Assembly (NCBI GenBank): GCA_017451385.1
Contig: JAFSPS010000010.1
Span: forward strand, 1 to 64,000
Length of the DNA: 64,000 nucleotides
Reading direction: 5' to 3'
Origin: Bacteroidales bacterium
GTDB taxonomy: Bacteria; Bacteroidota; Bacteroidia; Bacteroidales; P3
Shown here: piece after piece, positions 1-64,000 of the stretch
Layout of the letters: each line of letters opens with the position of its first letter
Numbering within the stretch: position 1 is the first letter of the stretch
Notes under the pieces: model-generated
Databases searched by the model: none
Told to the model about the DNA's origin: nothing
What the model saw: only the letters and a program-made list of their open reading frames with translations
Program-made: the position numbers and the translations under genes

Positions 1-497
1 AGTATTACCTCAAGGCGTTGGCTATATATGAGAAGGTGTTTGGCGAGGAGCATCCAGATACCGCCACATCCTACAATAACATCGGGGTTGTTTACGATGC
101 CAAAGGCGACTACGACCGTGCGTTGGAGTATTACCTCAAGGCGTTGGCGATATATGAGAAGGTGTTTGGCGAGGAGAATCCATATACCGCCAGGTCCTAC
201 AATAACATCGGGGTTGTTTACGATGACAAAGGCGACTACGACCGTGCGTTGGAGTATTACCTCAAGGCGTTGGCGATAAGGGAGAAGGTGTTTGGCGAGG
301 AGAATCCATATACCGCCAGGTCCTACAATAACATCGGGGATGTATACGATGAAAAAAACGACTACGCCCAAGCATTGGAGTATTATTACAAGGCGTTGGC
401 GATATATGAGAAGGTGTTGGGCGAGGAGCATCCGTCAACCCTTGTGGTGAAGGAAAATATTTCTCTTATAATGCAGAGACAATCAGGAAACGAGTAA
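1..497 (+). CDS. TPR-repeat protein, 3' end only
   Basis: The reading frame is open to the left edge of the window (from base 3), so the 5' end lies outside. It encodes at least three tandem 42-residue tetratricopeptide units of the kinesin-light-chain/NB-ARC-associated type, each carrying a YNNIG core followed by Y..K.DY..ALEYY.KAL. A short non-repeat tail follows and the stop is TAA. TPR stacks of this type mediate protein-protein contacts; no catalytic or membrane segment is visible in this fragment, so partner and location are unknown. The DNA units (126 bp, from about bases 14, 140 and 266) are almost identical, which suggests recent duplication. Certain as a TPR protein; its function is not assignable. 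Confidence 0.9.
   Translation, partial: YYLKALAIYEKVFGEEHPDTATSYNNIGVVYDAKGDYDRALEYYLKALAIYEKVFGEENPYTARSYNNIGVVYDDKGDYDRALEYYLKALAIREKVFGEENPYTARSYNNIGDVYDEKNDYAQALEYYYKALAIYEKVLGEEHPSTLVVKENISLIMQRQSGNE
14..391 (+). repeat. 126-bp coding tandem repeats
   Basis: Three consecutive 126-bp units begin at about 14, 140 and 266 and differ at only a handful of positions, for example cat versus aat after GAGGAG. The array runs off the left edge, so the total copy number is unknown. Each unit equals one 42-aa TPR, so copy change keeps the frame. Confidence 0.85.
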
Positions 498-799
498 GCC
501 TTGAAAGGGTCCTTGATGGCTTCTTAAGTCGTGGCAAATGATGTATGTAGGGCATTCCGACTGGTTGCCCTGCTTTGCGGAAAAGCCGAAACGGAGAGTG
601 AAATGGTTAGTATATCTTGTGTTCGTGTGCGATTGTTTATGAAAAAAAATGCCTTCATTTTCTCCCGACTTCGTCATGGCATATCCTCAAAAAACTCTTT
701 GCTATCGCTTCTAAAAAAAACTGTTTATTCATTTCAGGCTAAAAAAAACGTACCTCATTTCGGAGTACGTTTTTTTAGTTCATCAAGAAACATGCAGAA
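498..799. other. Gene-free stretch between TPR gene and ispG
   Basis: About 300 bases without a convincing gene. Just after the TPR stop there is a nested hairpin (AAGCC 496-500 with GGCTT 518-522, and AAGG/CCTT inside), which may end the TPR transcript. The only long rightward frame (531-803) has an unnatural composition, runs into the ispG terminator and overlaps the ispG stop, so it is not called. The far end holds the hairpin at 741-776. Confidence 0.6.
741..776. terminator. Bidirectional hairpin between TPR gene and ispG
   Basis: A-rich left arm, stem around CGTAC(C)TC...GAGTACG and a T-rich right arm: AAAAAAACGTAC pairs with GTACGTTTTTTT with one bulged C. It lies between convergent genes and is suited to terminate both. 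Confidence 0.8.
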
Positions 800-1948
800 C
801 TAATTTTCTCTCCAGTCGCCGCCTTCTTTGATTAGATTGATAAGCTCGGCAACGGCATCTTCTTGTGGAATATTGGCTTTAACCATTTGCCGTTGTTTGT
901 AGAGCGAAATCCTGCCGGGGCCTGCACCTACATATCCGTAGTCGGCATCAGCCATCTCTCCTATTCCATTGACGATGCACCCCATGACGCCGATTTTTAT
1001 TCCTTTGAGGTGCTCCGTTGCCGCTTTAATCTCATGAAGTGCCGACTGAATGTCGTAGAGCGTGCGTCCGCACGAGGGACACGCTATATATTCTGCTTTG
1101 CTGATACGTGCCCCCACGGCTTGCAGTATGTCGTATGCCACAGGGATTTCCTCGATGGGGTCTTCGGTGAGTGACACCCGTATGGTGTCGCCGATGCCGT
1201 CAATGAGCAGTGCGCCAATGCCTGCAGCACTTTTCAAACGCCCCTGCATCGCATCGCCTGCCTCGGTAACGCCAAGGTGGATGGGGTAGTCCATGCCACG
1301 TTCCTGCATTTTGGCGACAAAGCAGCGCACGCTGTCCACCATTACTTTCACATTGCTTGCCTTCATTGAGAAAACAAGGTCATGATAATCCTGCTCTTTG
1401 CAGACGTTGGCAAATTCTATAGCCGACTGAGCCATGCCTTCAGGCGTATTGCCATAGCGGCTCATAATGCGCTCAGAAAGCGACCCATGATTAGTGCCTA
1501 TGCGCATGGCGGTATGATGCTGTTTGCATATTTCAATAAGCTTGCTCATTTTCTCGCCGATGCGTTTTAACTCATCGTTGTATTCCTGTTCGCTGTATTC
1601 TGTCTTGCCTTTGTTGCGGTCGGTGTAGTTCCCCGGATTGACACGGACTTTCTCCACTATGGCGGCAGCTGTTTCGGCAGCCTGTGGCAGAAAATGGATA
1701 TCTGCTACGAGCGGCACGGTACATCCACGGCGGTGCAATTCGTTTTTGATATTGTATAGATTCTGTGCGGCTTCCACCGTGGGAGCTGTGATACGTACAA
1801 TCTCGCATCCTGCCTCGACAAGGCGCAAGGTCTGTTCCACGGTTGCCATGGTGTCCATCGTATTTGTGTTGGTCATTGACTGCACACGCACAGGTGCTCC
1901 GCCACCAAGTGGCAGTGCACCTATCATTATCTGTCTGGATTTATACAT
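800..1948 (-). CDS. ispG: 4-hydroxy-3-methylbut-2-enyl diphosphate synthase (IspG/GcpE), short form
   Basis: IspG performs the penultimate step of the MEP isoprenoid pathway, reductively converting methylerythritol cyclodiphosphate to HMBPP with a [4Fe-4S] cluster. The N-terminal TIM-barrel half is clear (PVRVQSMTNT near residue 20; KVRVNPGNY). The C-terminal half carries the cluster ligands Cys290, Cys293 (CPSCGRT) and Cys324 (GCIVNGIGE). Sequence style (YTDRNKG insert, TNHGSLS) matches the plant/Chlamydia/Bacteroidetes branch. That branch normally has a roughly 250-residue A* domain between the two halves; here the halves are joined by only about 30 residues, giving 382 aa. It is the last gene of a leftward run starting near 6.9 kb, separated from mltG by about 240 bp. 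Function certain; the shortness is the oddity. Confidence 0.95.
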   Translation of the reverse strand: MYKSRQIMIGALPLGGGAPVRVQSMTNTNTMDTMATVEQTLRLVEAGCEIVRITAPTVEAAQNLYNIKNELHRRGCTVPLVADIHFLPQAAETAAAIVEKVRVNPGNYTDRNKGKTEYSEQEYNDELKRIGEKMSKLIEICKQHHTAMRIGTNHGSLSERIMSRYGNTPEGMAQSAIEFANVCKEQDYHDLVFSMKASNVKVMVDSVRCFVAKMQERGMDYPIHLGVTEAGDAMQGRLKSAAGIGALLIDGIGDTIRVSLTEDPIEEIPVAYDILQAVGARISKAEYIACPSCGRTLYDIQSALHEIKAATEHLKGIKIGVMGCIVNGIGEMADADYGYVGAGPGRISLYKQRQMVKANIPQEDAVAELINLIKEGGDWREN

Positions 1949-2189
1949 GATATTTTTTTTTGAAGTGTTTTTATAGTTTCTTGATAGCGTCTGCTTCTAT
2001 TACAACAAAACATATACGTCTCTTGCAAGAATGAAATTAGGCGACATCTGTAAATTGGATTTAAATGTGACCTCTACGAGATTTAGAGGCTTGAAAATCA
2101 GATAGTCTCAAATAATATGTAATTCTTTCGTTGTTGTTTTAGAAGCCTCCATTGTTTTATAAGAAGCAGACACTCATTTGTCGTTTATT
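1949..2189. other. Structured intergenic stretch upstream of ispG
   Basis: No gene is seen. Outer inverted arms GTCTGCTTCT (1989-1998) and AGAAGCAGAC (2162-2171) enclose inner arms GAGGCTT (2086-2092) and AAGCCTC (2143-2149). A competing small hairpin CCTCTA/TAGAGG lies at 2071-2089. It could be a short non-autonomous mobile element or a folded leader for ispG. Confidence 0.5.
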
Positions 2190-3251
2190 TTATTTGTATA
2201 TTTTCCTGTTGTTTAGTGCTTTGTGGAATTTCTCGGCATTTCGTTGATGTTCGGTTAGGTTTGACGCGAAGTTATGGCTGCCGGAGAAGTCCTCTTTTGC
2301 ACAGAAATATAGATAGTCGGTATGTCGGTTTTCCAATACGGCATCTATGCTCTCCGCACTCGGAATACAAATAGGTCCTGGTGGCAATCCTGCAAAACGA
2401 TAGGTGTTGTAAGGATTGTTGACCTCGGTATGCTTCTTCAAAATGCGGCGCAAAGAGAAGTCGCCTACGGCATAACGCACGGTAGGGTCAGCCTGTAGGG
2501 GCATCCGCTTGCGTATGCGATTGAGATAGACGCTGGCAATAAGCGGTTTCTCTTTGTCATTATTAGTCTCTTCCTCTACTATGGCTGCAAGCGTTGTTAC
2601 CTCAGCAGGGGAGAGGTTGAGAGCGGCACATTTGTCGAGGCGCGAAGCATTCCAAAAATGATTGTATTCACGATACATTCGTTCCATGAATCGTTCAACA
2701 CTAATATTCCAATATATCTCGTAGGTATTCTGCACAAAGAATGCCAGCATATTTTGTCTGTCGAGTCCATAGCTTTTGCACACGCTGTCGTTTCTGACCA
2801 TAGCATAGAGTTCTTTGCCGCTAAATTCAAAGCGTTCGCCAAGTTTGCTGCATAAGCCATCAAGAGAACGAAATGAGCCTATGGTTATTTTTATTGGGTC
2901 TTGGCGTCCTGCGCGAAGTTTGTTGACAAGGTCGTAGTATGGCATCTCGGCATCAACGATGTAGGAGCCAGATTTGACATGCTTCTTGTAGCGCCGTAGG
3001 CGTGACATGGCGTCAAAGCCTTCGCGCGAGCTGATGCATTTTCTGTTTATGAGTGTGTCGATTACCGCGTCATAGCTGATGCCCTCGGGCAGAAAAAGTC
3101 GCACCTCTTCGCTATTCTGACATCGCTCGCGACGTAGGATGATGCCGCTAATGATTGCTATAACAATTAAGGCAATGTTACAGTAGCAAAAGATTTTGAA
3201 GTTGCGCGATGCGTTGCCTTTCTTTTTTTTCTTTTTTGTATGCTTTGTCAT
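2190..3251 (-). CDS. mltG: Endolytic murein transglycosylase MltG (YceG-like)
   Basis: MltG cleaves nascent peptidoglycan glycan strands in the periplasm from a membrane anchor and is thought to set strand length. A lysine-rich cytoplasmic start (residues 1-15) precedes one transmembrane helix (about 20-40). The YceG catalytic region has AAIVEEET with the expected catalytic glutamate near residue 226, followed by ASVYLNR, and the typical GLPPGPI motif lies around residue 288. Length 353 aa is usual for the family. It starts 8 bp after the acetyltransferase gene, so co-transcription is likely. Confidence 0.95.
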   Translation of the reverse strand: MTKHTKKKKKKGNASRNFKIFCYCNIALIVIAIISGIILRRERCQNSEEVRLFLPEGISYDAVIDTLINRKCISSREGFDAMSRLRRYKKHVKSGSYIVDAEMPYYDLVNKLRAGRQDPIKITIGSFRSLDGLCSKLGERFEFSGKELYAMVRNDSVCKSYGLDRQNMLAFFVQNTYEIYWNISVERFMERMYREYNHFWNASRLDKCAALNLSPAEVTTLAAIVEEETNNDKEKPLIASVYLNRIRKRMPLQADPTVRYAVGDFSLRRILKKHTEVNNPYNTYRFAGLPPGPICIPSAESIDAVLENRHTDYLYFCAKEDFSGSHNFASNLTEHQRNAEKFHKALNNRKIYK

Positions 3252-3259
3252 TGAATGGC

Positions 3260-3655
3260 TTATTTAAGGATGTACTGGTAGCGATAGGTGTCGTGGAAAT
3301 GTTTTCCGTCATAGGTCCAGTCGCACTGCAGCCCCACATGGATGTAGCCTGCCGACTCGAATAGTTGCTGACTGGCGAGGTTGGTGTCGAGGATGTCAAC
3401 GTATAGTTGATGGAGGTGTAATGTGTTGCGGCATAAATTGTGTAATTCAGTCAGAATTGCCCTGCCATAGCCCTTGCGGCGGAAGAGGGGATAGACGACG
3501 ATGCCGAACGAAGAACGCAGATTGAGTGCGTCGTAGTCATAGAGAGAGACCTCGCCGATAACGATACCTCCTTCTATGGCATTGTCCACGGCATTAAGCG
3601 TCATACGCCCTTCATGCCAATATTCCTGCTGTTCTGCCGTCAGTACTATATTCAT
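3260..3655 (-). CDS. GNAT-family N-acetyltransferase
   Basis: A 131-aa single-domain GNAT enzyme that should transfer an acetyl group from acetyl-CoA to an amine. The acetyl-CoA-binding motif A is visible as VVYPLFRRKGYGRAIL (about residues 54-70), followed by the motif B region ending in F.SAGY. It resembles the spermidine/ribosomal-type small GNATs, but the substrate cannot be read from sequence. It lies between recG (33 bp) and mltG (8 bp) and is probably a passenger in the same transcript. Confidence 0.88.
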   Translation of the reverse strand: MNIVLTAEQQEYWHEGRMTLNAVDNAIEGGIVIGEVSLYDYDALNLRSSFGIVVYPLFRRKGYGRAILTELHNLCRNTLHLHQLYVDILDTNLASQQLFESAGYIHVGLQCDWTYDGKHFHDTYRYQYILK

Positions 3656-3688
3656 TTACACTTTTTTTAGTCTTATTCCATGGTGTCG

Positions 3689-5782
3689 TCAGCTAATCTG
3701 CGAAAGCTCAATACGCGCTTTTTGTTTTTCAAGATGTCGGCGTAGCAGCATGTTGTCAGGTGCTCGCAGTTGCGGGTCATTTTCGAGGATGTGGCGCACA
3801 TCGTCGCGAGCGGCTTTTACGATTGGCTCGTCGTTGACGATGTCCGCAAGTTTTAACTCCAACATGCCGCTTTGCTCTCGTCCCTCAATATCTCCGGGAC
3901 CTCGCAACTTTAAGTCGGCTTCGGCAATCTGAAAACCATCGGTGGTGGAGCACATGGTCTCTATGCGTTGTTTGCCAGTGGTGGTCAACTTGTCTTTGGT
4001 CATCAGAATACAATAGGAGGCACCGCCGCCACGTCCTACGCGTCCACGTAGCTGATGCAGCTGGCTTAGGCCGAAACGCTCGGCGTTCTCTATCACCATA
4101 ACGGTAGCGTTCGGCACATCAACCCCAACTTCTATCACAGTGGTACTGACCATGATATTCGTTCTGCCATTTTTGAAGGATTGCATCTCAAAGGCCTTGG
4201 CATCAGGCGTCATTCTTCCATGCAAGATACTAATCTGATAGTCGGGTTGGGGGAATGCACGCGACATACTTTCATAGCCGTCCATGAGGTCTTTGATATC
4301 AAGGTCTTCGGACTCGTTGATAAGCGGATAGACAACATAAACTTGTCGCCCTTCGGCTATCTGCTGACGCATGAACCCGAATACGCGCAAACGACTGGCA
4401 TCGGTGGCATGGATGGTCTTCACTGGCTGGCGGCCTGGCGGCATCTCATCGATGACGGAGCAGTCCAAATCGCTGTAGAGAGTCATTGCCAGCGTGCGAG
4501 GGATAGGGGTGGCAGTCATAACGAGGATATGGGGCGGCACGTCACTCTTGGTCCACAGGCGAGCACGCTGCTCCACGCCGAAGCGGTGCTGCTCGTCGAT
4601 GACTACATACCCCAGATTCTTAAACTTCACAGAATCCTCTATCAGCGCATGGGTACCGATGAGTATGTCTATCTCGCCAGCGGCGAGACGCTTCTTGATG
4701 CTCCTCTTCTGAGGGGCAGGCACGCTGCCGATAAGTAGTTCTATGGTGAGCCCCATACCCTCCAGCATGCGAGAGAACGTAGCGTAGTGTTGTTGCGCAA
4801 GGATTTCGGTAGGAGCCATAAGGCAGGTCTGGAAGCCATTGTCAATAGCAAGGAGCATTGTCTGCAATGCTACCAGCGTTTTGCCGCTGCCCACATCGCC
4901 TTGCAGCAGGCGGTTCATTTGGTGCCCACTTCTCATGTCGCTCCATATTTCGCGGATGACACGTTTCTGCGCGCCAGTCATCTCGAATGGTATCTTTTCC
5001 TTGTAGAAACGATTGAAGCGGTCGCCAACAGTGGCAAACTTACGACCGGAACCGCTCATCAGTCTTGACACACGACTGTATTGATGGTCAAGCTGCATGA
5101 AGAAAAGTTCTTCGTATTTGAGCCGTAGCATTGCTTGCTGCATCTCATCCATAGTGCGCGGGAAGTGGATGGCCCTAATGGCTACGGCACGGGGCATTAT
5201 GTTATATTTCTGTATGAGGTATGGCGGCAGGGTCTCTTTGATGACGATTTCTTGACGTAGTAGGTTGTCAATGATGCGTGAAATGCCTTTTGAATTAAGC
5301 CCTTGTGCTTTCAGTTTCTCCGTGGTACTATACACGGGCATGAATGCGTGGTGGTTATCGCTCTCGGTGATGGCAAACGGCTCTATGTCAGGATGTGCAA
5401 ATTGTATCCTGTTGTTGTAGAGAGTTGGTCTCCCCATCAGCAAATATTCTACGCCGGGTTTTATACGCTCACGGACCCATTTTATTCCTTGGAACCAGAT
5501 GAGGTCTGCTTCGCCAGTGCTATCGTAGAACTGTGCAGTCAATCTGGATGTGCGTTTGCCAGTGGCGACTTCCTGAATATTGCGTATCACACCACGCAGC
5601 ACTACATACGGGTCGTTGAAGTCAACGTGGGCAAGGTCAATGAGATGTGAGCGGTCAACATAGCGGAATGGAAAATACTCCAGCAAATCCGCACAGGTGG
5701 CTATCTGCAACTCTCGTTGCAAAAGCATGGCACGCTGAGGCCCCACACCTTTTAGGTATATTATGTCGCTGGAGAGGTCCAT
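3689..5782 (-). CDS. recG: ATP-dependent DNA helicase RecG
   Basis: RecG remodels stalled replication forks and branch-migrates recombination intermediates. The 697-aa protein has the N-terminal wedge/OB region (about 1-240), then a superfamily 2 helicase core with Walker A GDVGSGKT (295-302), the DEQH box (396-399), the ATPIPRT motif, and a C-terminal motif VI region QLRGRVGRG. Length is normal. The start is ATG 30 bp downstream of coaD, and the reading direction and spacing suggest one transcript with coaD, the GNAT gene and mltG. Confidence 0.97.
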   Translation of the reverse strand: MDLSSDIIYLKGVGPQRAMLLQRELQIATCADLLEYFPFRYVDRSHLIDLAHVDFNDPYVVLRGVIRNIQEVATGKRTSRLTAQFYDSTGEADLIWFQGIKWVRERIKPGVEYLLMGRPTLYNNRIQFAHPDIEPFAITESDNHHAFMPVYSTTEKLKAQGLNSKGISRIIDNLLRQEIVIKETLPPYLIQKYNIMPRAVAIRAIHFPRTMDEMQQAMLRLKYEELFFMQLDHQYSRVSRLMSGSGRKFATVGDRFNRFYKEKIPFEMTGAQKRVIREIWSDMRSGHQMNRLLQGDVGSGKTLVALQTMLLAIDNGFQTCLMAPTEILAQQHYATFSRMLEGMGLTIELLIGSVPAPQKRSIKKRLAAGEIDILIGTHALIEDSVKFKNLGYVVIDEQHRFGVEQRARLWTKSDVPPHILVMTATPIPRTLAMTLYSDLDCSVIDEMPPGRQPVKTIHATDASRLRVFGFMRQQIAEGRQVYVVYPLINESEDLDIKDLMDGYESMSRAFPQPDYQISILHGRMTPDAKAFEMQSFKNGRTNIMVSTTVIEVGVDVPNATVMVIENAERFGLSQLHQLRGRVGRGGGASYCILMTKDKLTTTGKQRIETMCSTTDGFQIAEADLKLRGPGDIEGREQSGMLELKLADIVNDEPIVKAARDDVRHILENDPQLRAPDNMLLRRHLEKQKARIELSQIS

Positions 5783-5812
5783 TTATATATTGTAACGGCG
5801 TTATGTGTTTAT

Positions 5813-6259
5813 TTATTTGTCCCTATTAGAGCCATGAAGTAGTCGCTCTCGTTCTAATGTACTGCTTATTCCCTCCATATCAGGCGCAGCAAGGAGAAAT
5901 ACGGTTTCTATGTTCGAGTCAAGTTGGTTGTTGACAGCAGCAACCTTTTTCTCATAGGCAAGGTCGCTGTCGTTGCGTATGCCGCGTACTATCGCTGTGG
6001 CGCCCATCCTATGGCAGCAATCCACTGTCATATCATCATAATGACATACTTCTATATTCGGCACATCACAAAGCATAGATACTGTTTTTGCGACACGTTC
6101 TTCAACGGTGAACATATATTGCTTGTCGCTATTTACACCTATGGCCACCACGACCTTATCGAATAGTTTTAATGCTCTCCTTACGATGTCTTTATGCCCA
6201 ATTGTAAAAGGGTCGAATGAGCCTGGAAACAAAGCAATACGTTTGTTTAACAATAACAT
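5813..6259 (-). CDS. coaD: Pantetheine-phosphate adenylyltransferase
   Basis: CoaD makes dephospho-CoA from 4'-phosphopantetheine and ATP, the fourth step of CoA synthesis. The 148-aa protein starts with the nucleotidyltransferase signature GSFDPFTIGH (residues 13-22), has VRGIRNDSD in the middle and the ISST..R signature near residue 130. Length is slightly short but complete. The start is 2 bp from the stop of the upstream outer-membrane protein gene, indicating coupling. The last enzyme of the pathway, coaE, is also in this window near 26.2 kb. Confidence 0.96.
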   Translation of the reverse strand: MLLLNKRIALFPGSFDPFTIGHKDIVRRALKLFDKVVVAIGVNSDKQYMFTVEERVAKTVSMLCDVPNIEVCHYDDMTVDCCHRMGATAIVRGIRNDSDLAYEKKVAAVNNQLDSNIETVFLLAAPDMEGISSTLERERLLHGSNRDK

Positions 6260-6261
6260 AT

Positions 6262-6945
6262 TTATCTGCGTCTATGTTTTTTTGACCTCTGTTCGTCCAG
6301 CCCGCCAAACTGCCATATTAGGCGCGCCATCACCGATGAATTATAGATGCCTACATTTTTCCATGAGTGAGCTCTATTATTCGAGATTTCGGTGAAATTC
6401 CATGAATCCTTGATAGATATGATAGAACGTTGATAGCGTACACTAAATTGGAGCCCACTCCAGATGGTGAATCGAATCTCTCCAGCCAGAGCCAAATCGT
6501 TCTTAAGAAATGTCATATTGCTGGTATCTGGAATGAAGTAGTCCGGATTGTATGAGATAACATCATGAGGCTGTTGCACCAAACGGCTGTAAACAGGGCC
6601 CACGCCAATGAGTATTCCCCCATAAGGGTCGCGGAAAAAAGCGGTAAGAGGCACATCGACATAGCTCAGATTGACTTTTATGTTATACGGGTCGCCGCTA
6701 TTGTTGTAGGCACCTCGCATTGAGTAGCCAGCCTCCAAAGACATCTTCCACATGCCGTTTTCTGATAGATTAATCATTGCGCCAACACTGCCGGTATAGC
6801 CCCATTTGTCAAACCCTTTAAGTTCGTCGCCTTCAATTTGTGACACTGTGGCACCGGACGAGACATAGGCGGCAATGCGCTGGGCCTCGCAAAACGACGC
6901 ACAATATAATAGTACAACAATAAAAATAGCCTTTCTCATTCTCAA
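6262..6945 (-). CDS. Outer-membrane beta-barrel protein
   Basis: The 227-aa product has a cleavable signal peptide (hydrophobic about 5-20, ending CEAQ). It then shows alternating hydrophobic strands with G-Y/F turns, for example LEAGYSMRGAY, GILIGVGPVYSRL and LQFSVRYQRSI, typical of the small Bacteroidetes OMP_b-brl (PorT/OmpW-like) barrels. The role is unknown. It is the first gene of the leftward coaD-recG-mltG-ispG run; the shared transcript may reflect envelope-linked expression, but that is inference. Confidence 0.8.
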   Translation of the reverse strand: MRMRKAIFIVVLLYCASFCEAQRIAAYVSSGATVSQIEGDELKGFDKWGYTGSVGAMINLSENGMWKMSLEAGYSMRGAYNNSGDPYNIKVNLSYVDVPLTAFFRDPYGGILIGVGPVYSRLVQQPHDVISYNPDYFIPDTSNMTFLKNDLALAGEIRFTIWSGLQFSVRYQRSIISIKDSWNFTEISNNRAHSWKNVGIYNSSVMARLIWQFGGLDEQRSKKHRRR

Positions 6946-7048
6946 TTTGTTATTTGTCTCAATAGTTCAATTTAGTTTTTAGATGATTAAAATCATCAAC
7001 ATTCTTATATGATTGTTATTCAAATGTCACATAATATGCTATAAAAAA

Positions 7049-7145
7049 AGGGTAAGCTGATTATATCGCACCGCTACAACCAAACACCCTTGCTGTATTC
7101 CTACCCTGGGGGATTCATTGGGAGCTGGTCGTATAAGACTTACCC
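7049..7145 (-). ncRNA. ffs: Bacterial small SRP RNA (4.5S RNA)
   Basis: On the minus strand the apical domain reads CCAGGGTAGGAATACAGCAA, the conserved SRP domain IV loop (GGAA tetraloop side and the AGCA internal loop) that binds Ffh. The ends pair as GGGTAAG (from 7145) with CTTACCC (to 7050), giving one long hairpin of about 97 nt, followed directly by a T-run (plus-strand A's 7043-7049) as terminator. A -7 element TACTTTTG lies just upstream at 7151-7158. SRP RNA targets nascent membrane proteins to the translocon. Confidence 0.92.
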
Positions 7146-7150
7146 AAATG

Positions 7151-7158
7151 CAAAAGTA
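7151..7158 (-). promoter_or_regulatory. Promoter -7 element of ffs
   Basis: TACTTTTG on the minus strand matches the Bacteroidetes TAnnTTTG box; a TTG trinucleotide sits about 19 bp further upstream as the -33 element. It is divergent from, and close to, the promoter of the ZIP transporter gene. Confidence 0.75.
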
Positions 7159-7199
7159 CAACTTTTTTCGTTACTGACAATGATTTTTTTATTTTTTTG

Positions 7200-7207
7200 T
7201 ATTTTTG
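7200..7207 (+). promoter_or_regulatory. Promoter -7 element of ZIP transporter gene
   Basis: TATTTTTG fits TAnnTTTG. It overlaps a possible TTG start at 7197, which argues that translation really begins at the ATG at 7224, leaving a leader of only about 10 nt. Confidence 0.6.
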
Positions 7208-7223
7208 TGTTTTCTTTTGTGAG

Positions 7224-7976
7224 ATGAACGAGACAATACTCTTTGCATATCTGTTAATTATAGTCTGCATCCTTGTGTGGGCTACTCTTCTTATAGGTCA
7301 TCGCACCGTCTCCCCATCCTTTATGAATGGCATCACCATTTTTGGTGGAGCATTCCTTTTAGGCTCTTGTTTCATCAATCTTGTGCCGCATATTTTTCTT
7401 GTCAGCGAGGGCAATGCTTTTGTTGTGGGCTCGATTCATTTCAAGATTGCCGCCGCCGTTCTCGTGGGTTTTATTATACAAATGCTCTTAGAATCGTTAA
7501 CCAACGGGATTGAGCATGGGCAATCGCATGAGGCGGAAGACATCAGCACAATAGGTCTCATGATTGGTTTGTCTCTTCATTCCTTTTTAGAAGGTATGCC
7601 ACTTGCAGATATTGACGGAGAAGTGCATAGGGGGTTGCTTTACGGCATTGTGTTGCATAATATCCCTATTTCTGTCATTCTTATAGGACTCTTTATTAAC
7701 AATGGCTATTCAACGTTGAAGTCAATCCTTTTGTTGATGCTTTTTGCCGTTATGACCCCAATGGGTTCTCTTTGCAATCTCTACCTACTGCCACCATACC
7801 CAACATTGCAACGATTGCTAATGGGCGTGGTTGTTGGTATATTGCTTCATGTTAGTGTAAGTATTCTTTTTGACCATCATGAGAAACAGATGTCATTAAG
7901 CAAGGTGATGCTTATTGTATTGGCTTTTGTAGCATCCTATTTCACTCCCGGATGTCCTGAAATCTATCCGCTGTAA
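7224..7976 (+). CDS. ZIP-family divalent metal transporter
   Basis: A polytopic inner-membrane protein with about eight hydrophobic helices over 250 aa, expected to import zinc, iron or manganese. The metal-binding helices are visible: LSLHSFLEG (helix 4, histidine plus glutamate) and VLHNIPIS (helix 5, HN.P motif). A histidine/acidic loop (HGQSHEAED) lies before helix 4, as is common in ZIPs. The ATG at 7224 is preferred over an upstream TTG because that codon overlaps the -7 promoter box. It is followed 21 bp later by the glycosyltransferase gene, so co-transcription is possible. Confidence 0.88.
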   Translation: MNETILFAYLLIIVCILVWATLLIGHRTVSPSFMNGITIFGGAFLLGSCFINLVPHIFLVSEGNAFVVGSIHFKIAAAVLVGFIIQMLLESLTNGIEHGQSHEAEDISTIGLMIGLSLHSFLEGMPLADIDGEVHRGLLYGIVLHNIPISVILIGLFINNGYSTLKSILLLMLFAVMTPMGSLCNLYLLPPYPTLQRLLMGVVVGILLHVSVSILFDHHEKQMSLSKVMLIVLAFVASYFTPGCPEIYPL

Positions 7977-7997
7977 TACTAACACAATATTCTTCGC

Positions 7998-9920
7998 ATG
8001 ACACTTAGTATCGTTATTGTCAACTACAATGTGAAGCACTATCTGCGGCAATGTCTTTTTTCGCTTTATGCGGCGGCAGAAGGGATAGACTGTGAGGTTT
8101 TTGTAGTAGATAACAACTCCAGCGACGGCTCGTTAGAGATGCTGCATGACGCTTTTCCGCAGGTAAAGGTCATAGCCAATAGCGATAACAAGGGTTTTGC
8201 CTATGCGAACAATCAGGCTCTACGTATTGCCACAGGAGATTATATCTTGTTGCTAAATCCCGACACTATCTTGCAGCAAGACACATTGAATACATGTATC
8301 AACTTCATCAGCAACACTCCTCGTTGTGGGGGCATCAGCGTGAAGATGATAAATGGTGATGGTGTCTATCTTAAAGAAAGTAAACGCGGCTTTCCGTCGC
8401 CACGCACTTCGTTCTATAAAATCAGTGGCCTTATAAACCTATTGCCTCACCACCCTAAGGTGGCGGCATATTATATGGGGCATCTTTCGGACAATGCAAC
8501 AAGCATCGTGGATGTTTTGCCCGGTGCATTCATTATGCTTCGACGCAATGTACTGGAGGAGGTAGGTCTGTTGGACGAGGAATATTTCATGTATGGTGAG
8601 GATATAGACTTCTCATGGCGCATACATTTGGCAGGCTACGACAATTATTACCTTCCAACGACTCGCATACTGCACTACAAAGGGGAGAGTACGCGCAAAG
8701 GCAGCATGAACTATGTATATACGTTCTATAATGCCATGTCAATCTTTGTGCAACGCTATTTCTCCGGGTCTGGCGCCAAAGCATACAATCTTCTAATGCA
8801 GATAGCCATCTGGCTTCGTGCTGTTATGGCCATGTGTAAGCGCTTTGCTCTACGCGTGGCTATGCCGCTTTTTGACTTCCTTAGCTTCTCGCTGATATTC
8901 TGGCTGACCAAAGAGGTGTGGTCCACCTATTGGGCTGCAAATGTCAATTACTATCCAGATATATATACTTACATCCTGCTTCCGCTATATGCCTTGCTGC
9001 TTGTTTTCGCCACATGGATAAATGGAGGATATGATAAACCATTGAAAATAAAGCGTATCATTGGTGGCATCGTCATTGGCGGCATCGCTTTGCTGGTATT
9101 CTACTCCTTGCTTGACGAGTCTATGCGCTATTCTCGCGCAATACTCCTTTTTGGAACAATTCTTTCGGTGTCTGTCGCTTTGTTGTCTCGTTTTGTGCTT
9201 GGATTGCTTGGTGTAGAAGGCTACCAGATGTGGGACAAACGTCAACGTGATTACTTGATTATAGGAGATAAAGAGAGCAGGCAGCAATTAAAGACTACTT
9301 TCGACCGGATTGGTATCAGGCCACACACACTGCAAGAAATATCCCCGAAAGAATTAAGTGAGATGCTTGCCCATTCTATAACTCCCAACCATGTCGAAGA
9401 AATAGTTTTTTGCACACCATCTGTAACGTACAAATTATTCCTTGACGCCATTGAGTTATGGAAGACACACCATTTTGATTTCCGAACTGCACCATCTTAC
9501 GACGATGTACTCATTGGTGGCAACTATGTACACAGCATTGAAAATGTCTATTCTGACAATACCTTTACAATCGCCGAGACGCATAACCAACGCAATAAGC
9601 GTCTATTTGATTTCCTTACATCCTTCTCTTTATTGCTCCTGTCTCCGCTGTTTTTCTTTTTTCAACGCTATAAACAGCGCTATTTCACCGACTGCTGGCA
9701 TGTCATGATAGGAAGAAAAAGCTGGGTCGGATATAGTCTCGACTACAGCCATTTGTCAGAGCATCCTCTACCACATATCAAGCAATCGATATTTAAGACA
9801 TCAGATATAATGCCACATGTCAAGACTCCTGATTTGAAACGCCTTGACATAGAGTATGCTCGCCAATATGGCTTGACCACGGATTTAGCCATATTGGTTA
9901 AGAATATAATGAGAATTTAG
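7998..9920 (+). CDS. GT2 glycosyltransferase fused to degenerate WcaJ-like sugar-phosphate transferase domain
   Basis: Residues 1 to about 290 are a GT2 (rhamnosyltransferase-like) domain with VVDNNSSDGS (37-45), the NPDT metal site (87-90) and GEDIDFSWR near 200. Residues of about 295-400 hold four to five transmembrane helices. Residues of about 415-520 look like a Rossmann-type CoA_binding_3 domain (DYLIIGD). Residues 530-640 resemble the start (KRLFDF) and end (GRKSWVGY 572-579; DIEYA...DLAIL) of polyprenyl-phosphate sugar-1-phosphate transferases. The catalytic stretch between them (K-FRSM, D-E) is missing. A membrane-bound glycosyltransferase of surface polysaccharide synthesis is inferred; the WcaJ-like half is probably not catalytic. 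Confidence 0.8.
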   Translation: MTLSIVIVNYNVKHYLRQCLFSLYAAAEGIDCEVFVVDNNSSDGSLEMLHDAFPQVKVIANSDNKGFAYANNQALRIATGDYILLLNPDTILQQDTLNTCINFISNTPRCGGISVKMINGDGVYLKESKRGFPSPRTSFYKISGLINLLPHHPKVAAYYMGHLSDNATSIVDVLPGAFIMLRRNVLEEVGLLDEEYFMYGEDIDFSWRIHLAGYDNYYLPTTRILHYKGESTRKGSMNYVYTFYNAMSIFVQRYFSGSGAKAYNLLMQIAIWLRAVMAMCKRFALRVAMPLFDFLSFSLIFWLTKEVWSTYWAANVNYYPDIYTYILLPLYALLLVFATWINGGYDKPLKIKRIIGGIVIGGIALLVFYSLLDESMRYSRAILLFGTILSVSVALLSRFVLGLLGVEGYQMWDKRQRDYLIIGDKESRQQLKTTFDRIGIRPHTLQEISPKELSEMLAHSITPNHVEEIVFCTPSVTYKLFLDAIELWKTHHFDFRTAPSYDDVLIGGNYVHSIENVYSDNTFTIAETHNQRNKRLFDFLTSFSLLLLSPLFFFFQRYKQRYFTDCWHVMIGRKSWVGYSLDYSHLSEHPLPHIKQSIFKTSDIMPHVKTPDLKRLDIEYARQYGLTTDLAILVKNIMRI

Positions 9921-11782
9921 AAATACACAGGTGCATTAACGAATTTCTTAAAAATGGACTTTATCTGTTCTGTGTTATGAATGCCATACATCCTCTGGTT
10001 AATGCTTGAGGCCTGCTCGGAGTAAAGGAAATTTAGAAAATTTACTTGAAGGTTTATTTGGTCTAATAGAGATATCTTATAGTCCCTCATATCTTTTGAA
10101 TTATTGATGGACTGCCCATATATCGTTTCTTTTTTTAGCAGTCGATAGGCCTTTACAATATTTGGCATTGTTTTGCTATATTGGTCTATTGTCTGCTCGT
10201 TGAGGGCTATTTTTTTGCCTAAATTCATGGCATAGATACAGCTATCTTGAAAAAGGGTAATCTGTTGCAACTCGATGATGCAGTGGTTCGTTAGGCTAAT
10301 ATCCTCCAGTTTGGAAGACGGCATCGCATTCCGCATTGTGCGATATCCTTTCAGAAAGTTTCTTTCGATATATGGCGAAGTATATATGGCATTGTCATAC
10401 TTTTTCACGCTGTCACGCAGATTAATTATTGTCTGAAAATCCTCTAATAATATTTCCCGTTGTTTGATGGCGGCCTCAAAATTATCATATTCATCCATGT
10501 CGGTAAACGTAGTGGAAATATTATCTATTGATGACAGTTTGTTATAAACTGACTGTATATCGCTTGATTGTCGAATGTCCTCACTCATCAGTTTGTTGCC
10601 GCGTTCTCTGAGATTTTCGATACGACGTATCAGCTCAATATATTTCTTCTGCCATTCGATAAAACCGCGTTCAGTATTCTTAAACTCACTACTTTCCCTA
10701 ATATTTTTAAAAGAAGGCGTTGTGTTTATATTTGAGAGTTTTGACCTATAGGCTGTTGCAAGGTTTGGATAGCGTATATGAGTAAGATGCAGTATGGTAT
10801 CTGTATTGCGGTTTATGCTGTCACGCAGGCTGATAGACTCAATATAGTCCTCTTGGACATTTATTATTTCTTTCATGCGCTGAGTATAGCGACGATAGCC
10901 GTCAATGTTTCTGAAGTTCATCGGAAGTGAAACCTTTCTGAAGTTTCTCATATACGAACGATATATGTCATTGTCGCTTGTATTGGCTTCGGTGCGTGCT
11001 TTAAGGACTCGTTGAAATTCTGCTATGCGTTTGCTGTACGAGCTGTCGCTGATGACGTATTCTATCATGTCATTCTGCATCCAGATCAAGTCCTCAAAGT
11101 CATTTAGCGTGGCGTCATCGCTATTCTTAGGCAGTGTAGTTATCTTATTGTAGATTGGCAAATAAACATAATAGATGTTGCGCTTCTCTTTTCTTACCGA
11201 TTTATCAGTTATTGCGCTGTCAAAACAAATTTGTTGTATGATTTCATGCAAGTGCATGGCACTGTCAAGCATCGCATTAGCCTCAGCATTTGTCATCTGC
11301 TGCTCAATGAAGATGTCATCGTCCGAAATTGCCAAGGCATTGTTTTTTTGTATTATACTGTATTCATGTTCAAATTTACTATAATATGTAATTTGATCTG
11401 AAACGGCCTGTAAAAGTTGTTGCATTTTTTGTCCGTAAATGTGAAAGTCATTTACAGCACGGTTTTGTCCAAGAAGTATCAACGTATCGTAGTGGTTATA
11501 GTCGTTGCTCAACGAGATGTACATGGTCTGTAGGCGAGTTCTTATGTTTGAGCAATAGGCAATCTTATCAGAATAGCTACCCTTCATATTCGACACAATA
11601 GATACAAAGGTGTTTGTATCAGATATATAGGCCGAACGAACTCCATAATCAGATGAGATATCAAGCACTGAAACAAAGCGAAGGCTATCCATATCCTCTA
11701 CAATATTTTGTGCCTGCAACAAATGACAATTAGCAAAAAGAATCAATGTAATAAGCTGTATAACAATAAATATATGCCTCAT
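9917..11782 (-). CDS. Unknown secreted helical protein
   Basis: The 621-aa product has a signal peptide (hydrophobic about 4-20, ending LLQAQ) and otherwise a long, charged, probably all-helical sequence. It contains recurrent patterns such as SLRDSINR, IQREILLEDF, LRDSVKKYDN and Y..M..., suggesting internally repeated helical units of about 120-150 residues. No cysteines or catalytic motif recur, and no family was recognised. It converges with the glycosyltransferase gene (overlap of 4 bases at the stops) and lies 28 bp downstream of mtaB, so it may be co-transcribed with mtaB. Periplasmic location is inferred from the signal peptide only. Confidence 0.75.
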   Translation of the reverse strand: MRHIFIVIQLITLILFANCHLLQAQNIVEDMDSLRFVSVLDISSDYGVRSAYISDTNTFVSIVSNMKGSYSDKIAYCSNIRTRLQTMYISLSNDYNHYDTLILLGQNRAVNDFHIYGQKMQQLLQAVSDQITYYSKFEHEYSIIQKNNALAISDDDIFIEQQMTNAEANAMLDSAMHLHEIIQQICFDSAITDKSVRKEKRNIYYVYLPIYNKITTLPKNSDDATLNDFEDLIWMQNDMIEYVISDSSYSKRIAEFQRVLKARTEANTSDNDIYRSYMRNFRKVSLPMNFRNIDGYRRYTQRMKEIINVQEDYIESISLRDSINRNTDTILHLTHIRYPNLATAYRSKLSNINTTPSFKNIRESSEFKNTERGFIEWQKKYIELIRRIENLRERGNKLMSEDIRQSSDIQSVYNKLSSIDNISTTFTDMDEYDNFEAAIKQREILLEDFQTIINLRDSVKKYDNAIYTSPYIERNFLKGYRTMRNAMPSSKLEDISLTNHCIIELQQITLFQDSCIYAMNLGKKIALNEQTIDQYSKTMPNIVKAYRLLKKETIYGQSINNSKDMRDYKISLLDQINLQVNFLNFLYSEQASSINQRMYGIHNTEQIKSIFKKFVNAPVYF

Positions 11783-11810
11783 GATTCATCTATTGCTTTT
11801 ATTCAATAGT

Positions 11811-13091
11811 TTATTCTTCAAAAGAACAAACTATTGACTCATTATTTAATAGTACATCAGTAATCTGATTGATGGCTTTTTCATTATATGGTTGTCGCAC
11901 CCTGATATAGTTGTCCGTAAATCCCATCATGTAGCCATCGTGGTGATTGCTTTCCCATAATACAGGACGAGAGGTACCCTCATGTTCTGCATAAAATTTC
12001 ATCTTCTTTTTTTCTGAAATAGTGTGCAGTATGCGACTACGTTCTCGTCGAATATTCATTGGCACTTTTTCGTCCATACGTAGTGCAGCTGTGTTAGGGC
12101 GCTCAGAATAGGTGAATACATGGAGATAGGAAATAGGAATATCCTCTACGAAACGACAAGCCTCGTCAAATTCACGTTCTCCTTCACCATTGAATCCAGC
12201 TATAATGTCAGCGGCGATACATGCGTCGGGCATTATGCTCTTTATCCGGTGCAACTTCTCGGCATAGAGCGACGTGTCGTAGCGTCGGTGCATGAGGCGT
12301 AGCACTTTGTCGCTACCGGACTGTAAGGGAATATGAAAATGGGGAAGGAAAGAGCGTGACTGTGAAACGAAATCAATTATGTCATCGGTAATCAGATTCG
12401 GTTCGATACTCGAAATACGATAGCGCAAGATGCCTTCGATTTTGTCTAACTCTTTAACAAGGTCAAAAAAGGTTTCACCGTGATTTTTCCCAAAGGTGCC
12501 AGTATTAATGCCCGTCAGAACGACTTCGCGCGCTCCGGTTGCTGCAATTTGACGCGCCATCTTAATCGTTTCGGCTATTGTGGCGCTGCGGCTACGCCCC
12601 CTGGCAAAAGGAATTGCACAATAAGTGCAAAAATAGTCGCAACCATCTTGTATTTTGAAGAAAGTACGTGTACGGTCGCCAGCAGAGTAAGAAAGGTCAA
12701 AACTGGTGGGGTCAAAGCCGCTACTCACATAACACCGGTTTTCATTTCTCTCCCATATTCGACTATCATAAATGTCTTTTATTCGTTGTTTGTCGTGATT
12801 GCCAAGAACGATGTTCACCCCCTCAATCTGAGAAATTTTCTGTGCCTCGTTTTGTGCAAAACAACCAACAACAGCGATGACGGCACTGCCGTTCTGCCTA
12901 TGCGCCTGACGTATAAAATTCCGGCATTTCTTTTCAGCCACAGCAGTCACAGTACATGTGTTTATTAAGTACAGGTCTGCCGTTTGATGAAAATCGACAA
13001 TCTCTGCTCCATCATCAGTAAAACGACGCAAGAGATTTGACGTCTCGGCAAAATTCAGCTTGCAGCCGAGTGTATGTGTGGCTACCTTCAT
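11811..13091 (-). CDS. mtaB: tRNA t6A37 methylthiotransferase MtaB
   Basis: A radical-SAM methylthiotransferase that converts t6A37 to ms2t6A37 in tRNAs reading ANN codons. The N-terminal MTTase domain begins VATHTLGCKLNFAE, with cysteines for the second cluster (Cys10, and those in NTCTVT and VVGCF). The radical-SAM motif C151-x3-C155-x2-C158 lies in DYFCTYCAIPFARG. A C-terminal TRAM-like region ends the 426-aa protein. KLNFAE and the overall pattern favour MtaB over MiaB or RimO. The ATG overlaps the stop of the YwqK-like gene as ATGA, so translation is likely coupled. Confidence 0.93.
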   Translation of the reverse strand: MKVATHTLGCKLNFAETSNLLRRFTDDGAEIVDFHQTADLYLINTCTVTAVAEKKCRNFIRQAHRQNGSAVIAVVGCFAQNEAQKISQIEGVNIVLGNHDKQRIKDIYDSRIWERNENRCYVSSGFDPTSFDLSYSAGDRTRTFFKIQDGCDYFCTYCAIPFARGRSRSATIAETIKMARQIAATGAREVVLTGINTGTFGKNHGETFFDLVKELDKIEGILRYRISSIEPNLITDDIIDFVSQSRSFLPHFHIPLQSGSDKVLRLMHRRYDTSLYAEKLHRIKSIMPDACIAADIIAGFNGEGEREFDEACRFVEDIPISYLHVFTYSERPNTAALRMDEKVPMNIRRERSRILHTISEKKKMKFYAEHEGTSRPVLWESNHHDGYMMGFTDNYIRVRQPYNEKAINQITDVLLNNESIVCSFEE

Positions 13092-14110
13092 TTCTCTAAT
13101 TCATCAAGGCCTTCGCGCATGATAGATTCTACGGCTTTCACACAGTCCTCATCAGGATATATAGTGAATGATGGGGTAGGGGTTATTTTTAGCATTTTAA
13201 CGCCTTTGCCGTTTTCTTCGATTCCTTCAACGCAATTGTTATTCACCATCACACGCTGTTTTTTGTTAGCCACAAAGAAATGTTCATTTCCAAGACGGTA
13301 ATATAAATTGTCTGCAGGTTCAAAAGTGTCTATATTTTTGCCGTCGGTGGTAAAGAGAAGTACTTTCTTATTGCCTTTTGGCATCAGGCAGGCTATTGAG
13401 GTGATGTCTATCATTTGTTCTTGCGGTGTCATTATACGCACTTTACGAGATATTAGGTTGTCGTTCTGCCATATCTCGTCAACACTCAAGACACCGTCCT
13501 CGTAATATCTGTAAAACCCATTACGCAATCCCTTTGAATACTGTCCATGTCTGACAAGCACAGCGTTATCGTCATATTCTTTAACATCACCTTCAAGGCC
13601 ACCATGAACATACGTCCCAGTAATATAACCTTGCTTGCCTATGCGTCGCCACCAGCGTCCATGACGATGATTGTCGTACCAGTTGCTCACTTCAGCGGTG
13701 TCGCCATCCTTGTTGAAGATGACCTGCTCGCCTTCGCGCACACCCATTTTGTAGTGTGCTTTCTTTATCAATTTACCATCTTCGGTATAAAACAGCCACT
13801 CACCATCGCGATTTTTCTTATTGTAGAATCCAGAAGCGATAAGGTGGCCATTTTCGTCGTATGCCTTATGACTGCAACGCATCGTTGTGCCCTCAAATTC
13901 GTTGACGATACGAACTGTACCGTCGTGATAGAAGTAGCGGAAAGTCCCCGTCTCATTGCCATCGATGAAGTCTCCTTCATATATTTTCGTTCCGTCTTTG
14001 TCCGTCTTTACCCAATGACCTTGCTTTCTTCCTTCTTTGTCAACGACATTTTGACAAACGGCACACCAAACCGTGCATAACAATGCGATTGCAAACAGCG
14101 TTTTTTTCAT
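13088..14110 (-). CDS. YwqK/MORN-repeat-like secreted protein
   Basis: 340 aa with a signal peptide (MKK...; cut near CAVCQ) followed by about eight repeats of the YwqK/MORN-like type (G.W..Y...G....EG.Y..G...G.W..Y) up to residue 230. A C-terminal region without recognised repeats follows. These proteins are often labelled 'toxin-antitoxin YwqK family antitoxin', but no toxin gene lies beside this one, so that label should not be read as function. It begins a leftward transcript with mtaB. A second YwqK-like protein is at 32972-33670. Confidence 0.8.
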   Translation of the reverse strand: MKKTLFAIALLCTVWCAVCQNVVDKEGRKQGHWVKTDKDGTKIYEGDFIDGNETGTFRYFYHDGTVRIVNEFEGTTMRCSHKAYDENGHLIASGFYNKKNRDGEWLFYTEDGKLIKKAHYKMGVREGEQVIFNKDGDTAEVSNWYDNHRHGRWWRRIGKQGYITGTYVHGGLEGDVKEYDDNAVLVRHGQYSKGLRNGFYRYYEDGVLSVDEIWQNDNLISRKVRIMTPQEQMIDITSIACLMPKGNKKVLLFTTDGKNIDTFEPADNLYYRLGNEHFFVANKKQRVMVNNNCVEGIEENGKGVKMLKITPTPSFTIYPDEDCVKAVESIMREGLDELEK

Positions 14111-14277
14111 TTTTATTATTTTTATTGCTATAATTGCTATTGTTTTACATAGAGAAACATCTTGTCAGTCATAATGTGATTTGTTTGTTTTTTGATTATC
14201 TACAAATTGTCACAATTCGCTGACACTATATACTTTTTTTTATAAAACGCCGTTTATTCAACATTATTGCACTGATA
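14111..14277. other. Divergent intergenic region
   Basis: AT-rich space between the leftward YwqK gene and the rightward TonB receptor gene. It must hold both promoters, but no good TAnnTTTG box was identified, and no hairpin stands out. Confidence 0.4.
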
Positions 14278-16743
14278 ATGCTCATTCGAACACGTTTTTA
14301 TATACTGTTGCTACTACTTTTCCCCGTGTCGCTTCTGGCGCAAGGTGTAGTTTATGGAGTTGTCACATCCCCCAATGGTTCTCCAATAGAGTATGTAACT
14401 GTCGGACTGCTCAATAGTACTAAAGCAATCGGCACATCAACTGACGAGCAAGGCCGCTACAGTCTTCGACTTCATCAAAAAGACTCTGTCACAATCCGTT
14501 TCTCGGCCACAGGTTATGAGGCGCAGGAACGCAAAATAGTGGTAGTCTCTGGTATTAACACAGAGTTGAATGTTGTGCTTCGTCCCCACGCCACGCAGCT
14601 ACAAGAGGTAACGATAAGTGAGGATGCGAGTCGTTCAACGGCATATACAAATATTGATGTGAGAAAGCTTGACGATGCAGTGGGTCCGCAGGGAGGGGTA
14701 GAGTCGCTTTTGAAGACGCTGCCAGATGTGAGCTCTAACAACGAATTGTCATCACAGTATTCGGTGAGAGGAGGGTCGTTTGATGAAAACCTTGTATATA
14801 TCAATGGAATAGAAGTATATCGCCCGATGCTTGTGCGTAGTGGGCAACAGGAGGGTATGAGCATAATCAATCCAGACCTCGTTGACCATATATTGTTTTC
14901 GCCGGGAGGGTTTGACGCTACGGCAGGAGACAAAATGGCGTCGGTCCTTGACATAACCTATGCTCGTCCAACAAGTTTTGCCGCCACTGTTTCTGCCTCG
15001 CTGCTTGGCGCTTCAGCTTCTGTGAAGGGAACGTTGTTTGACAGGTTCAACTATAGCATTGGTTTTCGCCAACACAATAATCGATATATTTTTTCAACGT
15101 TAGACACCAAGGGCTCCTACAATACGTCATATACTGATTTGCAAGCCGTGGTAAACTATAAGTTATCCGATAAATTTGATTTATCTTTTCTCGTATTATG
15201 GTCAAGAAACAGATATGGACTTATTCCTGAAAGTCAGACGACAACCTTTGGCAGTTTTATGGAGTCTCTTGAGCTCGACGTGTATTTTGATGGGGAAGAG
15301 TCTGACGGGTACAATACGGCCATTGGAGCGCTTACGCTCTCATGGCGCCCCAATGACCACACACAAATACAGTGGATAAACTCGCTTCAATCGAGCAATG
15401 AAGAAGAGAATTATGACATCCAGAGCCAGTACTGGCTATACGAACTTGGAATGACGGCAGATGCAGAAGTGGAGAAGTTTGACCGTGGTGTTGGCACATT
15501 CCTCGAACATGCGCGAAACAGTCTTCGCACATTACTTCCTTCGTCGGAGCTGCGTGGCGTACACCATATTCATCTTGGCTCATGGCAATGGGGGGTGAAA
15601 TTTCAGATGGACAAAATAAAAGACCGACTACGTGAATGGAAATGGGTTGACAGTGCCGGATATGCCATGCCAGCCATGCATCCTGCATGGGGAACGATTA
15701 CGGATATGCCCGCGGCTCCTGTCTTGCAACAATTTGCAAAAGCACATAACGAAGTAACAACATTACATTTGCCATCATTTATTCAGCGAAACATAAGTTG
15801 GGAGACTAATTCACAGACTGAGATAGACATTGCTGCTGGTGTTAGGGCACACTACTACTCCATGTCGTTAAATAATATAGAGAACAATATTCAGGAGGAA
15901 AAGCAACATTTTTTTATCAGTCCCAGAGTAAGTCTCTCCATCAAGCCACACTGGAAACAAGATATGCTGTTTAGGACTGCCGTTGGCGTATATCAACAAC
16001 CACCATTTTATCGCGAGATGCGATTGTTTGATGGCAGTCTCAATCCCAACCTTAAAGTCCAGACATCATATCAAGCCATGCAGTCGTTTGACTGGAAAAT
16101 GCGCTTGTTCAACAAACCGTTCCAGCTTACGGCAGATTTGTTCTATAAATATTTGACAAACCTGATTCCATACACAATAGACAACCTTAGACTAAGATAT
16201 GATGCATCTCAGACCGCTGTAGGTTATGCGACAGGTGTGAGTTTGCGTTTATATGGCGAGTTTGTTGATGGGCTCGAGTCGTGGGCATCTATATCATATA
16301 TGCACACACAGGAAGATATAGAAGGTGATAATCTTAGCTGGATTGCACGTCCAACAGACCAACGCTTCTCCTTTAAAGTTTTTTTCCAAGACTATGTGCC
16401 GACCTTCCCGTGGTGGCGAATGAGTATCAATTTCATATATGGCACAGGAACTCCTGTCACATTCCCTTCACAGAAAGACCGGTCAGTAGAGCGTCGTTTG
16501 CCGTCGTATTTTCGCGTTGACTGGGGCAACACGGTACAGCTTTCTCGTATTGAAGGAGCGAAAAGTTGGAAAATATTTCATTATATAGATGATATTTTAA
16601 TTGGTCTTGAGGTATTTAACCTATTTAATTACCGCAACGTTGTATCATATATTTGGATTTCGGACTATACAAACGTTTACTATCCAGTGCCAAATTATCT
16701 TACAGCGCGTCAGATAAACCTTAAAGCTACAATATCTTTTTGA
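14278..16743 (+). CDS. TonB-dependent outer-membrane receptor
   Basis: 821 aa with a signal peptide (about 1-21, LLAQG). A carboxypeptidase-regulatory-like beta-sandwich follows (about 22-105; GVVTSPNGSPIEYVTV, with RLHQKDSVTIRFSATGY), then the plug domain (about 115-230; SVRGGSFDENLVYINGIEVY) and a beta barrel ending in an aromatic residue (ATISF). It should import a substrate across the outer membrane using TonB energy. It has no SusD partner next to it, and the ligand is unknown. It stands alone on its strand with a promoterless-looking AT-rich leader. Confidence 0.93.
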   Translation: MLIRTRFYILLLLLFPVSLLAQGVVYGVVTSPNGSPIEYVTVGLLNSTKAIGTSTDEQGRYSLRLHQKDSVTIRFSATGYEAQERKIVVVSGINTELNVVLRPHATQLQEVTISEDASRSTAYTNIDVRKLDDAVGPQGGVESLLKTLPDVSSNNELSSQYSVRGGSFDENLVYINGIEVYRPMLVRSGQQEGMSIINPDLVDHILFSPGGFDATAGDKMASVLDITYARPTSFAATVSASLLGASASVKGTLFDRFNYSIGFRQHNNRYIFSTLDTKGSYNTSYTDLQAVVNYKLSDKFDLSFLVLWSRNRYGLIPESQTTTFGSFMESLELDVYFDGEESDGYNTAIGALTLSWRPNDHTQIQWINSLQSSNEEENYDIQSQYWLYELGMTADAEVEKFDRGVGTFLEHARNSLRTLLPSSELRGVHHIHLGSWQWGVKFQMDKIKDRLREWKWVDSAGYAMPAMHPAWGTITDMPAAPVLQQFAKAHNEVTTLHLPSFIQRNISWETNSQTEIDIAAGVRAHYYSMSLNNIENNIQEEKQHFFISPRVSLSIKPHWKQDMLFRTAVGVYQQPPFYREMRLFDGSLNPNLKVQTSYQAMQSFDWKMRLFNKPFQLTADLFYKYLTNLIPYTIDNLRLRYDASQTAVGYATGVSLRLYGEFVDGLESWASISYMHTQEDIEGDNLSWIARPTDQRFSFKVFFQDYVPTFPWWRMSINFIYGTGTPVTFPSQKDRSVERRLPSYFRVDWGNTVQLSRIEGAKSWKIFHYIDDILIGLEVFNLFNYRNVVSYIWISDYTNVYYPVPNYLTARQINLKATISF

Positions 16744-16968
16744 TTGAGTAAAGGTACTTTAGCTATTTTTTTTGTGTCGAATTATCTCCTACGCCACTTC
16801 GATGTTGTGTCATATTGGCATGCAACAATGCGTCATTGATGTCAAAATGGCATATATGGCGATTTTGGCTGTGGAATTGTTCTATAATGAGATGTCGGCG
16901 GTTGAGAAGCCGAAGATAAAAAAGAAAAAAAATAATAACATAACAATTAAAAATAGGAGATTAAAAAA
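16744..16968 (+). promoter_or_regulatory. Leader region of hsp20 with TGGC repeats
   Basis: The 225-bp gap before hsp20 contains repeated TGGC words (TTGGCATGC, ATGGCATAT, ATGGCGATT, TTGGCTGTG). A GG-N10-GT arrangement at 16867-16880 resembles a weak sigma-54 -24/-12 site (GC would be ideal). No TAnnTTTG box is seen. A good AGGAG ribosome-binding site sits a few bases upstream of the ATG (TAGGAGATTAA). The sigma-54 reading is tentative. Confidence 0.25.
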
Positions 16969-17415
16969 ATGTTAGCAACAAGAAACAACAACTGGATGCC
17001 TGCTCTATTCAACGAATTCCTTAACTGGGACAATTGGAGCAACAATCTTTCAGAAGGTACGCACGCTATGCCTAAAATGAATGTCAGCGAAAGCGACAAG
17101 GATTACAAGGTGGAGATGTGTGTCCCCGGATTGAAGAAAGAAGACCTAAACATCAGCATTGATGCCAACAACAACCTCGTTATTGAGATGGTGAAGAACA
17201 CCGAATCCTCCAACGAGGAAGCCAACAAAGAGACGCGCAAGTACCTGCGTCGCGAATTTAGCACGATGCAGTTCAAACAGATGTTTTCGCTGCCGGAAAA
17301 CATAAAAAAAGAGCAAATCTCGGCAAAGGTAGAACATGGTATTCTGACCATCGACCTGCCTAAAATTACGGAAGAAGAGAAAAAAGCTCTTGCCCAGACA
17401 ATAGAGATTAAGTAA
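16969..17415 (+). CDS. Small heat-shock protein Hsp20
   Basis: A 148-aa alpha-crystallin-domain chaperone that holds unfolding proteins in oligomers without ATP. A variable N-terminus (WMPALFNEFLNWDNW) precedes the alpha-crystallin domain (about 35-140) with DYKVEMCVPGLKKEDLNI and the conserved A-x-x-x-x-G-I/V-L motif AKVEHGILTIDLPK. The usual C-terminal I-x-I anchor is weak (TIEIK). Length and features are standard. The gene is monocistronic, with a strong AGGAG site before the ATG and a terminator directly after. Confidence 0.95.
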   Translation: MLATRNNNWMPALFNEFLNWDNWSNNLSEGTHAMPKMNVSESDKDYKVEMCVPGLKKEDLNISIDANNNLVIEMVKNTESSNEEANKETRKYLRREFSTMQFKQMFSLPENIKKEQISAKVEHGILTIDLPKITEEEKKALAQTIEIK

Positions 17416-17441
17416 GTTCTCACATCTTCCAATTTTCTAAG

Positions 17442-17475
17442 AAGGCGGACACTCACAAAAGTGTCTGCCTTTTTT
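17442..17475 (+). terminator. Terminator after hsp20
   Basis: AAGGCGGACACT (17442-17453), six-base loop, AGTGTCTGCCTT (17460-17471), then T6. One G-U pair; otherwise a complete stem. Confidence 0.88.
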
Positions 17476-17582
17476 GTTTAACAATAATTTGTATTTTGCT
17501 TTATTTCAAACATATTTCCATATCGTATAAAATCACAAATAATCTCGTTATTACTGTTTTTTGTAATATGGAAAATATTTTC

Positions 17583-17590
17583 TAAATTTG
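17583..17590 (+). promoter_or_regulatory. Promoter -7 element of pfp
   Basis: TAAATTTG matches TAnnTTTG and is followed by GCATTTT; the ATG of the phosphofructokinase gene is 39 bp downstream. Confidence 0.65.
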
Positions 17591-17628
17591 CATTTTCTAT
17601 TTACGCACAATAACATACATAAAACATT

Positions 17629-18858
17629 ATGAAATCAATAGCAATACTTACGGGTGGCGGTCCTGCGCCCGGAATGAATACAGTTGTTGCCTCTGTGGCA
17701 AAAACATTTCTGCGTGACGGCTACCGTGTCATTGGACTCCATGCTGGATATTCCGCTCTCTTTACTGAAAAGCCGCGCATGCAAGACATAGACTTCCTTC
17801 TTGCCGATGAAATATTCAACAAAGGAGGTTCTGTAATCAAGATGAGCCGTTTCAAGCCAACCGATGAAGACTTTGAAAAACGTTTCAATATTAACCTTTT
17901 CAAGGATAACGACATCCGACTGCTTGTTACCGTAGGCGGCGACGACACTGCATCGACCGCCAATCGCGTGGCTAAATTCCTTTCCAGCCACAATTATCCC
18001 ATAGCCAACATACATGTCCCCAAAACGATAGACAACGACCTGCCCCTGCCTAATAGTAGTCCCACATTTGGTTACAATAGTGCCAAGTCTCAGGGTTGTA
18101 TTATCGGCACTGCCGTCATGGAAGACGCACGCACAAGCGAAAACTGGTTTGTGGTCAGTGCTATGGGGCGTTCGGCAGGACATCTTGCTCTCGGTATTGC
18201 CGGTGCCTGTCATTATCCAATGGTTATTATCCCTGAGTTCTTCAATAAGACAGAAATCACAGTGGATAAAATCGTCAACATGGTTGTGTCGAGCATCGTG
18301 AAACGTAAAATCATGGGTATAAACTATGGTGCCGCCATGATTTCCGAAGGTGTTTTTCACTCACTTAGTGACGAGGAAATACGCAAGTCGGGCATTCATT
18401 TCTCATTCGACGAACATGGTCATCCGGAGCTTGGCAAGGTCTCGAAGGCACATATTTTCAACGACCTTCTTGAGCGACGTCTAAAAGAATTGGACATAAA
18501 GACTAAGACACGCCCTGTTGAAGTGGGTTATGAAATACGATGCCATACACCAATAGCCTTCGACCTGACATATTGCTCGTTGATGGGTATGGGTGTCCAC
18601 ACTCTCTTCAACCAAGGCTGCACAGGATGTATGGTATATATTGACCATCAGGGCAATGTGTCGCCACTCTATCTGAAAGACATTCAAGACCCAACCACAG
18701 GCAAAATATTGCCGCGTCTCGTCAATGTTGAGTCCAACAAGGTACAGTCGTACGTTAATGACATTATGGACTACATCACGCCTGCCGACTATGAGGCAGC
18801 AAAGAAGTATCTGCCTAATCCAGAAACGTTTGACTTCAAGAAAATACTTAATTGGTAA
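17629..18858 (+). CDS. pfp: Pyrophosphate-dependent 6-phosphofructokinase
   Basis: Phosphorylates fructose 6-phosphate in glycolysis. Two residues separate PPi from ATP users. In GGDDT (103-107) the second Asp blocks ATP binding, where ATP enzymes have Gly. In PKTIDND (131-137) a Lys replaces the Gly of ATP enzymes. Both indicate PPi as phosphoryl donor and a reversible reaction. The N-terminal glycine-rich loop is GGGPAPGMN. The 409-aa length fits the group II/III PFP family of Bacteroidetes. Monocistronic with its own promoter and a strong hairpin after the stop. Confidence 0.92.
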   Translation: MKSIAILTGGGPAPGMNTVVASVAKTFLRDGYRVIGLHAGYSALFTEKPRMQDIDFLLADEIFNKGGSVIKMSRFKPTDEDFEKRFNINLFKDNDIRLLVTVGGDDTASTANRVAKFLSSHNYPIANIHVPKTIDNDLPLPNSSPTFGYNSAKSQGCIIGTAVMEDARTSENWFVVSAMGRSAGHLALGIAGACHYPMVIIPEFFNKTEITVDKIVNMVVSSIVKRKIMGINYGAAMISEGVFHSLSDEEIRKSGIHFSFDEHGHPELGKVSKAHIFNDLLERRLKELDIKTKTRPVEVGYEIRCHTPIAFDLTYCSLMGMGVHTLFNQGCTGCMVYIDHQGNVSPLYLKDIQDPTTGKILPRLVNVESNKVQSYVNDIMDYITPADYEAAKKYLPNPETFDFKKILNW

Positions 18859-18871
18859 AGTCTTGCCACCT

Positions 18872-18918
18872 ACAGTCTGTCATACAAAACAAAAAAGTAT
18901 GACAGACTGTTATCTTTT
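18872..18918 (+). terminator. Hairpin after pfp
   Basis: A perfect 14-bp stem, ACAGTCTGTCATAC (18872-18885) with GTATGACAGACTGT (18897-18910), then TATCTTTTTG. The T-run is slightly interrupted but adequate. Confidence 0.75.
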
Positions 18919-19005
18919 TGTTATAATTACATAGAATCGAACAACATACGTTTCGTAGAAGACTTCACAATACATCTAACAGAAAATTGTACACAGAAAT
19001 AATGT

Positions 19006-20358
19006 ATGCACACATCAATGATTTATCGTTCGCGCCAACTATTGCAAATACTTGTTGCCGTAGTGATTCTTTTCTCTTTGCCGATTGTTTCCAATGCACA
19101 AACAAAGAAACAACTAGAGAAAGAAAAACAACAAATTGAGCAGCAGATAAAAAAACTTAATCAGGAACTTGCTTCGGCAAAGAAAGATACCAAAAACAGC
19201 ACTGCCCAGCTAAAGGTACTTAACCAACGTATCAAGGAACGTACGCGCCTGATTAACAATATCAATGCGCAGATGTCAATCATTGATGGCCAGATTGCGC
19301 ATACGCAAGATAGTATGCAGCAGTTGCAGGCTCGTATTGATTCATTGAAAGCAGAGTATGGTAAAATCATTCGTGTACTATACTCAGAACGGTCGAGCCT
19401 TGACCGAACAAATCTGATGCTTGATGCGGATTCATACAACAAGGCATTTCTTCGTCGCAAATACTTCCAAGAGTACTCCCGCTATCGCAAGATGCAGGCA
19501 GCCGCTATACGAGCTCAAGAAGATGAGCTTAAGGGTATTAACCTGAATCTTGTAAAGCAGAAGAACGAAAAAAACACTCTGCTTAATCAAGAGAAAAAAG
19601 AAAAAGAGGAATTGGCAAAAGAGCAGAGCCAGCAACAGCAACAGGTGAAGAAATCGCAGCAGCGAGAGAAGGACCTTACGGCACAACTTACGAAGAAGGA
19701 GAAAGAACGTGTAAAGCTGCAACAGCAGATACAAAGAATCATCAATGAGGAGATAGCCAAAGCGCGCAAGGCGGCGGAAGCCGAACGCAAGGCAAAGGAG
19801 GCAGCAGAAAAGAAGGCTCGCGAAGAAGCTGCTAAAAAGCAAAAAACCAATAATAAGACAACGAAAAAAACAGCGGACAACAAAAGCACATCAAAACCTG
19901 TAGAGAAAAAGACACCAAACAAGCCGGCTCCAGAACCGACAGCAACCGATGCCGCATCAACTGATTTTGCTGCTAACAAAGGAAAGCTTTCATGGCCGGT
20001 GTATTATAAGAAAGTGGCGCGCGAATATGGGCGCTACACCCATGAATCGGGTGGACAAAATATGAACAACGGCATAGACCTCATCACTTCATCAGGAGCC
20101 GAAGTTACGGCCGTTTATAAGGGAAAGGTAACAAGGGTTTTTACATGCCCCAACGGCACAAAGGGCATTATTATCAGACATGGCGAATATATGACTGTGT
20201 ACGCCAATCTATCTAATGTAACCGTTAAAGAAAACACCACTGTTTCAACAAAACAAAAAATTGGTACAGTGCAAACGGGTAGCGATGGTGTATCGGAGTT
20301 CAGTTTCCAGATATGGAAAAGCACTCAAAGTCAGAACCCCCGTTCATGGTTAAAATAG
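19006..20358 (+). CDS. EnvC-like murein hydrolase activator, degenerate LytM domain
   Basis: 450 aa: a signal peptide (to about residue 32, VSNAQ), a long coiled coil (35-300) rich in K/E/Q, a low-complexity Ala/Lys/Thr linker (about 250-325), and a C-terminal peptidase M23/LytM fold (350-450). The zinc ligands of active M23 enzymes are missing: N355-G-I-D replaces H-x-G-x-D, and F432-S-F434 replaces H-x-H. This matches EnvC-type activators that switch on amidases during cell separation rather than cutting peptidoglycan themselves. No amidase gene is adjacent. The ATG at 19006 is used; a second ATG four codons later is equally possible. Confidence 0.88.
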   Translation: MHTSMIYRSRQLLQILVAVVILFSLPIVSNAQTKKQLEKEKQQIEQQIKKLNQELASAKKDTKNSTAQLKVLNQRIKERTRLINNINAQMSIIDGQIAHTQDSMQQLQARIDSLKAEYGKIIRVLYSERSSLDRTNLMLDADSYNKAFLRRKYFQEYSRYRKMQAAAIRAQEDELKGINLNLVKQKNEKNTLLNQEKKEKEELAKEQSQQQQQVKKSQQREKDLTAQLTKKEKERVKLQQQIQRIINEEIAKARKAAEAERKAKEAAEKKAREEAAKKQKTNNKTTKKTADNKSTSKPVEKKTPNKPAPEPTATDAASTDFAANKGKLSWPVYYKKVAREYGRYTHESGGQNMNNGIDLITSSGAEVTAVYKGKVTRVFTCPNGTKGIIIRHGEYMTVYANLSNVTVKENTTVSTKQKIGTVQTGSDGVSEFSFQIWKSTQSQNPRSWLK

Positions 20359-20432
20359 TCTTTCACATTTCGTACAAGATAATTGCACATTTTTTTTCTG
20401 GGATAACTAATAGTACAATCGGAATTAAACAA

Positions 20433-20481
20433 ATCATATACATGTAGTATCTTCGTAGTTCCAATCGAAGAGTTATATGAT
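20433..20481. other. Stem-loop upstream of leuS promoter
   Basis: Outer arms ATCATAT (20433-20439) and ATATGAT (20475-20481) enclose inner arms TCTTCG (20450-20455) and CGAAGA (20466-20471). No T-run follows, so it is not an ordinary terminator for the preceding gene. It lies about 30 bp upstream of the leuS -7 box. Confidence 0.4.
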
Positions 20482-20511
20482 ATTACAAGCCGTTATCTGC
20501 TAAAAAAAACT

Positions 20512-20519
20512 TATCTTTG
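20512..20519 (+). promoter_or_regulatory. Promoter -7 element of leuS operon
   Basis: TATCTTTG, an exact TAnnTTTG box, lies 46 bp before the leuS ATG. It probably drives leuS and the genes after it. Confidence 0.7.
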
Positions 20520-20564
20520 TTAATTCTATTTTTGAAACAAAAACGACTAACCATTTATTGAACA

Positions 20565-23372
20565 ATGGATTATAATTTTAGAGAAATCGAAACACGTTGG
20601 CAGGCCATCTGGCGCAAAACTCGAATATATCATGTAGAGAATAAATGCCAACGCCCTCATTATTATGTTCTTGATATGTTCCCATATCCTTCGGGCGCAG
20701 GACTTCATGTCGGGCATCCGTTGGGGTATATTGCCAGCGATATTTATGCAAGATACAAACGTTTGCGTGGTTTCAACGTCTTGCATCCAATGGGTTATGA
20801 TGCTTATGGCCTTCCGGCAGAACAATATGCTATACAGACTGGACAGCATCCAGCTAAAACAACACAACAAAATATAGCACGCTATCGCGAGCAACTTGAT
20901 AAAATTGGCTTTAGTTTTGACTGGGAACGCGAGGTACGAACTTGCGACCCTCGTTATTATCGTTGGACACAATGGACTTTCATTCAATTGTTCAATCACT
21001 ATTATGATAACGAAGTCAATAAGGCACGTCCAATCTCTGAACTTGTTTCAAAGATAGAACGTGGGGAATGGAAAGAAAAGCTTAGCAAGCCGTGGTCGGA
21101 AATGAACGAAGAGGAGAGGGAAAAATACCTTATGGACTACAGGTTGGCATTTCTTGCTGACATTCCTGTCAATTGGTGTCCACAACTTGGCACGGTACTT
21201 GCTAATGATGAGGTTGTCAATGGATTGTCTGTCCGTGGCGGTTATCCGGTAGAACGCAAACTAATGCGTCAATGGTCATTGCGTATTACCGCTTACGCCC
21301 AACGTCTTGTTGACGGACTTGAGACCGTTGATTGGACTGACAGCCTCAAAGAGATACAACGCAACTGGATTGGACGTAGCGAAGGGGCTGCCGTATGGTT
21401 TCCTGTCGCCGACCACGAGGGTGCGCGTTTCGAGATTTTCACTACTCGTCCTGACACAATCTATGGCGTGACGTTCATGGTGCTCTGCCCAGAACATGAG
21501 ATGATAGATACAATCACCACCGAGGCACAGCGTGAGGAGGTCGCCCAATATGTTACTTGGGCCAAAAATCGTTCAGAGCGTGAGCGCCAAGCAGAGACTA
21601 AAAAGGTGAGCGGAGTGTTCACGGGTGCCTATGCCATCAATCCACTCACCAACGAACGCATACCTATCTATGTTAGCGACTATGTGTTGGCTGGTTATGG
21701 AACAGGAGCCATCATGGCCGTGCCAGCACACGACAGCCGCGATTTCGCTTTTGCACGTCATTTCAATCTCCCCATTCGTCAGGTTGTCGCCCCTTCTGCC
21801 GATGAGGTCAGCGACCCATCCACATGGAGTGAGAGCCTTGATAGTAAAATAGGCGTCAGCGTCAACAGCGACTTCATCACAGGCATGAAAGTAAAAGAAG
21901 CTATGTCCGCTGTGATAAAGAGAATCACCGAAATGGGCATAGGCTTCAAGACCGTCAACTACAGACTGCGTGATGCCATCTTTAGCCGTCAGCGCTATTG
22001 GGGTGAGCCTTTCCCCGTTTATTACAAGAACGGGATGCCATACACCATTCCTGAAGAGTGTCTGCCTCTCCAGCTGCCTGACATCACCGATTTTAAGCCT
22101 ACCGCTAATGGCGAGCCACCACTCGGCCATGCCAAAATGTGGGCATGGGATGAGAAAGAGCGCAAGGTGAGCGCAACCAATGCCATAGACAACAAGAACG
22201 TCTTTCCGCTCGAACTAAGCACTATGCCTGGATTTGCAGGGTCAAGTGGCTACTACTTGCGATATATGGACCCGACCAACGACGAGGCCTATTTTTCTAA
22301 AGAGGCTGTAAACTATTGGCAGAATGTCGACCTATATGTTGGCGGTGCCGAGCATGGGACTGGACACCTTATTTATGCTCGTTTTTGGAATAAGTTTCTC
22401 TTTGACCTTGGCCTTGCAGTAAAGGAAGAGCCATTCCAAAGGCTTGTGAATCAAGGCATGATTCAAGGACGTTCCAACTTCGTCTATCGTAGCAAGAACG
22501 ATAGCAACCTGTTTATATCTAAGAATATCGCAGGACGCGAAGAGACCACTGTGCCTATCCATGTTGATATAAATATTGTCAATAATGACATTTTGGATAT
22601 TGAAAAATTCCGCCAATGGAGGCCTGAATTTGCAGATGCACGTTTTGAACTGGAGGATGGAAAATATGTTTGTGGATGGGAGATAGAGAAGATGTCCAAA
22701 TCGATGTTCAACGTTCAGAACCCTGACGACCTTGTAGAACGCTATGGTGCTGATACGCTTCGCCTCTACGAGATGTTCCTTGGTCCTGTAGAACAGTCCA
22801 AACCGTGGGATACCAAAGGCATAGAAGGTGTGTTCCGTTTTCTTCGCAAGTTCTGGAAAATGTTTTGTGTAGAGGACGATGGCTGCCACCTCACTACATT
22901 CGACCCAACACGCGACGAGTTAAAAATCCTTCACCAGACAATAAAGAAAATTACAGAAGATATCGAACGCTTCTCGTTCAACACTTCTATATCTGCCTTC
23001 ATGACATGCACCAATGACTTAACCGCATTGTCATGTAACAATCGTAGAGTGCTTGAACCATTGGTTGTACTTATCGCTCCTTTTGCACCACATATTGCAG
23101 AAGAGCTGTGGCATAAATTGGGCAATCAGAATTCGGTATGTGATGCTGAATGGCCTAAATATGACGAGCAGTGTCTTGTAGAAGATACGGTGTCTTATCC
23201 GGTATCGTTCAATGGCAAAATGCGTTTTATGGTAAGTCTGCCTGCTGATGCCAATGCCGACGATGCGCTTGCAGCTGTCAAGGCTATGCCAGAAGGGCAA
23301 AAGTGGCTTGGTGGTGCAGAGCCCAAAAAGGTTATTTTTGTGCCGAAAAAGATTATAAATATCGTTCTCTAA
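20565..23372 (+). CDS. leuS: Leucyl-tRNA synthetase
   Basis: Charges tRNA-Leu with leucine. Class I signatures: HVGH (48-51) and KMSKS (about residue 708). The inserted CP1 editing domain carries TTRPDTIYG (about residue 290) and an [13 protein letters not shown] block. The 935-aa length is normal for Bacteroidetes LeuRS. A C-terminal anticodon-binding domain and LeuS tail (PEGQKWL...[14 protein letters not shown]) are present, so the gene is complete. It is followed 18 bp later by nusB. Confidence 0.98.
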
Positions 23373-23390
23373 AACAACACTAAACAAACT

Positions 23391-24395
23391 ATGATAAGCA
23401 GACACTTCTTTCGTGCAAAAGTATTACAAACGCTTTATGCGGCGCATTATAGCAAATACACTGTAGTACAAGCCAACCAACTGCTTGAAAACCAAATAAA
23501 AAGTTTTAATTGTTTGGCCGTATGGCAGATTTCCGCACTTATTATGACTCGTGAGGCTGCCGAGCAGGTGTTGGTAGATTTCTCGAAGAAATTTAACCCA
23601 ACAAAGGATGACCTTAATCCGTCCCGTCGTTTCGTTGACAATCCGATACTCTTGCATCTGGCTGACAATAATGACTTTAGAAGTCAGATGAAGAAATATG
23701 CCGTTCATTGGGATGACACCGAACTTTTTCGCCGTCTTTTCATTACATTCAAAAATAGCCCTATTTACATTGACTATGTAAAAAGCGAGACTTTGTCATT
23801 TGAAGAAGACAAGAATTTCATTCTCAATTTGTTCAAGTTTCTCATGAACGACAATATATTGCGTGATACTTTTTTTGAACGTGCAATTTCATGGGAAGAT
23901 GATTTTGACCAAATGGCGCAGTATTCGTATATGACATTGCGTTCTATTCCGGAGGATTTCAATGAGGCGACGAATTTCTATCAGATGAATGACTCTCGCG
24001 TTGATTCTGATATTGAGGCATACAAGTTTGCCATGCAGTTGCTGGACAATGCCATAGAGATGTATGACGAAAGTGTGGAATTGATAAAAAAACACCTTAA
24101 CGGATGGGAGTTTGAACGCGTGGCTGTTATGGATGTTCTTCTTCTCGATATGGCTATCGCCGAGCTTGTACGTTGCGAGTCTATCCCAGAACGTGTGACA
24201 ATAGATGAATATATAGAATTGTCAAAGGAGTTTAGCACCGAGCGAAGCAAACTATTCATCAATGGAATACTTGACCGTATGCTATCCGAATTGAGAGCAG
24301 CCGGACGCGTCGTAAAAACAGGACGTGGCATTTACGACCCCGATATGCTGGATGGCGAAGCAGAGAATTTTGGTGATGTTTACAGCGAAAAATAA
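23391..24395 (+). CDS. nusB: Transcription antitermination factor NusB (long form)
   Basis: NusB binds boxA RNA with NusE to antiterminate rRNA transcription. The canonical NusB fold is in the C-terminal third (about residues 215-310: RVAVMDVLLLDMAIAELV, then PERVTIDEYIELSKEFST and FINGILDRM). The N-terminal 200 residues are an extra helical extension typical of Bacteroidetes NusB; it begins RHFFRAKVLQTLYA, as in a second NusB start. 334 aa. It sits between leuS and the DUF1573-yajC genes, the usual Bacteroidales order. Confidence 0.92.
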   Translation: MISRHFFRAKVLQTLYAAHYSKYTVVQANQLLENQIKSFNCLAVWQISALIMTREAAEQVLVDFSKKFNPTKDDLNPSRRFVDNPILLHLADNNDFRSQMKKYAVHWDDTELFRRLFITFKNSPIYIDYVKSETLSFEEDKNFILNLFKFLMNDNILRDTFFERAISWEDDFDQMAQYSYMTLRSIPEDFNEATNFYQMNDSRVDSDIEAYKFAMQLLDNAIEMYDESVELIKKHLNGWEFERVAVMDVLLLDMAIAELVRCESIPERVTIDEYIELSKEFSTERSKLFINGILDRMLSELRAAGRVVKTGRGIYDPDMLDGEAENFGDVYSEK

Positions 24396-24450
24396 ACATT
24401 ATATCAAATACTGTCATTAGATAGAAAATGACGTATAATATTAAAATTAA

Positions 24451-24903
24451 ATGAAAAAGATAATATTGTGCATCTGTTCATGTATTTCCCTATTGGCTGT
24501 TGTGGCTTGCGGGAACAGTGGCGGAGAAAAAAATGATGTTTCAATCATAAATAATCCTAATAGTGCGACAGGCTATGATTCAACAATATCCATGCCACGC
24601 ATAGTATTTGACCAGAATCAACATGATTTTGGACGCCTGTCGCCAAACGAGCAAGTAGCATATAGTTTTCATTTTCGTAATGATGGCAATGCCAATCTCG
24701 TTATCACCAGTTGCGAAACATCTTGTGGTTGCACCATCGCCGACTATCCTCGTGGCGTGATTGCCCCTGGTGGTGATGGATATATCTCGGTGACATTCAA
24801 ATCGCCCAGTGGTAGAAGCGGCCAGCAAGTTAAAGAGGTAACCGTCAATACAAATGCGCAACCTGCAACCACACGTCTGCGTATTTTAGCTCAAGTAATG
24901 TAA
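24451..24903 (+). CDS. DUF1573 lipoprotein
   Basis: 150 aa with a lipoprotein signal (lipobox VVAC, Cys about 20) followed by a DUF1573 domain, an immunoglobulin-like beta sandwich: FDFGRLSPNEQ-type start, FHFRNDGNANLVI and SCGCTIADYP with paired cysteines, ending with VTVNTNAQP. Such proteins are common cell-surface or periplasmic lipoproteins of Bacteroidetes; the exact role is unknown. The location between nusB and yajC is conserved in the group as far as I recall. Confidence 0.9.
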   Translation: MKKIILCICSCISLLAVVACGNSGGEKNDVSIINNPNSATGYDSTISMPRIVFDQNQHDFGRLSPNEQVAYSFHFRNDGNANLVITSCETSCGCTIADYPRGVIAPGGDGYISVTFKSPSGRSGQQVKEVTVNTNAQPATTRLRILAQVM

Positions 24904-24922
24904 ATATATAATAATATTTAAA

Positions 24923-25246
24923 ATGATGAAACCCTTATTCATTCTCCTTCAAGAAACCGCACCACAAAGTGGCGGTAGTAGCATGTCGCTCATTTGGATG
25001 ATACTTATTTTTGTAGTCATCTGGTTTCTTATGATGCGTCCTCAACAGAAAAGAGCTAAAGAGGAACGTAAATTCCGTGAGCAACTGAAAAAAGGCGACC
25101 GCGTGACGTTCTCTGGTGGCATTTATGGCAAAATACATGAGGTAGGCGAGACAACAGTTGAAGTGGAAGTATCCAATGGCGTCATCCTCACCGTAGAAAA
25201 ATCAATGATACAACCTGCAGCAACGACCGAAACAGAAAAGAAATAA
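24923..25246 (+). CDS. yajC: Preprotein translocase subunit YajC
   Basis: 107 aa: one N-terminal transmembrane helix (about 20-38, IWMILIFVVIWFLMM) followed by RPQQKRAKEE and a basic then beta-rich cytoplasmic domain (GDRVTFSGGIYGKIHEVGE, GVILTVEKSMI). YajC associates with SecDF at the Sec translocon. It is 19 bp after the DUF1573 gene and 6 bp before the YbbR-like gene, so it belongs to one transcript. Confidence 0.95.
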   Translation: MMKPLFILLQETAPQSGGSSMSLIWMILIFVVIWFLMMRPQQKRAKEERKFREQLKKGDRVTFSGGIYGKIHEVGETTVEVEVSNGVILTVEKSMIQPAATTETEKK

Positions 25247-25252
25247 TCACAA

Positions 25253-26203
25253 TTGTCGAGCATACTATCATATTTGTCAAGTCATAGGGGTTTTCTTTTT
25301 GCAGTACTTTTTAGCGCCATTTTATGGATTGTAAGTGCTATGACAGAAGAAAATTCCTATGATGCTGTTGTTCGGATAGAATGGACAGGGTTTGATACGG
25401 CACGCTATGCCATTGTTGAGGCCGATACCGTTTTGCGCGTCAGTATAATCTCCAGTGGTTTTAATGCCATAGACCGAGACAACCACTTGAAACGTGTGCG
25501 CTACAAGATTTATGCAACATCAGATACAACGGTATTTTTTTCCGATTGTGTTAAGGATATGCCAGTGCAGTTAGGACTCACTGGCGTGCGAGAGATTAGC
25601 AGCCGTCAGGAGACCGTTACATTGCGCTTAGCACCACGCACCAGTCGTGCCTTTAAGCCTCGCCTTAACGGATTGCAACTCTCTTTTGCTGAGCCATACG
25701 GTTTGGCTGGTGAGCCACAGATAGAGCCGGATACTGTATGGCTCTATGGAAGTGAGCAGTCGTTGGAACAAGTTTCATGCGTAGAAACACAACCAACGCA
25801 ACTCATGGAGATAAAAGGCACGAACACATATAAGTTGCCACTTGTTCCTGTATGGTCGCAATATACAGACCTTCATCCATCCACAAGATACATTTCGGTC
25901 ACCATTCCCACTGCCGTTTATTCTGAAAAAGTTTTCACACTTCCAATCAATATTGAAGGTAGTGATGAAGACCACATTAAGATTTATCCCGAACAAGCAA
26001 CGGTTACTCTTTGGGTTGCAGACCAATTAAATAATCATATTGCATCGGACATGATAAGCCTTGCTGTTGAATATGACAGCACATCTCGAATGTCCGACAA
26101 ACTAACTATAAGAGCCGTCAGTTTCCCATCTTATGTCCGAATCAAAAGAATAGAACCTGTCGATGTGAGTTATATCGTAATAAAAAAAGATAAAAATCAT
26201 TAA
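25253..26203 (+). CDS. YbbR/CdaR-like membrane-anchored protein
   Basis: 316 aa with an N-terminal transmembrane helix (about 12-28, GFLFAVLFSAILWIVSAM) and extracytoplasmic beta-rich YbbR-like repeats, for example PEQATVTLWVADQ and EPQIEPDTVWLYGSEQSL. In Firmicutes CdaR controls the c-di-AMP cyclase CdaA, but that partner is not adjacent here, so the role is inferred only from fold. The start appears to be TTG (25253), 6 bp after yajC; no nearby ATG gives the full membrane anchor. Confidence 0.82.
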   Translation: MSSILSYLSSHRGFLFAVLFSAILWIVSAMTEENSYDAVVRIEWTGFDTARYAIVEADTVLRVSIISSGFNAIDRDNHLKRVRYKIYATSDTTVFFSDCVKDMPVQLGLTGVREISSRQETVTLRLAPRTSRAFKPRLNGLQLSFAEPYGLAGEPQIEPDTVWLYGSEQSLEQVSCVETQPTQLMEIKGTNTYKLPLVPVWSQYTDLHPSTRYISVTIPTAVYSEKVFTLPINIEGSDEDHIKIYPEQATVTLWVADQLNNHIASDMISLAVEYDSTSRMSDKLTIRAVSFPSYVRIKRIEPVDVSYIVIKKDKNH

Positions 26204-26212
26204 GATGGGCTT

Positions 26213-26812
26213 ATGAAAAGAGTGGCACTAACAGGTGGTATAGGGAGTGGCAAAACGACTGTGGCCAATGAGTTTTGCTTATTAGGCATACCATGTTTTG
26301 TTGCAGACAAGGCGGGAGCAGAATTATACAACGATGCGTCTTTCTGTGGCAAAGTCATAGAGCTGCTTGGCGACGATGTTGCCAAGGCAGATGGAATGGT
26401 CAGCAAACGTGCTGTGGCTGAAATCATATTCTCCGATAAGGCTAAACTCAAAGCCCTAAATGAGTTGATACATCCGCGTGTCATGAAGATGTACCATCAA
26501 TGGGAGAAAAAATGGATTATGGCACCATATACAATATTTGAATGTGCCATACTTTATGAATATCACCTCGAAAAGCAGTTTGATAAGGTAGTGTCAGTCT
26601 ATACCTCTATACCAGAACGCATTGCTCGTCTGCAGATACGAGACAACGCAACCATAGCACAGATTATGCCTTTTATCAATGCACAAATCCCTGCAGAAGA
26701 GAAAATGATGCGGTCAGACTATGTGATACTGAATTATGAGGGCAATCCTCGTGTGCGACAAGTGAAAACCATTCATGACTTAATCTTAAAAGATTCAACA
26801 TTCTCCGAATAA
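26213..26812 (+). CDS. coaE: Dephospho-CoA kinase
   Basis: Last step of CoA synthesis: ATP-dependent 3'-phosphorylation of dephospho-CoA. The P-loop GGIGSGKTT (residues 8-16) opens the 199-aa protein, followed by CFVADKAG, with LIHPRVMKMY and the lid region RLQIRDN. Length and order are standard. It starts 9 bp after ybbR in the yajC-ybbR-coaE cluster. Its pathway partner coaD is at 5.8 kb. Confidence 0.96.
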   Translation: MKRVALTGGIGSGKTTVANEFCLLGIPCFVADKAGAELYNDASFCGKVIELLGDDVAKADGMVSKRAVAEIIFSDKAKLKALNELIHPRVMKMYHQWEKKWIMAPYTIFECAILYEYHLEKQFDKVVSVYTSIPERIARLQIRDNATIAQIMPFINAQIPAEEKMMRSDYVILNYEGNPRVRQVKTIHDLILKDSTFSE

Positions 26813-26852
26813 ATTTCAGCCTACATAAAAATAATTTAGCATAGTCATCCCA

Positions 26853-29156
26853 ATGAAATATTTATTTTTTATCTTTTTTTTATTCCTTGTCTCTTTGCCA
26901 TGTCAATTAAGAGCGCAAAACCACATAGTAAAAGAAAGGGATGCTGAAGGAGTTTATTACAGTAGTGTTGAAGAACAAAAATGGGTTGACTCGGTCTATA
27001 ACACATTGACTATGCGTCAACGCATTGCTCAGTTGATGGTCATTAGAGTTCCATCAAATATGAAAGACGATGCTGAGAATAAATTTCTTCGCAAGATAGA
27101 GCAGACTCGCGTTGGCGGCATTTGTTTTTTTGCAGGCAAGGCCGAGCAACAGTTGCGACTCACAAAGCTGTGTCAGCAACATAGTTTTGTGCCATTGATG
27201 ATTTGCATAGATGGCGAATGGGGGCTCGGTATGAGGTTAAAAGACTGTTTCTCTTTTCCAAGACAAAGCATTTATGGTACACTACCTTCTGTCGCCGATA
27301 CCATAGTCTATGATGTAGGACGAGAAATTGGACGCCAATGTCGCATGATGGGAGTTCATGTCAATTTTGCTCCCGTCATGGACGTAAACTCCAATCCTAA
27401 AAATCCGGTTATAGGCACTCGTTCTTTTAGCGACAGTCCACAACGGGTTGCTGCGCTTGGGATACAATATATGTTGGGGCTACAGTCGCAAGGCGTGATG
27501 GCAGTTGCCAAACATTTTCCTGGGCATGGCGATACGGAGACAGATAGCCATAAGACACTTCCGATTGTGCCACATCCGCGTCAACATCTCGACAGCATCG
27601 AATTGCTCCCCTTCCGTAGCATCATAGAGAAGGGGGTACAAGGCATGATGACGGCACATCTTTTTGTTCCATCACTTGATAGTACGGTGGGGCTTCCATC
27701 GTCATTATCTTATCCCATCGTCACTGGTCTTCTTCGCAAAGAGATGGGATTCGACGGACTAATATTCACCGACGGTATGGAGATGAAAGGAGTTACTAAA
27801 GGTTTTGGCACTACTGAAGCAGCATTGCGTGCACTGAGGGCTGGCAACGATGTAATACTGCTTCCTGCAGACCTTGAGGGCGTTCTGAAAACCATTCACG
27901 AAGCCGCCACCTATGATAGTGATTTAAAAAAAAGAATAGAAGTGAGTTGCCGCAGGGTACTACGTGCAAAATACAGATTAAAACTCGACCAAATCAATCT
28001 TAATGCACTCCATGTGCCGACATCTAATGATTCGTTACGTTGCGAGATGGCGATGGAAGGTGTTACGTTAAACAACGACCAACGCATTGACAACATACTT
28101 CTTAATGGCATCAGAGAAAAGGCCTATCCGGGATGTCAGATGCTTGTAATGCGACATGGCATGGTTATCTACCGTCGTGCATACGGTTATTACACCTATG
28201 ATGATGCTAATTCATGTAAAGTAAACTACAACACACTTTACGACCTTGCATCTGTAACAAAAGTTGCTGCAACAACTATAGCGATTATGAAACTTGTCGA
28301 TGATGGTGAGATAGCTTTTGACGACAGCCTTTCGCAATATCTACCATATCTGAAGAACAGCAATAAACAGTCAATCACCATTCGCGAAGCTCTAAGTCAT
28401 AATGCGCGACTCAAAGCATTTGACCAGTATTGGGCTTTGGCAACCACAGGTAGCGAAATACGCAATCTCATTGCGCAGAGTGCTTTACAAAGAGAATATA
28501 AATATTTATATAGTGATTTGGGACCAATAATGCTTGCTGATGTTGTTGAATCCGTTAGCGGAATGACGTTAGACCAATATATGCATGTGCACTTCTATGC
28601 ACCTATGAATCTAAAACATATCTCGTTCAAACCACTGGAACAGGGCTTTGACTATGACCAAATAGCTCCTACTGAAGAAGAGATGGTATATCGCAATCGT
28701 TTGATTCACGGCATAGTGCACGACCCTAACGCATACGCACTCGGTGGTGTGGCAGGACATGCAGGACTATTTTCTAATGCCGATGACCTTGGCGCACTGA
28801 TGCAGATGCTACTTAATGGCGGCACCTATGGAGGCAAACGTCTTTTATCATCTGCTGTCATTGATACGTTCAATAACCGATATTTTACACGATATGGCAA
28901 TCGTCGCGCTTTAGGTTTTGACAAACCTCTAATAGACGGTGATAGTCCTCATGTTGCAGCTGAAGTGTCGCAATCATCTTTTGGGCACACGGGATTTACT
29001 GGTACTATGGTCTGGGTTGACCCTAAATACGATTTGATATACATCTTTCTATCCAACCGCGTCTATCCGTCAGCAACACCCAACAAACTGGCACAAATGA
29101 ATATCAGGACGGATATTCAAAAACTTATTTATCAGGATTTGAAACTAAATAATTAA
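26853..29156 (+). CDS. GH3 beta-N-acetylhexosaminidase-type domain fused to serine beta-lactamase-like domain
   Basis: 767 aa, secreted (signal to about residue 22, LRAQ). Residues of about 40-375 are a GH3 NagZ-like TIM barrel with the general-acid motif KHFPGHGDTETDSH (220-233) and the nucleophile Asp307 in FTDGMEMKG. Residues of about 395-760 are a class C beta-lactamase/PBP4-like domain with SVTK (Ser467) and HTGFTG (about 711) in place of KTG. The combination suggests processing of peptidoglycan fragments in the periplasm, the GH3 part removing GlcNAc and the serine hydrolase acting on peptides or esters. The GH3 C-terminal domain often seen in such fusions seems absent. Substrates are inferred. 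Confidence 0.88.
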   Translation: MKYLFFIFFLFLVSLPCQLRAQNHIVKERDAEGVYYSSVEEQKWVDSVYNTLTMRQRIAQLMVIRVPSNMKDDAENKFLRKIEQTRVGGICFFAGKAEQQLRLTKLCQQHSFVPLMICIDGEWGLGMRLKDCFSFPRQSIYGTLPSVADTIVYDVGREIGRQCRMMGVHVNFAPVMDVNSNPKNPVIGTRSFSDSPQRVAALGIQYMLGLQSQGVMAVAKHFPGHGDTETDSHKTLPIVPHPRQHLDSIELLPFRSIIEKGVQGMMTAHLFVPSLDSTVGLPSSLSYPIVTGLLRKEMGFDGLIFTDGMEMKGVTKGFGTTEAALRALRAGNDVILLPADLEGVLKTIHEAATYDSDLKKRIEVSCRRVLRAKYRLKLDQINLNALHVPTSNDSLRCEMAMEGVTLNNDQRIDNILLNGIREKAYPGCQMLVMRHGMVIYRRAYGYYTYDDANSCKVNYNTLYDLASVTKVAATTIAIMKLVDDGEIAFDDSLSQYLPYLKNSNKQSITIREALSHNARLKAFDQYWALATTGSEIRNLIAQSALQREYKYLYSDLGPIMLADVVESVSGMTLDQYMHVHFYAPMNLKHISFKPLEQGFDYDQIAPTEEEMVYRNRLIHGIVHDPNAYALGGVAGHAGLFSNADDLGALMQMLLNGGTYGGKRLLSSAVIDTFNNRYFTRYGNRRALGFDKPLIDGDSPHVAAEVSQSSFGHTGFTGTMVWVDPKYDLIYIFLSNRVYPSATPNKLAQMNIRTDIQKLIYQDLKLNN

Positions 29157-29183
29157 AGTATTACTTAAAATAACAATACTAAT

Positions 29184-29963
29184 ATGTCGAAGTATTCTAA
29201 GTGGATATATGCAGGAATCGGCTGGGCGATATTCGGCCCTATTGGCGCTTTGATTGGCTACTACATTGGAAATAACGATAATGATTCCGAGACCTCAAAC
29301 GGACCTCATCGAGGTCGATACCATAATACTGGCTCAATCAAGGATTTGCACATGGCACTAATGGTGCTTTTAGCTGCTGTAATCAAGGCCGATGGAATGG
29401 TGCGCAATACTGAAATGGCTCATGCCCGAAAGTTTATAGAGAACAATTACGATGGAGATAAGGCCAGCGAGATGTTCACATTATTGCAGGACCTAATCTA
29501 TCAAGACATACCTCTGGCAGACGTTTGTGTTCAAATAAAACAGAATACCGACTACGATACACGTTACCACATGTTCGATTTTCTGTATTCTCTTGCCGTT
29601 TCGGACAACGAGTTGCATGACAACGAGATATTAGTCCTTCACCACATAGCAGTATGGCTTGGCATCAACCAACAGGATTATTCATCTATTTATTCGCGCT
29701 ATTCATCTGCTTATTCCGGTGGATATCAGTACGCCGGAGGATACCAATCCAACACAAATAGGGGATTGAAGCGCGACCCGTATAAAGTCCTTGGGCTTGA
29801 CTCCACAGCTACGCTGGATGAGGTACGAAAAGCATATCGAAGGTTGGCAATGAAGTATCATCCAGATAAGGTGGCTATGATGGACGAAGAAATCCAGAAA
29901 AACGCAGAAAAACAGTTCCGTGAAATAAACGAGGCATACGAGGAGATAATGAAAAGACAATAA
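29184..29963 (+). CDS. TerB-DnaJ (DjlA-like) co-chaperone
   Basis: 259 aa: an N-terminal Gly-rich membrane segment (about 8-27, [19 protein letters not shown]), a TerB-like helical domain (about 50-165, with [11 protein letters not shown] and SDNELHDNE acidic motifs), a Tyr/Gly/Ser linker, and a C-terminal J domain (about 195-259) with HPD at about 226-228. The architecture equals DjlA, a membrane-anchored DnaK co-chaperone. It converges with tig and shares a bidirectional terminator with it. Confidence 0.92.
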
Positions 29964-29981
29964 GCGATTATGAAAAAACAG

Positions 29982-30013
29982 AAAAAGGCAACCCAACGGG
30001 CTGCCTTTTTTCT
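29982..30013. terminator. Bidirectional terminator between djlA-like gene and tig
   Basis: AAAAAGGCA (29982-29990), loop ACCCAACGGGC, TGCCTTTTTT (30002-30011); A-run on the left and T-run on the right serve both convergent genes. An extra CCC/GGG pairing can extend the stem. Confidence 0.9.
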
Positions 30014-30036
30014 ATATCGCATTAAGGATAATAGAA

Positions 30037-31404
30037 TTATTTTTCTTCGTTGTCGGCTTTCGCACGATTGAGAAATTCTTTGACAGTGATTTTTTCAGTC
30101 TCAGGTTTTACCTCATCACGGAAAAGCTGAACGAGTTTACGATGGTAGATTCTGTCATAGACTTGACGGCTATTCTGGCTGTCGTTAGCAATAGTATTAG
30201 CTATCTGCTCAAGTTCAGCCTCCTGCTTCTCTGCATCTTCTGCATCTTTAGCAGCACCATTCTGGCGGAGGATGCCTTTGATTTCGTCTATCAGCTCAAT
30301 ACGTGTTGGGTTGATGTCTTTGATTTTCATCAGAGCAGCCTCAATAAATTCCCATTTCATGGCAGGAACATACTTCTCAGCCCATTCCTTGTCAAGTTCT
30401 TCGGCAGTCAGACTTTCGCTGCGTGACAGCACCCAACGTTTCATGAACGCTTCAGGAATAGCGGCATCAAAGTTGTCAAGCAGCTGGCGACGCACTTGGT
30501 TGGCAAAAAGGATATCGCACTGCTCTTTGTAGCTTTGCTCCACATCGGCAGCTATCGCTTTGCGGAAAGCATCAGCATCTTTTATCTCGCGACCGGGGAA
30601 TACGGTGCTAAACAACTCCTCGTCGATTTCATGAGGGGTGATATGGGAGCAACCACTGATGGTTAGTTCCACTTCAGATTTGAATTTCTTTGCCACATCG
30701 GCATCGAGACGGAAATTACGCTCAAGGTCTTCTGTCTTGAAAGCCTTGTTGGCTGCAAAGCGTACCTTGTCATCCTTCTTTTTGCCAAGAAAACTATTGC
30801 GTATTTCTTCATCTTTGATTGTGGAGACTTCAAACGAGCAGAAAACATTGATACCGCCCTCTTTCTCATTGCCATCCTTGTCGAGTTCAACGGCTTTGCC
30901 GTAAATGAAATCATTCTCACCAATAGTTTCAGGTGTCTCAAATTTGCCATGCTGACGGGTGATGTTGTCAATCTGAGTGTCTATCTCTTTCTTATCAACC
31001 TTCACCTCGTTGTATTTGACATTGATTTTACTCCAATCGATATTGACCTGCGGCATGAGAGCAGCATCAAAAACGAAAGTAAATTCTTTCTCATGGTCGA
31101 AATCGGGAGTGGCCGTAAGCTCTTCATTTGACAAAGGCTGGCCTAATATATCGAGTTTTTCATCGTCAATGTACTTGAAAAGAGACTCATTAAGGAGCTT
31201 TTGTACCTCGTCAGCAGTTACAGCACTTTTATACATGCGTTGTATAAGACCCATTGGGGCCATACCTTTACGAAAACCAGGCACTTCGGCTCTGTTTTTG
31301 TAGCTTTTCAACTGTTTGGTAACCTTTTCAGCATAGTCAGCCTCTTCAACAACCACCTTAATTCGAAGGTCGAGGTCGCTCAGGCTCTCTCTTGTGATAT
31401 TCAT
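30037..31404 (-). CDS. tig: Trigger factor
   Basis: Ribosome-associated chaperone and peptidyl-prolyl isomerase. The N-terminal ribosome-binding domain includes the signature near GFRKGMAP (residues 40-47; canonical G-F-R-x-G-x-x-P). The middle segment (about 150-240) corresponds to the FKBP-like PPIase domain but is divergent, as in Bacteroidetes, and the helical C-terminal arm domain follows to residue 455. A -7 box TAAATTTG lies 56 bp upstream. A stretch rich in Ala/Glu (AKDAEDAEKQEAELE) is in the C-terminal part. Normal length. Confidence 0.94.
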   Translation of the reverse strand: MNITRESLSDLDLRIKVVVEEADYAEKVTKQLKSYKNRAEVPGFRKGMAPMGLIQRMYKSAVTADEVQKLLNESLFKYIDDEKLDILGQPLSNEELTATPDFDHEKEFTFVFDAALMPQVNIDWSKINVKYNEVKVDKKEIDTQIDNITRQHGKFETPETIGENDFIYGKAVELDKDGNEKEGGINVFCSFEVSTIKDEEIRNSFLGKKKDDKVRFAANKAFKTEDLERNFRLDADVAKKFKSEVELTISGCSHITPHEIDEELFSTVFPGREIKDADAFRKAIAADVEQSYKEQCDILFANQVRRQLLDNFDAAIPEAFMKRWVLSRSESLTAEELDKEWAEKYVPAMKWEFIEAALMKIKDINPTRIELIDEIKGILRQNGAAKDAEDAEKQEAELEQIANTIANDSQNSRQVYDRIYHRKLVQLFRDEVKPETEKITVKEFLNRAKADNEEK

Positions 31405-31459
31405 GTTAATAAATTGATTATTTGTTTATTATAGTATTAATTACAAGAATTATAGTTTG

Positions 31460-31467
31460 CAAATTTA
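31460..31467 (-). promoter_or_regulatory. Promoter -7 element of tig
   Basis: Minus-strand TAAATTTG fits TAnnTTTG. It lies 56 bp upstream of tig and immediately after the cca gene, so tig has its own start even though it also follows cca. Confidence 0.6.
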
Positions 31468-31490
31468 ACAAAATTTCTTTAATATTTCTG

Positions 31491-32951
31491 CTAAATATGC
31501 GCAGTGTCACTGGCTATCGGTTTCAAACCGAGAAGTGCCCCTTGTTCCAGCATCATTCTGTAAGCCGGCTCACGTTCATTGGGGATTTTGCCGTCGAGGA
31601 TAGCGTCTTTTATTGCATCTTTGATAACGCCTATTTCATGACATGGCTCTATGCCAAACGTCTTCATAATATCCATGCCAGAGATAGGCGGTTGAAAGTT
31701 GCGTATTCTGTCCTTTTCCTCTATTTCGACCAATTTCTGACGCACAATAGAAAAGTTCTTCATATATTTACGCACCTTTTCTTCATTCTTCGATGTGATG
31801 TCGGCCTCACAAAGTATCATCAAATCGTCTATGTCGTCACCCGCTTCAAACAGAAGACGTCGCACTGCCGAATCAGTAACAATATCCTCGGACAAGACGA
31901 TAGGTCTCATGTGAAGCAAAACCAGTTTTTGAACATAGCGTAAGTTGGCATCGAGCGGCAGTCTTAACGATTTGAAGATGCGCTTCACCATATTGCTTCC
32001 GCGCACCTCGTGCCCATGGAATGTCCACCCTTGATGCTCGTCAAAACGTTTTGTTCCGGGTTTCCCGATGTCATGGAGTGCTGCAGCCCATCGAAGCCAC
32101 AGATTATCACTTTTGGAGGCCACATTATCAAGGACTTGTAGTGTATGGAAGAAGTTGTCTTTGTGTGCCTTCCCCGACATGCTCTCGACACCTTTGAGTC
32201 GCGCAAAGTCAGGCATAATGACCTGCATGAGACCGCTGTCCATCATGAGTTTAAGACCAACGGAAGGACGTGGCGAAAGCATGATTTTATTTAACTCTAC
32301 CGCAATACGTTCACGCGAAACGATTTCCATCCTATTTACATTGCGTACAATGGCGTCAAAAGTGGCAGGCTCGATATGAAAATTAAGCTGTGACGCAAAA
32401 CGTACAGCACGCATCATGCGAAGCGGGTCGTCACTGAACGTTATGTCGGGGTCTAACGGTGTACGCAGTATGCCTTTATCCAAATCGCGTATGCCGCCGA
32501 AGGGGTCAACCAGCTGACCGAAGGTATCGTTGTTTAGCGACACCGCCATATCGTTAATAGTGAAGTCACGGCGGTTTTGGTCGTCCTCCAAGGTTCCGTC
32601 TTCAACAAAAGGCTTGCGACTACCACGACTATACGACTCCTTTCTTGCTCCGACAAATTCAATCTGCATCTGCTCGCCATCATGGTGATAGACGAATGAT
32701 GCAGTACCAAAATTGCGAAACACGTTTACATGTTTGTCAGGGTCTATCTCATGTGCTACGGCTGTAGCCAGAGCAATGCCTACCGAATGGTCTCCATCGC
32801 CCCTACCTACAGCGACAACATCAATGTCAGTGCAATGTCGGCCCAAGAAATAGTCGCGCACCACACCTCCTACCACATAGGCTCGGAAGCCCATACGTTC
32901 TGCGGTATCTCCTATTATCTTATATAGCGGTAAATCAAGTATAACGTCCAT
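31491..32951 (-). CDS. cca: CCA tRNA nucleotidyltransferase with HD domain
   Basis: 486 aa. The class II nucleotidyltransferase head has GGVVRDYFLG (28-37) and the metal-binding DID (about 41-43), the ERhead/RRDFTIND block near residue 128, then SDDPLRMMRAVRFA. An HD phosphohydrolase-like domain follows (LHDIGKPGTK, about residue 263, with FHGHEV). It adds or repairs the 3'-CCA end of tRNAs; neither tRNA gene in this window encodes CCA, which fits the need. Length is typical of Bacteroidetes. Confidence 0.93.
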   Translation of the reverse strand: MDVILDLPLYKIIGDTAERMGFRAYVVGGVVRDYFLGRHCTDIDVVAVGRGDGDHSVGIALATAVAHEIDPDKHVNVFRNFGTASFVYHHDGEQMQIEFVGARKESYSRGSRKPFVEDGTLEDDQNRRDFTINDMAVSLNNDTFGQLVDPFGGIRDLDKGILRTPLDPDITFSDDPLRMMRAVRFASQLNFHIEPATFDAIVRNVNRMEIVSRERIAVELNKIMLSPRPSVGLKLMMDSGLMQVIMPDFARLKGVESMSGKAHKDNFFHTLQVLDNVASKSDNLWLRWAAALHDIGKPGTKRFDEHQGWTFHGHEVRGSNMVKRIFKSLRLPLDANLRYVQKLVLLHMRPIVLSEDIVTDSAVRRLLFEAGDDIDDLMILCEADITSKNEEKVRKYMKNFSIVRQKLVEIEEKDRIRNFQPPISGMDIMKTFGIEPCHEIGVIKDAIKDAILDGKIPNEREPAYRMMLEQGALLGLKPIASDTAHI

Positions 32952-32971
32952 CTATCAATCACCTCTCTCAT

Positions 32972-33670
32972 TTAGAATTGTTTTTTCCCCGTCAGATTGC
33001 CATCAGAATCATAAAATTCCCATGTGCCCACGCGTTTACCATTGCTGTAGGTGCCACGGTAATAGGGGACTCCGTTTTCTCTATATACCGTTTGAACACC
33101 ATTTTCAAGGTTATCAACAAAATCAGCCTCACTTTGCACATAACCCGTTGAATGATAGTAAACCCAATGGCCTTGTCGCTTGCCGTCAATCATCTGGCCT
33201 TTACTTCTCAGAGAACAGTTGCTATAGAACTGATACTGCGTCATCATCCGCCCATTATACAACAGCACCGTGGCAGGTGTCTGCATCATACTCAACTCTA
33301 CTACACGCAGACTATCATACTGTTCTTTGAACAACGATTTCCCATCCATATCGAAGAATTGCCAGTCGCGTCCCGTGGCATTTGCAGCATCGAAATTAGC
33401 CTTGGCGAAAATCTTACCATTAGGGTAGTAGTATTTCCACATCCCTTTGGGTTTGCTGCGTGCACCGTCAAACTGTTTTTCGTATTGAATAGTGCCGTCA
33501 GGATAATGGCGAGCCTCACCTACGAGTGATTCTTTGTCACCACGCACAATAACACGTTCCGTCTGCATTACGCTCCCGTCAGGGTAGGTGAGTACGGTAC
33601 GCTCTTTCTCACGCCCACAGCTAAGCACAAATAGTGAAAATAATATCAGCGATATAGTTGTTTTTTTCAT
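32972..33670 (-). CDS. YwqK/MORN-repeat-like lipoprotein
   Basis: The ATG at 33670 is chosen because it begins a lipoprotein signal (MKKTTISLILFSLFVLSC, Cys about 18). A TTG further upstream (33700) overlaps the promoter -7 box and cannot be the start. The protein carries about seven YwqK-type repeats (G...W.YY..G.....A.F, YPDGT.QYEKQFDG). Function unknown; the automatic label 'antitoxin' for this family is not supported by any neighbouring toxin. It lies 20 bp upstream of cca on the same strand, so they are probably co-transcribed. Confidence 0.82.
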   Translation of the reverse strand: MKKTTISLILFSLFVLSCGREKERTVLTYPDGSVMQTERVIVRGDKESLVGEARHYPDGTIQYEKQFDGARSKPKGMWKYYYPNGKIFAKANFDAANATGRDWQFFDMDGKSLFKEQYDSLRVVELSMMQTPATVLLYNGRMMTQYQFYSNCSLRSKGQMIDGKRQGHWVYYHSTGYVQSEADFVDNLENGVQTVYRENGVPYYRGTYSNGKRVGTWEFYDSDGNLTGKKQF

Positions 33671-33697
33671 CGTTTCAATCACGTTATTATTAAAGTG

Positions 33698-33705
33698 CAA
33701 AAATA
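33698..33705 (-). promoter_or_regulatory. Promoter -7 element of YwqK lipoprotein gene
   Basis: Minus-strand TATTTTTG matches TAnnTTTG; transcription would begin near 33692, leaving a leader of about 20 nt before the ATG. Confidence 0.65.
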
Positions 33706-33788
33706 CATTTTTTGCTTCATATAGTGAACCAATAATCTTTGTCCGTTTCTTTTAATGACAAAGCACTGAAAGTTCACTAAAAAAGTTG

Positions 33789-33796
33789 TACCTTTG
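33789..33796 (+). promoter_or_regulatory. Promoter -7 element of methyltransferase/DUF262-HNH unit
   Basis: TACCTTTG fits TAnnTTTG. It leaves a leader of about 165 nt before the methyltransferase ATG, long for this window, containing a 20-codon frame (33829-33891). Confidence 0.65.
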
Positions 33797-33828
33797 CAAC
33801 CAACTTATAATAAACATGATATTTTACG

Positions 33829-33891
33829 ATGTCTCTACATGACTTATCACATCGTGGCCTCAACAACCAAGAAGCAATCTACTTAGAGTAA
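33829..33891 (+). CDS. Possible 20-codon leader peptide
   Basis: An ATG-to-TAA frame of 20 codons (peptide beginning MSLHDLSHRG and ending AIYLE) lies entirely in the leader of the methyltransferase gene. Its composition looks protein-like, but it has no clear ribosome-binding site and could be a remnant of a longer gene. Reported because the leader is long and the downstream genes look like a regulated restriction-type module. Confidence 0.25.
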   Translation: MSLHDLSHRGLNNQEAIYLE

Positions 33892-33952
33892 AAGTAAAGA
33901 AGATAGAGCATAACGGCCATATATCTCTGGCCTAAATACTTATATATAATTG

Positions 33953-33960
33953 CAAAGATA
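33953..33960 (-). promoter_or_regulatory. Possible antisense -7 element before methyltransferase
   Basis: Minus-strand TATCTTTG, an exact TAnnTTTG box, sits 4 bp before the methyltransferase ATG and points back through the leader. If used it would give an RNA antisense to the leader. No well-spaced -33 TTTG was identified. Confidence 0.3.
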
Positions 33961-33964
33961 AAGT

Positions 33965-35104
33965 ATGGCAAATACGAATTTAGCAAATGCGAAGACGGCA
34001 AAGAACGATGAGTTCTATACGCAATATCCCGATATTCAAAAGGAGATAAACGCCTATCTGGACTATGACCCGAATGTATTTCGTGGCAAGACGGTGCTCC
34101 TGCCTTGCGATGACCCAGAGTGGAGCAACTTCACTAAGTTCTTTGCTCAGAACTTCGAACTGCTGGGATTGAAGAAACTGATTTCCACCAGTTATGCACC
34201 CGAAAGCAAGAAATACAAGTTGCCGTATCAGCCGACACTCTTTGAGACAGAGCAGCCGCAATTCGATGCCGACAAGAGCAAGACGCATGGTAAGATATTT
34301 GTGCTTGAACGTGATGTGACGGGCGACAATCGTATCAACATCGAAGATTTGCAATGGCAGTATCTGGAGGGTGACGGTGATTTCCGTAGCAAGGAAATAC
34401 GCAAACTGCGTGACGAGGCAGACATCATTGTAACTAATCCGCCGTTCTCGCTTTTTCGTGAGTTTGTACTTTGGCTAATGGAAACCCATAAACAGTTTAT
34501 CATCATCGGCAATATGAATGCTGTCACCTACAAAGAAATATTCCCTTTGATAAAGAATAACGTGATATGGCTCGGTGCGACTAACTTCAACACAGGAATG
34601 TATTTCCGTGTGCCTGAAGACTTCGTATATGCTCCATCATATAAGTTTGAAACGGAACAAGACGGAGTTAAGGTTAATCGCGTGCCTGGTTGCTGCTGGT
34701 TTACAAATATTGACCACGGACGTCGACATCATCCTTTACGCTTAATGACGATGGCAGAGAACTTCAAGCATAGTAAGCACAAGGAAATACGAGGACGGAA
34801 GAACTACATCCATTATGAGAATTATGATGCAATAGAAATCCCATATACTGATGCAATTCCATCTGACTATGATGGAGCGATGGGCTTGCCAAAATCATTC
34901 CTTGACAAATACTGCCCTGAGCAATTTGAAATCATTGGTATTGCAGAAGGAGATTCTGGCAAAGAGTTAGGACTAAAGCCTTTTCCGCCCGAATTGAAGA
35001 AACTAAATCCCAGTCTAAGACAAGGACAACTATATTATATGGAAGACGGCTATCCAGTGAAGCCATACGCAAGAATCCTAATCCGCAAAAAGCAACAAGC
35101 ATGA
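33965..35104 (+). CDS. EcoRI-family adenine-specific DNA methyltransferase
   Basis: 379 aa. The N6-adenine catalytic motif NPPF is at about 158-161, preceded by a beta strand (ADIIV). Early residues contain LPCDDPEWSNFTKFF (about 46-60), a hallmark of the M.EcoRI-type family (Pfam EcoRI_methylase), with a later target-recognition region rich in aromatic and His residues (CCWFTNIDHGRRHHP). Expected to methylate adenine in a short palindrome. There is no EcoRI-like endonuclease gene next to it; instead the stop overlaps (ATGA) the start of a DUF262-HNH gene, so the two are translationally coupled and probably act together as a restriction-modification-like unit. Confidence 0.9.
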   Translation: MANTNLANAKTAKNDEFYTQYPDIQKEINAYLDYDPNVFRGKTVLLPCDDPEWSNFTKFFAQNFELLGLKKLISTSYAPESKKYKLPYQPTLFETEQPQFDADKSKTHGKIFVLERDVTGDNRINIEDLQWQYLEGDGDFRSKEIRKLRDEADIIVTNPPFSLFREFVLWLMETHKQFIIIGNMNAVTYKEIFPLIKNNVIWLGATNFNTGMYFRVPEDFVYAPSYKFETEQDGVKVNRVPGCCWFTNIDHGRRHHPLRLMTMAENFKHSKHKEIRGRKNYIHYENYDAIEIPYTDAIPSDYDGAMGLPKSFLDKYCPEQFEIIGIAEGDSGKELGLKPFPPELKKLNPSLRQGQLYYMEDGYPVKPYARILIRKKQQA

Positions 35105-36285
35105 AGACAGAATTGAAGATTTATACCGTTGAACAGATTTGCGACGGCTTTGAGTATAACGAACTGGAGGGCAAGGGTCTTTATGGCTTGGCTGGCCAGT
35201 TGACCATTCAGCCAGAATACCAGCGTAACTACATCTATGCCGATGGCAAGCGCGATGTAGCAGTTATTGAATCTGTGCTGAAAGGCTATCCGCTTGGGTT
35301 AATATACTTCAACCGCAACAAAGACTATCAGTCACCTCAAACTGAATTGGAAGTGCTTGACGGTCAGCAACGCATCACATCGCTTGGTCGTTTCATTAAG
35401 AACAAGTTTGCCGTTAAAATTAATGACTTGGAGCAAATCTTTGACGGTCTTAATGAAGGGCTACAACAGAAGATTCTGCAAACGAAGTTGCTGGTTTATA
35501 TTTGCGAAGGCGAGGGCGAACATGCCGAGGAGGAAATCAAAGAATGGTTTAAGACAATTAACATTGCTGGTGTTCCGCTTAATCATCAAGAGGAATTGAA
35601 TGCCGTATTCAGCGGACCATTTGTTACACTATGCAAAGCAGAGTTCAGCAACTCAAAAAACGCCAATATTCAGCGTTGGGAGAGCTATGTGAAAGGACCA
35701 GCCAACCGGCAGCAGTTCTTAGCAACTGCTTTGGAATGGGTAAGTAAAGGAAACGTGGACGGCTATATGTCTGCCCATCGTCGTGACGAGGACATCAACG
35801 AAATAAAGACCTATTTCAACACCGTGATAGATTGGGTAGATAGCAAGTTTGATGATGTCTATGACGAAATGCAGGGATTGAATTGGGGCGAACTCTACGA
35901 GCGTTTCCACTCGCTGCCATTGAACCATACGGAACTGTCGCAAAAAGTGCGAGAGTTGATGCATGACGACTTCGTAGGAAATCGCCGTGGCGTGTTTGAG
36001 TATGTGCTTGGTGGCTGTCAAGACACAAAGCTGCTGAATATCCGCTTGTTCGACAAGCCAACCATGCGCAAAGTGTATCAGCAACAAACCGATAAGGCAA
36101 AGGCCGAGGGCATAAGCAACTGCCCCTACTGCGCCATCGGCCATGACCAGAATGCCCGCCGCATCTGGAAAATGGAAGAAATGGATGCCGACCACGTGAC
36201 TGCTTGGAGCAAGGGCGGCTCTACAGATATCGATAACTGCCAAATGTTGTGCAAGACGCATAACAGGGCGAAAGGGAACAGGTAG
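35101..36285 (+). CDS. DUF262-HNH putative NTP-dependent nuclease
   Basis: 394 aa. The N-terminal DUF262 (ParB/GmrS-like) domain has QPEYQRNYIY (38-47), the helix DVAVIESVLKGYPLGLIYF and the hallmark DGQQR (87-91), linked in related proteins to nucleotide hydrolysis. A helical middle region follows. The C-terminus is a zinc-type HNH nuclease: C341-P-Y-C344, DADHV (about 362-366), then DNCQMLCKTHNRAKGN. Known relatives (GmrSD, SspE, BrxU) restrict modified phage DNA using DUF262 plus DUF1524; here the nuclease part is HNH and the partner is an adenine methyltransferase. Role as the restriction component is inferred; target unknown. Confidence 0.88.
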   Translation: MKTELKIYTVEQICDGFEYNELEGKGLYGLAGQLTIQPEYQRNYIYADGKRDVAVIESVLKGYPLGLIYFNRNKDYQSPQTELEVLDGQQRITSLGRFIKNKFAVKINDLEQIFDGLNEGLQQKILQTKLLVYICEGEGEHAEEEIKEWFKTINIAGVPLNHQEELNAVFSGPFVTLCKAEFSNSKNANIQRWESYVKGPANRQQFLATALEWVSKGNVDGYMSAHRRDEDINEIKTYFNTVIDWVDSKFDDVYDEMQGLNWGELYERFHSLPLNHTELSQKVRELMHDDFVGNRRGVFEYVLGGCQDTKLLNIRLFDKPTMRKVYQQQTDKAKAEGISNCPYCAIGHDQNARRIWKMEEMDADHVTAWSKGGSTDIDNCQMLCKTHNRAKGNR

Positions 36286-36478
36286 GCAATTTGGGATATA
36301 GATAAGGCCAAAACCTTCGCTTTTTGTTGACTACCCAACAGCACTTAACCTTGTTCTTAACGTGGCATGCTTCCCTGCGACCGAGGTCAGCGAGGTATTA
36401 TCCAAAAGCATCCGTACAATAAAATCCTCATGCTTGCGAAACCACCAGCATGAGGATTAAAAGCGGAATTATGACCAA
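36286..36478. other. Intergenic region between DUF262-HNH gene and sbcC
   Basis: About 190 bp between convergent genes. Contains a short direct repeat (GAGGTCAGCGAGGT) and ends with the hairpin at 36423-36458. No gene. Confidence 0.5.
36423..36458. terminator. Hairpin between DUF262-HNH gene and sbcC
   Basis: A perfect 12-bp stem, AATCCTCATGCT (36423-36434) and AGCATGAGGATT (36447-36458). T-runs are weak on both sides, so termination efficiency is uncertain. Confidence 0.6.
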
Positions 36479-39400
36479 CTATCTTGACACTACAGTCAGC
36501 GAGCTACAGTCTTCGCCTTTACGCTCGGCATGTATTTGTATGGGGATGCGCTGCGACAGATAGTTGATATGACTGATGATGCCCACGCGTTTGCCTTGCT
36601 GTTGCTGCAAGTTTTCCAATAGGTCAAGAACTCTATCTATCTCTTTCTCTCCAATAGTTCCAAAACCCTCGTCGATAAAGAGCGTATCGATGTTGAGACT
36701 TTGATTGTTAAGCGATGCCAGAGCCAAGGCCAAGGCCAATGAGACAAGGAAACTCTCGCCGCCACTCAGTGTATCAACCGGACTTTTTATGTTTTTATTG
36801 CTTTTGTCATGTAGGCATATAGTCAACGTGTCTTGCACACATTCGAGAGTATATTTGTCATCAAGGTTCTTAAGATGGTAATTGGCAGTGTTTAGAAGAT
36901 TGCCTAAAAGGTAGCCTTGTGCAATCTTCTTAAAGGCATCGCCATTGTTTGTACCAAACATCCTTTGAAGAATGTCCAGTTTGTCCAGTTCGTTTTTAAT
37001 TTGTTCTTCCTTCAGCTTCTCGCTGGCAAAACGCTTCCGGTTGTTGTCATCGGTTGTCAGTTCCTGCGTCTCCTGTCCCAACAGCCTGTTCTTTTCATCC
37101 ACATCAAATTTTATTGCCTCACTTATCTCTTTAAGGTCAGACTCCGACTGTTCCTCACATTCTTTTCGGTGCTCTTCGCCGTTATGAGTTGCAAGCTCTT
37201 CCTCTTTATTCTTTATCAAACCCTCTATTTCAATATGTTTCTCGGCCACAGTCTTATGTACTGCCATCAGTCGGTCCATCTCCTGTTTGCCAATCCGCAT
37301 TAGGGATTCCAGTCGCGTTCTATCTATCGATAGACTGCTATTTAGATAGCGGTTAATTGCATCTTGAACAATGGTTAGCTGCTGCTGTGCATCTTTCTGT
37401 TGAGCTGATAGAGCGGTGATTTGCGTAGCCAGCTCATTGAATTTGATTTCAAGTTCCTTCTTTTCTAAAGGCTCATATTGTATGTCGTTCTGCCATTCGG
37501 GATATTGCTGCAATATGCTTTCTTTGTTACGCAAAATATTGGCAATAATGGAGTCTGCTTTCTCTTTTTTATTTGTTTTTTTCTGCAGTGTTTCCACTCT
37601 ATCTTGATACTCCTTTGCCTGTTTTTTCAGGTCGTTTATAAAGCCTGCCGCATCTTTCTGCCATTCTTCCTGCCAGCGGCTTTCCTCATTCAGAAACGTG
37701 TCGGCATCTGCCATGCACGTCTTGCGCTCCTCGTTTAATCTCTCTATCTGTTCGAGATTTGCCTGTTTTTTGCTTCTGTTGTCATCGCGATAAGATGCAG
37801 CCTTCACCATATTGGACTGACACTCGCCGAGTTGTTTTTCAATGCTATTTAATCTCTCTGTCGCCTCCTGAATGGCGTTTTTCAGTTTAGATAGCTCTTC
37901 TTGTTTATTTGTTAGCTCATTGCGTTTTCTTTCACTTTCGCCAGCCAAGACATCGAGACCGTCCTCAACCTCCTTTATGTTCGAGGCTCCCTCGTCCAAT
38001 CTCAAACCGAGAGCCACGAGGTAAGCATGTGCTTTATTTATTATCCTATTCACATTAGCGTTATTAGCCGCTAATTCGTCTTTCTGCTTTTGCTGCGCTT
38101 GGCGATAGGATTCTATTATCTTGCTTGTCGCCGACACGGAGGCCTGCGCATCGTTCATCTCTTTATTGGCAGCATCTGCCGCCTTCTTTATCGGGTCTAT
38201 TATGCCAATCAGATAATCTTCGGCCTCCAATGTGCGTCCCTCTAACGATTGCCCGCACACGGGACAATACTTGCTACTATGTGCATGGATTTGCGCACGA
38301 AGGCTCCTCGCGGCATCGCCTATTCTTATGTTCACATCCTCGTATTCCGACAAACGCTCATGATAAATCTTTTCTTTCCGAATGACATCTGCCTCTTGTT
38401 CTTTAATCTGCTTCTCACAGACCTCTATCTGGCTTTCAGTATCATTTAACTGCTGGTAGTTTTTATCTCTCGACTCAATCTGCACCCTCAATGATGCTAA
38501 CTCCTGTCTGCCGCCATTGATATTTCTTTCTATCTCGTTCAGTTCCTTGTCCTTCTTTTTCAATCCCTCTTCATCTAATGCCAGTAGCTGCGCTTTCTGC
38601 TCCTCAATCTCTTTTTTTTGCGCATCCACTACCTTTTGTATATCCTCATGACGCTTTTGTTCTGCTTTTATCGCCTCTTCCAGTTGCGGAAATGCCTCAT
38701 CAAGCTCTTTATTTTTAACTTCAAGCGAAATGCGTTCAGCATCAATATTCCTTGCTCTCTCAAGCCTTGCGTCTATCGTTTGTATGTTATTGTATATCTC
38801 TTTTTTATTCTTTTCTCTTTCAAGTATTTTATTTATCTCTTCAATTTCTCTCTCCAAGTTGCTCATCCATTGCTCGGCAAAAACAATGCCCTGCATCAGG
38901 CTCTCAAAGTCATGATGCCTCTCAGCCTTCTGACTATCGTAATCATTTATCTTTCTCAATAGATTACCCTCTTCTGCAATCTTAGGTCTGATTTCGGTTG
39001 TCTCGTTCCAATCTTTTATAAGTTGCTCCTCAACCCTATAATCCGAAACCGCCATTTGTTTTTCTAACTCTTCTTTTTGGTGGCGCAACGAACTCAACAT
39101 ATTCTTGAGTTCGTTCTGTTTTTTCACATAATTGTAGTCTTTGACTGCAAGAACATAGTTATTCTGTAATTGAGAAATCTCTTTTTTCAAGGCATCAATC
39201 CCAGCTTCCAACACCTGCCGCTGCTCGTCGGTGAGGAGGACAATGCCTTGCAGTTTCGACTGTTGATTGTCATATTCTTTTCTTTTATCCGTCGTCTTGC
39301 TGGCAATACGGGCACCAACCTTAGAGTAGATATCTGTTTTTGTCAGTTTTTCGAGGATGCTGGCCTTGCCGTCATCATCTGCTTTCAAGAATTTCGTAAA

Positions 39401-39895
39401 CTCCCCTTGCGCCAGCATCGAGGTGCGGCAGAACTGGTCAAACTCAAGTCCCACAGACCCCGCGACGGCGGCATCGACATCTTTTATTTTTTCTACCGTT
39501 ATGCCGTCCTTGGTGAAAGTGCGTGTTTTCTTGCCAAAAGTACCATTCCTTGTAAGGCTGACGCCCCATGTGGCGATACATTCTTTGCCATCAATATCGT
39601 CAAATACTAATCGCACACTTGCCTCACTCGTCCCCCGTCTCAACAGGTTGCAAGGGTCTTTGGGAGCAAGATTTCTGTTCTCGCCAAAGTCAGCCTTTCC
39701 ACCGTTAGCGTTTTTAAGACGCGGCGTAGTATCGAAGAGGGCAAGGCAGATAGCGTCAAGGATGGTTGTCTTGCCAGTACCCATCTCGCCAGAGATGAGA
39801 AATACCTTGGCTTGTTGCAACGGACTCTTGGTGAAATCAATCTCTGCTTCTGCCACAGATGCTATATTCTTTATGCTTATCTTTTTTAGTTTCAT
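36479..39895 (-). CDS. sbcC: SbcC-type DNA double-strand break repair ATPase
   Basis: 1138 aa SMC-like ATPase of the SbcCD (Mre11-Rad50) nuclease. Walker A GEMGTGKTT is at about 35-43. Two long coiled coils (about 180-540 and 570-950) meet at a zinc hook C544-P-V-C547. The C-terminal ATPase half has the SGGESFLVSLALALAL signature and Walker B LFIDEGFG. It pairs with sbcD immediately upstream (52 bp gap). SbcCD opens hairpins and protein-blocked DNA ends. Normal length for the family. Confidence 0.96.
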   Translation of the reverse strand: MKLKKISIKNIASVAEAEIDFTKSPLQQAKVFLISGEMGTGKTTILDAICLALFDTTPRLKNANGGKADFGENRNLAPKDPCNLLRRGTSEASVRLVFDDIDGKECIATWGVSLTRNGTFGKKTRTFTKDGITVEKIKDVDAAVAGSVGLEFDQFCRTSMLAQGEFTKFLKADDDGKASILEKLTKTDIYSKVGARIASKTTDKRKEYDNQQSKLQGIVLLTDEQRQVLEAGIDALKKEISQLQNNYVLAVKDYNYVKKQNELKNMLSSLRHQKEELEKQMAVSDYRVEEQLIKDWNETTEIRPKIAEEGNLLRKINDYDSQKAERHHDFESLMQGIVFAEQWMSNLEREIEEINKILEREKNKKEIYNNIQTIDARLERARNIDAERISLEVKNKELDEAFPQLEEAIKAEQKRHEDIQKVVDAQKKEIEEQKAQLLALDEEGLKKKDKELNEIERNINGGRQELASLRVQIESRDKNYQQLNDTESQIEVCEKQIKEQEADVIRKEKIYHERLSEYEDVNIRIGDAARSLRAQIHAHSSKYCPVCGQSLEGRTLEAEDYLIGIIDPIKKAADAANKEMNDAQASVSATSKIIESYRQAQQKQKDELAANNANVNRIINKAHAYLVALGLRLDEGASNIKEVEDGLDVLAGESERKRNELTNKQEELSKLKNAIQEATERLNSIEKQLGECQSNMVKAASYRDDNRSKKQANLEQIERLNEERKTCMADADTFLNEESRWQEEWQKDAAGFINDLKKQAKEYQDRVETLQKKTNKKEKADSIIANILRNKESILQQYPEWQNDIQYEPLEKKELEIKFNELATQITALSAQQKDAQQQLTIVQDAINRYLNSSLSIDRTRLESLMRIGKQEMDRLMAVHKTVAEKHIEIEGLIKNKEEELATHNGEEHRKECEEQSESDLKEISEAIKFDVDEKNRLLGQETQELTTDDNNRKRFASEKLKEEQIKNELDKLDILQRMFGTNNGDAFKKIAQGYLLGNLLNTANYHLKNLDDKYTLECVQDTLTICLHDKSNKNIKSPVDTLSGGESFLVSLALALALASLNNQSLNIDTLFIDEGFGTIGEKEIDRVLDLLENLQQQQGKRVGIISHINYLSQRIPIQIHAERKGEDCSSLTVVSR

Positions 39896-39947
39896 AGCCT
39901 ATATGCGTTATAAAAATAATAAGAAGAACACAGTTGTTTAATTGTCA

Positions 39948-41204
39948 TCACTTCTCGTCATATTTCTCTCGCTCCACTTCTTCGACAATTTGAATAAGGA
40001 GGTCGGCGAGGTCGTCTGGCATCGGGTGCCCATATTTCCTCTGATAGTGCATTGTGGCTATCTCCATTGGCGACGGCATCTCTTCGGGAGAGAAATATCT
40101 TGGAGCAGAATCTTCTCCATTGCTATCCGCGGCAGAAACAGCCGTATGCTTGATTGTACAAAAGCGAGCTTGTTTGTTTTCAAAAGTTTTGTTTATAACA
40201 TTCATATAATCCGCTGGCAAAGGAGCGTCGTCAAGTACGTTGAGACGGATATAGCTCTTTTTATCATCCGGATATGCTATGGCATCAGCCATTACTTCGG
40301 CAAAGGTTTTTGGAATATTAGGAACTGTTTCCAAAGGTCGGTAATTGGCTATAGGAATATGCTCCACCTGAGGTTCTGCGCCATGTTCCATAATTGATAC
40401 CAGCGTGACGCCATGGTCTCCGGTCTCGTCAAACGACACATCTATAGGTGTACCGCAATAGCGTGCCAACGGTTTGCTGTTTGTCACGTTCTGTGCTCTG
40501 TGGATATGTCCGAGAGCCAAATAGTCATAACCGCTACCCAGACGCGATTGTGGTACGCTCTCACAGCTACCGACAATCTCTCGGTCTCCGTAATTAGAGT
40601 ACTCATGTCCACTCGTGTCGCTACCAATCAGATACAGGTGTTCTGTGAGCACCACGGGGAGATTGTTCTCATTGACTTCAGCCACACGTTCCATAAGAGC
40701 CTCATGAAAGATTTGCATACGGCTATCGGTTCTCGCAGCATTATCCGCTATAGGATAGCTTTGTTCATAGACATGCGGCATGGCGACAATAAACCCTTTC
40801 AGCACACCTTTGGCATCTCTCACCGCAATAATGTGATGGTCATAATCTATCGCTCCATTGTCTTTTTTATTAATCTCACCAATCACCACGATGTCGTTCG
40901 GATGAAGTAATGCTCCGTCATTTTCAAGCAGCATTTTGCCATCGTGGTTGCCTGCCGTCACAACGATAGGGCGTCCAGGCAGTGCCTCCTGCATTTTCTT
41001 CAAGGTGTCTATATACATCTTGCGAGCCGACTGCGGAGGTGCGCTTACGTCAAAAACATCGCCACATATCACCACTGCATCGGGCTGTTGCTCACGCACA
41101 ATTTTCACAATCTGACTCATGCAGTCTTGCTGTTCTTCGCCACGGTCGTGTTCATAGAGTCTGTGTCCAAGATGCCAGTCGCTGGTATGCAATACTTTAA
41201 GCAT
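39948..41204 (-). CDS. sbcD: SbcD-type nuclease subunit
   Basis: 418-aa calcineurin-like phosphoesterase, the nuclease of SbcCD. Metal-binding motifs in order: SDWHLGH (8-14), ICGDVFD (about 47-53), GNHDG (about 82-86), a histidine in LTEHLYL and GHIHRAQ (about 231-237). A capping domain follows. It is the first gene of the sbcD-sbcC pair; its putative -7 box overlaps the terminator of the neighbouring beta-helix gene. Confidence 0.95.
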   Translation of the reverse strand: MLKVLHTSDWHLGHRLYEHDRGEEQQDCMSQIVKIVREQQPDAVVICGDVFDVSAPPQSARKMYIDTLKKMQEALPGRPIVVTAGNHDGKMLLENDGALLHPNDIVVIGEINKKDNGAIDYDHHIIAVRDAKGVLKGFIVAMPHVYEQSYPIADNAARTDSRMQIFHEALMERVAEVNENNLPVVLTEHLYLIGSDTSGHEYSNYGDREIVGSCESVPQSRLGSGYDYLALGHIHRAQNVTNSKPLARYCGTPIDVSFDETGDHGVTLVSIMEHGAEPQVEHIPIANYRPLETVPNIPKTFAEVMADAIAYPDDKKSYIRLNVLDDAPLPADYMNVINKTFENKQARFCTIKHTAVSAADSNGEDSAPRYFSPEEMPSPMEIATMHYQRKYGHPMPDDLADLLIQIVEEVEREKYDEK

Positions 41205-41251
41205 AAATAATTATGGATTAGGGTTGTCTAAATCTAAAAAAAGTGAACAAC

Positions 41252-41259
41252 AAAAATAC
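41252..41259 (-). promoter_or_regulatory. Possible -7 element of sbcD inside preceding terminator
   Basis: Minus-strand TATTTTTG at the base of the terminator hairpin described at 41252-41291. It may be a real promoter box or simply the terminator's T-run. Confidence 0.35.
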
Positions 41260-41291
41260 GGATTTTGTCAAAATCGACAAAATCCGTATTA
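41252..41291 (-). terminator. Terminator of beta-helix gene
   Basis: A perfect 15-bp stem, AATACGGATTTTGTC (41256-41270) and GACAAAATCCGTATT (41277-41291). On the minus strand it is followed by TTTG, giving a short T-run. Confidence 0.8.
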
Positions 41292-41315
41292 TCCCTATTT
41301 TAGGTGTAGCAGTAG

Positions 41316-43772
41316 TTACTGCGCTGTAACCGTAGTGGCAGATGACGATGTGCTGAATGTGGCGTTCTCATAGACCCCATGCCATGAGGTGCCTCCGCTA
41401 ATAGTGCCGGTAGAGTAGAGGCTGTAGCTTTGGCCTGCCGTGAGGCTTGGGCTGAGTAGGTAGTAGCCATTACCACTGCCGGGACGGTCGTTTCCGCCGC
41501 CAGGACCTCCCTGTCCGCCACCGCCGGGGCCGCCAGGGCCGGGCTTAGCATTGCATGAAGCGATAGTATTGGTGAGTGCTGCATTGGAAAGTTCTGTCCC
41601 ATTGATGACGAAAATGTCTTCGCCGGCAGCATTACGCAAGGCTCCCGTCGTAGGCAGTGTCGAGATGTTCACATAGCCAATGCTACGCTGTGTGGGATTG
41701 TCCCAAAAACCCATGCGACCAGCCTTGATGATGATGTTGCCACCATCAATGGTGTAATAGCCCTGATGGTCGGTATTCATGTCGAGTCCCTCTTCGCCAC
41801 CTATTAGGATGAGCGTGCCACCATGAATGTAGGAATAGGTGCCCGAGTTGGTATTGACGTCAAGTGCATCGTTATTCAACGAATAGCACCACAAATAGCC
41901 GCCATTCATCTCGAAATAAGTGCCTGCATTGACGGCATCGTCTGGAGCATAGGCTTCTATGTGACCGCCATAGATATACATGGCTCCCTTGCTTTCTATT
42001 CCTTCAGTGGCATCATTGCTTTGTGTGCAGTAAGCTGAAACCGTGCCGCTGTTGATTGTGATATTGCCGTCTATGCGTATGCCTTTGGCTATGCCTTTGA
42101 AATAGTCGATATCTGAGTCTCCACTGTAGTTGACCGAAGCACCCGATGTGGTAACATAAATATGCACCAAGTCGTCGGAGGCGCCAACAGTACCTATAGT
42201 CAAATTACCATCGGCAGCAATGCCGCGCCCGCCTTTTCCGGTACTCTCGCAACGTATTGTACCACCGGTTATGGTGATGTTAGCATCACTGTTGATACAT
42301 TTGGACACATAGCCGTCCAGTGCTGCCGTGCCCCTTGATGTGCTGGGCAGACAGGCCCCGTCACCCGTAGTGGTAAGGCAGAGCCTACCATCGGTTATAT
42401 TGATGTCGCCATCGGCATTGATGCATTTGCCATAGGCGTTAGCAACTATCGTACCACCGCTAATGTCAATCTTGCCATCCGCCTTGATGCAGGAACTGCT
42501 GTAGTCGTCAAGTTCACCGTCACTATTGGTATATTCGCCAGAAGCACCGAGTGCTTTCAAGTCCAAATACCCATCCATGATGTAGATGTCGCCATCGGCA
42601 GAGAGACATTTGCCGGCGAGGTTGCTCGACGGGCAGGTGGCATTAACTGTACCGCCGGTAATGTAAATATTACCACTAACTTTCAGACCTGTGCAGTACG
42701 AGAGGTCATAGCCATTGTCAAGGGCTTCGGAGACGAATGAGCCAGACGCATTGACATTGAGTGTTCCTCCGTTGAGGTAGAAATCCTGCTTAGTCTTGAG
42801 TGCTTTTGATTGGTCGCCCGTAACAGTAATGGTGATTACACCACCGTTGATGGTCATCGTGCTGTCGCAGCTGAGCCCCTTCTGGTCCTCGGAGGTGCAT
42901 CGCACGGTGATAGAGCCTCCGTTGATGCAGACGTATGCCTCGTCGCCGTCAATGCCATCGCCTGAACCGGTAGAGATGGTAGTCATTGAACCGCCATTCA
43001 TCACAAACCCATAGACATTAAGGCAGTCCTTGGCAGTGCTATTTACGGTAACCGTACCCTGACGCATGGTGAAGAGTTTGCTGCTCTGTATGCCATGTTT
43101 GGCATTGCCATTGACAGTGAGGGAGCCCGAACCTTGCACATCGACTTCGCCTTTGAATTGTATCGCACCTTTCAGCGAACTGGAAGCGGCATCGGTCAGG
43201 ACATTGGTGGTACCGTCGGCAATATTGAGAACAACTTTTTTGTTGCTCAACATGGCAATGGCAGCAGTAGTCTGGCTGGTTAGCGACAGATTGTTAATGT
43301 TGAGGATGAGACTATTGTCGCTGTTGATGGAAAGAGAGCCGTTAGAGCTTGTGCCCGAGAGGGTATAGACTAAATCGGCTGTACTAATAGTGGAATTAAC
43401 CGTAACATCTTCTCCATCGAGAGTTATATCGACACCATTATCTGCGTAGGGATTGATAACCTCCACAGTACTTCCATTGTTCCATGTTATGAAGATTCCA
43501 CCATCGGTATTGACATCGACAATATCATCATCGCTATCATCAATTGTAGCGAAAGTAATGCTGTCTATGCCGCTGATGATGCGACTCCACTGCTGGTTGC
43601 TGCTATAATTGAACAAGGCAGTATTTGATGAAATCTTTATGCTGTCCATCTCGGCAGTGGCCTTGCTAAACACCTCGACACCATTATTATGGACACGCAC
43701 AACACGCGTTTGTCCCATCATCGAAGCAACAGATGCCACGCACAATGCTATAAGTAAAAGTATTTTCTTCAT
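41316..43772 (-). CDS. Secreted beta-helix carbohydrate-binding-like protein
   Basis: 818 aa with a signal peptide (to about residue 20, MMGQ). After an N-terminal region ending in the DSITF motif, almost the whole chain consists of repeated rungs such as ..GSITV.C.., I.GGTI.A.A.GKCI..DGDI.I..., matching the carbohydrate-binding domain DUF4353 (Cthe_2159-like) and right-handed beta helices. A Gly/Pro-rich loop (PGPGGPGGGG..., about 742-768) precedes a short C-terminal beta segment. No catalytic residues are evident. It sits 12 bp downstream of a small T9SS-sorted protein gene, so both may be exported together; adhesion or polysaccharide binding is inferred. Confidence 0.85.
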   Translation of the reverse strand: MKKILLLIALCVASVASMMGQTRVVRVHNNGVEVFSKATAEMDSIKISSNTALFNYSSNQQWSRIISGIDSITFATIDDSDDDIVDVNTDGGIFITWNNGSTVEVINPYADNGVDITLDGEDVTVNSTISTADLVYTLSGTSSNGSLSINSDNSLILNINNLSLTSQTTAAIAMLSNKKVVLNIADGTTNVLTDAASSSLKGAIQFKGEVDVQGSGSLTVNGNAKHGIQSSKLFTMRQGTVTVNSTAKDCLNVYGFVMNGGSMTTISTGSGDGIDGDEAYVCINGGSITVRCTSEDQKGLSCDSTMTINGGVITITVTGDQSKALKTKQDFYLNGGTLNVNASGSFVSEALDNGYDLSYCTGLKVSGNIYITGGTVNATCPSSNLAGKCLSADGDIYIMDGYLDLKALGASGEYTNSDGELDDYSSSCIKADGKIDISGGTIVANAYGKCINADGDINITDGRLCLTTTGDGACLPSTSRGTAALDGYVSKCINSDANITITGGTIRCESTGKGGRGIAADGNLTIGTVGASDDLVHIYVTTSGASVNYSGDSDIDYFKGIAKGIRIDGNITINSGTVSAYCTQSNDATEGIESKGAMYIYGGHIEAYAPDDAVNAGTYFEMNGGYLWCYSLNNDALDVNTNSGTYSYIHGGTLILIGGEEGLDMNTDHQGYYTIDGGNIIIKAGRMGFWDNPTQRSIGYVNISTLPTTGALRNAAGEDIFVINGTELSNAALTNTIASCNAKPGPGGPGGGGQGGPGGGNDRPGSGNGYYLLSPSLTAGQSYSLYSTGTISGGTSWHGVYENATFSTSSSATTVTAQ

Positions 43773-43784
43773 GGCAGTATGTGT

Positions 43785-44258
43785 TTATTTCATTTTTACT
43801 AACTTGCTTACACGGCCATCAGCGACAACGAAATAAATACCTGCCGCCACGCCACGAAGGTCTAATTGAGCTGTACCATTTACTGTCTGACGCAGCACTT
43901 CATGACCAGACATAGTGTAAAGCACCACATCGTGCTGCCCTACGCCCTCCACATTGACGATATCACGTGCTGGGTTAGGGAACAGGTGCATCGCGGAAGC
44001 CGACTGAACATCGTCAATGCCAAGAGCCGAGCCGAAAGTGATTTTGCGAATATCGTCTATCGCAAACGTGACAGGTGTTGACGAGACACTCTCGCGAACA
44101 ACAATGGTACTCTCGTCAGCAAAAGCAACAACGCCGCTTTCCTGCACTACATACTGTTGTTGCGTCCCGTTGGTTAGAACGACATTCACCTGACGCTGTG
44201 CCATTGCCACACTACCAAGCAAAAGCAGCAGCATGATAGAAAAAATACAATGTTTCAT
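43785..44258 (-). CDS. Small secreted protein with T9SS C-terminal sorting domain
   Basis: 157 aa: signal peptide (to about residue 20, AMAQ), a short beta-rich module ending DIRKITF (about 25-75), and a C-terminal type IX secretion sorting domain (about 85-157) with FPNPARDIVNVEG, TMSGHEVLRQ and GIYFVVADGRVSKLVKM. The N-terminal module resembles the region just after the signal in the adjacent beta-helix protein, which also ends in an ITF-type motif. Almost nothing but the signal and the sorting tail remains, so it may be a small surface module or a partner of the beta-helix protein. Confidence 0.85.
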   Translation of the reverse strand: MKHCIFSIMLLLLLGSVAMAQRQVNVVLTNGTQQQYVVQESGVVAFADESTIVVRESVSSTPVTFAIDDIRKITFGSALGIDDVQSASAMHLFPNPARDIVNVEGVGQHDVVLYTMSGHEVLRQTVNGTAQLDLRGVAAGIYFVVADGRVSKLVKMK

Positions 44259-44463
44259 ATATTTAGTATTTGATTAGAAAATGTTTTTCGATGCAAAAGA
44301 AATAAAAAAAACAAATATTTTAGTGACATGCAGGGAATGCGGGAAAAATAGTAAACAAAAAAAGTAATCTTGCATAATGACATCATTGACGCAACAAAAA
44401 AAAGACAGGCCAAAGTCTGTCTTTTTTTTTCTATAATAACAAAAAATAATCACACAAAGGCTA
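44259..44463. other. Intergenic region with terminator
   Basis: About 200 bp between two leftward genes. It holds the hairpin at 44396-44430 close to the end of the LEA-like gene, and otherwise only AT-rich sequence where the promoter of the T9SS-sorted gene should lie. Confidence 0.5.
44396..44430 (-). terminator. Terminator after LEA-like lipoprotein gene
   Basis: AAAAAAAAGACAG (44396-44408) and CTGTCTTTTTTTT (44417-44429); the A-run becomes the required T-run on the minus strand. Confidence 0.85.
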
Positions 44464-45057
44464 TCACACTTTTTTTGTAATATTGATGTAGTTGGGAGTC
44501 GATATATTGCGCCCCGCAATATTAATCGATGGTTTAATGCGCAAGTCGAGACGCGATGATTTGCCATCGTTGCCAAAACTGCCAGCAAAATTTTTGAGTG
44601 CTTCCACGCCCCCATTGGCAAAGACGGAATAGATGTCGGTCCCGACATTAAGTGGCACTACAGTAGTCTTTTTGGGTTCAATGACATACGCCATATTGTT
44701 GTTGCCATTGGCAATCTGCTTTTTCTCAATATCCAAAGCCCAAGCCATCGCCGTGACATTGGCCTTGTTTTGCGTTGGATTTTTCACATTGACATTAACA
44801 TCCATTGTCAATGGCACCGTCTTGCTGGTGATAGCATAAAGCAGCCGGGCTGCATCAGCCACCGTAACATTACCCTTGGTCACTTGCTTGAGGTTAACAC
44901 CTGCCACAGAGATGTTGGAAATGTTCTTGAGCGAATATTCGCAGTTGACAAGGTTAGCCACTCCTGCTAATTGAGATGCCACAGATGACAGTTCGCCACA
45001 CGAGACAAACATAATGCAAGAGGCTAAAAAAGAAATGATAACGATTTTTATTTTCAT
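44464..45057 (-). CDS. LEA-2/WHy-like lipoprotein
   Basis: 197 aa from the ATG at 45057, chosen because it opens a lipoprotein signal (MKIKIVIISFLASCIMFVSC, Cys about 20) and follows the -7 box at 45082-45089; longer upstream starts would lie before the promoter. The mature part is a single beta-rich domain with CEYSLKNISNISVAGVNL, VNVNVKNPTQNKANV, matching the LEA14/WHy-type beta sandwich. Role unknown; probably periplasmic or on the outer membrane. Confidence 0.75.
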   Translation of the reverse strand: MKIKIVIISFLASCIMFVSCGELSSVASQLAGVANLVNCEYSLKNISNISVAGVNLKQVTKGNVTVADAARLLYAITSKTVPLTMDVNVNVKNPTQNKANVTAMAWALDIEKKQIANGNNNMAYVIEPKKTTVVPLNVGTDIYSVFANGGVEALKNFAGSFGNDGKSSRLDLRIKPSINIAGRNISTPNYINITKKV

Positions 45058-45081
45058 AATAGAGTTCTTTTTATCGGACTG

Positions 45082-45089
45082 CAAAGGTA
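45082..45089 (-). promoter_or_regulatory. Promoter -7 element of LEA-like gene
   Basis: Minus-strand TACCTTTG matches TAnnTTTG; the start codon is 24 bp downstream. Confidence 0.7.
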
Positions 45090-45239
45090 ACGAAAAAAAA
45101 TGACCTCCCAAACAATAATCCAACATCTGTTCATCTAAAAGAAAGATAGAGGCATCCCAAAAAAAGCATGAACCATTGTGCAACACACACAAAGAAACAA
45201 CATATATAAAAAGAAGTGAATATAATCAAAAAAAAATTG

Positions 45240-45247
45240 TACTTTTG
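45240..45247 (+). promoter_or_regulatory. Promoter -7 element of recJ
   Basis: TACTTTTG fits TAnnTTTG, 10 bp before the first ATG of recJ, implying a very short leader. If so, translation may start at the second Met (45261). Confidence 0.65.
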
Positions 45248-45257
45248 AAAACAGAAA

Positions 45258-47108
45258 ATGATGAAAAGTAAACGTTGGATAATAAGAAAAGATTATGATA
45301 TAAAGGTTGTTGAGAGACTTGCGGAATCCTTGGGCGTTGACAAAATCATCGCCACGTTGCTTGTAGAGCGTGGCATAACATCTTTTGACGAAGCCCGTTG
45401 TTTTTTCCGTCCATCGCTGGACCAAATTCATAATCCCTTTTTAATGAAGGATATGGACCGCGCTATACGTCGTATAGACGAAGCAATTAGCCGCGGCGAA
45501 CGTATCATGATTTATGGCGACTACGATGTCGATGGCACCTCGGCGGTAGCCTTGCTCTACTCCTATCTCGGCGCATTCTACAGCAATATTGATTTCTACA
45601 TTCCCGACCGCGACACCGAAGGGTCGGGCATATCCTATCAGGGAATCAATACGGCGCATGAGTCGGGCGTGAAACTTATGATAGCCCTCGACTGCGGCAT
45701 CAACGCCGTTGAGCAGGTGGACTATGCCGCAGAACGTGGCATAGACTTTATCATAGGCGACCATCACCTGTTGGGCAACGAGCTGCCGCGTGCCGTTGCT
45801 GTCCTCGACCCAAAACGTCCCGACTGTCCTTATCCCTACAAAGAACTATCGGGATGCGGCATCAGCTTCAAGATTGTCGAAGCCCATTTAGAGTCGCGTC
45901 TCGGGGTACGGCTGTGCGACGACCCCGCCACCCTCAACAGTGAGAACCGCCACCTGCGCGAGCAGATGAAGTTGCGCCTACTTAAATACCTCGACCTCGT
46001 GGCGTTGAGCATCGCCTCCGACCTTGTACCCATCATGGGAGAAAATCGCGTACTTGCTCACTATGGCCTGCGCGTCATCAACACACGGCCACGCCCAGGA
46101 ATTGAAGCAATACTTGGCTACGGGCACGTAGAACGCAAAAGCGAGAAAGACAAACGCGACAATCCGGCAGATACAACCTATTTCCGCCGTGAATTGACGG
46201 TGAGCGACCTGATTTTCCTTATCGGACCACGCCTTAACGCCGCAGGACGTCTGCATAGCGCATACGACTCTGTGCGTCTGCTGCTCTGCGACAATCTCGT
46301 CGATGCGCGTCGCCTCGCCACGGAAATAGACAGCTATAACCAAGACCGCAAGCAAAAAGACACAGAAGCTACCGAGACGGCAAAGAAACGTGTGGAGGCT
46401 TCGCCATACTTCAAGGAACGACACTCGATAGTCCTGTTTGACGAGACATGGCATAAAGGAGTTGTTGGAATTGTCGCATCACGCCTCGTGGAGGCATACT
46501 ATAAACCAACCATCGTCTTCACCCGTTCTACTGACGACATCATTGTCGGCTCGGCTCGCTCGTTCAAGGATTTCGACATTCACAGCGCTCTCGAACGCTG
46601 CGCCGACCTGCTCGAACATTTTGGAGGACACCGTTGTGCCGCAGGTGTAACAATACGCGCCGAGAAACTGGAAGCCTTCATCGAACGCTTCGAACAGGTG
46701 GTAATAGAGACCATGCCGGAGGAGTCGGCAACACCATATATAGAAATTGACGCTGAGGTCAATTTTTCTGAACAGCTGACACCTAAATTCATGCGCATCC
46801 TGAAACAGTTTGCTCCTTTCGGACCGGAGAACAATATCCCCGTATTCCTCTCGCACAACCTTGTGGACTATGGCACGCCGCCACCACGCATCGTGGGACG
46901 CAACCACCTGCGTTTCTCGGTCATCTCGCTCGAAGAAGGCAGCAAGCATGCAGTATTCCCCGCCATAGGGTTTAACCTTGGCGAATATTATGGTCGGATT
47001 CAGAATGGAGAACACTTCAGTATGTGCTACATGCTTGAAGAGAACCACTGGAACGGACACACCGAGATGCAGCTGCGCGTCAAAGACCTGTCATTCGATG
47101 ACGAGTAG
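45258..47108 (+). CDS. recJ: Single-strand-specific exonuclease RecJ
   Basis: 5'-3' single-strand DNA exonuclease of the DHH family, acting in recombination and mismatch repair. Motifs: GDYDVDGTSA (about 88-96), ALDCGIN (about 148-153), GDHHLLG with DHH at 168-170, then the DHHA1 domain with GGHRCAAG (about 455-462) and a C-terminal OB fold. The 616-aa length is normal. Two adjacent Met codons begin the frame (MMKSK). Confidence 0.96.
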   Translation: MMKSKRWIIRKDYDIKVVERLAESLGVDKIIATLLVERGITSFDEARCFFRPSLDQIHNPFLMKDMDRAIRRIDEAISRGERIMIYGDYDVDGTSAVALLYSYLGAFYSNIDFYIPDRDTEGSGISYQGINTAHESGVKLMIALDCGINAVEQVDYAAERGIDFIIGDHHLLGNELPRAVAVLDPKRPDCPYPYKELSGCGISFKIVEAHLESRLGVRLCDDPATLNSENRHLREQMKLRLLKYLDLVALSIASDLVPIMGENRVLAHYGLRVINTRPRPGIEAILGYGHVERKSEKDKRDNPADTTYFRRELTVSDLIFLIGPRLNAAGRLHSAYDSVRLLLCDNLVDARRLATEIDSYNQDRKQKDTEATETAKKRVEASPYFKERHSIVLFDETWHKGVVGIVASRLVEAYYKPTIVFTRSTDDIIVGSARSFKDFDIHSALERCADLLEHFGGHRCAAGVTIRAEKLEAFIERFEQVVIETMPEESATPYIEIDAEVNFSEQLTPKFMRILKQFAPFGPENNIPVFLSHNLVDYGTPPPRIVGRNHLRFSVISLEEGSKHAVFPAIGFNLGEYYGRIQNGEHFSMCYMLEENHWNGHTEMQLRVKDLSFDDE

Positions 47109-47247
47109 TCAAAAGATTTAAGCCGAATCATATTGTTGGTACATTCAAACCAATCGTCATAGTTATACGATATCACTTTTATTCTAATCCATAGTTATTT
47201 ACAGTTCATCAAAACATTTTCAACCATCATAATTATCATATTACACA

Positions 47248-48918
47248 ATGGCTGACGACAAGAAAATAATATTCTCTATGGTGGGCGTAGGCAAACTGAT
47301 ACCGCCTTCGCGTCAGATACTCAAAGACATATACCTATCATTCTTTTATGGAGCCAAAATAGGCATCATTGGTCTTAACGGTTCCGGAAAAAGCTCGTTG
47401 CTCAAGATTATTGCTGGCGTGGATAAAGACTATCAGGGTGAGGTGGTTTTCTCCCCGGGATATAGCGTTGGCTATCTTGAACAGGAGCCGCATCTCGACG
47501 ACAATAAGACAGTGAAAGAGGTTGTGCAGGAAGCCGTGCAAGAGACCGTTGACCTGCTGCGAGAATATGAGGAAATCAACAATGCCTTTGCCGAGCCCGA
47601 TGCCGACTTCGACAAACTCATAGCACGGCAGGGCGAGCTTACAGAGCTGCTGGAGCAGCACGATGCATGGAACCTCGACGCACGCCTCGACCGCGCTATG
47701 GATGCCCTTCGCTGTCCTGACGATGACCAGCTGGTGCGCAACCTCAGTGGGGGAGAGCGTCGCCGCGTAGCACTCTGCCGCCTCCTGCTGCAAGAGCCCG
47801 ATATACTGTTGCTGGATGAGCCCACCAACCACCTTGATGCCGAAAGCATCGACTGGCTTGAACAGCATCTGCGTCAATACAAAGGCACCGTCATAGCCGT
47901 AACCCATGACCGCTATTTTCTCGATAATGTGGCTGGCTGGATTCTCGAACTCGACCGTGGTGAGGGAATACCGTGGCAGGGCAACTACTCGTCATGGCTC
48001 GACCAAAAGACCAAACGTCTCGCCCTCGAAGAGAAGCAGGAGAGCAAGCGACGCAAGGCTCTACAACGCGAGCTGGAATGGGCGCGCATGGCTCCTAAAG
48101 CACGCCACGCCAAAGGCAAGGCACGTCTCAACGCCTATGACCGCATGCTAAACGAGGACGTAAAAGAGAAAGAACAAAACCTCGAAATATTCATTCCCAA
48201 CGGTCCTCGCCTGGGCAACAAAGTGCTTGAGGTGGATGGTGTCAGCAAGGCCTATGGCGACAAACTTCTTTACGAGAACCTCACTTTCTCGCTACCTCCT
48301 GCCGGCATCGTGGGAGTTATCGGGCCCAATGGCTGCGGAAAGACCACGCTCTTCCGTCTCATTATGGGACAAGAGAAACCCGACACGGGCACTTTCACCG
48401 TGGGAGAGACAGTGAAGATTGGATATGTTGACCAGCAACACGTGCAAATAGACCCTGAAAAGAGCGTATATGACATTGTATCTGAAGGTAACGAGCAGAT
48501 AATGATGGGCGGGCGACTCGTCAACGCTCGCGCCTATATCTCGCGTTTCAATTTCACTGGCACAGACCAGAGCAAGAAAGCAGGAGTGCTGTCCGGCGGT
48601 GAGCGCAATCGCCTCCACCTTGCACTGACGCTCAAAAGCGAAGCCAACGTTCTGCTGCTCGACGAGCCTACCAACGATATCGACGTCAACACAATGCGAG
48701 CACTTGAAGAGGGCTTGGAGAATTTTGCCGGATGTGCCGTGGTGATAAGCCACGACCGTTGGTTCCTCGACAGGATATGCACACACATCCTCGCTTTTGA
48801 AGGCGATTCTCAAGTATATTTCTTTGAAGGCTCGTATTCCGAGTATGAGGAAAACCGCCGAAAACGACTTGGCGACGACACACCTCATCGTCCACGATAC
48901 AAGAAATTGAAAGCATAA
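47248..48918 (+). CDS. ettA: Energy-dependent translational throttle protein EttA
   Basis: ABC-F ATPase that binds the ribosomal E site and gates entry into elongation by ATP level. 556 aa with two ABC modules: Walker A GLNGSGKSS (about 42-50) with LSGGERRRVALCRLLL and LLLDEPTNHLD, and GPNGCGKTT with LSGGERNRLHLALTL and LLLDEPTNDID. The linker (PtIM) region between about 240 and 320 (K/E-rich) matches EttA. Start MADDKKI. No membrane segments. Confidence 0.95.
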   Translation: MADDKKIIFSMVGVGKLIPPSRQILKDIYLSFFYGAKIGIIGLNGSGKSSLLKIIAGVDKDYQGEVVFSPGYSVGYLEQEPHLDDNKTVKEVVQEAVQETVDLLREYEEINNAFAEPDADFDKLIARQGELTELLEQHDAWNLDARLDRAMDALRCPDDDQLVRNLSGGERRRVALCRLLLQEPDILLLDEPTNHLDAESIDWLEQHLRQYKGTVIAVTHDRYFLDNVAGWILELDRGEGIPWQGNYSSWLDQKTKRLALEEKQESKRRKALQRELEWARMAPKARHAKGKARLNAYDRMLNEDVKEKEQNLEIFIPNGPRLGNKVLEVDGVSKAYGDKLLYENLTFSLPPAGIVGVIGPNGCGKTTLFRLIMGQEKPDTGTFTVGETVKIGYVDQQHVQIDPEKSVYDIVSEGNEQIMMGGRLVNARAYISRFNFTGTDQSKKAGVLSGGERNRLHLALTLKSEANVLLLDEPTNDIDVNTMRALEEGLENFAGCAVVISHDRWFLDRICTHILAFEGDSQVYFFEGSYSEYEENRRKRLGDDTPHRPRYKKLKA

Positions 48919-49044
48919 CATAGATAAAAAGCAGAACCTGTCCTGACAAAGTTTCTTTTATCGATTTGGAGTATGGCTTTCGACCATTACTTAACATGAA
49001 AGTTTAGCCTTATTACGAGCATTAATTAATTATAATATTTCAAA

Positions 49045-49644
49045 ATGAGAAAAAACTGTCGCCTTTTTTCATTCTTACTATTGTTGGCAGTGATGCTTTG
49101 CGGCATGCGTGCATCAGCACAGCAGCCGCAGATAGAGGTAGTGCGCACATCGCAGCATGACATCTTCAACGAGCGAGGTCGCCTCACTGTGCGCATCGTC
49201 TATTCCTACGACATTAACGGCAACGTTGCATATCGCACTCTCTATTCATTTGACAAACATGGTCGCATTACACGTCGTATGCAATACACCGACACAGACT
49301 ACTTGATGCTCGATGACAATTTCTCATACGACAGCCACAACAACATTGTCTGTCGCAAAATCAAGTTCTACGACGAATGGGAAGGGAAAAGCACGCTCAA
49401 AGAGAAACGCAAATACAAATATGACAAGGAAGGCAATATAACCTATCGTGCCTACTATCTTAATGGCGACCTCTACTATGAAGACCCTCCACGCGTGGCG
49501 ACTATCGACACCGTAGCGGCGCAACCCTCGCAACAGGCACTTCCTAAAGAAAGCGTTGCACCTGCCAATCCTACCACTAACGACACGGTGAGTCCACAAC
49601 AAGAAAAGAAACAAAAGAACAAGCGCTCTAAGAAAAAGAAATAA
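49045..49644 (+). CDS. Secreted protein with YD-like repeats
   Basis: 199 aa with a signal peptide (to about residue 26, ASAQ). It contains several YD/Rhs-like motifs (YSYDINGNVAYRTLYSFDKHGRITRRM, with only short runs like SYDSHNNIV and KYKYDKEGNITYRAYYL). It ends in a Pro/Gln/Thr linker and a very basic tail (KKQKNKRSKKKK). No complete Rhs core or toxin is present, so it is a small YD-repeat protein of unknown role. A strong terminator follows, and it stands alone after ettA. Confidence 0.75.
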   Translation: MRKNCRLFSFLLLLAVMLCGMRASAQQPQIEVVRTSQHDIFNERGRLTVRIVYSYDINGNVAYRTLYSFDKHGRITRRMQYTDTDYLMLDDNFSYDSHNNIVCRKIKFYDEWEGKSTLKEKRKYKYDKEGNITYRAYYLNGDLYYEDPPRVATIDTVAAQPSQQALPKESVAPANPTTNDTVSPQQEKKQKNKRSKKKK

Positions 49645-49664
49645 AGCATACGCTTTCATGTGAC

Positions 49665-49707
49665 AGAGGTAATGCAATATCCGTAAAAAACATTACCTCT
49701 TTTTTTA
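49665..49707 (+). terminator. Terminator after YD-repeat gene
   Basis: AGAGGTAATG (49665-49674) and CATTACCTCT (49691-49700) followed by TTTTTTT. Confidence 0.85.
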
Positions 49708-49720
49708 TTTCAAGGAAAGA

Positions 49721-49752
49721 AAAAAGCGAAATTCTAATGAATTTCGCTTTTC
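49721..49752 (-). terminator. Terminator of tRNA-Val pair
   Basis: AAAAAAGCGAAATTC, loop TAAT, GAATTTCGCTTTTCT. On the minus strand it directly follows the second tRNA and supplies the T-run. Confidence 0.8.
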
Positions 49753-49754
49753 TG

Positions 49755-49829
49755 TGATCCTTGGCAGATTTGAACTGTCGACCTCTTGCGTGTGAAGCAA
49801 GCGCTCTAAACCAACTGAGCTAAAGGATC
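49755..49829 (-). tRNA. tRNA-Val(CAC)
   Basis: 75 nt. Acceptor GATCCTT/AAGGATC with A73, D-stem GCTC...GAGC, anticodon stem CTTGC/GCAAG with loop TTCACAC (anticodon CAC), and T-arm GACAG-TTCAAAT-CTGCC with one mismatch. CCA is not encoded. Transcribed after tRNA-Val(GAC) from the same promoter. Confidence 0.9.
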
Positions 49830-49844
49830 ATTGCTTCTTTTATG

Positions 49845-49919
49845 TGATCTGTAACAGATTTGAACTGTTGACCTCTTGCCTGTCAAGCAAGCGCTCTAAA
49901 CCAACTGAGCTAACAGATC
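49845..49919 (-). tRNA. tRNA-Val(GAC)
   Basis: 75 nt. Acceptor GATCTGT/ACAGATC with A73, D-stem GCTC...GAGC, anticodon stem CTTGC/GCAAG with loop TTGACAG (anticodon GAC), and fully paired T-arm AACAG-TTCAAAT-CTGTT. CCA is not encoded. First tRNA of the two-gene leftward unit. Confidence 0.92.
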
Positions 49920-49940
49920 ATCTTTGCTTGAAAACGTTTG

Positions 49941-49948
49941 CAAAGATA
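49941..49948 (-). promoter_or_regulatory. Promoter -7 element of tRNA-Val pair
   Basis: Minus-strand TATCTTTG, with TTTG about 19 bp upstream as the -33 element; it fits the full Bacteroidetes consensus and lies 20 bp before the first tRNA. Confidence 0.8.
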
Positions 49949-50047
49949 CGAACTTTTCTCAAACCGACAAAATATTTTTTTAAATAAAAATTCGCGCACT
50001 GATAGTGAGGATGATACTTTCAGTGCGCGATGGACAAATGTAGTATT

Positions 50048-50230
50048 TTAATGTTTACCGAACAGCATAATTAGCCCTCCTGCCATCATTATGAGTGCGC
50101 CTAAAGAGAGCAATGCCATTTGCAAAGTGTCGCCAACGACATACTTTATTGATACTACACATATAAGTAATCCAGCAAAAAGAATAATAAGTCCTATTGC
50201 TAATGACCGACTTTTCGATTTGTTATTCAT
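50048..50230 (-). CDS. Small two-helix membrane protein
   Basis: 60 aa: a basic start (MNNKSKSRS) and two hydrophobic helices (about 10-28 and 36-56) with small residues. No motif recognised. It lies 26 bp downstream of the 170-aa membrane protein gene and may be co-transcribed with it. A possible inner-membrane accessory protein of unknown role. Confidence 0.6.
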   Translation of the reverse strand: MNNKSKSRSLAIGLIILFAGLLICVVSIKYVVGDTLQMALLSLGALIMMAGGLIMLFGKH

Positions 50231-50256
50231 TGTATTTTTAATTAATTGTTTTTCAT

Positions 50257-50769
50257 TTAACTATTTACTGAAGACTGTTCACCTTGTAGTCGATAGATTG
50301 GTGATGCAGCCACCATTTTGCCGTGATAGTCGCATTGCAACTGAGCAAAACAGATACTATTGTCGTCGTTGCTATAGGTGTAAAGCACGAGTTCTGGTGT
50401 CGTAGCCTTCTTCAGTCTCCTAAGTTTATTCAAATCATGCTGTTGAAGGGTGCCTTTCAACTCATCATACAATTTAGCCGAATAGCAATATTCAGCAAAA
50501 TTGAGACGACTGTTGGTGTCCGTGTGATACACGACATACTTATCTCCGATAAGATAGAACAGAACGATGATTAAAAGACTTGATACCCCTATTGCCGTAA
50601 CCATCGTAAGCAGTGCGTTCAGACCATCGCCAAGATTGTTATACAACAAAAGTAATACCGTACTGATGACACCAGCCAACGAACACCAGTACGCAGCCGG
50701 CAGATGACGTAGTTTTCTACGCACTCCGTCCTGCCTATAAATATCTTTAACTATATTTGGATATTTCAT
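50257..50769 (-). CDS. Unknown two-helix membrane protein
   Basis: 170 aa: two hydrophobic helices (about 26-45 and 53-73) after a short basic N-terminus, then a soluble, mostly alpha/beta C-terminal domain (about 80-170) with LRRLKKATTPELVLYTYS and a Cys pair. No family recognised. The C-terminal part is probably cytoplasmic. Grouped with the 60-aa membrane protein gene downstream. Confidence 0.7.
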   Translation of the reverse strand: MKYPNIVKDIYRQDGVRRKLRHLPAAYWCSLAGVISTVLLLLYNNLGDGLNALLTMVTAIGVSSLLIIVLFYLIGDKYVVYHTDTNSRLNFAEYCYSAKLYDELKGTLQQHDLNKLRRLKKATTPELVLYTYSNDDNSICFAQLQCDYHGKMVAASPIYRLQGEQSSVNS

Positions 50770-50901
50770 GTGTATATTTTTTTATACCGTACAATAGGCC
50801 ATACGCTCCAACATGTCAGCGCATGCCCATGAACATGGTTTAACACAGTGCACCCTCAAATGAGAGTACCTAATAGATAAATGAGGAAAGAGCAGGTTTA
50901 A

Positions 50902-51240
50902 TCAGAGTCGTAGCTGGCAGAAATGACTCATTGAATACTTAGCCGTATGCAACGGCAAATGAAAAGCGTTTGCCGTAAAAGCCACGTTGATAAGCCGTCT
51001 TATGCCATTAACGAATGTTAGCGAAACGGAGCTAAAGCCTTGATGGCACGTCGGCACGGGGACAGTAGTATCACCAAGATAGAGTATGATACTGGTCATA
51101 CCTAATTCCGCCCATGTGGGACTGTCGTCCGCGGCAGAACGTATATTATCCGGACGTGGGTGTGTATCTGCCTCTGCGGCAAACATAGTGTTGCTTAAAA
51201 ACAGCAACATGAGTATTATGAGCAAATGCTTTGCCATCAC
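50902..51240 (-). CDS. Small secreted protein of unknown function
   Basis: 112 aa with a signal peptide (MMAKHLLIILMLLFLSNTMFAA, cut after about residue 22). The rest has a Pro/Asp-rich stretch (THPRPDNIRSAADDSPTW) and a hydrophobic middle. A -7 box TATATTTG lies just upstream, which supports it as a real gene. No family recognised. The C-terminal sequence (HFCQLRL) looks unusual and may reflect a frameshifted end. Confidence 0.5.
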   Translation of the reverse strand: MMAKHLLIILMLLFLSNTMFAAEADTHPRPDNIRSAADDSPTWAELGMTSIILYLGDTTVPVPTCHQGFSSVSLTFVNGIRRLINVAFTANAFHLPLHTAKYSMSHFCQLRL

Positions 51241-51251
51241 AATTCGTGATG

Positions 51252-51259
51252 CAAATATA
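51252..51259 (-). promoter_or_regulatory. Promoter -7 element of 112-aa secreted protein gene
   Basis: Minus-strand TATATTTG fits TAnnTTTG, 11 bp before the start codon. Confidence 0.5.
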
Positions 51260-51300
51260 GACTTTTTTTTAGAATATTGATTGTATTATTTTCATTACAA

Positions 51301-51336
51301 AAAAAGACGGGAGCCACATTTGATGCGGCCCCCGTC
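51301..51336 (-). terminator. Terminator of PLP lyase gene
   Basis: GACGGGAGCC (51306-51315) and GGCCCCCGTC (51327-51336) with one G/A mismatch; the preceding A-run (51298-51305) gives the T-run on the minus strand. Confidence 0.88.
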
Positions 51337-51362
51337 CAGAGAAGATTATAAATTGAAACTAT

Positions 51363-52568
51363 TTATTTACGGCTCTCTTCTACGCTCTCTTTGATGAGCT
51401 GGAAAGTAGCTTCGATATCGTTGTCGAGACCGACGCTGAAACGGATGAGGCCTTCGCTCATGCCCATCTCCTTCTGGATGTCCTCAGGCACCTCGCTGGA
51501 GGTTGATTTGCCAGAGTTGGAGAAGAGGGTCTTGAAGTAGCCAAGTGAAACGGCGAGGTATCCAACGCCCTTCTCCTGCATGATTTCCATAATCTTGCTG
51601 GCTGCATCAGCAGTACCCATGTCGATAGAAATCATACCGCCAAAGCCGTAACCGTCATTCATCATGCTCTTGAAGAGCTCGTAATCGGGATGCTCGGGCA
51701 GACCGGGGTAGTTGTATTTGAATCCGACCTCTTTGAAACGTTTTGCAAGATACATGGCGTTCTCGCTGTGTTTCTGCATACGGATATGGAGGGTGTGGAG
51801 GTTTTTGAGGATGCTGCTGCTGCGCATGGGGTCCAAAACGGGGCCGAGGAGCATGCAGGTACCGTTGTTGACATCGATAAGGCTGTTGATGTATTCAGCG
51901 CTACCGCAGATAGCACCAGCCACGCAATCGTTCTTACCGTTGATGAACTTGGTCATGCTATAGACAACCACGTCGGCACCAAGACGGTAGGGACTGAAAA
52001 TCATGGGGGTGAAAGTGTTGTCAACAATCAGCTTAGCACCGATACCGTGAGCTATCTTGGCCAGCTCGGGGATGTTGGCGATACGGAGCAGAGGGTTGTT
52101 CATGGTCTCGGTGTAGAGGACCTTGGTCTGGGGATATTTAGCTACCTCAGCCTTTACAGCGTCAAGATTCTGGAAGTTGACGAAGCTGCAGGTAACATTA
52201 AATTTCTTCAAATAGTTGGCCATGAAGGCGAAAGTACCGCCGTAGGTGGTCATAGAAGAAATGATGTGGTCGCCTGATTTCACCTCATGAAGAAGAGCGC
52301 AGGTGATGGCTGCCAGACCGGAGCCAGTGCACCATGCCATCTCGGTGCCTTCCATAGCGGCGAGGGCATTGCAGAGCGACAAATTGGAGGGATTCCAATG
52401 ACGGCTGTAAAGGAAATAGCCTTCGGTCTCACCGTGGAAGGTGTCGGTCATCAAATGAGCCTTGGGGAAAGTGAAGGTGGCAGAATCGCTGATAGAAGGG
52501 TTCACACCACGGCAAGCGTCGCGACCATCGAGACGCTGGATAGCTGTTGCGGGGTCAAATTTGTTCAT
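51363..52568 (-). CDS. PLP-dependent sulfur amino acid lyase (methionine gamma-lyase/cystathionine gamma-synthase family)
   Basis: 401 aa, Cys/Met metabolism PLP enzyme. The internal aldimine Lys207 lies in YSMTKFINGKND, with the phosphate-binding GSGLAAI, the LYTETMNNP motif and VDNTF before it. A typical YSRHWNPS block is near residue 52. The family catalyses gamma-elimination or gamma-replacement on methionine, homocysteine or O-acylhomoserine; sequence alone cannot fix which, but the overall form (no N-terminal extension, LLRIANIP) is closest to methionine gamma-lyase types. Monocistronic with its own -7 box and terminator. Confidence 0.88.
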   Translation of the reverse strand: MNKFDPATAIQRLDGRDACRGVNPSISDSATFTFPKAHLMTDTFHGETEGYFLYSRHWNPSNLSLCNALAAMEGTEMAWCTGSGLAAITCALLHEVKSGDHIISSMTTYGGTFAFMANYLKKFNVTCSFVNFQNLDAVKAEVAKYPQTKVLYTETMNNPLLRIANIPELAKIAHGIGAKLIVDNTFTPMIFSPYRLGADVVVYSMTKFINGKNDCVAGAICGSAEYINSLIDVNNGTCMLLGPVLDPMRSSSILKNLHTLHIRMQKHSENAMYLAKRFKEVGFKYNYPGLPEHPDYELFKSMMNDGYGFGGMISIDMGTADAASKIMEIMQEKGVGYLAVSLGYFKTLFSNSGKSTSSEVPEDIQKEMGMSEGLIRFSVGLDNDIEATFQLIKESVEESRK

Positions 52569-52613
52569 AGTTTTATTAAAATTTGTTATGTTTTATTGTT
52601 CGACAATATTCTG

Positions 52614-52621
52614 CAAAGATA
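52614..52621 (-). promoter_or_regulatory. Promoter -7 element of PLP lyase gene
   Basis: Minus-strand TATCTTTG, an exact TAnnTTTG box; the start codon is 46 bp downstream. Confidence 0.7.
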
Positions 52622-52731
52622 CAAAAAAAAATATTTCTGATATATTTTTAGTTTTTTGTTTTTCAAAATTGCTACTCATCACAGTAGCAGACAAACGCAC
52701 ATACATGGTTATCAAAATAGAACCTTTTTTG

Positions 52732-52739
52732 TATCTTTG
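52732..52739 (+). promoter_or_regulatory. Promoter -7 element of RsmI-like gene
   Basis: TATCTTTG fits TAnnTTTG; it gives a leader of about 130 nt containing the 11-bp periodic repeats. Confidence 0.6.
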
Positions 52740-52763
52740 CAAGATATTTAACATTGTAAGAAT

Positions 52764-52851
52764 AACTACAATCAAAGTCTAAGCAAACTCCGTATAAAGT
52801 CCGACCTGACTCCGTACAAACTCCGTGTAAGCACCGTTCAAACACCTATTA
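52764..52851 (+). repeat. 11-bp degenerate tandem repeats in leader
   Basis: From 52764 the sequence can be cut into consecutive 11-mers sharing AACTCCGT-like cores: AACTACAATCA, AAGTCTAAGCA, AACTCCGTATA, AAGTCCGACCT, GACTCCGTACA, AACTCCGTGTA, AGCACCGTTCA, AACACCTATTA. The best matches lie at 52786-52840. Confidence 0.7.
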
Positions 52852-52875
52852 AAAAACATTAAAACAACAATCATT

Positions 52876-53580
52876 ATGTCCGGACGACTGATACTTTTCC
52901 CTGTGCATATAGGATGCGATGACCTGTCCCATTCGCTGCCTGCCTATAACCTCGACCTGCTTTATGGGTGTCACACCTTCATCGTCGAAGAGCTACGCAC
53001 TGCAAGAAGGTTTCTGAAGCATGCCGGTTACCCTCATTCGATAGATTCTACAACTTTTTTTCTTCTCAACGAGCATACGGGAGAGGCAGACGTGGCATCA
53101 TACCTTGATGCGGCACAGCAAGGAGAGGACGTGGGCTTGCTCTCAGAAGCAGGACTGCCCTGCGTGGCAGACCCCGGACGTCTTATCACACGACAGGCGC
53201 AACAGGCAGGCATAGAGGTTGTGCCTCTCGTTGGTCCATCTTCAATTATGCTTGCTTTGATGGCGTCAGGATTTAACGGACAGAACTTTGCGTTCTGTGG
53301 CTACCTGCCCGTGGACCGCCACGAACGAGCCACAGCCATACGCACCCTCGAACAGCGTGTGCTACGCAACGACCAGACGCAGATTTTCATCGAAGCACCC
53401 TATCGTAACAACCAGATGCTTGCCACACTTGCCGAGACGCTACACCATGATACGATGGTCTGCGTAGCTTGCGACCTTACGCTACCGTCGCAGTATATCG
53501 TCAGCCGTCCCGCCTCGCAATGGAGAAATGATACACCAAATCTGCACAAACGAAATACGGTGTTCTTGATTGGGAAATAA
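52876..53580 (+). CDS. RsmI-like tetrapyrrole-methylase-family methyltransferase
   Basis: 234 aa, SAM-dependent methyltransferase of the tetrapyrrole methylase fold. The RsmI signature LLSEAGLPCVADPG (about 91-104) and VPLVGPSS (about 115-122) are visible, with FCGYLP later. RsmI 2'-O-methylates C1402 of 16S rRNA; this shorter form lacks the usual N-terminal GTLY.V..PIGN motif (it begins LILFPVHIGCDDL), as in the Bacteroidetes 'SAM-dependent methyltransferase' group that stands beside RsmI. Function as an rRNA methyltransferase is likely but not certain. Preceded by a remarkable repeat-bearing leader. Confidence 0.85.
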   Translation: MSGRLILFPVHIGCDDLSHSLPAYNLDLLYGCHTFIVEELRTARRFLKHAGYPHSIDSTTFFLLNEHTGEADVASYLDAAQQGEDVGLLSEAGLPCVADPGRLITRQAQQAGIEVVPLVGPSSIMLALMASGFNGQNFAFCGYLPVDRHERATAIRTLEQRVLRNDQTQIFIEAPYRNNQMLATLAETLHHDTMVCVACDLTLPSQYIVSRPASQWRNDTPNLHKRNTVFLIGK

Positions 53581-53764
53581 AGGTATTTTTGCAGAGGGAA
53601 AAAATCAGTGTGGGTTGCATCTTGATAGAATCTACTTGATTTTCAGTCTCTACTGTTTTTTCACACCTAACCATTAGTCATTTTACTGAATATAATGAGA
53701 TGAGCATCTCATTGCAACGAAATGCTCATCTGCTAAAAAAGCGATTTGCTATTGACAGTCTAAA

Positions 53765-54178
53765 TTATTTGTAATACTCTATATTTACATTTCTATCGTA
53801 CATATGCAAAGTACATTGACTAATTGTTTCGCCATCAAAATTAATGGTTATTCCGTAGTCCGAGCCGTCAAAATCCACCCAGCCAAAAGGTCCCATTGCA
53901 AGACAAGGATAACCTCGCAGCACTATTTTATCACTGCTCTTTTGAACAATTCTCATGGGTTTTGGTGTCATTTGAACATTGTTACCCCATAATGGATGAT
54001 TACCGTCCATATTAAAAATTGTAATGATGTATCCATCACCCGCATCAATATTGTATCCTTTACATCCATCAGTGTTTGGTTTAATCTCGATTGCTCTATT
54101 ACAGCTTTGAAGACCACGAACTGGTATGCCACTTTCAAATCGTTGGTGACTTGTTGAATTGAATGTAATATGTTTCAT
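53765..54178 (-). CDS. Unknown small beta-rich protein
   Basis: 137 aa, no signal peptide or membrane helix. Beta-rich, with Gly/Asp turns (GYNIDAGDGYIITIFNMDG, DFDGSDYGITINFDG) and conserved-looking Trp/Pro positions (HPLWGNN, KPMRIV). No family recognised. It lies 12 bp downstream of the TerB-domain gene on the same strand, so they may form one unit. Confidence 0.6.
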   Translation of the reverse strand: MKHITFNSTSHQRFESGIPVRGLQSCNRAIEIKPNTDGCKGYNIDAGDGYIITIFNMDGNHPLWGNNVQMTPKPMRIVQKSSDKIVLRGYPCLAMGPFGWVDFDGSDYGITINFDGETISQCTLHMYDRNVNIEYYK

Positions 54179-54190
54179 ACTGTAATTATT

Positions 54191-54601
54191 TTAGTTAGCC
54201 ATATACTTTATAGCATCGGCTATGCTCATAGTCGGCAACTCACATAGTGTTGATACAAGACTCCATAGCGCCTTTTCTCTATCGTCAATATCGCCGTCTA
54301 TTGCCATCAGTGTTCCCAAGTAGGCGCACACATACCGTTTTTGTGCATCATTCATAAGAGCGATGTTCGCCAAAGCCATATCTCCCTTCATATCTGATGC
54401 TTTATTTAGAAGTACTTTAAAATCGTTTGCACTAACACCAAAACGAAGAGCTTCATTCGAAATCATTTTCATCTCATTTGGATGCGCCTCACCATCTGCA
54501 GCACACATTGCAACCGCTATCCTAATGATAGAGGTAATTTCTTGTTTACTGAAAGATAATTCTTCTGTGCTCAGTTTTTTTGTTTTTTGAAAAAATCCCA
54601 T
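54191..54601 (-). CDS. TerB-domain protein
   Basis: 136 aa, almost entirely one TerB-like helical domain with the acidic metal-binding motifs CAADGEAHPNE (about 33-43) and MAIDGDIDDREK (about 97-108). No membrane segment and no J domain, unlike the TerB-DnaJ protein at 29.2 kb. TerB domains occur in tellurite-resistance and stress clusters, but no other ter genes are nearby. It lies just upstream of the unknown beta-rich gene on the same strand. Confidence 0.85.
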   Translation of the reverse strand: MGFFQKTKKLSTEELSFSKQEITSIIRIAVAMCAADGEAHPNEMKMISNEALRFGVSANDFKVLLNKASDMKGDMALANIALMNDAQKRYVCAYLGTLMAIDGDIDDREKALWSLVSTLCELPTMSIADAIKYMAN

Positions 54602-54971
54602 AATATAAATGTTTTTAAATTAATGCCTACTCTATTACGCAGTTTTCGGCACCCCTGCTTATTGTTTTTGAGCAGGATGCTTTTGTCGGTAAATAAGGGC
54701 ATGAAGAAAGGCGTGATTCTTTCGTTTTAAACTGCCTTATTATCATTGGCGGGTGTCTGGTATTAACCCTTGGAATTAATAAGTGTTACGAAAATTCACG
54801 CCCTAGCGTGAACTTACGCTTTCTTATTCTCATTCCAATCAAGTTTACCAGACTTTTGCCAATGGAGAACAAGAGCGTCAGCTCAATATGTCTATGCTAT
54901 TGTTTCTTTGTTTATATCATATCGACATTGTTTATATCATATCGTCATTTTATTTGTAGGATGGTATATCA
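54602..54971. other. Structured gene-free stretch with competing hairpins
   Basis: 370 bases with no convincing gene. Contains a hairpin CCTGCT (54654-54659)/AGCAGG (54671-54676), a long-range pair GGCGTGATTCTTTCG (54710-54724)/CGAAAATTCACGCC (54789-54802), a competing perfect hairpin TTCACGC-CCTA-GCGTGAA (54795-54812), and the tandem repeat at 54908-54947. It may be a small RNA or a mobile-element remnant. Confidence 0.5.
54908..54947. repeat. 20-bp tandem direct repeat
   Basis: Two copies of a 20-mer beginning TTGTTTATATCATATCG (54908-54927 and 54928-54947) differ at one base. Each contains the near-palindrome ATATCATAT. It lies just past the end of the PIN-toxin gene. Confidence 0.8.
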
Positions 54972-55385
54972 TTATTTGTGGCTTTTAGCGACGAACTCAG
55001 CAGGGGTCATAACTATAATTCCAAGGTCGCTAAAACCTTGTTTGTCGCGTGTAAGAATGACATCCGGATTGTTTGGCAGAGCAGAGAAATATTGCACAGC
55101 ATCTTCAAAATCACAATAATCTTTTCTTGCGGCATTCTCAATGGATAACCTATCTATGTTGGAGATAACAAACTTATCGCACAACCAGCGTATAACACGT
55201 AACACCTCATCTTTCTTGTACATTTTGCGCATGATATAGGCACAGTTTACAATTGTGAGAGCAGAAACCAAACATTGGATTTTATTGTGTTCGTGCAGAA
55301 TAAGCACTTGTTTGATGTCAGCGTGGAATGGTTGCCGCTCACAAACATAGTCAAGTAGGACGTTAGTGTCAAGAAAGACTTTCAT
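54972..55385 (-). CDS. PIN-domain toxin (VapC-like)
   Basis: 137 aa from the ATG at 55385, which overlaps the antitoxin stop as ATGA. PIN-domain acidic residues are visible: the first Asp in VFLDTNVLLDYV, an acidic residue in the middle (DEVLRVIRW) and the DCFEDAVQ-type DFEDAVQYFSA helix with TRDKQGF near the end. PIN toxins are metal-dependent RNases, often cutting tRNA or rRNA. The coupled upstream small gene and the overlap strongly suggest a type II toxin-antitoxin pair. Confidence 0.88.
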   Translation of the reverse strand: MKVFLDTNVLLDYVCERQPFHADIKQVLILHEHNKIQCLVSALTIVNCAYIMRKMYKKDEVLRVIRWLCDKFVISNIDRLSIENAARKDYCDFEDAVQYFSALPNNPDVILTRDKQGFSDLGIIVMTPAEFVAKSHK

Positions 55386-55657
55386 TTTGCACGTTCCTCC
55401 CACATCAGTTCAAGTTCCTTGTCGATGTCGAATCCATCTGGAGCAGCCCCCAATACCATTGAAAGCAACTCTTCCGATGGCTTGATGCCATCATCGATGT
55501 GAGGAAAGACCAACTTCTTTTTTTCTGTCTTTTCTTTTTTTTGAGCGTTTTGTGCTAGTTTTTCGGCCAGCCACAAACTATCAGTAGCCGAGAGGGAAAG
55601 CCCTTGCAAATAGTGCCATAGGTCGCCTATTGAGCCATTATATGTGGATGTTTTCAT
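55382..55657 (-). CDS. Antitoxin partner of PIN toxin
   Basis: 91 aa from the ATG at 55657 (an adjacent ATG at 55660 is equally possible); longer upstream starts lie before the promoter box. The N-terminus has a short helical segment (GDLWHYLQGLSLSATDSLWLAEKL), then a basic K-rich linker and an acidic tail (GFDIDKELELMWEERAK) that would clamp the toxin. No ribbon-helix-helix or AbrB motif is obvious. ATGA overlap with the toxin gene and the position upstream of it support an antitoxin. Confidence 0.78.
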   Translation of the reverse strand: MKTSTYNGSIGDLWHYLQGLSLSATDSLWLAEKLAQNAQKKEKTEKKKLVFPHIDDGIKPSEELLSMVLGAAPDGFDIDKELELMWEERAK

Positions 55658-55686
55658 CATAAAAATATCATTTGGAATGATAACTG

Positions 55687-55694
55687 CAAAAATA
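55687..55694 (-). promoter_or_regulatory. Promoter -7 element of toxin-antitoxin pair
   Basis: Minus-strand TATTTTTG, a TAnnTTTG box, about 30 bp before the antitoxin ATG. Confidence 0.65.
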
Positions 55695-55811
55695 CGATTT
55701 TTATTTGGTTTGGCAAATTTATTTGTGAAAATGAGATAGGGCGATAGTTTGATTGATACCACTGTATAAGTTTTTTTTCAATGAAGATTTGCATTATTTT
55801 AAGATTTTTTA

Positions 55812-55819
55812 TATTTTTG
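55812..55819 (+). promoter_or_regulatory. Promoter -7 element of pruA
   Basis: TATTTTTG fits TAnnTTTG, 37 bp before the ATG. Confidence 0.65.
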
Positions 55820-55856
55820 TACTCTCAAATAATCAAAAAAATAAAACAAAAGTACT

Positions 55857-57491
55857 ATGAACAACACCATTTTTTCTTTCCCCAAACCACAGAATGAGCC
55901 AGTATTGGGTTATGCTCCCGGCAGCCCAGAGCGCAAGGCAATCCGCAAAGCCCTTGACGAACTATACAACACTGTAACTGAAATACCTATTATAATAGGT
56001 GGCAAAGAGATACGCACAGGCAATATGGGCACCGTCGTGATGCCTACGGAGAACAAGCACGTGCTTGCCAACTACCATAAAGTAGGCGAGAAAGAGGTCC
56101 AGATGGCTATCGAGGCAGCTATGGAAGCCCGCAAGCAGTGGGCCGAGACACCGTGGATTGAACGCGCCAGCATCTGTCAAAAGATAGCTACGCTGATAGC
56201 AGGCAAATATCGTTATCTGCTGAATGCCGCCACCATGCTGGGGCAAGGCAAGACCACCATGCAGGCTGAGATTGACAGTGCATGCGAGCTGGTTGATTTC
56301 CTGCGCTACAACGCGCATTATATGTCGCAAATTTATGCCGACCAACCTATCAGTGACAAGGGCACGTTGAACTATGTTACCTATCGTCCACTCGAAGGCT
56401 TTGTCCTCGCCGTCACGCCGTTCAACTTCACCTCCATAGCCAGCAACCTTGAGATGTCGCCCGTGCTAATGGGCAATGTGACGCTGTGGAAACCATCTAC
56501 AACGGCATTGCTTTCCAACTACTTACTAATGAAAATCTACAAAGAAGCAGGTCTTCCCGATGGCGTAGTCAACTTCCTCCCTGGCAGCGGCGCACTTATC
56601 GGCAAGGTGGTGTTTGCAAGCCCCGACTTCGGCGGCGTGCATTTCACTGGCGGCACCAAGACCTTCAACGGGTTCTGGAAGAGCATCGGAGAAAACATCA
56701 ACAACTATAAGACCTATCCTAAAATTGTCGGCGAGACCGGCGGCAAAGACTTCATCTTTGCTCACAAGTCGGCCAATGTGCGTCAGGTGGCAACCGCTAT
56801 CGTCCGTGGTGCCTTCGAGTATCAAGGACAGAAATGTTCGGCAGCCTCTCGTGCCTACATTCCTTCAAGCATGTGGCCTGAGGTGAAACAACTGGTAGGC
56901 GAGATGCTTGCCACTATCAAGGTTGGCGACGTGCGCGACTTCTCCGCCTTCGTCAATGCCGTCATCGACGAGGCCTCGTTCGACAACTGCATGAACTACA
57001 TCAACCATGCCAAAGAGAGTGCCGATGCCGAGATAGTGTTTGGTGGTACGGGCGACAAGAGCATAGGCTATTTCGTGCAACCAACCGTCATCCTCGCCAA
57101 GAAGCCCGACTATAAGTCGATGTGCGAAGAGATTTTCGGCCCCATCATCACCATCTATGTCTATGACGATGAGAAGTATGCCGAGACCCTTGAACTATGC
57201 AACAGCACATCGCCCTACGCCCTCACCGGTGCTATCTTCAGCATAGACCGTAAGGCGTTGCACGAGGCATACGACATCCTCAAATATGCTGCTGGCAACA
57301 TCTACTTCAACGACAAGCCCACAGGTGCTGTCGTCGGACAGCAGCCTTTTGGCGGTGCACGCGCCAGTGGCACCAACGACAAGGCAGGTTCCTACCTCAA
57401 CCTGCTGCGCTGGGTCAGCCCGCAGGCTATCAAGGAGACTTTCGCTCCTGCCGAGGACTACAGCTATCCCTTCGTCAGCGATGCTGAATAA
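55857..57491 (+). CDS. pruA: 1-pyrroline-5-carboxylate dehydrogenase
   Basis: 544-aa aldehyde dehydrogenase. Catalytic Cys327 is in GQKCSAAS, the general-base Glu (about residue 293) in VGETGGKDF, with the NAD-binding FTGGTKTF (about residue 264) and EIFGPIITIYVY. The GGKDF and LRYNAHYMSQIY features fit the L-glutamate gamma-semialdehyde dehydrogenase group, oxidising P5C/GSA to glutamate in proline catabolism. No proline dehydrogenase gene is adjacent. Monocistronic, with its own promoter and terminator. Confidence 0.92.
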   Translation: MNNTIFSFPKPQNEPVLGYAPGSPERKAIRKALDELYNTVTEIPIIIGGKEIRTGNMGTVVMPTENKHVLANYHKVGEKEVQMAIEAAMEARKQWAETPWIERASICQKIATLIAGKYRYLLNAATMLGQGKTTMQAEIDSACELVDFLRYNAHYMSQIYADQPISDKGTLNYVTYRPLEGFVLAVTPFNFTSIASNLEMSPVLMGNVTLWKPSTTALLSNYLLMKIYKEAGLPDGVVNFLPGSGALIGKVVFASPDFGGVHFTGGTKTFNGFWKSIGENINNYKTYPKIVGETGGKDFIFAHKSANVRQVATAIVRGAFEYQGQKCSAASRAYIPSSMWPEVKQLVGEMLATIKVGDVRDFSAFVNAVIDEASFDNCMNYINHAKESADAEIVFGGTGDKSIGYFVQPTVILAKKPDYKSMCEEIFGPIITIYVYDDEKYAETLELCNSTSPYALTGAIFSIDRKALHEAYDILKYAAGNIYFNDKPTGAVVGQQPFGGARASGTNDKAGSYLNLLRWVSPQAIKETFAPAEDYSYPFVSDAE

Positions 57492-57508
57492 AAAAAATAG
57501 TGCAAAAA

Positions 57509-57546
57509 AAAGAACGGGCAAGTCTCAATGACTTGCCCGTTCTTGT
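57509..57546. terminator. Bidirectional terminator after pruA
   Basis: AAGAACGGGCAAGTC (57510-57524), loop TCAAT, GACTTGCCCGTTCTT (57530-57544), with an A-run on the left; it can also serve the convergent lipoprotein gene. Confidence 0.88.
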
Positions 57547-57575
57547 ATTCTATCGTTTACAATCAGCAGTCCCAC

Positions 57576-57953
57576 TCACATCCCACTCATGAGAATGATT
57601 GAAACATGCTCGTCACTGACACTCCCAACATAATCCTCCTTTAACGACATCTTGCAACGCTCTATTATACCAAGAAAGGACTCCATCTCTGGCCCATGCA
57701 ATCTCAGCTGTTGCAATCGTGCATCACTGTCAAGAGCCTTGAAATCATCCAACGAACGGACATCCTCATTTACGGCATAACGAAAAACAACTGTGTCGCC
57801 TAACACTATAGCTTCCGTAGCCACAACACCATCATCAACAATTGCAGGATAATAATGATTGATTTCGGAAACAGTGTTCTCTATGGTATGCCTGTTAAAA
57901 TCAGCACACCCCAAAAGAGCAACAATACAAATGATAATGACGATTTTTTTCAT
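57576..57953 (-). CDS. Small lipoprotein of unknown function
   Basis: 125 aa from the ATG at 57953, chosen because it opens a lipoprotein signal (MKKIVIIICIVALLGC, Cys about 16). The mature part is small and acidic with no recognised domain (AIVLGDTVVFRYAVNED, LQQLRLHGPEMESF). It stands alone between convergent pruA and divergent purC. Probably an outer-membrane lipoprotein; no function is assignable. Confidence 0.75.
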   Translation of the reverse strand: MKKIVIIICIVALLGCADFNRHTIENTVSEINHYYPAIVDDGVVATEAIVLGDTVVFRYAVNEDVRSLDDFKALDSDARLQQLRLHGPEMESFLGIIERCKMSLKEDYVGSVSDEHVSIILMSGM

Positions 57954-58136
57954 AAGATATTTGATACTTTCAAAAAAAAACATCTATTTGCAACAATCCG
58001 CTAATCCATATAACTAATATAATAAACGCATAATCATAGTTATAAATTACATCCGCAAACAAATAAATAGAACAAGATTGAAATGTATATATCTGTTTTG
58101 TGAAAAAAATACGGCGCAACGCATCAAAAAAAAATA

Positions 58137-58144
58137 TATTTTTG
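58137..58144 (+). promoter_or_regulatory. Promoter -7 element of purC
   Basis: TATTTTTG matches TAnnTTTG; start codon 43 bp downstream. Confidence 0.65.
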
Positions 58145-58187
58145 CATTTCATTCTATTGCTTAATAAAACATAAAACACAATAAATC

Positions 58188-59135
58188 ATGCAGGCAATAA
58201 CCAAAACCAACTTTCATTTTCCAAAACAGAAAAGCCTTTATGTAGGAAAGGTTCGTGATGTATATAATATTGATGATAAGTATATGGCCATGGTAGTGAG
58301 CGACCGCATATCGGCATTCGATGTCGTGTTGCCCAAAGGCATACCCTATAAAGGACAAGTGCTCAACCAAATAGCCGCCAAATTTCTTGATGCTACAGCC
58401 GATATCCTGCCCAACTGGAAGATTGCTACACCTGACCCTATGGTTACCGTAGGTCTAAAGTGTGAAGGCTTTCGCGTTGAGATGATTGTACGCGGTTATC
58501 TCGCCGGCAGCGCATGGCGCGAATATAAGGCAGGCGCACGCACCCTCTGCGGCGTACCGCTGCCCGAAGGCATGGTGGAGAATCAGAAATTCCCAACGCC
58601 GATAGTGACACCTACTACCAAGGCGGACGAGGGACATGACGAGAATATCTCGCGCGAAGAAATTATACGCACAGGCCTCGTTTCCAAAGAAGACTACGAC
58701 CAGCTGGAGTACTATGCCCTTGCACTCTTTGAGCGTGGCACCAAGATGGCCGCCGAGAAAGGGTTGATTCTCGTTGATACTAAATACGAGTTTGGCAAAC
58801 GCGATGGCAAAATCTATCTCATCGACGAGATACATACACCCGACAGCAGCCGCTATTTCTATGCCGAAGGCTATGAGGAGCGTCTTGCCAAAGGCGAGCA
58901 TCAACGTCAGCTCTCCAAAGAATTTGTACGTGAATGGCTTATGTCAAACGGCTTCCAAGGCAAAGAGGGACAGCAGGTGCCTGAGATGACGGACGAGATT
59001 GTCAACAGCATCACCGACCGTTATATCGAGCTCTACGAGCACATCACTGGCGAGAAGTTCCAGAAAGCCGAAGACTGCCACGATGTTGCAGCACGTATCG
59101 AAAAGAATGTTACCAACTGCTTAAACAGCCTATAA
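58188..59135 (+). CDS. purC: Phosphoribosylaminoimidazole-succinocarboxamide synthase
   Basis: 315-aa SAICAR synthetase, ATP-dependent addition of aspartate to CAIR in purine synthesis. Signatures: YVGKVRDVY (19-27), [16 protein letters not shown] (about 39-54), [12 protein letters not shown] (about 100-111), and [14 protein letters not shown] (about 211-224). The family's larger form, fully plausible length. The next gene, a carrier-type transporter, starts 12 bp later with GTG and may be co-transcribed. Confidence 0.96.
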
Positions 59136-59147
59136 AATACAACGACT

Positions 59148-60758
59148 GTGAAGCGCATACCACATACCTTCACTATCGTCTTTGCGCTAATAATCATCGC
59201 CGCCGTATGCACATGGTTTGTGCCCGGCGGCGAATTTGTGCGCGAGACAATAGAAGTGCACAATGCCGACGGCAGCACCTCCACACGCCAAGTAGTGCAG
59301 AACAATTCGTTCCACTATGTGGATAGCCAGCCACAGACATGGCAGGTGTTCTCATCCCTTTTCAACGGTTTCTGTGACAAGGCCGACATCATCATTTTTA
59401 TTTTCATGGTGGGGGGCGCCTTCTGGATACTCAACAACAGCCATGCAATAGATGTCGGTGTGATGGCCTTCCTGAGGCGTATGCAACGTCTGAATCGTTA
59501 TCGCCTGATACGTCATCTTGGGACCGACAATATCATCATCACACTTGTTATGCTGATGTTCAGCCTCTTCGGTGCTGTCTTCGGCATGAGCGAGGAGACG
59601 ATAGCATTCTCTGTCATCTTTGTACCCCTCGCCGTTTCTATGGGGTACGACTCTATCGTGGGCCTTTGCATGTGCTATGTGGCAGCGCACATAGGCTTTG
59701 CTGGCGCAGTACTCAACCCCTTCACCATTGGCATCGCTCAGGGAATTGCCGACTTGCCCATTTTCTCCGGCATGGAGTATAGGATGCTCTGTTGGGTTAT
59801 GCTTACCGTCATAGGCATAACCTTCGTGCTATGGTATGCTCACCGCATCAAAGCAGACCCACACCTCTCTCCCGTACACGGTATAGACGAATATTGGCGC
59901 AACAGGGTGCAACAACAGGATGCCAACCCCGTAGTATATAGTTCGCCACGTGTGGCATGGATTGTCTATGCTGCCATAGCGGCTGTACTCATTTATGTCG
60001 CCATAGCCTACCCGACAACGACTATCGGCATTGGCAACATACAAACCACATTGCCAATAATACCCATCCTTGCTGTACTCTTTGTCGTTACTGCTTTTCC
60101 TGCGCTACGCAAGTCTGTACATTTCTTCATACTCGATATACTTCTTTTCACAATATTCTTTCTTGTGGTTGGCGTACTGGGCTACGGATGGTATGTCACA
60201 GAGATTTCAGCCCTATTTCTCGCTATGGGTCTGCTTTCTGGCATCGCCGACAGCCAGAGTGCCGACAGCTTGGCAAAACTTTTTCTCGACGGATGTAAAG
60301 ACATTCTCTCGGCGGCACTTGTCGTCGGTCTTGCCAGTGGCATCATCTTTATTCTGCGCGATGGCAAGATTATAGATACCATGCTTTACGCCCTCAGCAA
60401 TTCGCTATCCGAGATGGGCACCGTGGCATCAGTAGGCGTGATGTATGGGTTCCAGACACTGCTCAACATCGTGATGCCATCGGGTTCTGCCAAAGCGGCA
60501 CTAACCATGCCCATCATGGCGCAGTTTGCCGACCTTATTAACATATCACGACAGACTACCGTCCTTGCATTCCAGTTCGGTGATGGATTTACTAACATGC
60601 TCACTCCTACCAGTGGAGTGCTGATAGGCTGTCTCGGCGTGGCTCGCATCCCCTACGGCACATGGCTGAAATGGGTATGGAAGTTTATCCTTGCACTTAT
60701 CGTGATAGGATTTCTACTCCTACTACCAACCATCTATCTAAATTTCCCCGGATTTTGA
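59148..60758 (+). CDS. YfcC-type carrier (C4-dicarboxylate/basic amino acid carrier family)
   Basis: 536-aa inner-membrane protein with about 12-13 hydrophobic helices. It begins (GTG start) KRIPHTFTIVFALIIIAAVCTWFVPGGEF, whose short form PHTFTI...TWFVPGGEF is the usual start of YfcC/AbgT-like carriers. Conserved stretches include FGMSEETIAF, GAVLNPFTIGIAQ and NIVMPSGSAKAALTMPIMAQ, the last a substrate-site motif in this family. Substrate unknown; possibly amino acids or dicarboxylates. Located 12 bp downstream of purC and followed by a strong terminator. Confidence 0.88.
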   Translation: MKRIPHTFTIVFALIIIAAVCTWFVPGGEFVRETIEVHNADGSTSTRQVVQNNSFHYVDSQPQTWQVFSSLFNGFCDKADIIIFIFMVGGAFWILNNSHAIDVGVMAFLRRMQRLNRYRLIRHLGTDNIIITLVMLMFSLFGAVFGMSEETIAFSVIFVPLAVSMGYDSIVGLCMCYVAAHIGFAGAVLNPFTIGIAQGIADLPIFSGMEYRMLCWVMLTVIGITFVLWYAHRIKADPHLSPVHGIDEYWRNRVQQQDANPVVYSSPRVAWIVYAAIAAVLIYVAIAYPTTTIGIGNIQTTLPIIPILAVLFVVTAFPALRKSVHFFILDILLFTIFFLVVGVLGYGWYVTEISALFLAMGLLSGIADSQSADSLAKLFLDGCKDILSAALVVGLASGIIFILRDGKIIDTMLYALSNSLSEMGTVASVGVMYGFQTLLNIVMPSGSAKAALTMPIMAQFADLINISRQTTVLAFQFGDGFTNMLTPTSGVLIGCLGVARIPYGTWLKWVWKFILALIVIGFLLLLPTIYLNFPGF

Positions 60759-60764
60759 AAATAC

Positions 60765-60806
60765 CAAAAGAAGGTCTGCATCGCTTCATGCAGACCTTCT
60801 TTTGTA
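60765..60806. terminator. Terminator after YfcC-type gene
   Basis: A perfect 17-bp stem, CAAAAGAAGGTCTGCAT (60765-60781) and ATGCAGACCTTCTTTTG (60788-60804); it lies between convergent genes and serves both. Confidence 0.9.
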
Positions 60807-60852
60807 TCGTCCAGCTCATTAGATGCAGACATCCATGCGCCCTGAAAAGAGG

Positions 60853-62208
60853 CTACTGCTGCAATGCTTGGTCAAGGACAGCAAATATTTGTTCGTCAGA
60901 AGGACGTGGTGCATTGAAGGATAGAAGTTTGCCGTCCTTGTCAATAAGCAGAAAACGAGGTATGCTGTTAATTTGATAGTTCTGCACGAGTGCGCTGTTC
61001 TGTGGGTCATTGATAATGTATTGGGGCCACGGGGCACGGTCTATAGTTATTTTTTCAAGCCACGATGCCCTATTGTCATCAATGCTGACGCTAACAATCA
61101 TTATGTCTTTATTGTTGCGGTAGTGCTGATAGACGTTCTCCAAATGCGGAATCTCGTTGAGGCAGGGGCGGCACCATGTAGCCCAAACGTCAATATATAT
61201 AACTTTGCCTTTTAGGTCACTCAGCATCACACGCTTGCCCGAAGCATCATACATATCGAAATCCTTTGCCGGACGCCCGATGCCAATAGCCATTACCGAT
61301 TTATAATATTCGTCAACATCCGACGGAATTTCACGTGACGAATTGGCACGCAGATAGGCGGCATATACATCCTCAATATTTTCAGGCATCTGTTGCAAAA
61401 TAGTTTTTATCATCATGTCCGATGTTTTTTCTACCATTAGAGGATTTTCATAGAGCGTCGGCAATTGGCTGAAGATTTCTACATCTCGAACCTCTGGCGA
61501 CAACTGATTCTCGTAGTAGTACATGGCATATAGGAGAGCGATATTCTCATTGTTGTTGCGGTCGGCCTCATTTGCAAAGGCGTCGAAGTCTGCATCCTTC
61601 ACATTACTGACGCTGGTGAACCAAAACAATGACTCCTGCTCGCGTAGCTCGTAGAGGTTTTTGACCATATTGCGGAATGTGGTGCTTCCGACAGCATCAT
61701 AAAGATGCAACACGCTATCTACAGAATGATGCAACGTGTTACGATACTGTTCGAAAGACCATTCATGTCCCATTGCCGCCATGATGGTGTTGTTCTGAGC
61801 ATCGTAGTAGCTGGCAGTCTGCAGCAAGTCCATAACATCCTTGTTGTCGCCCTCATAGTCCACTTTACACACCATGCGGGTTACATTCATTGCCGTCTCT
61901 GGCGCAAACGAAAGCTTCATTGTGCCCTTCATGCCTTTTTCGACATAGAGTTTGAAACCACTTTCCGGCTGACTGAAAACAACGAAATAGATATGTGGCT
62001 CGGAAGCATCAATGTCCCATGTATAGGACCCGTCTGATGCCACTTCGAGGTCAACAAATTCGCCATCCATAGTCACAACATCCATCATAGACACCTTCGC
62101 TCCGGAATAGTTCTCTATTGTTCCCGTGAAATGAGCCTGTTTTGATGTACATGAGAAAAATAGTGATGCGATTAGAATAAAAAAGAAAAAAGAAAGACTG
62201 TGTTTCAT
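60853..62208 (-). CDS. TlpA-like thiol-disulfide oxidoreductase lipoprotein (DUF4369)
   Basis: 451 aa from the ATG at 62208, the start of a lipoprotein signal (MKHSLSFFFFILIASLFFSC, Cys about 20). A longer frame from 62271 would bury this signal. The N-terminal part (about 25-130) is a DUF4369-like beta domain and the middle is helical. The C-terminal TlpA/AhpC-like thioredoxin domain (about 315-451) carries WCRPC (Cys346, Cys349) and WATW before it. It likely reduces periplasmic disulfides or resolves surface-protein thiols. Downstream of the peptide-binding lipoprotein gene, so one transcript is probable. Confidence 0.9.
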   Translation of the reverse strand: MKHSLSFFFFILIASLFFSCTSKQAHFTGTIENYSGAKVSMMDVVTMDGEFVDLEVASDGSYTWDIDASEPHIYFVVFSQPESGFKLYVEKGMKGTMKLSFAPETAMNVTRMVCKVDYEGDNKDVMDLLQTASYYDAQNNTIMAAMGHEWSFEQYRNTLHHSVDSVLHLYDAVGSTTFRNMVKNLYELREQESLFWFTSVSNVKDADFDAFANEADRNNNENIALLYAMYYYENQLSPEVRDVEIFSQLPTLYENPLMVEKTSDMMIKTILQQMPENIEDVYAAYLRANSSREIPSDVDEYYKSVMAIGIGRPAKDFDMYDASGKRVMLSDLKGKVIYIDVWATWCRPCLNEIPHLENVYQHYRNNKDIMIVSVSIDDNRASWLEKITIDRAPWPQYIINDPQNSALVQNYQINSIPRFLLIDKDGKLLSFNAPRPSDEQIFAVLDQALQQ

Positions 62209-62263
62209 AAATATATGTATTAGTGTATTAAATTGTTTGTTTCGATGAAATAACGAGCGGCTA

Positions 62264-63940
62264 TCAGTCATTATCTATAACGACATGACGCAGGTCAAGA
62301 GCATTCAAGGCATTAGTTTGTAGTCCATGCACATTCTTGTGCGTGAAATGCAGTATTTGGTCATAATACAGCACCACCACAGGAGCCTCCTGCATCAGCA
62401 GGCGGTCCATCTGTTTGTATATCTCCGTACGCTGCGTATCGTTGCTGGTGCTTCGTGCCCTATCGTATAGATTGTCGAACGTGCGGCTGCTGAAATGAGT
62501 GTAATTTGGTCCATCAGGAGCAAAATTGCGACTATAGAAGAGCGACAAATAGTTCTCGGCATCCGGATAATCGGCAATCCACGACTTGCGGAACCATGCA
62601 CTCTTGCCTTGTGCAATTTGCTCACTCAATGCCGCCGGAGGATTTACGTCAATCTTTATCCGAATCCCAACCAGTTCCAGCTGTTGTTGTATGTATTTGC
62701 AAAGGTCCAAATAATTTGCCGTAGTGCTTATGGTCAGCTCTGGCAGTCCTTTTCCTCCCGGGTAGCCTGCCTCCGAGAGCAGTTTGCGAGCTTTGGCAGG
62801 GTCATACGTATATTGCGGACCCATCGTGGTGTCAAATCCCGGCAGCCCTTTGGGAATGAAGCCATAGACACCGGGGGTGCCGATGCCATTGCGCAGGTAT
62901 TTCATCATCTTCTCGCGGTCAAAACCGAAATTTATCGCTTGACGAATACGGCGGTCAAGGAGAGGACTGTCGTTGCCATCCATTTTGAAACCGAGATATT
63001 CTGTGTTAAGAAATGGTATGCTCACCATGTCTATGCGGTCGGCATATTTACTTTTCAGCTGCCCCGTGCGCGTAAGTATCTCGTCTTTGTATGAGGCGTC
63101 GAGGGAGTTCATGAAATCCAGATTGCCTTTGACAAATTCAAGGAACGAGGTCTGACGGTCTATGATAAACGTGATGGCTACAGCATCAAGGTAGGGGAGT
63201 GCGTGTCCCTGCTCATCACGTTCAAAATAATTGTCATTTCTCCGCATCACCATCTTTACGCTCTCTTTCCACAGTTGAAGGCGGAATGGACCCGTGCCAC
63301 ACGGATGCTGGCGGAAATCTTCGCCATAATGCGCCACGACCTCTTGCGGCACCACGCTGCAGTATGGCATGCTCAGCAATCCGAGAAAGGGACTGAATGG
63401 CTCCTTGAGACGAATAACGAACGTAGTATCGTCGGGAGCGGTAAAACCATTCTCCTCAACCTCGTTGAAAATCCATAGTCCTGGTGAGGCCACCTTCGGG
63501 TCAAGTATTCGGTTGAGGCTATATACAAAATCCGCTGCTACAACACGGCGTGTAGAGTCTGGTGTGCCGAAAAGCGCGTTCTTGTGAAAAAAAACATCGT
63601 CGCGCAATGTAAAAGTATATGTGCGACCGTCGGAAGAGATTGTCCAGCTCTTGGCGAGGCAAGGCTGCGGATTGAGGTTGCCGTCCAATTGTATCAACCC
63701 ATTATATAGTTGGCTGCATGCCCAGTTGAGTGCTTGATTTTTGGAATAGGCAGGGTCAAGCGTTGTGATGCCGGCAGCTTCATTGTATCTAAAAATCATC
63801 TTGCCAGCCGCAGGGTCTTTACCTCGACAGGCGACAAATATTAAGGGCATTAAGAAAAAAAGAAGAGAGCCCCTATTTAACAAAACACTTGAAACCAACC
63901 TCTTACCGTCTTTTAGAGAAAATATAGAAGATTCAATCAT
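62264..63940 (-). CDS. ABC-type oligopeptide/nickel-binding lipoprotein (SBP_bac_5)
   Basis: 558 aa from the ATG at 63940; longer upstream Met codons lack a signal. A lipoprotein signal ends in LIFVAC (Cys about 38). The mature protein is an OppA/DppA-like solute-binding protein: LDPAYSKNQALNWACSQLYNGL, short form LDPAYSK...YNGL, AADFVYSLNRI and RQAINFGFDREKM, typical of peptide-binding family 5. It feeds an ABC importer, but no permease or ATPase gene is in view (the window ends 60 bp upstream). It overlaps the upstream end of the TlpA gene's alternative start, indicating tight spacing. Confidence 0.9.
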   Translation of the reverse strand: MIESSIFSLKDGKRLVSSVLLNRGSLLFFLMPLIFVACRGKDPAAGKMIFRYNEAAGITTLDPAYSKNQALNWACSQLYNGLIQLDGNLNPQPCLAKSWTISSDGRTYTFTLRDDVFFHKNALFGTPDSTRRVVAADFVYSLNRILDPKVASPGLWIFNEVEENGFTAPDDTTFVIRLKEPFSPFLGLLSMPYCSVVPQEVVAHYGEDFRQHPCGTGPFRLQLWKESVKMVMRRNDNYFERDEQGHALPYLDAVAITFIIDRQTSFLEFVKGNLDFMNSLDASYKDEILTRTGQLKSKYADRIDMVSIPFLNTEYLGFKMDGNDSPLLDRRIRQAINFGFDREKMMKYLRNGIGTPGVYGFIPKGLPGFDTTMGPQYTYDPAKARKLLSEAGYPGGKGLPELTISTTANYLDLCKYIQQQLELVGIRIKIDVNPPAALSEQIAQGKSAWFRKSWIADYPDAENYLSLFYSRNFAPDGPNYTHFSSRTFDNLYDRARSTSNDTQRTEIYKQMDRLLMQEAPVVVLYYDQILHFTHKNVHGLQTNALNALDLRHVVIDND

Positions 63941-64000
63941 ATAACAAAAGTCGTAAAAATAAATGACTTTACAAATCAAAAAAAAGGCGAGATAGCCACA

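Follow-up and report, generated by a model that had tools for sequence, protein, structure and literature searches.

The window (the whole 64,000-nucleotide stretch of a Bacteroidales contig that was analysed) carries two overlapping genes on the forward strand, an EcoRI-family adenine methyltransferase (referred to hereafter as M) and a DUF262-HNH nuclease (hereafter R), the start ATG of R sharing the stop TGA of M (Table 1). The pair is as first described: the ATGA overlap, the NPPF and DGQQR motifs and the CPYC, DADHV and N..H elements of the nuclease were all located as a preliminary description of this DNA had reported, and its statement that an EcoRI-type endonuclease is missing was borne out by a Pfam scan of 17 window proteins, both flanks included, which contained none. 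M belongs to the EcoRI family by virtue of a whole-length match to PF13651 (EcoRI_methylase; residues 5–376, 433.8 bits against a Pfam cut-off of 26.4) and the catalytic NPPF motif, whose columns are retained in 89/89 (N), 88/89 (P), 89/89 (P) and 89/89 (F) of the M–R pairs aligned. PADLOC assigns M to its MTase_II type, a single model spanning both M.EcoRI and methyltransferases like that of the window, and a PDB search with M returned no credible relative.

Table 1. Features of the M–R locus (window coordinates).
Feature	Position	Strand	Basis
M, EcoRI-family N6-adenine methyltransferase, 379 aa	33965..35104	+	PF13651; PADLOC MTase_II; NPPF
NPPF catalytic motif, M aa 158–161	34436..34447	+	sequence; alignment columns
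TRD1, first hypervariable module, M aa 205–244	34577..34696	+	22 types in 89 pairs
TRD2, second hypervariable module, M aa 324–369	34934..35071	+	40 types in 89 pairs
ATGA overlap (R start ATG / M stop TGA)	35101..35104	+	sequence
R, DUF262-HNH nuclease, 394 aa	35101..36285	+	PF03235, PF01844; PADLOC REase_II PDLC03418
DUF262 (GmrSD_N, ParB/Srx-type NTPase) domain, R aa 36–170	35206..35610	+	PF03235, 73.7 bits
DGQQR motif, R aa 87–91	35359..35373	+	all five residues in 89/89 pairs
Central region, R aa 171–340	35611..36120	+	no Pfam match at E 0.01
Zinc-type HNH nuclease domain, R aa 341–394	36121..36282	+	PF01844, 38.4 bits

R matches only the GmrSD_N and HNH families in Pfam, with no helicase or PD-(D/E)XK match and, as had been claimed, no match to DUF1524 at E 0.01. 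Its HNH motifs comprise CPYC (341–344), DADHV (362–366), N379 and CKTHN (384–388), of which D364 and H365 are present in 89/89 pairs and N379 and N388 in 88/89; the near-invariance of the active-site residues indicates that R has been kept functional. By analogy with GmrSD, BrxU and DndI, as presented in the available portions of the papers on those proteins, the DUF262 domain would act as an NTPase, and the central region is a candidate for contact with M or for dimerization. The PADLOC model for a Type II restriction enzyme (REase_II, PDLC03418) matches R over its full length (273 bits, residues 18–393), so the pair is not unlisted. A PDB search with R gave weak hits only, one of them 7p9k, a DUF262 protein, at E 0.34.

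Homologues of the two genes almost always occur together, clearly the opposite of the rare co-occurrence that the preliminary description had named as telling against a partnership. Of 80 R homologues on genome contigs, 75 are preceded on the same strand by M, whole or as a fragment, and at the remaining five the contig edge falls within R itself; on viral contigs, M lies upstream at 75 of 79 R loci, the remaining four being too near the contig end to fit a whole M, and no M–R fusion was seen in these 79 loci. Across 120 genomes of the same genus, R stands beside 56/58 full-length Ms and M beside 56/59 full-length Rs; these figures include the window's own genes and omit small M fragments, one of which (in G378, profile positions 285–345) lies directly upstream of an R counted as having no M. 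At the phylum level, with the window's own genes left out, 14/18 Ms have R and 15/16 Rs have M. On the genome, viral, genus and phylum counts we reject the possibility that chance alone has placed an orphan Type IV R beside M.

The two genes lie close together, 80 of the 93 rows compared having a spacing between −11 and +41 nt (the rows include the window copies L081 and L083, as well as L084 and L085 from the same contigs as L045 and L051). Gaps above 60 nt occur in 13 rows, which might have suggested a loose association; this was rejected, one or two same-strand reading frames filling the gap in 12 of the 13. The genes that flank the pair in the window are found on different contigs in relatives, and the window's SbcC, SbcD, cca and MORN protein appear in none of the 80 genome loci (E 1e-15, up to 6 kb per side). 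M and R form one mobile module with tight linkage, which occurs in several phyla and also on plasmids and in phages.

Comparison of M between loci reveals what the preliminary description had missed and what is the new result here: two modules of M swap, and R remains almost constant. TRD1 and TRD2 occur in 59 combinations among the 89 pairs (L081 and L083 excluded before typing); module identities between loci are bimodal, and the discrete types recur on distant M backbones. In 350 locus pairs drawn from 53 loci, not independent since one locus enters several pairs, the two Rs share 88% identity or more. Identity of the M core never falls below 70% in this set, while at least one module differs (<50% identity) in 331 pairs and both differ in 234. 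Single comparisons make the same point: L033 and L034 have R proteins 100% identical and TRD2 modules 30% identical; L029 and L077 (R 98.7%, M core 93%) have TRD1 and TRD2 at 19% and 13%; and on one plasmid a single R is preceded by two Ms that are 75% identical in the core, 18% in TRD1 and 11% in TRD2. At the nucleotide level, identity drops within the modules and then recovers in R.

Pairwise identities of R track those of the M core (Spearman 0.90) and not those of TRD1 (0.03), and the two modules do not track each other (−0.01); L084 and L085 were excluded from the sets of 89 and 350 pairs, from these correlations, from the R trees and from residue conservation, and kept in the EcoRI comparison, the single-pair examples and the nucleotide-identity profile. 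When module types were mapped on an R tree restricted to 51 near loci, TRD1 required 31 changes (mean 29.4 after shuffling) and TRD2 required 25 (26.2 after shuffling); the two modules exchange independently of each other and, between closely related loci, as though at random. Some phylogenetic signal does remain in the modules on the full R tree of 77 loci (KP2 left out), where TRD1 changes 46 times against 50.5 shuffled and TRD2 44 against 51.1, and where R and TRD2 correlate at 0.22; this counts against the reading favoured below. A search for R columns that follow module type found none among 145 variable columns at z 4 for either module (maximum 3.2), whereas 40/40 and 44/45 of the modules' own columns reach z 4 for their own type; an indel loop of R near residues 71–82, considered as a candidate for following M specificity, was rejected on these grounds. 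The free exchange of M modules beside a constant R suggests that the cutter is aimed by the marker and does not itself read DNA.

The same M family is partnered by either an EcoRI-type endonuclease or R, which, together with linkage and spacing, upholds the earlier proposal that M and R are restriction partners. The two settings differ in how M evolves. In pairwise comparison of the eight Ms that sit beside EcoRI-type endonucleases, conservation of TRD1 equals or exceeds that of the core in 23/28 pairs (in the other five, all involving BAC1, it falls slightly below) and conservation of TRD2 does so in 28/28, whereas the corresponding counts for DUF262-partnered Ms are 233/4095 and 113/4095. 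Two loci were left out of the EcoRI set, L126 (an EcoRI endonuclease with no annotated methyltransferase) and L127 (whose methyltransferase carries no annotation beyond "DNA methyltransferase"). A TRD1 resembling that of M.EcoRI, as judged by eye, recurs in DUF262-partnered Ms, and the M of Apilactobacillus kunkeei has an EcoRI-like TRD1; carriers available in culture include P. ruminicola KHT3, Prevotella sp. ne3005 and Bacteroidales KHT7. From their variability and this contrast in the alignments, TRD1 and TRD2 are probably the DNA-reading parts of M.

We consider it reasonably probable that M supplies the target for both marking and cutting, with R, lacking sequence specificity of its own, cutting unmethylated DNA. 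M would recognise its site via the two exchangeable modules and methylate adenine in host DNA; R, combining a DUF262 NTPase with an HNH nuclease and reading no sequence, would act with M at an unmethylated site, most likely as an M–R complex, and nucleotide hydrolysis by DUF262 would gate HNH cutting. A change of module in M would alter protection and restriction together, and specificity would therefore shift with R unaltered, in the manner of Type III Mod/Res and Type I HsdS. The observations in support are linkage, close spacing, module swapping, an R that stays constant and keeps its active sites, and the contrast with EcoRI-partnered Ms; from them we infer complex formation, NTP dependence and cutting at unmethylated sites.

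The best-surviving alternative, which we regard as unlikely, is that R reads the mark and is blind to sequence, binding or nicking any DNA until m6A on self DNA releases or stops it via NTP hydrolysis. M would need only to methylate often, its motif being irrelevant, and its modules would therefore drift and swap; both the constancy of R and the exchange of modules are explained equally well. DndI, itself a DUF262-HNH protein, offers a precedent, cutting without needing the mark and leaving marked DNA by ATP hydrolysis in the available text of PMC11662687, but DndI and SspE, as far as the accessible accounts go, read their mark in a fixed sequence. Other adenine methylases could also serve such a nuclease, making tight linkage to one M family unexpected, and loss of M should leave R toxic, yet an intact R stands alone in one genome and five loci combine an intact R with a broken M.

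More doubtful is an orthodox Type II system, the category in which PADLOC files R, where R alone would recognise and cut a fixed sequence that M methylates. The full-length REase_II match and the EcoRI endonuclease that partners this M family elsewhere speak for it, as does the adjacency of endonuclease and methyltransferase genes; the coupled specificities of such systems, on the other hand, appear to be absent by an evolutionary test, M modules swapping with R unchanged. This pattern argues against ordinary Type II and for specificity residing in M. In addition, the modules are conserved in EcoRI-partnered Ms, one R sits beside two Ms of different modules, and an autonomous R without a matching M would cut its host. 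Slightly less probable again is that the hypervariable segments are surfaces under pressure from phage inhibitors, with M and R holding one specificity: hypervariability by itself does not prove a DNA-reading role, but where the target is fixed by an EcoRI endonuclease the two segments rank with the better conserved parts of M, the types are discrete and recur on distant backbones, and the M.EcoRI-like TRD1 recurs in DUF262-partnered Ms.

Type I HsdS carries two target-recognition modules that are swapped independently, a feature shared with M; here both modules are part of the methyltransferase polypeptide itself, with no separate S subunit and no HsdR. Type III Mod/Res likewise pairs a conserved nuclease gene with a methyltransferase whose variable recognition region has conserved flanks, and specificity in the methyltransferase beside a conserved nuclease is what the M–R sequences point to. 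M differs in having two separate variable modules rather than one central region and in its methyltransferase family, and R has neither the SF2 helicase nor the PD-(D/E)XK nuclease of Res. In Type III systems Res must bind Mod, according to the available part of PMC3311624. EcoRI itself shares the M family with the pair described here, but its nuclease is of another kind, its gene order is R-M in three EcoRI-type records (M-R here) and its modules are conserved rather than swapping.

R resembles DndI and SspE (DUF262-DUF1524) in combining a DUF262 domain bearing the DGQQR NTPase motif with an HNH-superfamily nuclease, and differs from them in its nuclease domain; their mark is phosphorothioate, read in a fixed sequence, as opposed to N6-methyladenine for M (comparison limited to the accessible text of PMC11662687 and PMC13251355). 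The partner of R is the N6-adenine methyltransferase, and the plasmid and phage stretches surrounding the pair, as far as they carry product names, list no dnd or ssp product. Within its available text, PMC11662687 describes DndI as sparing DNA that bears the host mark, so that cutting of DNA lacking a mark, which the preliminary description offered as a possible mechanistic difference from known DUF262 proteins, is already known; of that interpretation as a whole, the restriction partnership stands and the novelty attached to such cutting does not. GmrSD and BrxU (Type IV) share the DUF262 N-terminal domain with DGQQR, BrxU cutting in a nucleotide-dependent manner (PMC8565348, accessible portion), but these enzymes cut modified DNA, carry DUF1524 (PF01844 in R) and are not described as requiring a partner methyltransferase. 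Because R is tightly linked to a methyltransferase, it is unlikely to cut M's own mark.

The chances seem even that the pair represents a separate, widespread restriction–modification class, in which a DUF262 NTPase-HNH nuclease is guided by a single-chain two-module adenine methyltransferase with no helicase, and that specificity within it evolves as in Types I and III. EcoRI would then represent an offshoot of this M family that works with another kind of nuclease and whose target is frozen as a result. Listings of the open-access literature (subscription journals, preprints and REBASE lying outside it) showed no paper devoted to the pairing of an EcoRI-family methyltransferase with a DUF262-HNH protein. 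Were M to direct R, this system of just two compact genes, encoding 379 and 394 aa and spread over several phyla, plasmids and phages, would be re-aimed in marking as well as cutting by a change in the methylase alone, and a DUF262 NTPase would be serving ordinary methylation-based self/non-self recognition, such proteins having been described so far as readers of modified cytosine or phosphorothioate. The family, known mainly from GAATTC, gains dozens of natural candidate recognition modules, and the EcoRI- and DUF262-partnered methylases form a natural contrast that makes the question of which protein reads the target directly testable.

The pair is not always intact. G437 has a solo intact R and no PF13651 match in a genome 99% complete; among genome loci, five have a broken M with an intact R and two an intact M with a broken R, a small difference, the broken Ms deriving from metagenome assemblies. 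These counts were confined to genome loci because several apparent viral breaks are alignment ends at TRD2. R without M may be harmless, which speaks for cutting that depends on M. Phase-variable tracts were rejected as a cause of the M breaks, the six break sites inspected having no run of at least six A/T or five G/C. In L040, one half of an otherwise clean example of a TRD1 swap, R stops before the last HNH residues.

The two genes named in the preliminary description, an EcoRI-family N6-adenine methyltransferase (PF13651, 379 aa; hereafter M) and a DUF262-HNH protein (394 aa; hereafter R), were borne out, together with their ATGA overlap. A Pfam scan matched no DUF1524 in R. The PADLOC model PDLC03418 ("Type II restriction enzyme") matches R over its full length (273 bits) and scores 243-456 bits against five relatives of R in other phyla; since PADLOC names both M and R the pair is not unlisted, and our literature search found no published description of it. 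Among the R residues inspected, DGQQR and the HNH/zinc positions are each kept in 86-89 of 89 pairs, with the exception of H387 (79/89, replaced by C in seven). The sbcC-like gene adjoining R is divergent (closest same-genus protein match 30% identical), its protein being matched in 15 of 37 genomes, the window's own among them.

Coordinates of features in the window and in the individual loci compared (L numbers)
Feature	Location	Description
M	window 33965-35104	Pfam EcoRI_methylase along its length, 433.8 bits; PADLOC MTase_II
R	window 35101-36285	GmrSD_N (DUF262) at aa 36-170; HNH PF01844 at aa 341-394
sbcC-like gene	window 36479-41204	
Extra genes between M and R	L001 3744-4760	
Extra genes between M and R	L004 5235-5993	
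Extra genes between M and R	L018 5399-5986	
Extra genes between M and R	L019 4200-5994	
Extra genes between M and R	L058 5351-5992	
Extra genes between M and R	L068 1352-1945	
Extra genes between M and R	L123 2109-2975	
Tandem Ms	L110 288-3011	Variovorax plasmid; two EcoRI-family Ms upstream of one R
Separate DUF262 gene	L117 4801-6591	Rhodococcus plasmid; 1.8 kb, just downstream of an EcoRI-type R-M pair
M with other neighbors	L188 3584-7016	same-genus genome; EcoRI-family M, cytosine-methylase-like gene, two unassigned genes
R remnant	L192 5019-5108 (G000:C46:109018-109107)	window's own genome; 30 codons of R C-terminus, 77% identical
Joined M-R frame	L099 1207-1698	single reading frame, M start to R end

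A search of genomes for the same neighbor pair, proposed in that description, showed pairing to be usual (M of at least 271 profile positions, R of at least 250 bits, at most 3 kb apart). Within the genus, where PF13651 was found in 58 of 120 genomes, R lies downstream of 56/58 Ms and M upstream of 56/59 Rs; a 57th R (G378), outside this count, has an M fragment directly upstream. In a phylum sample (296 genomes, window aside), 14/18 Ms have an R and 15/16 Rs an M. For the best 80 of 91 R homologues on genome contigs, a same-strand M, whole or fragmentary, lies upstream of 75, and the remaining five loci begin inside R at a contig end; on viral contigs M is present in 75 of 79 R loci, the other four beginning too close to the contig end (an eightieth, with too little R, was left out).

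Conservation varies sharply along M. In 361 locus pairs with R at least 88% identical (duplicates included, 10-aa windows), M identity is 0.79-0.99 over residues 1-170, drops to 0.18-0.46 at 201-240 and 0.22-0.50 at 321-370 (the hypervariable modules TRD1 and TRD2), and is 0.64-0.89 in other windows; R windows stay at 0.73-1.00 except for an indel loop at 71-80 (0.50). Aligned separately and grouped at 60% identity across 89 non-duplicate pairs, the modules form discrete types (22 for TRD1, 40 for TRD2) in 59 combinations. Module identities are bimodal, TRD1 falling below 0.4 in 279 and reaching at least 0.7 in 67 of 350 locus pairs (R ≥ 0.88); one or both modules differ in 331 of these pairs, and both do in 234. 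At R ≥ 0.93, 41/45 still differ. L033 and L034 have identical Rs (100%) with TRD1 70% and TRD2 30% identical, and L029 and L077 (R 98.7%, M core 93%) share only 19% and 13%. Between L039 and L040 (R 99.5%, M core 99%, TRD1 15%, TRD2 89%), nucleotide identity passes from 0.90-1.0 to 0.37-0.68 within TRD1 and returns to 0.98; the L040 R lacks the end of its HNH domain, so this pair demonstrates exchange without showing a functional R in each locus. The tandem Ms of L110 carry different modules. The near loci come mostly from metagenome assemblies; the same architecture is seen in cultured or complete records (L009, L032, L057, plasmids, phage).

R identity follows that of the M core (M outside the modules; rho 0.90), as against 0.03 for TRD1 and a weak 0.22 for TRD2, and the two modules are uncorrelated with each other (-0.01). 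Tree-based and column-based tests complement these correlations, since the locus pairs are not statistically independent. On the R tree of 51 near loci, TRD1 types change 31 times (shuffled mean 29.4) and TRD2 types 25 times (26.2), with some signal over all 77 loci (46 vs 50.5 and 44 vs 51.1). None of 145 variable R columns tracks either module at z 4 (maximum 3.2), and TRD1-TRD2 cross-association is weak, in 4-5 columns. Where M cores are at least 0.85 identical, mean R identity is 0.856-0.864 with or without modules in common.

Modules that swap while R stays constant imply that R is guided by M, that R senses methylation while blind to sequence, or that the modules have no recognition role. 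For a sensor indifferent to sequence the model is DndI (PMC11662687); against it, an intact R stands alone in a 99%-complete genome (G437) with no PF13651 match, and a broken M adjoins an intact R in five genome loci (L020, L038, L053, L067, L069; best 80 of 91). In the same set, R is broken beside an intact M in two loci (L040, L056); both genes are broken in two and intact in 62, and nine more loci are truncated by contig ends. All five broken-M loci retain intact R motifs, and no homopolymers were found at the M breaks examined; such loci could be assembly errors and so carry modest weight. Together with the solo R, they modestly favor guiding.

That the modules are non-recognition segments is disfavored by a natural control, eight Ms (E. 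coli, two Klebsiella, Leuconostoc, Rhodococcus, three Bacteroidota) that adjoin EcoRI-type endonucleases, enzymes assumed from homology to share the target GAATTC. Here mean identity is 0.62 for the core, 0.74 for TRD1 and 0.81 for TRD2, and conservation equals or exceeds that of the core in 23/28 pairs for TRD1 (the five exceptions all involve BAC1) and 28/28 for TRD2, whereas DUF262-partnered Ms average 0.65, 0.21 and 0.19, with 233/4095 and 113/4095 such pairs. In a quick midpoint-rooted tree of 36 Ms, modules removed, the seven EcoRI-partnered Ms included form a single clade (support 98) among DUF262-partnered Ms (neighbors' support 83). One TRD1 type of DUF262-partnered Ms (L070, L074, L076, L103, L122) resembles that of M.EcoRI by eye, combined with other TRD2s. 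An orthodox Type II R, recognizing sequence for itself, could not persist if the target of M kept changing.

If R is guided by M, M would probably read the site via TRD1 and TRD2 and methylate adenine (NPPF). The likeliest order, by analogy with BrxU and Type III enzymes, would be M-R at a site that is not methylated, followed by NTP hydrolysis and then by HNH cutting: BrxU requires DUF262 nucleotide binding and hydrolysis before nuclease-domain cutting (PMC8565348), and Type III Res must bind Mod, which holds the recognition domain (PMC3311624).

Seven regions lacking the usual partner were examined (G330:C2 and G330:C89, at contig ends, were left out). Three Ms (G358, G169, G343) have as neighbor an EcoRI-like endonuclease sharing 68-81% identity with EcoRI (for G343 only in part), that of G360 is followed by a gene resembling a cytosine methylase, and that of G275 has no evident partner in the region; the R of G373 follows two small genes close to the contig start, G437 being the seventh. 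Plasmid Ms of Campylobacter (L118) and Psychrobacter (L120) have neither R nor EcoRI-type gene annotated alongside. At L188, the genes that follow M may represent a third type of partner for this M family.

Of 93 rows, among them the window, its two copies and two duplicate entries, 80 have M and R separated by -11 to +41 nt and 13 by more than 60 nt; 12 of these longer gaps are filled by one or two same-strand reading frames. Pfam assigns 8/10 gap proteins scanned (YhcG/DUF1016 nuclease, two; Fic, two; ORF6N; Bro-N; HigB; HTH protein), which look like toxin- or guard-type cargo inserted into the operon repeatedly. Plasmids of Actinomycetota, Bacillota, Pseudomonadota and Bacteroidota carry the pair, as do a Flavobacterium phage and genomes of Pelagibacteraceae and Patescibacteria, and within the DNA compared the window's flanking genes recur in none of the 80 genome loci (best 80 of 91); M-R is therefore a mobile module. 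The R remnant, in a region with a gene resembling by eye an IS200-type transposase, is the trace of an earlier copy. At L099, it is as if one deletion removed the rest of both M and R.
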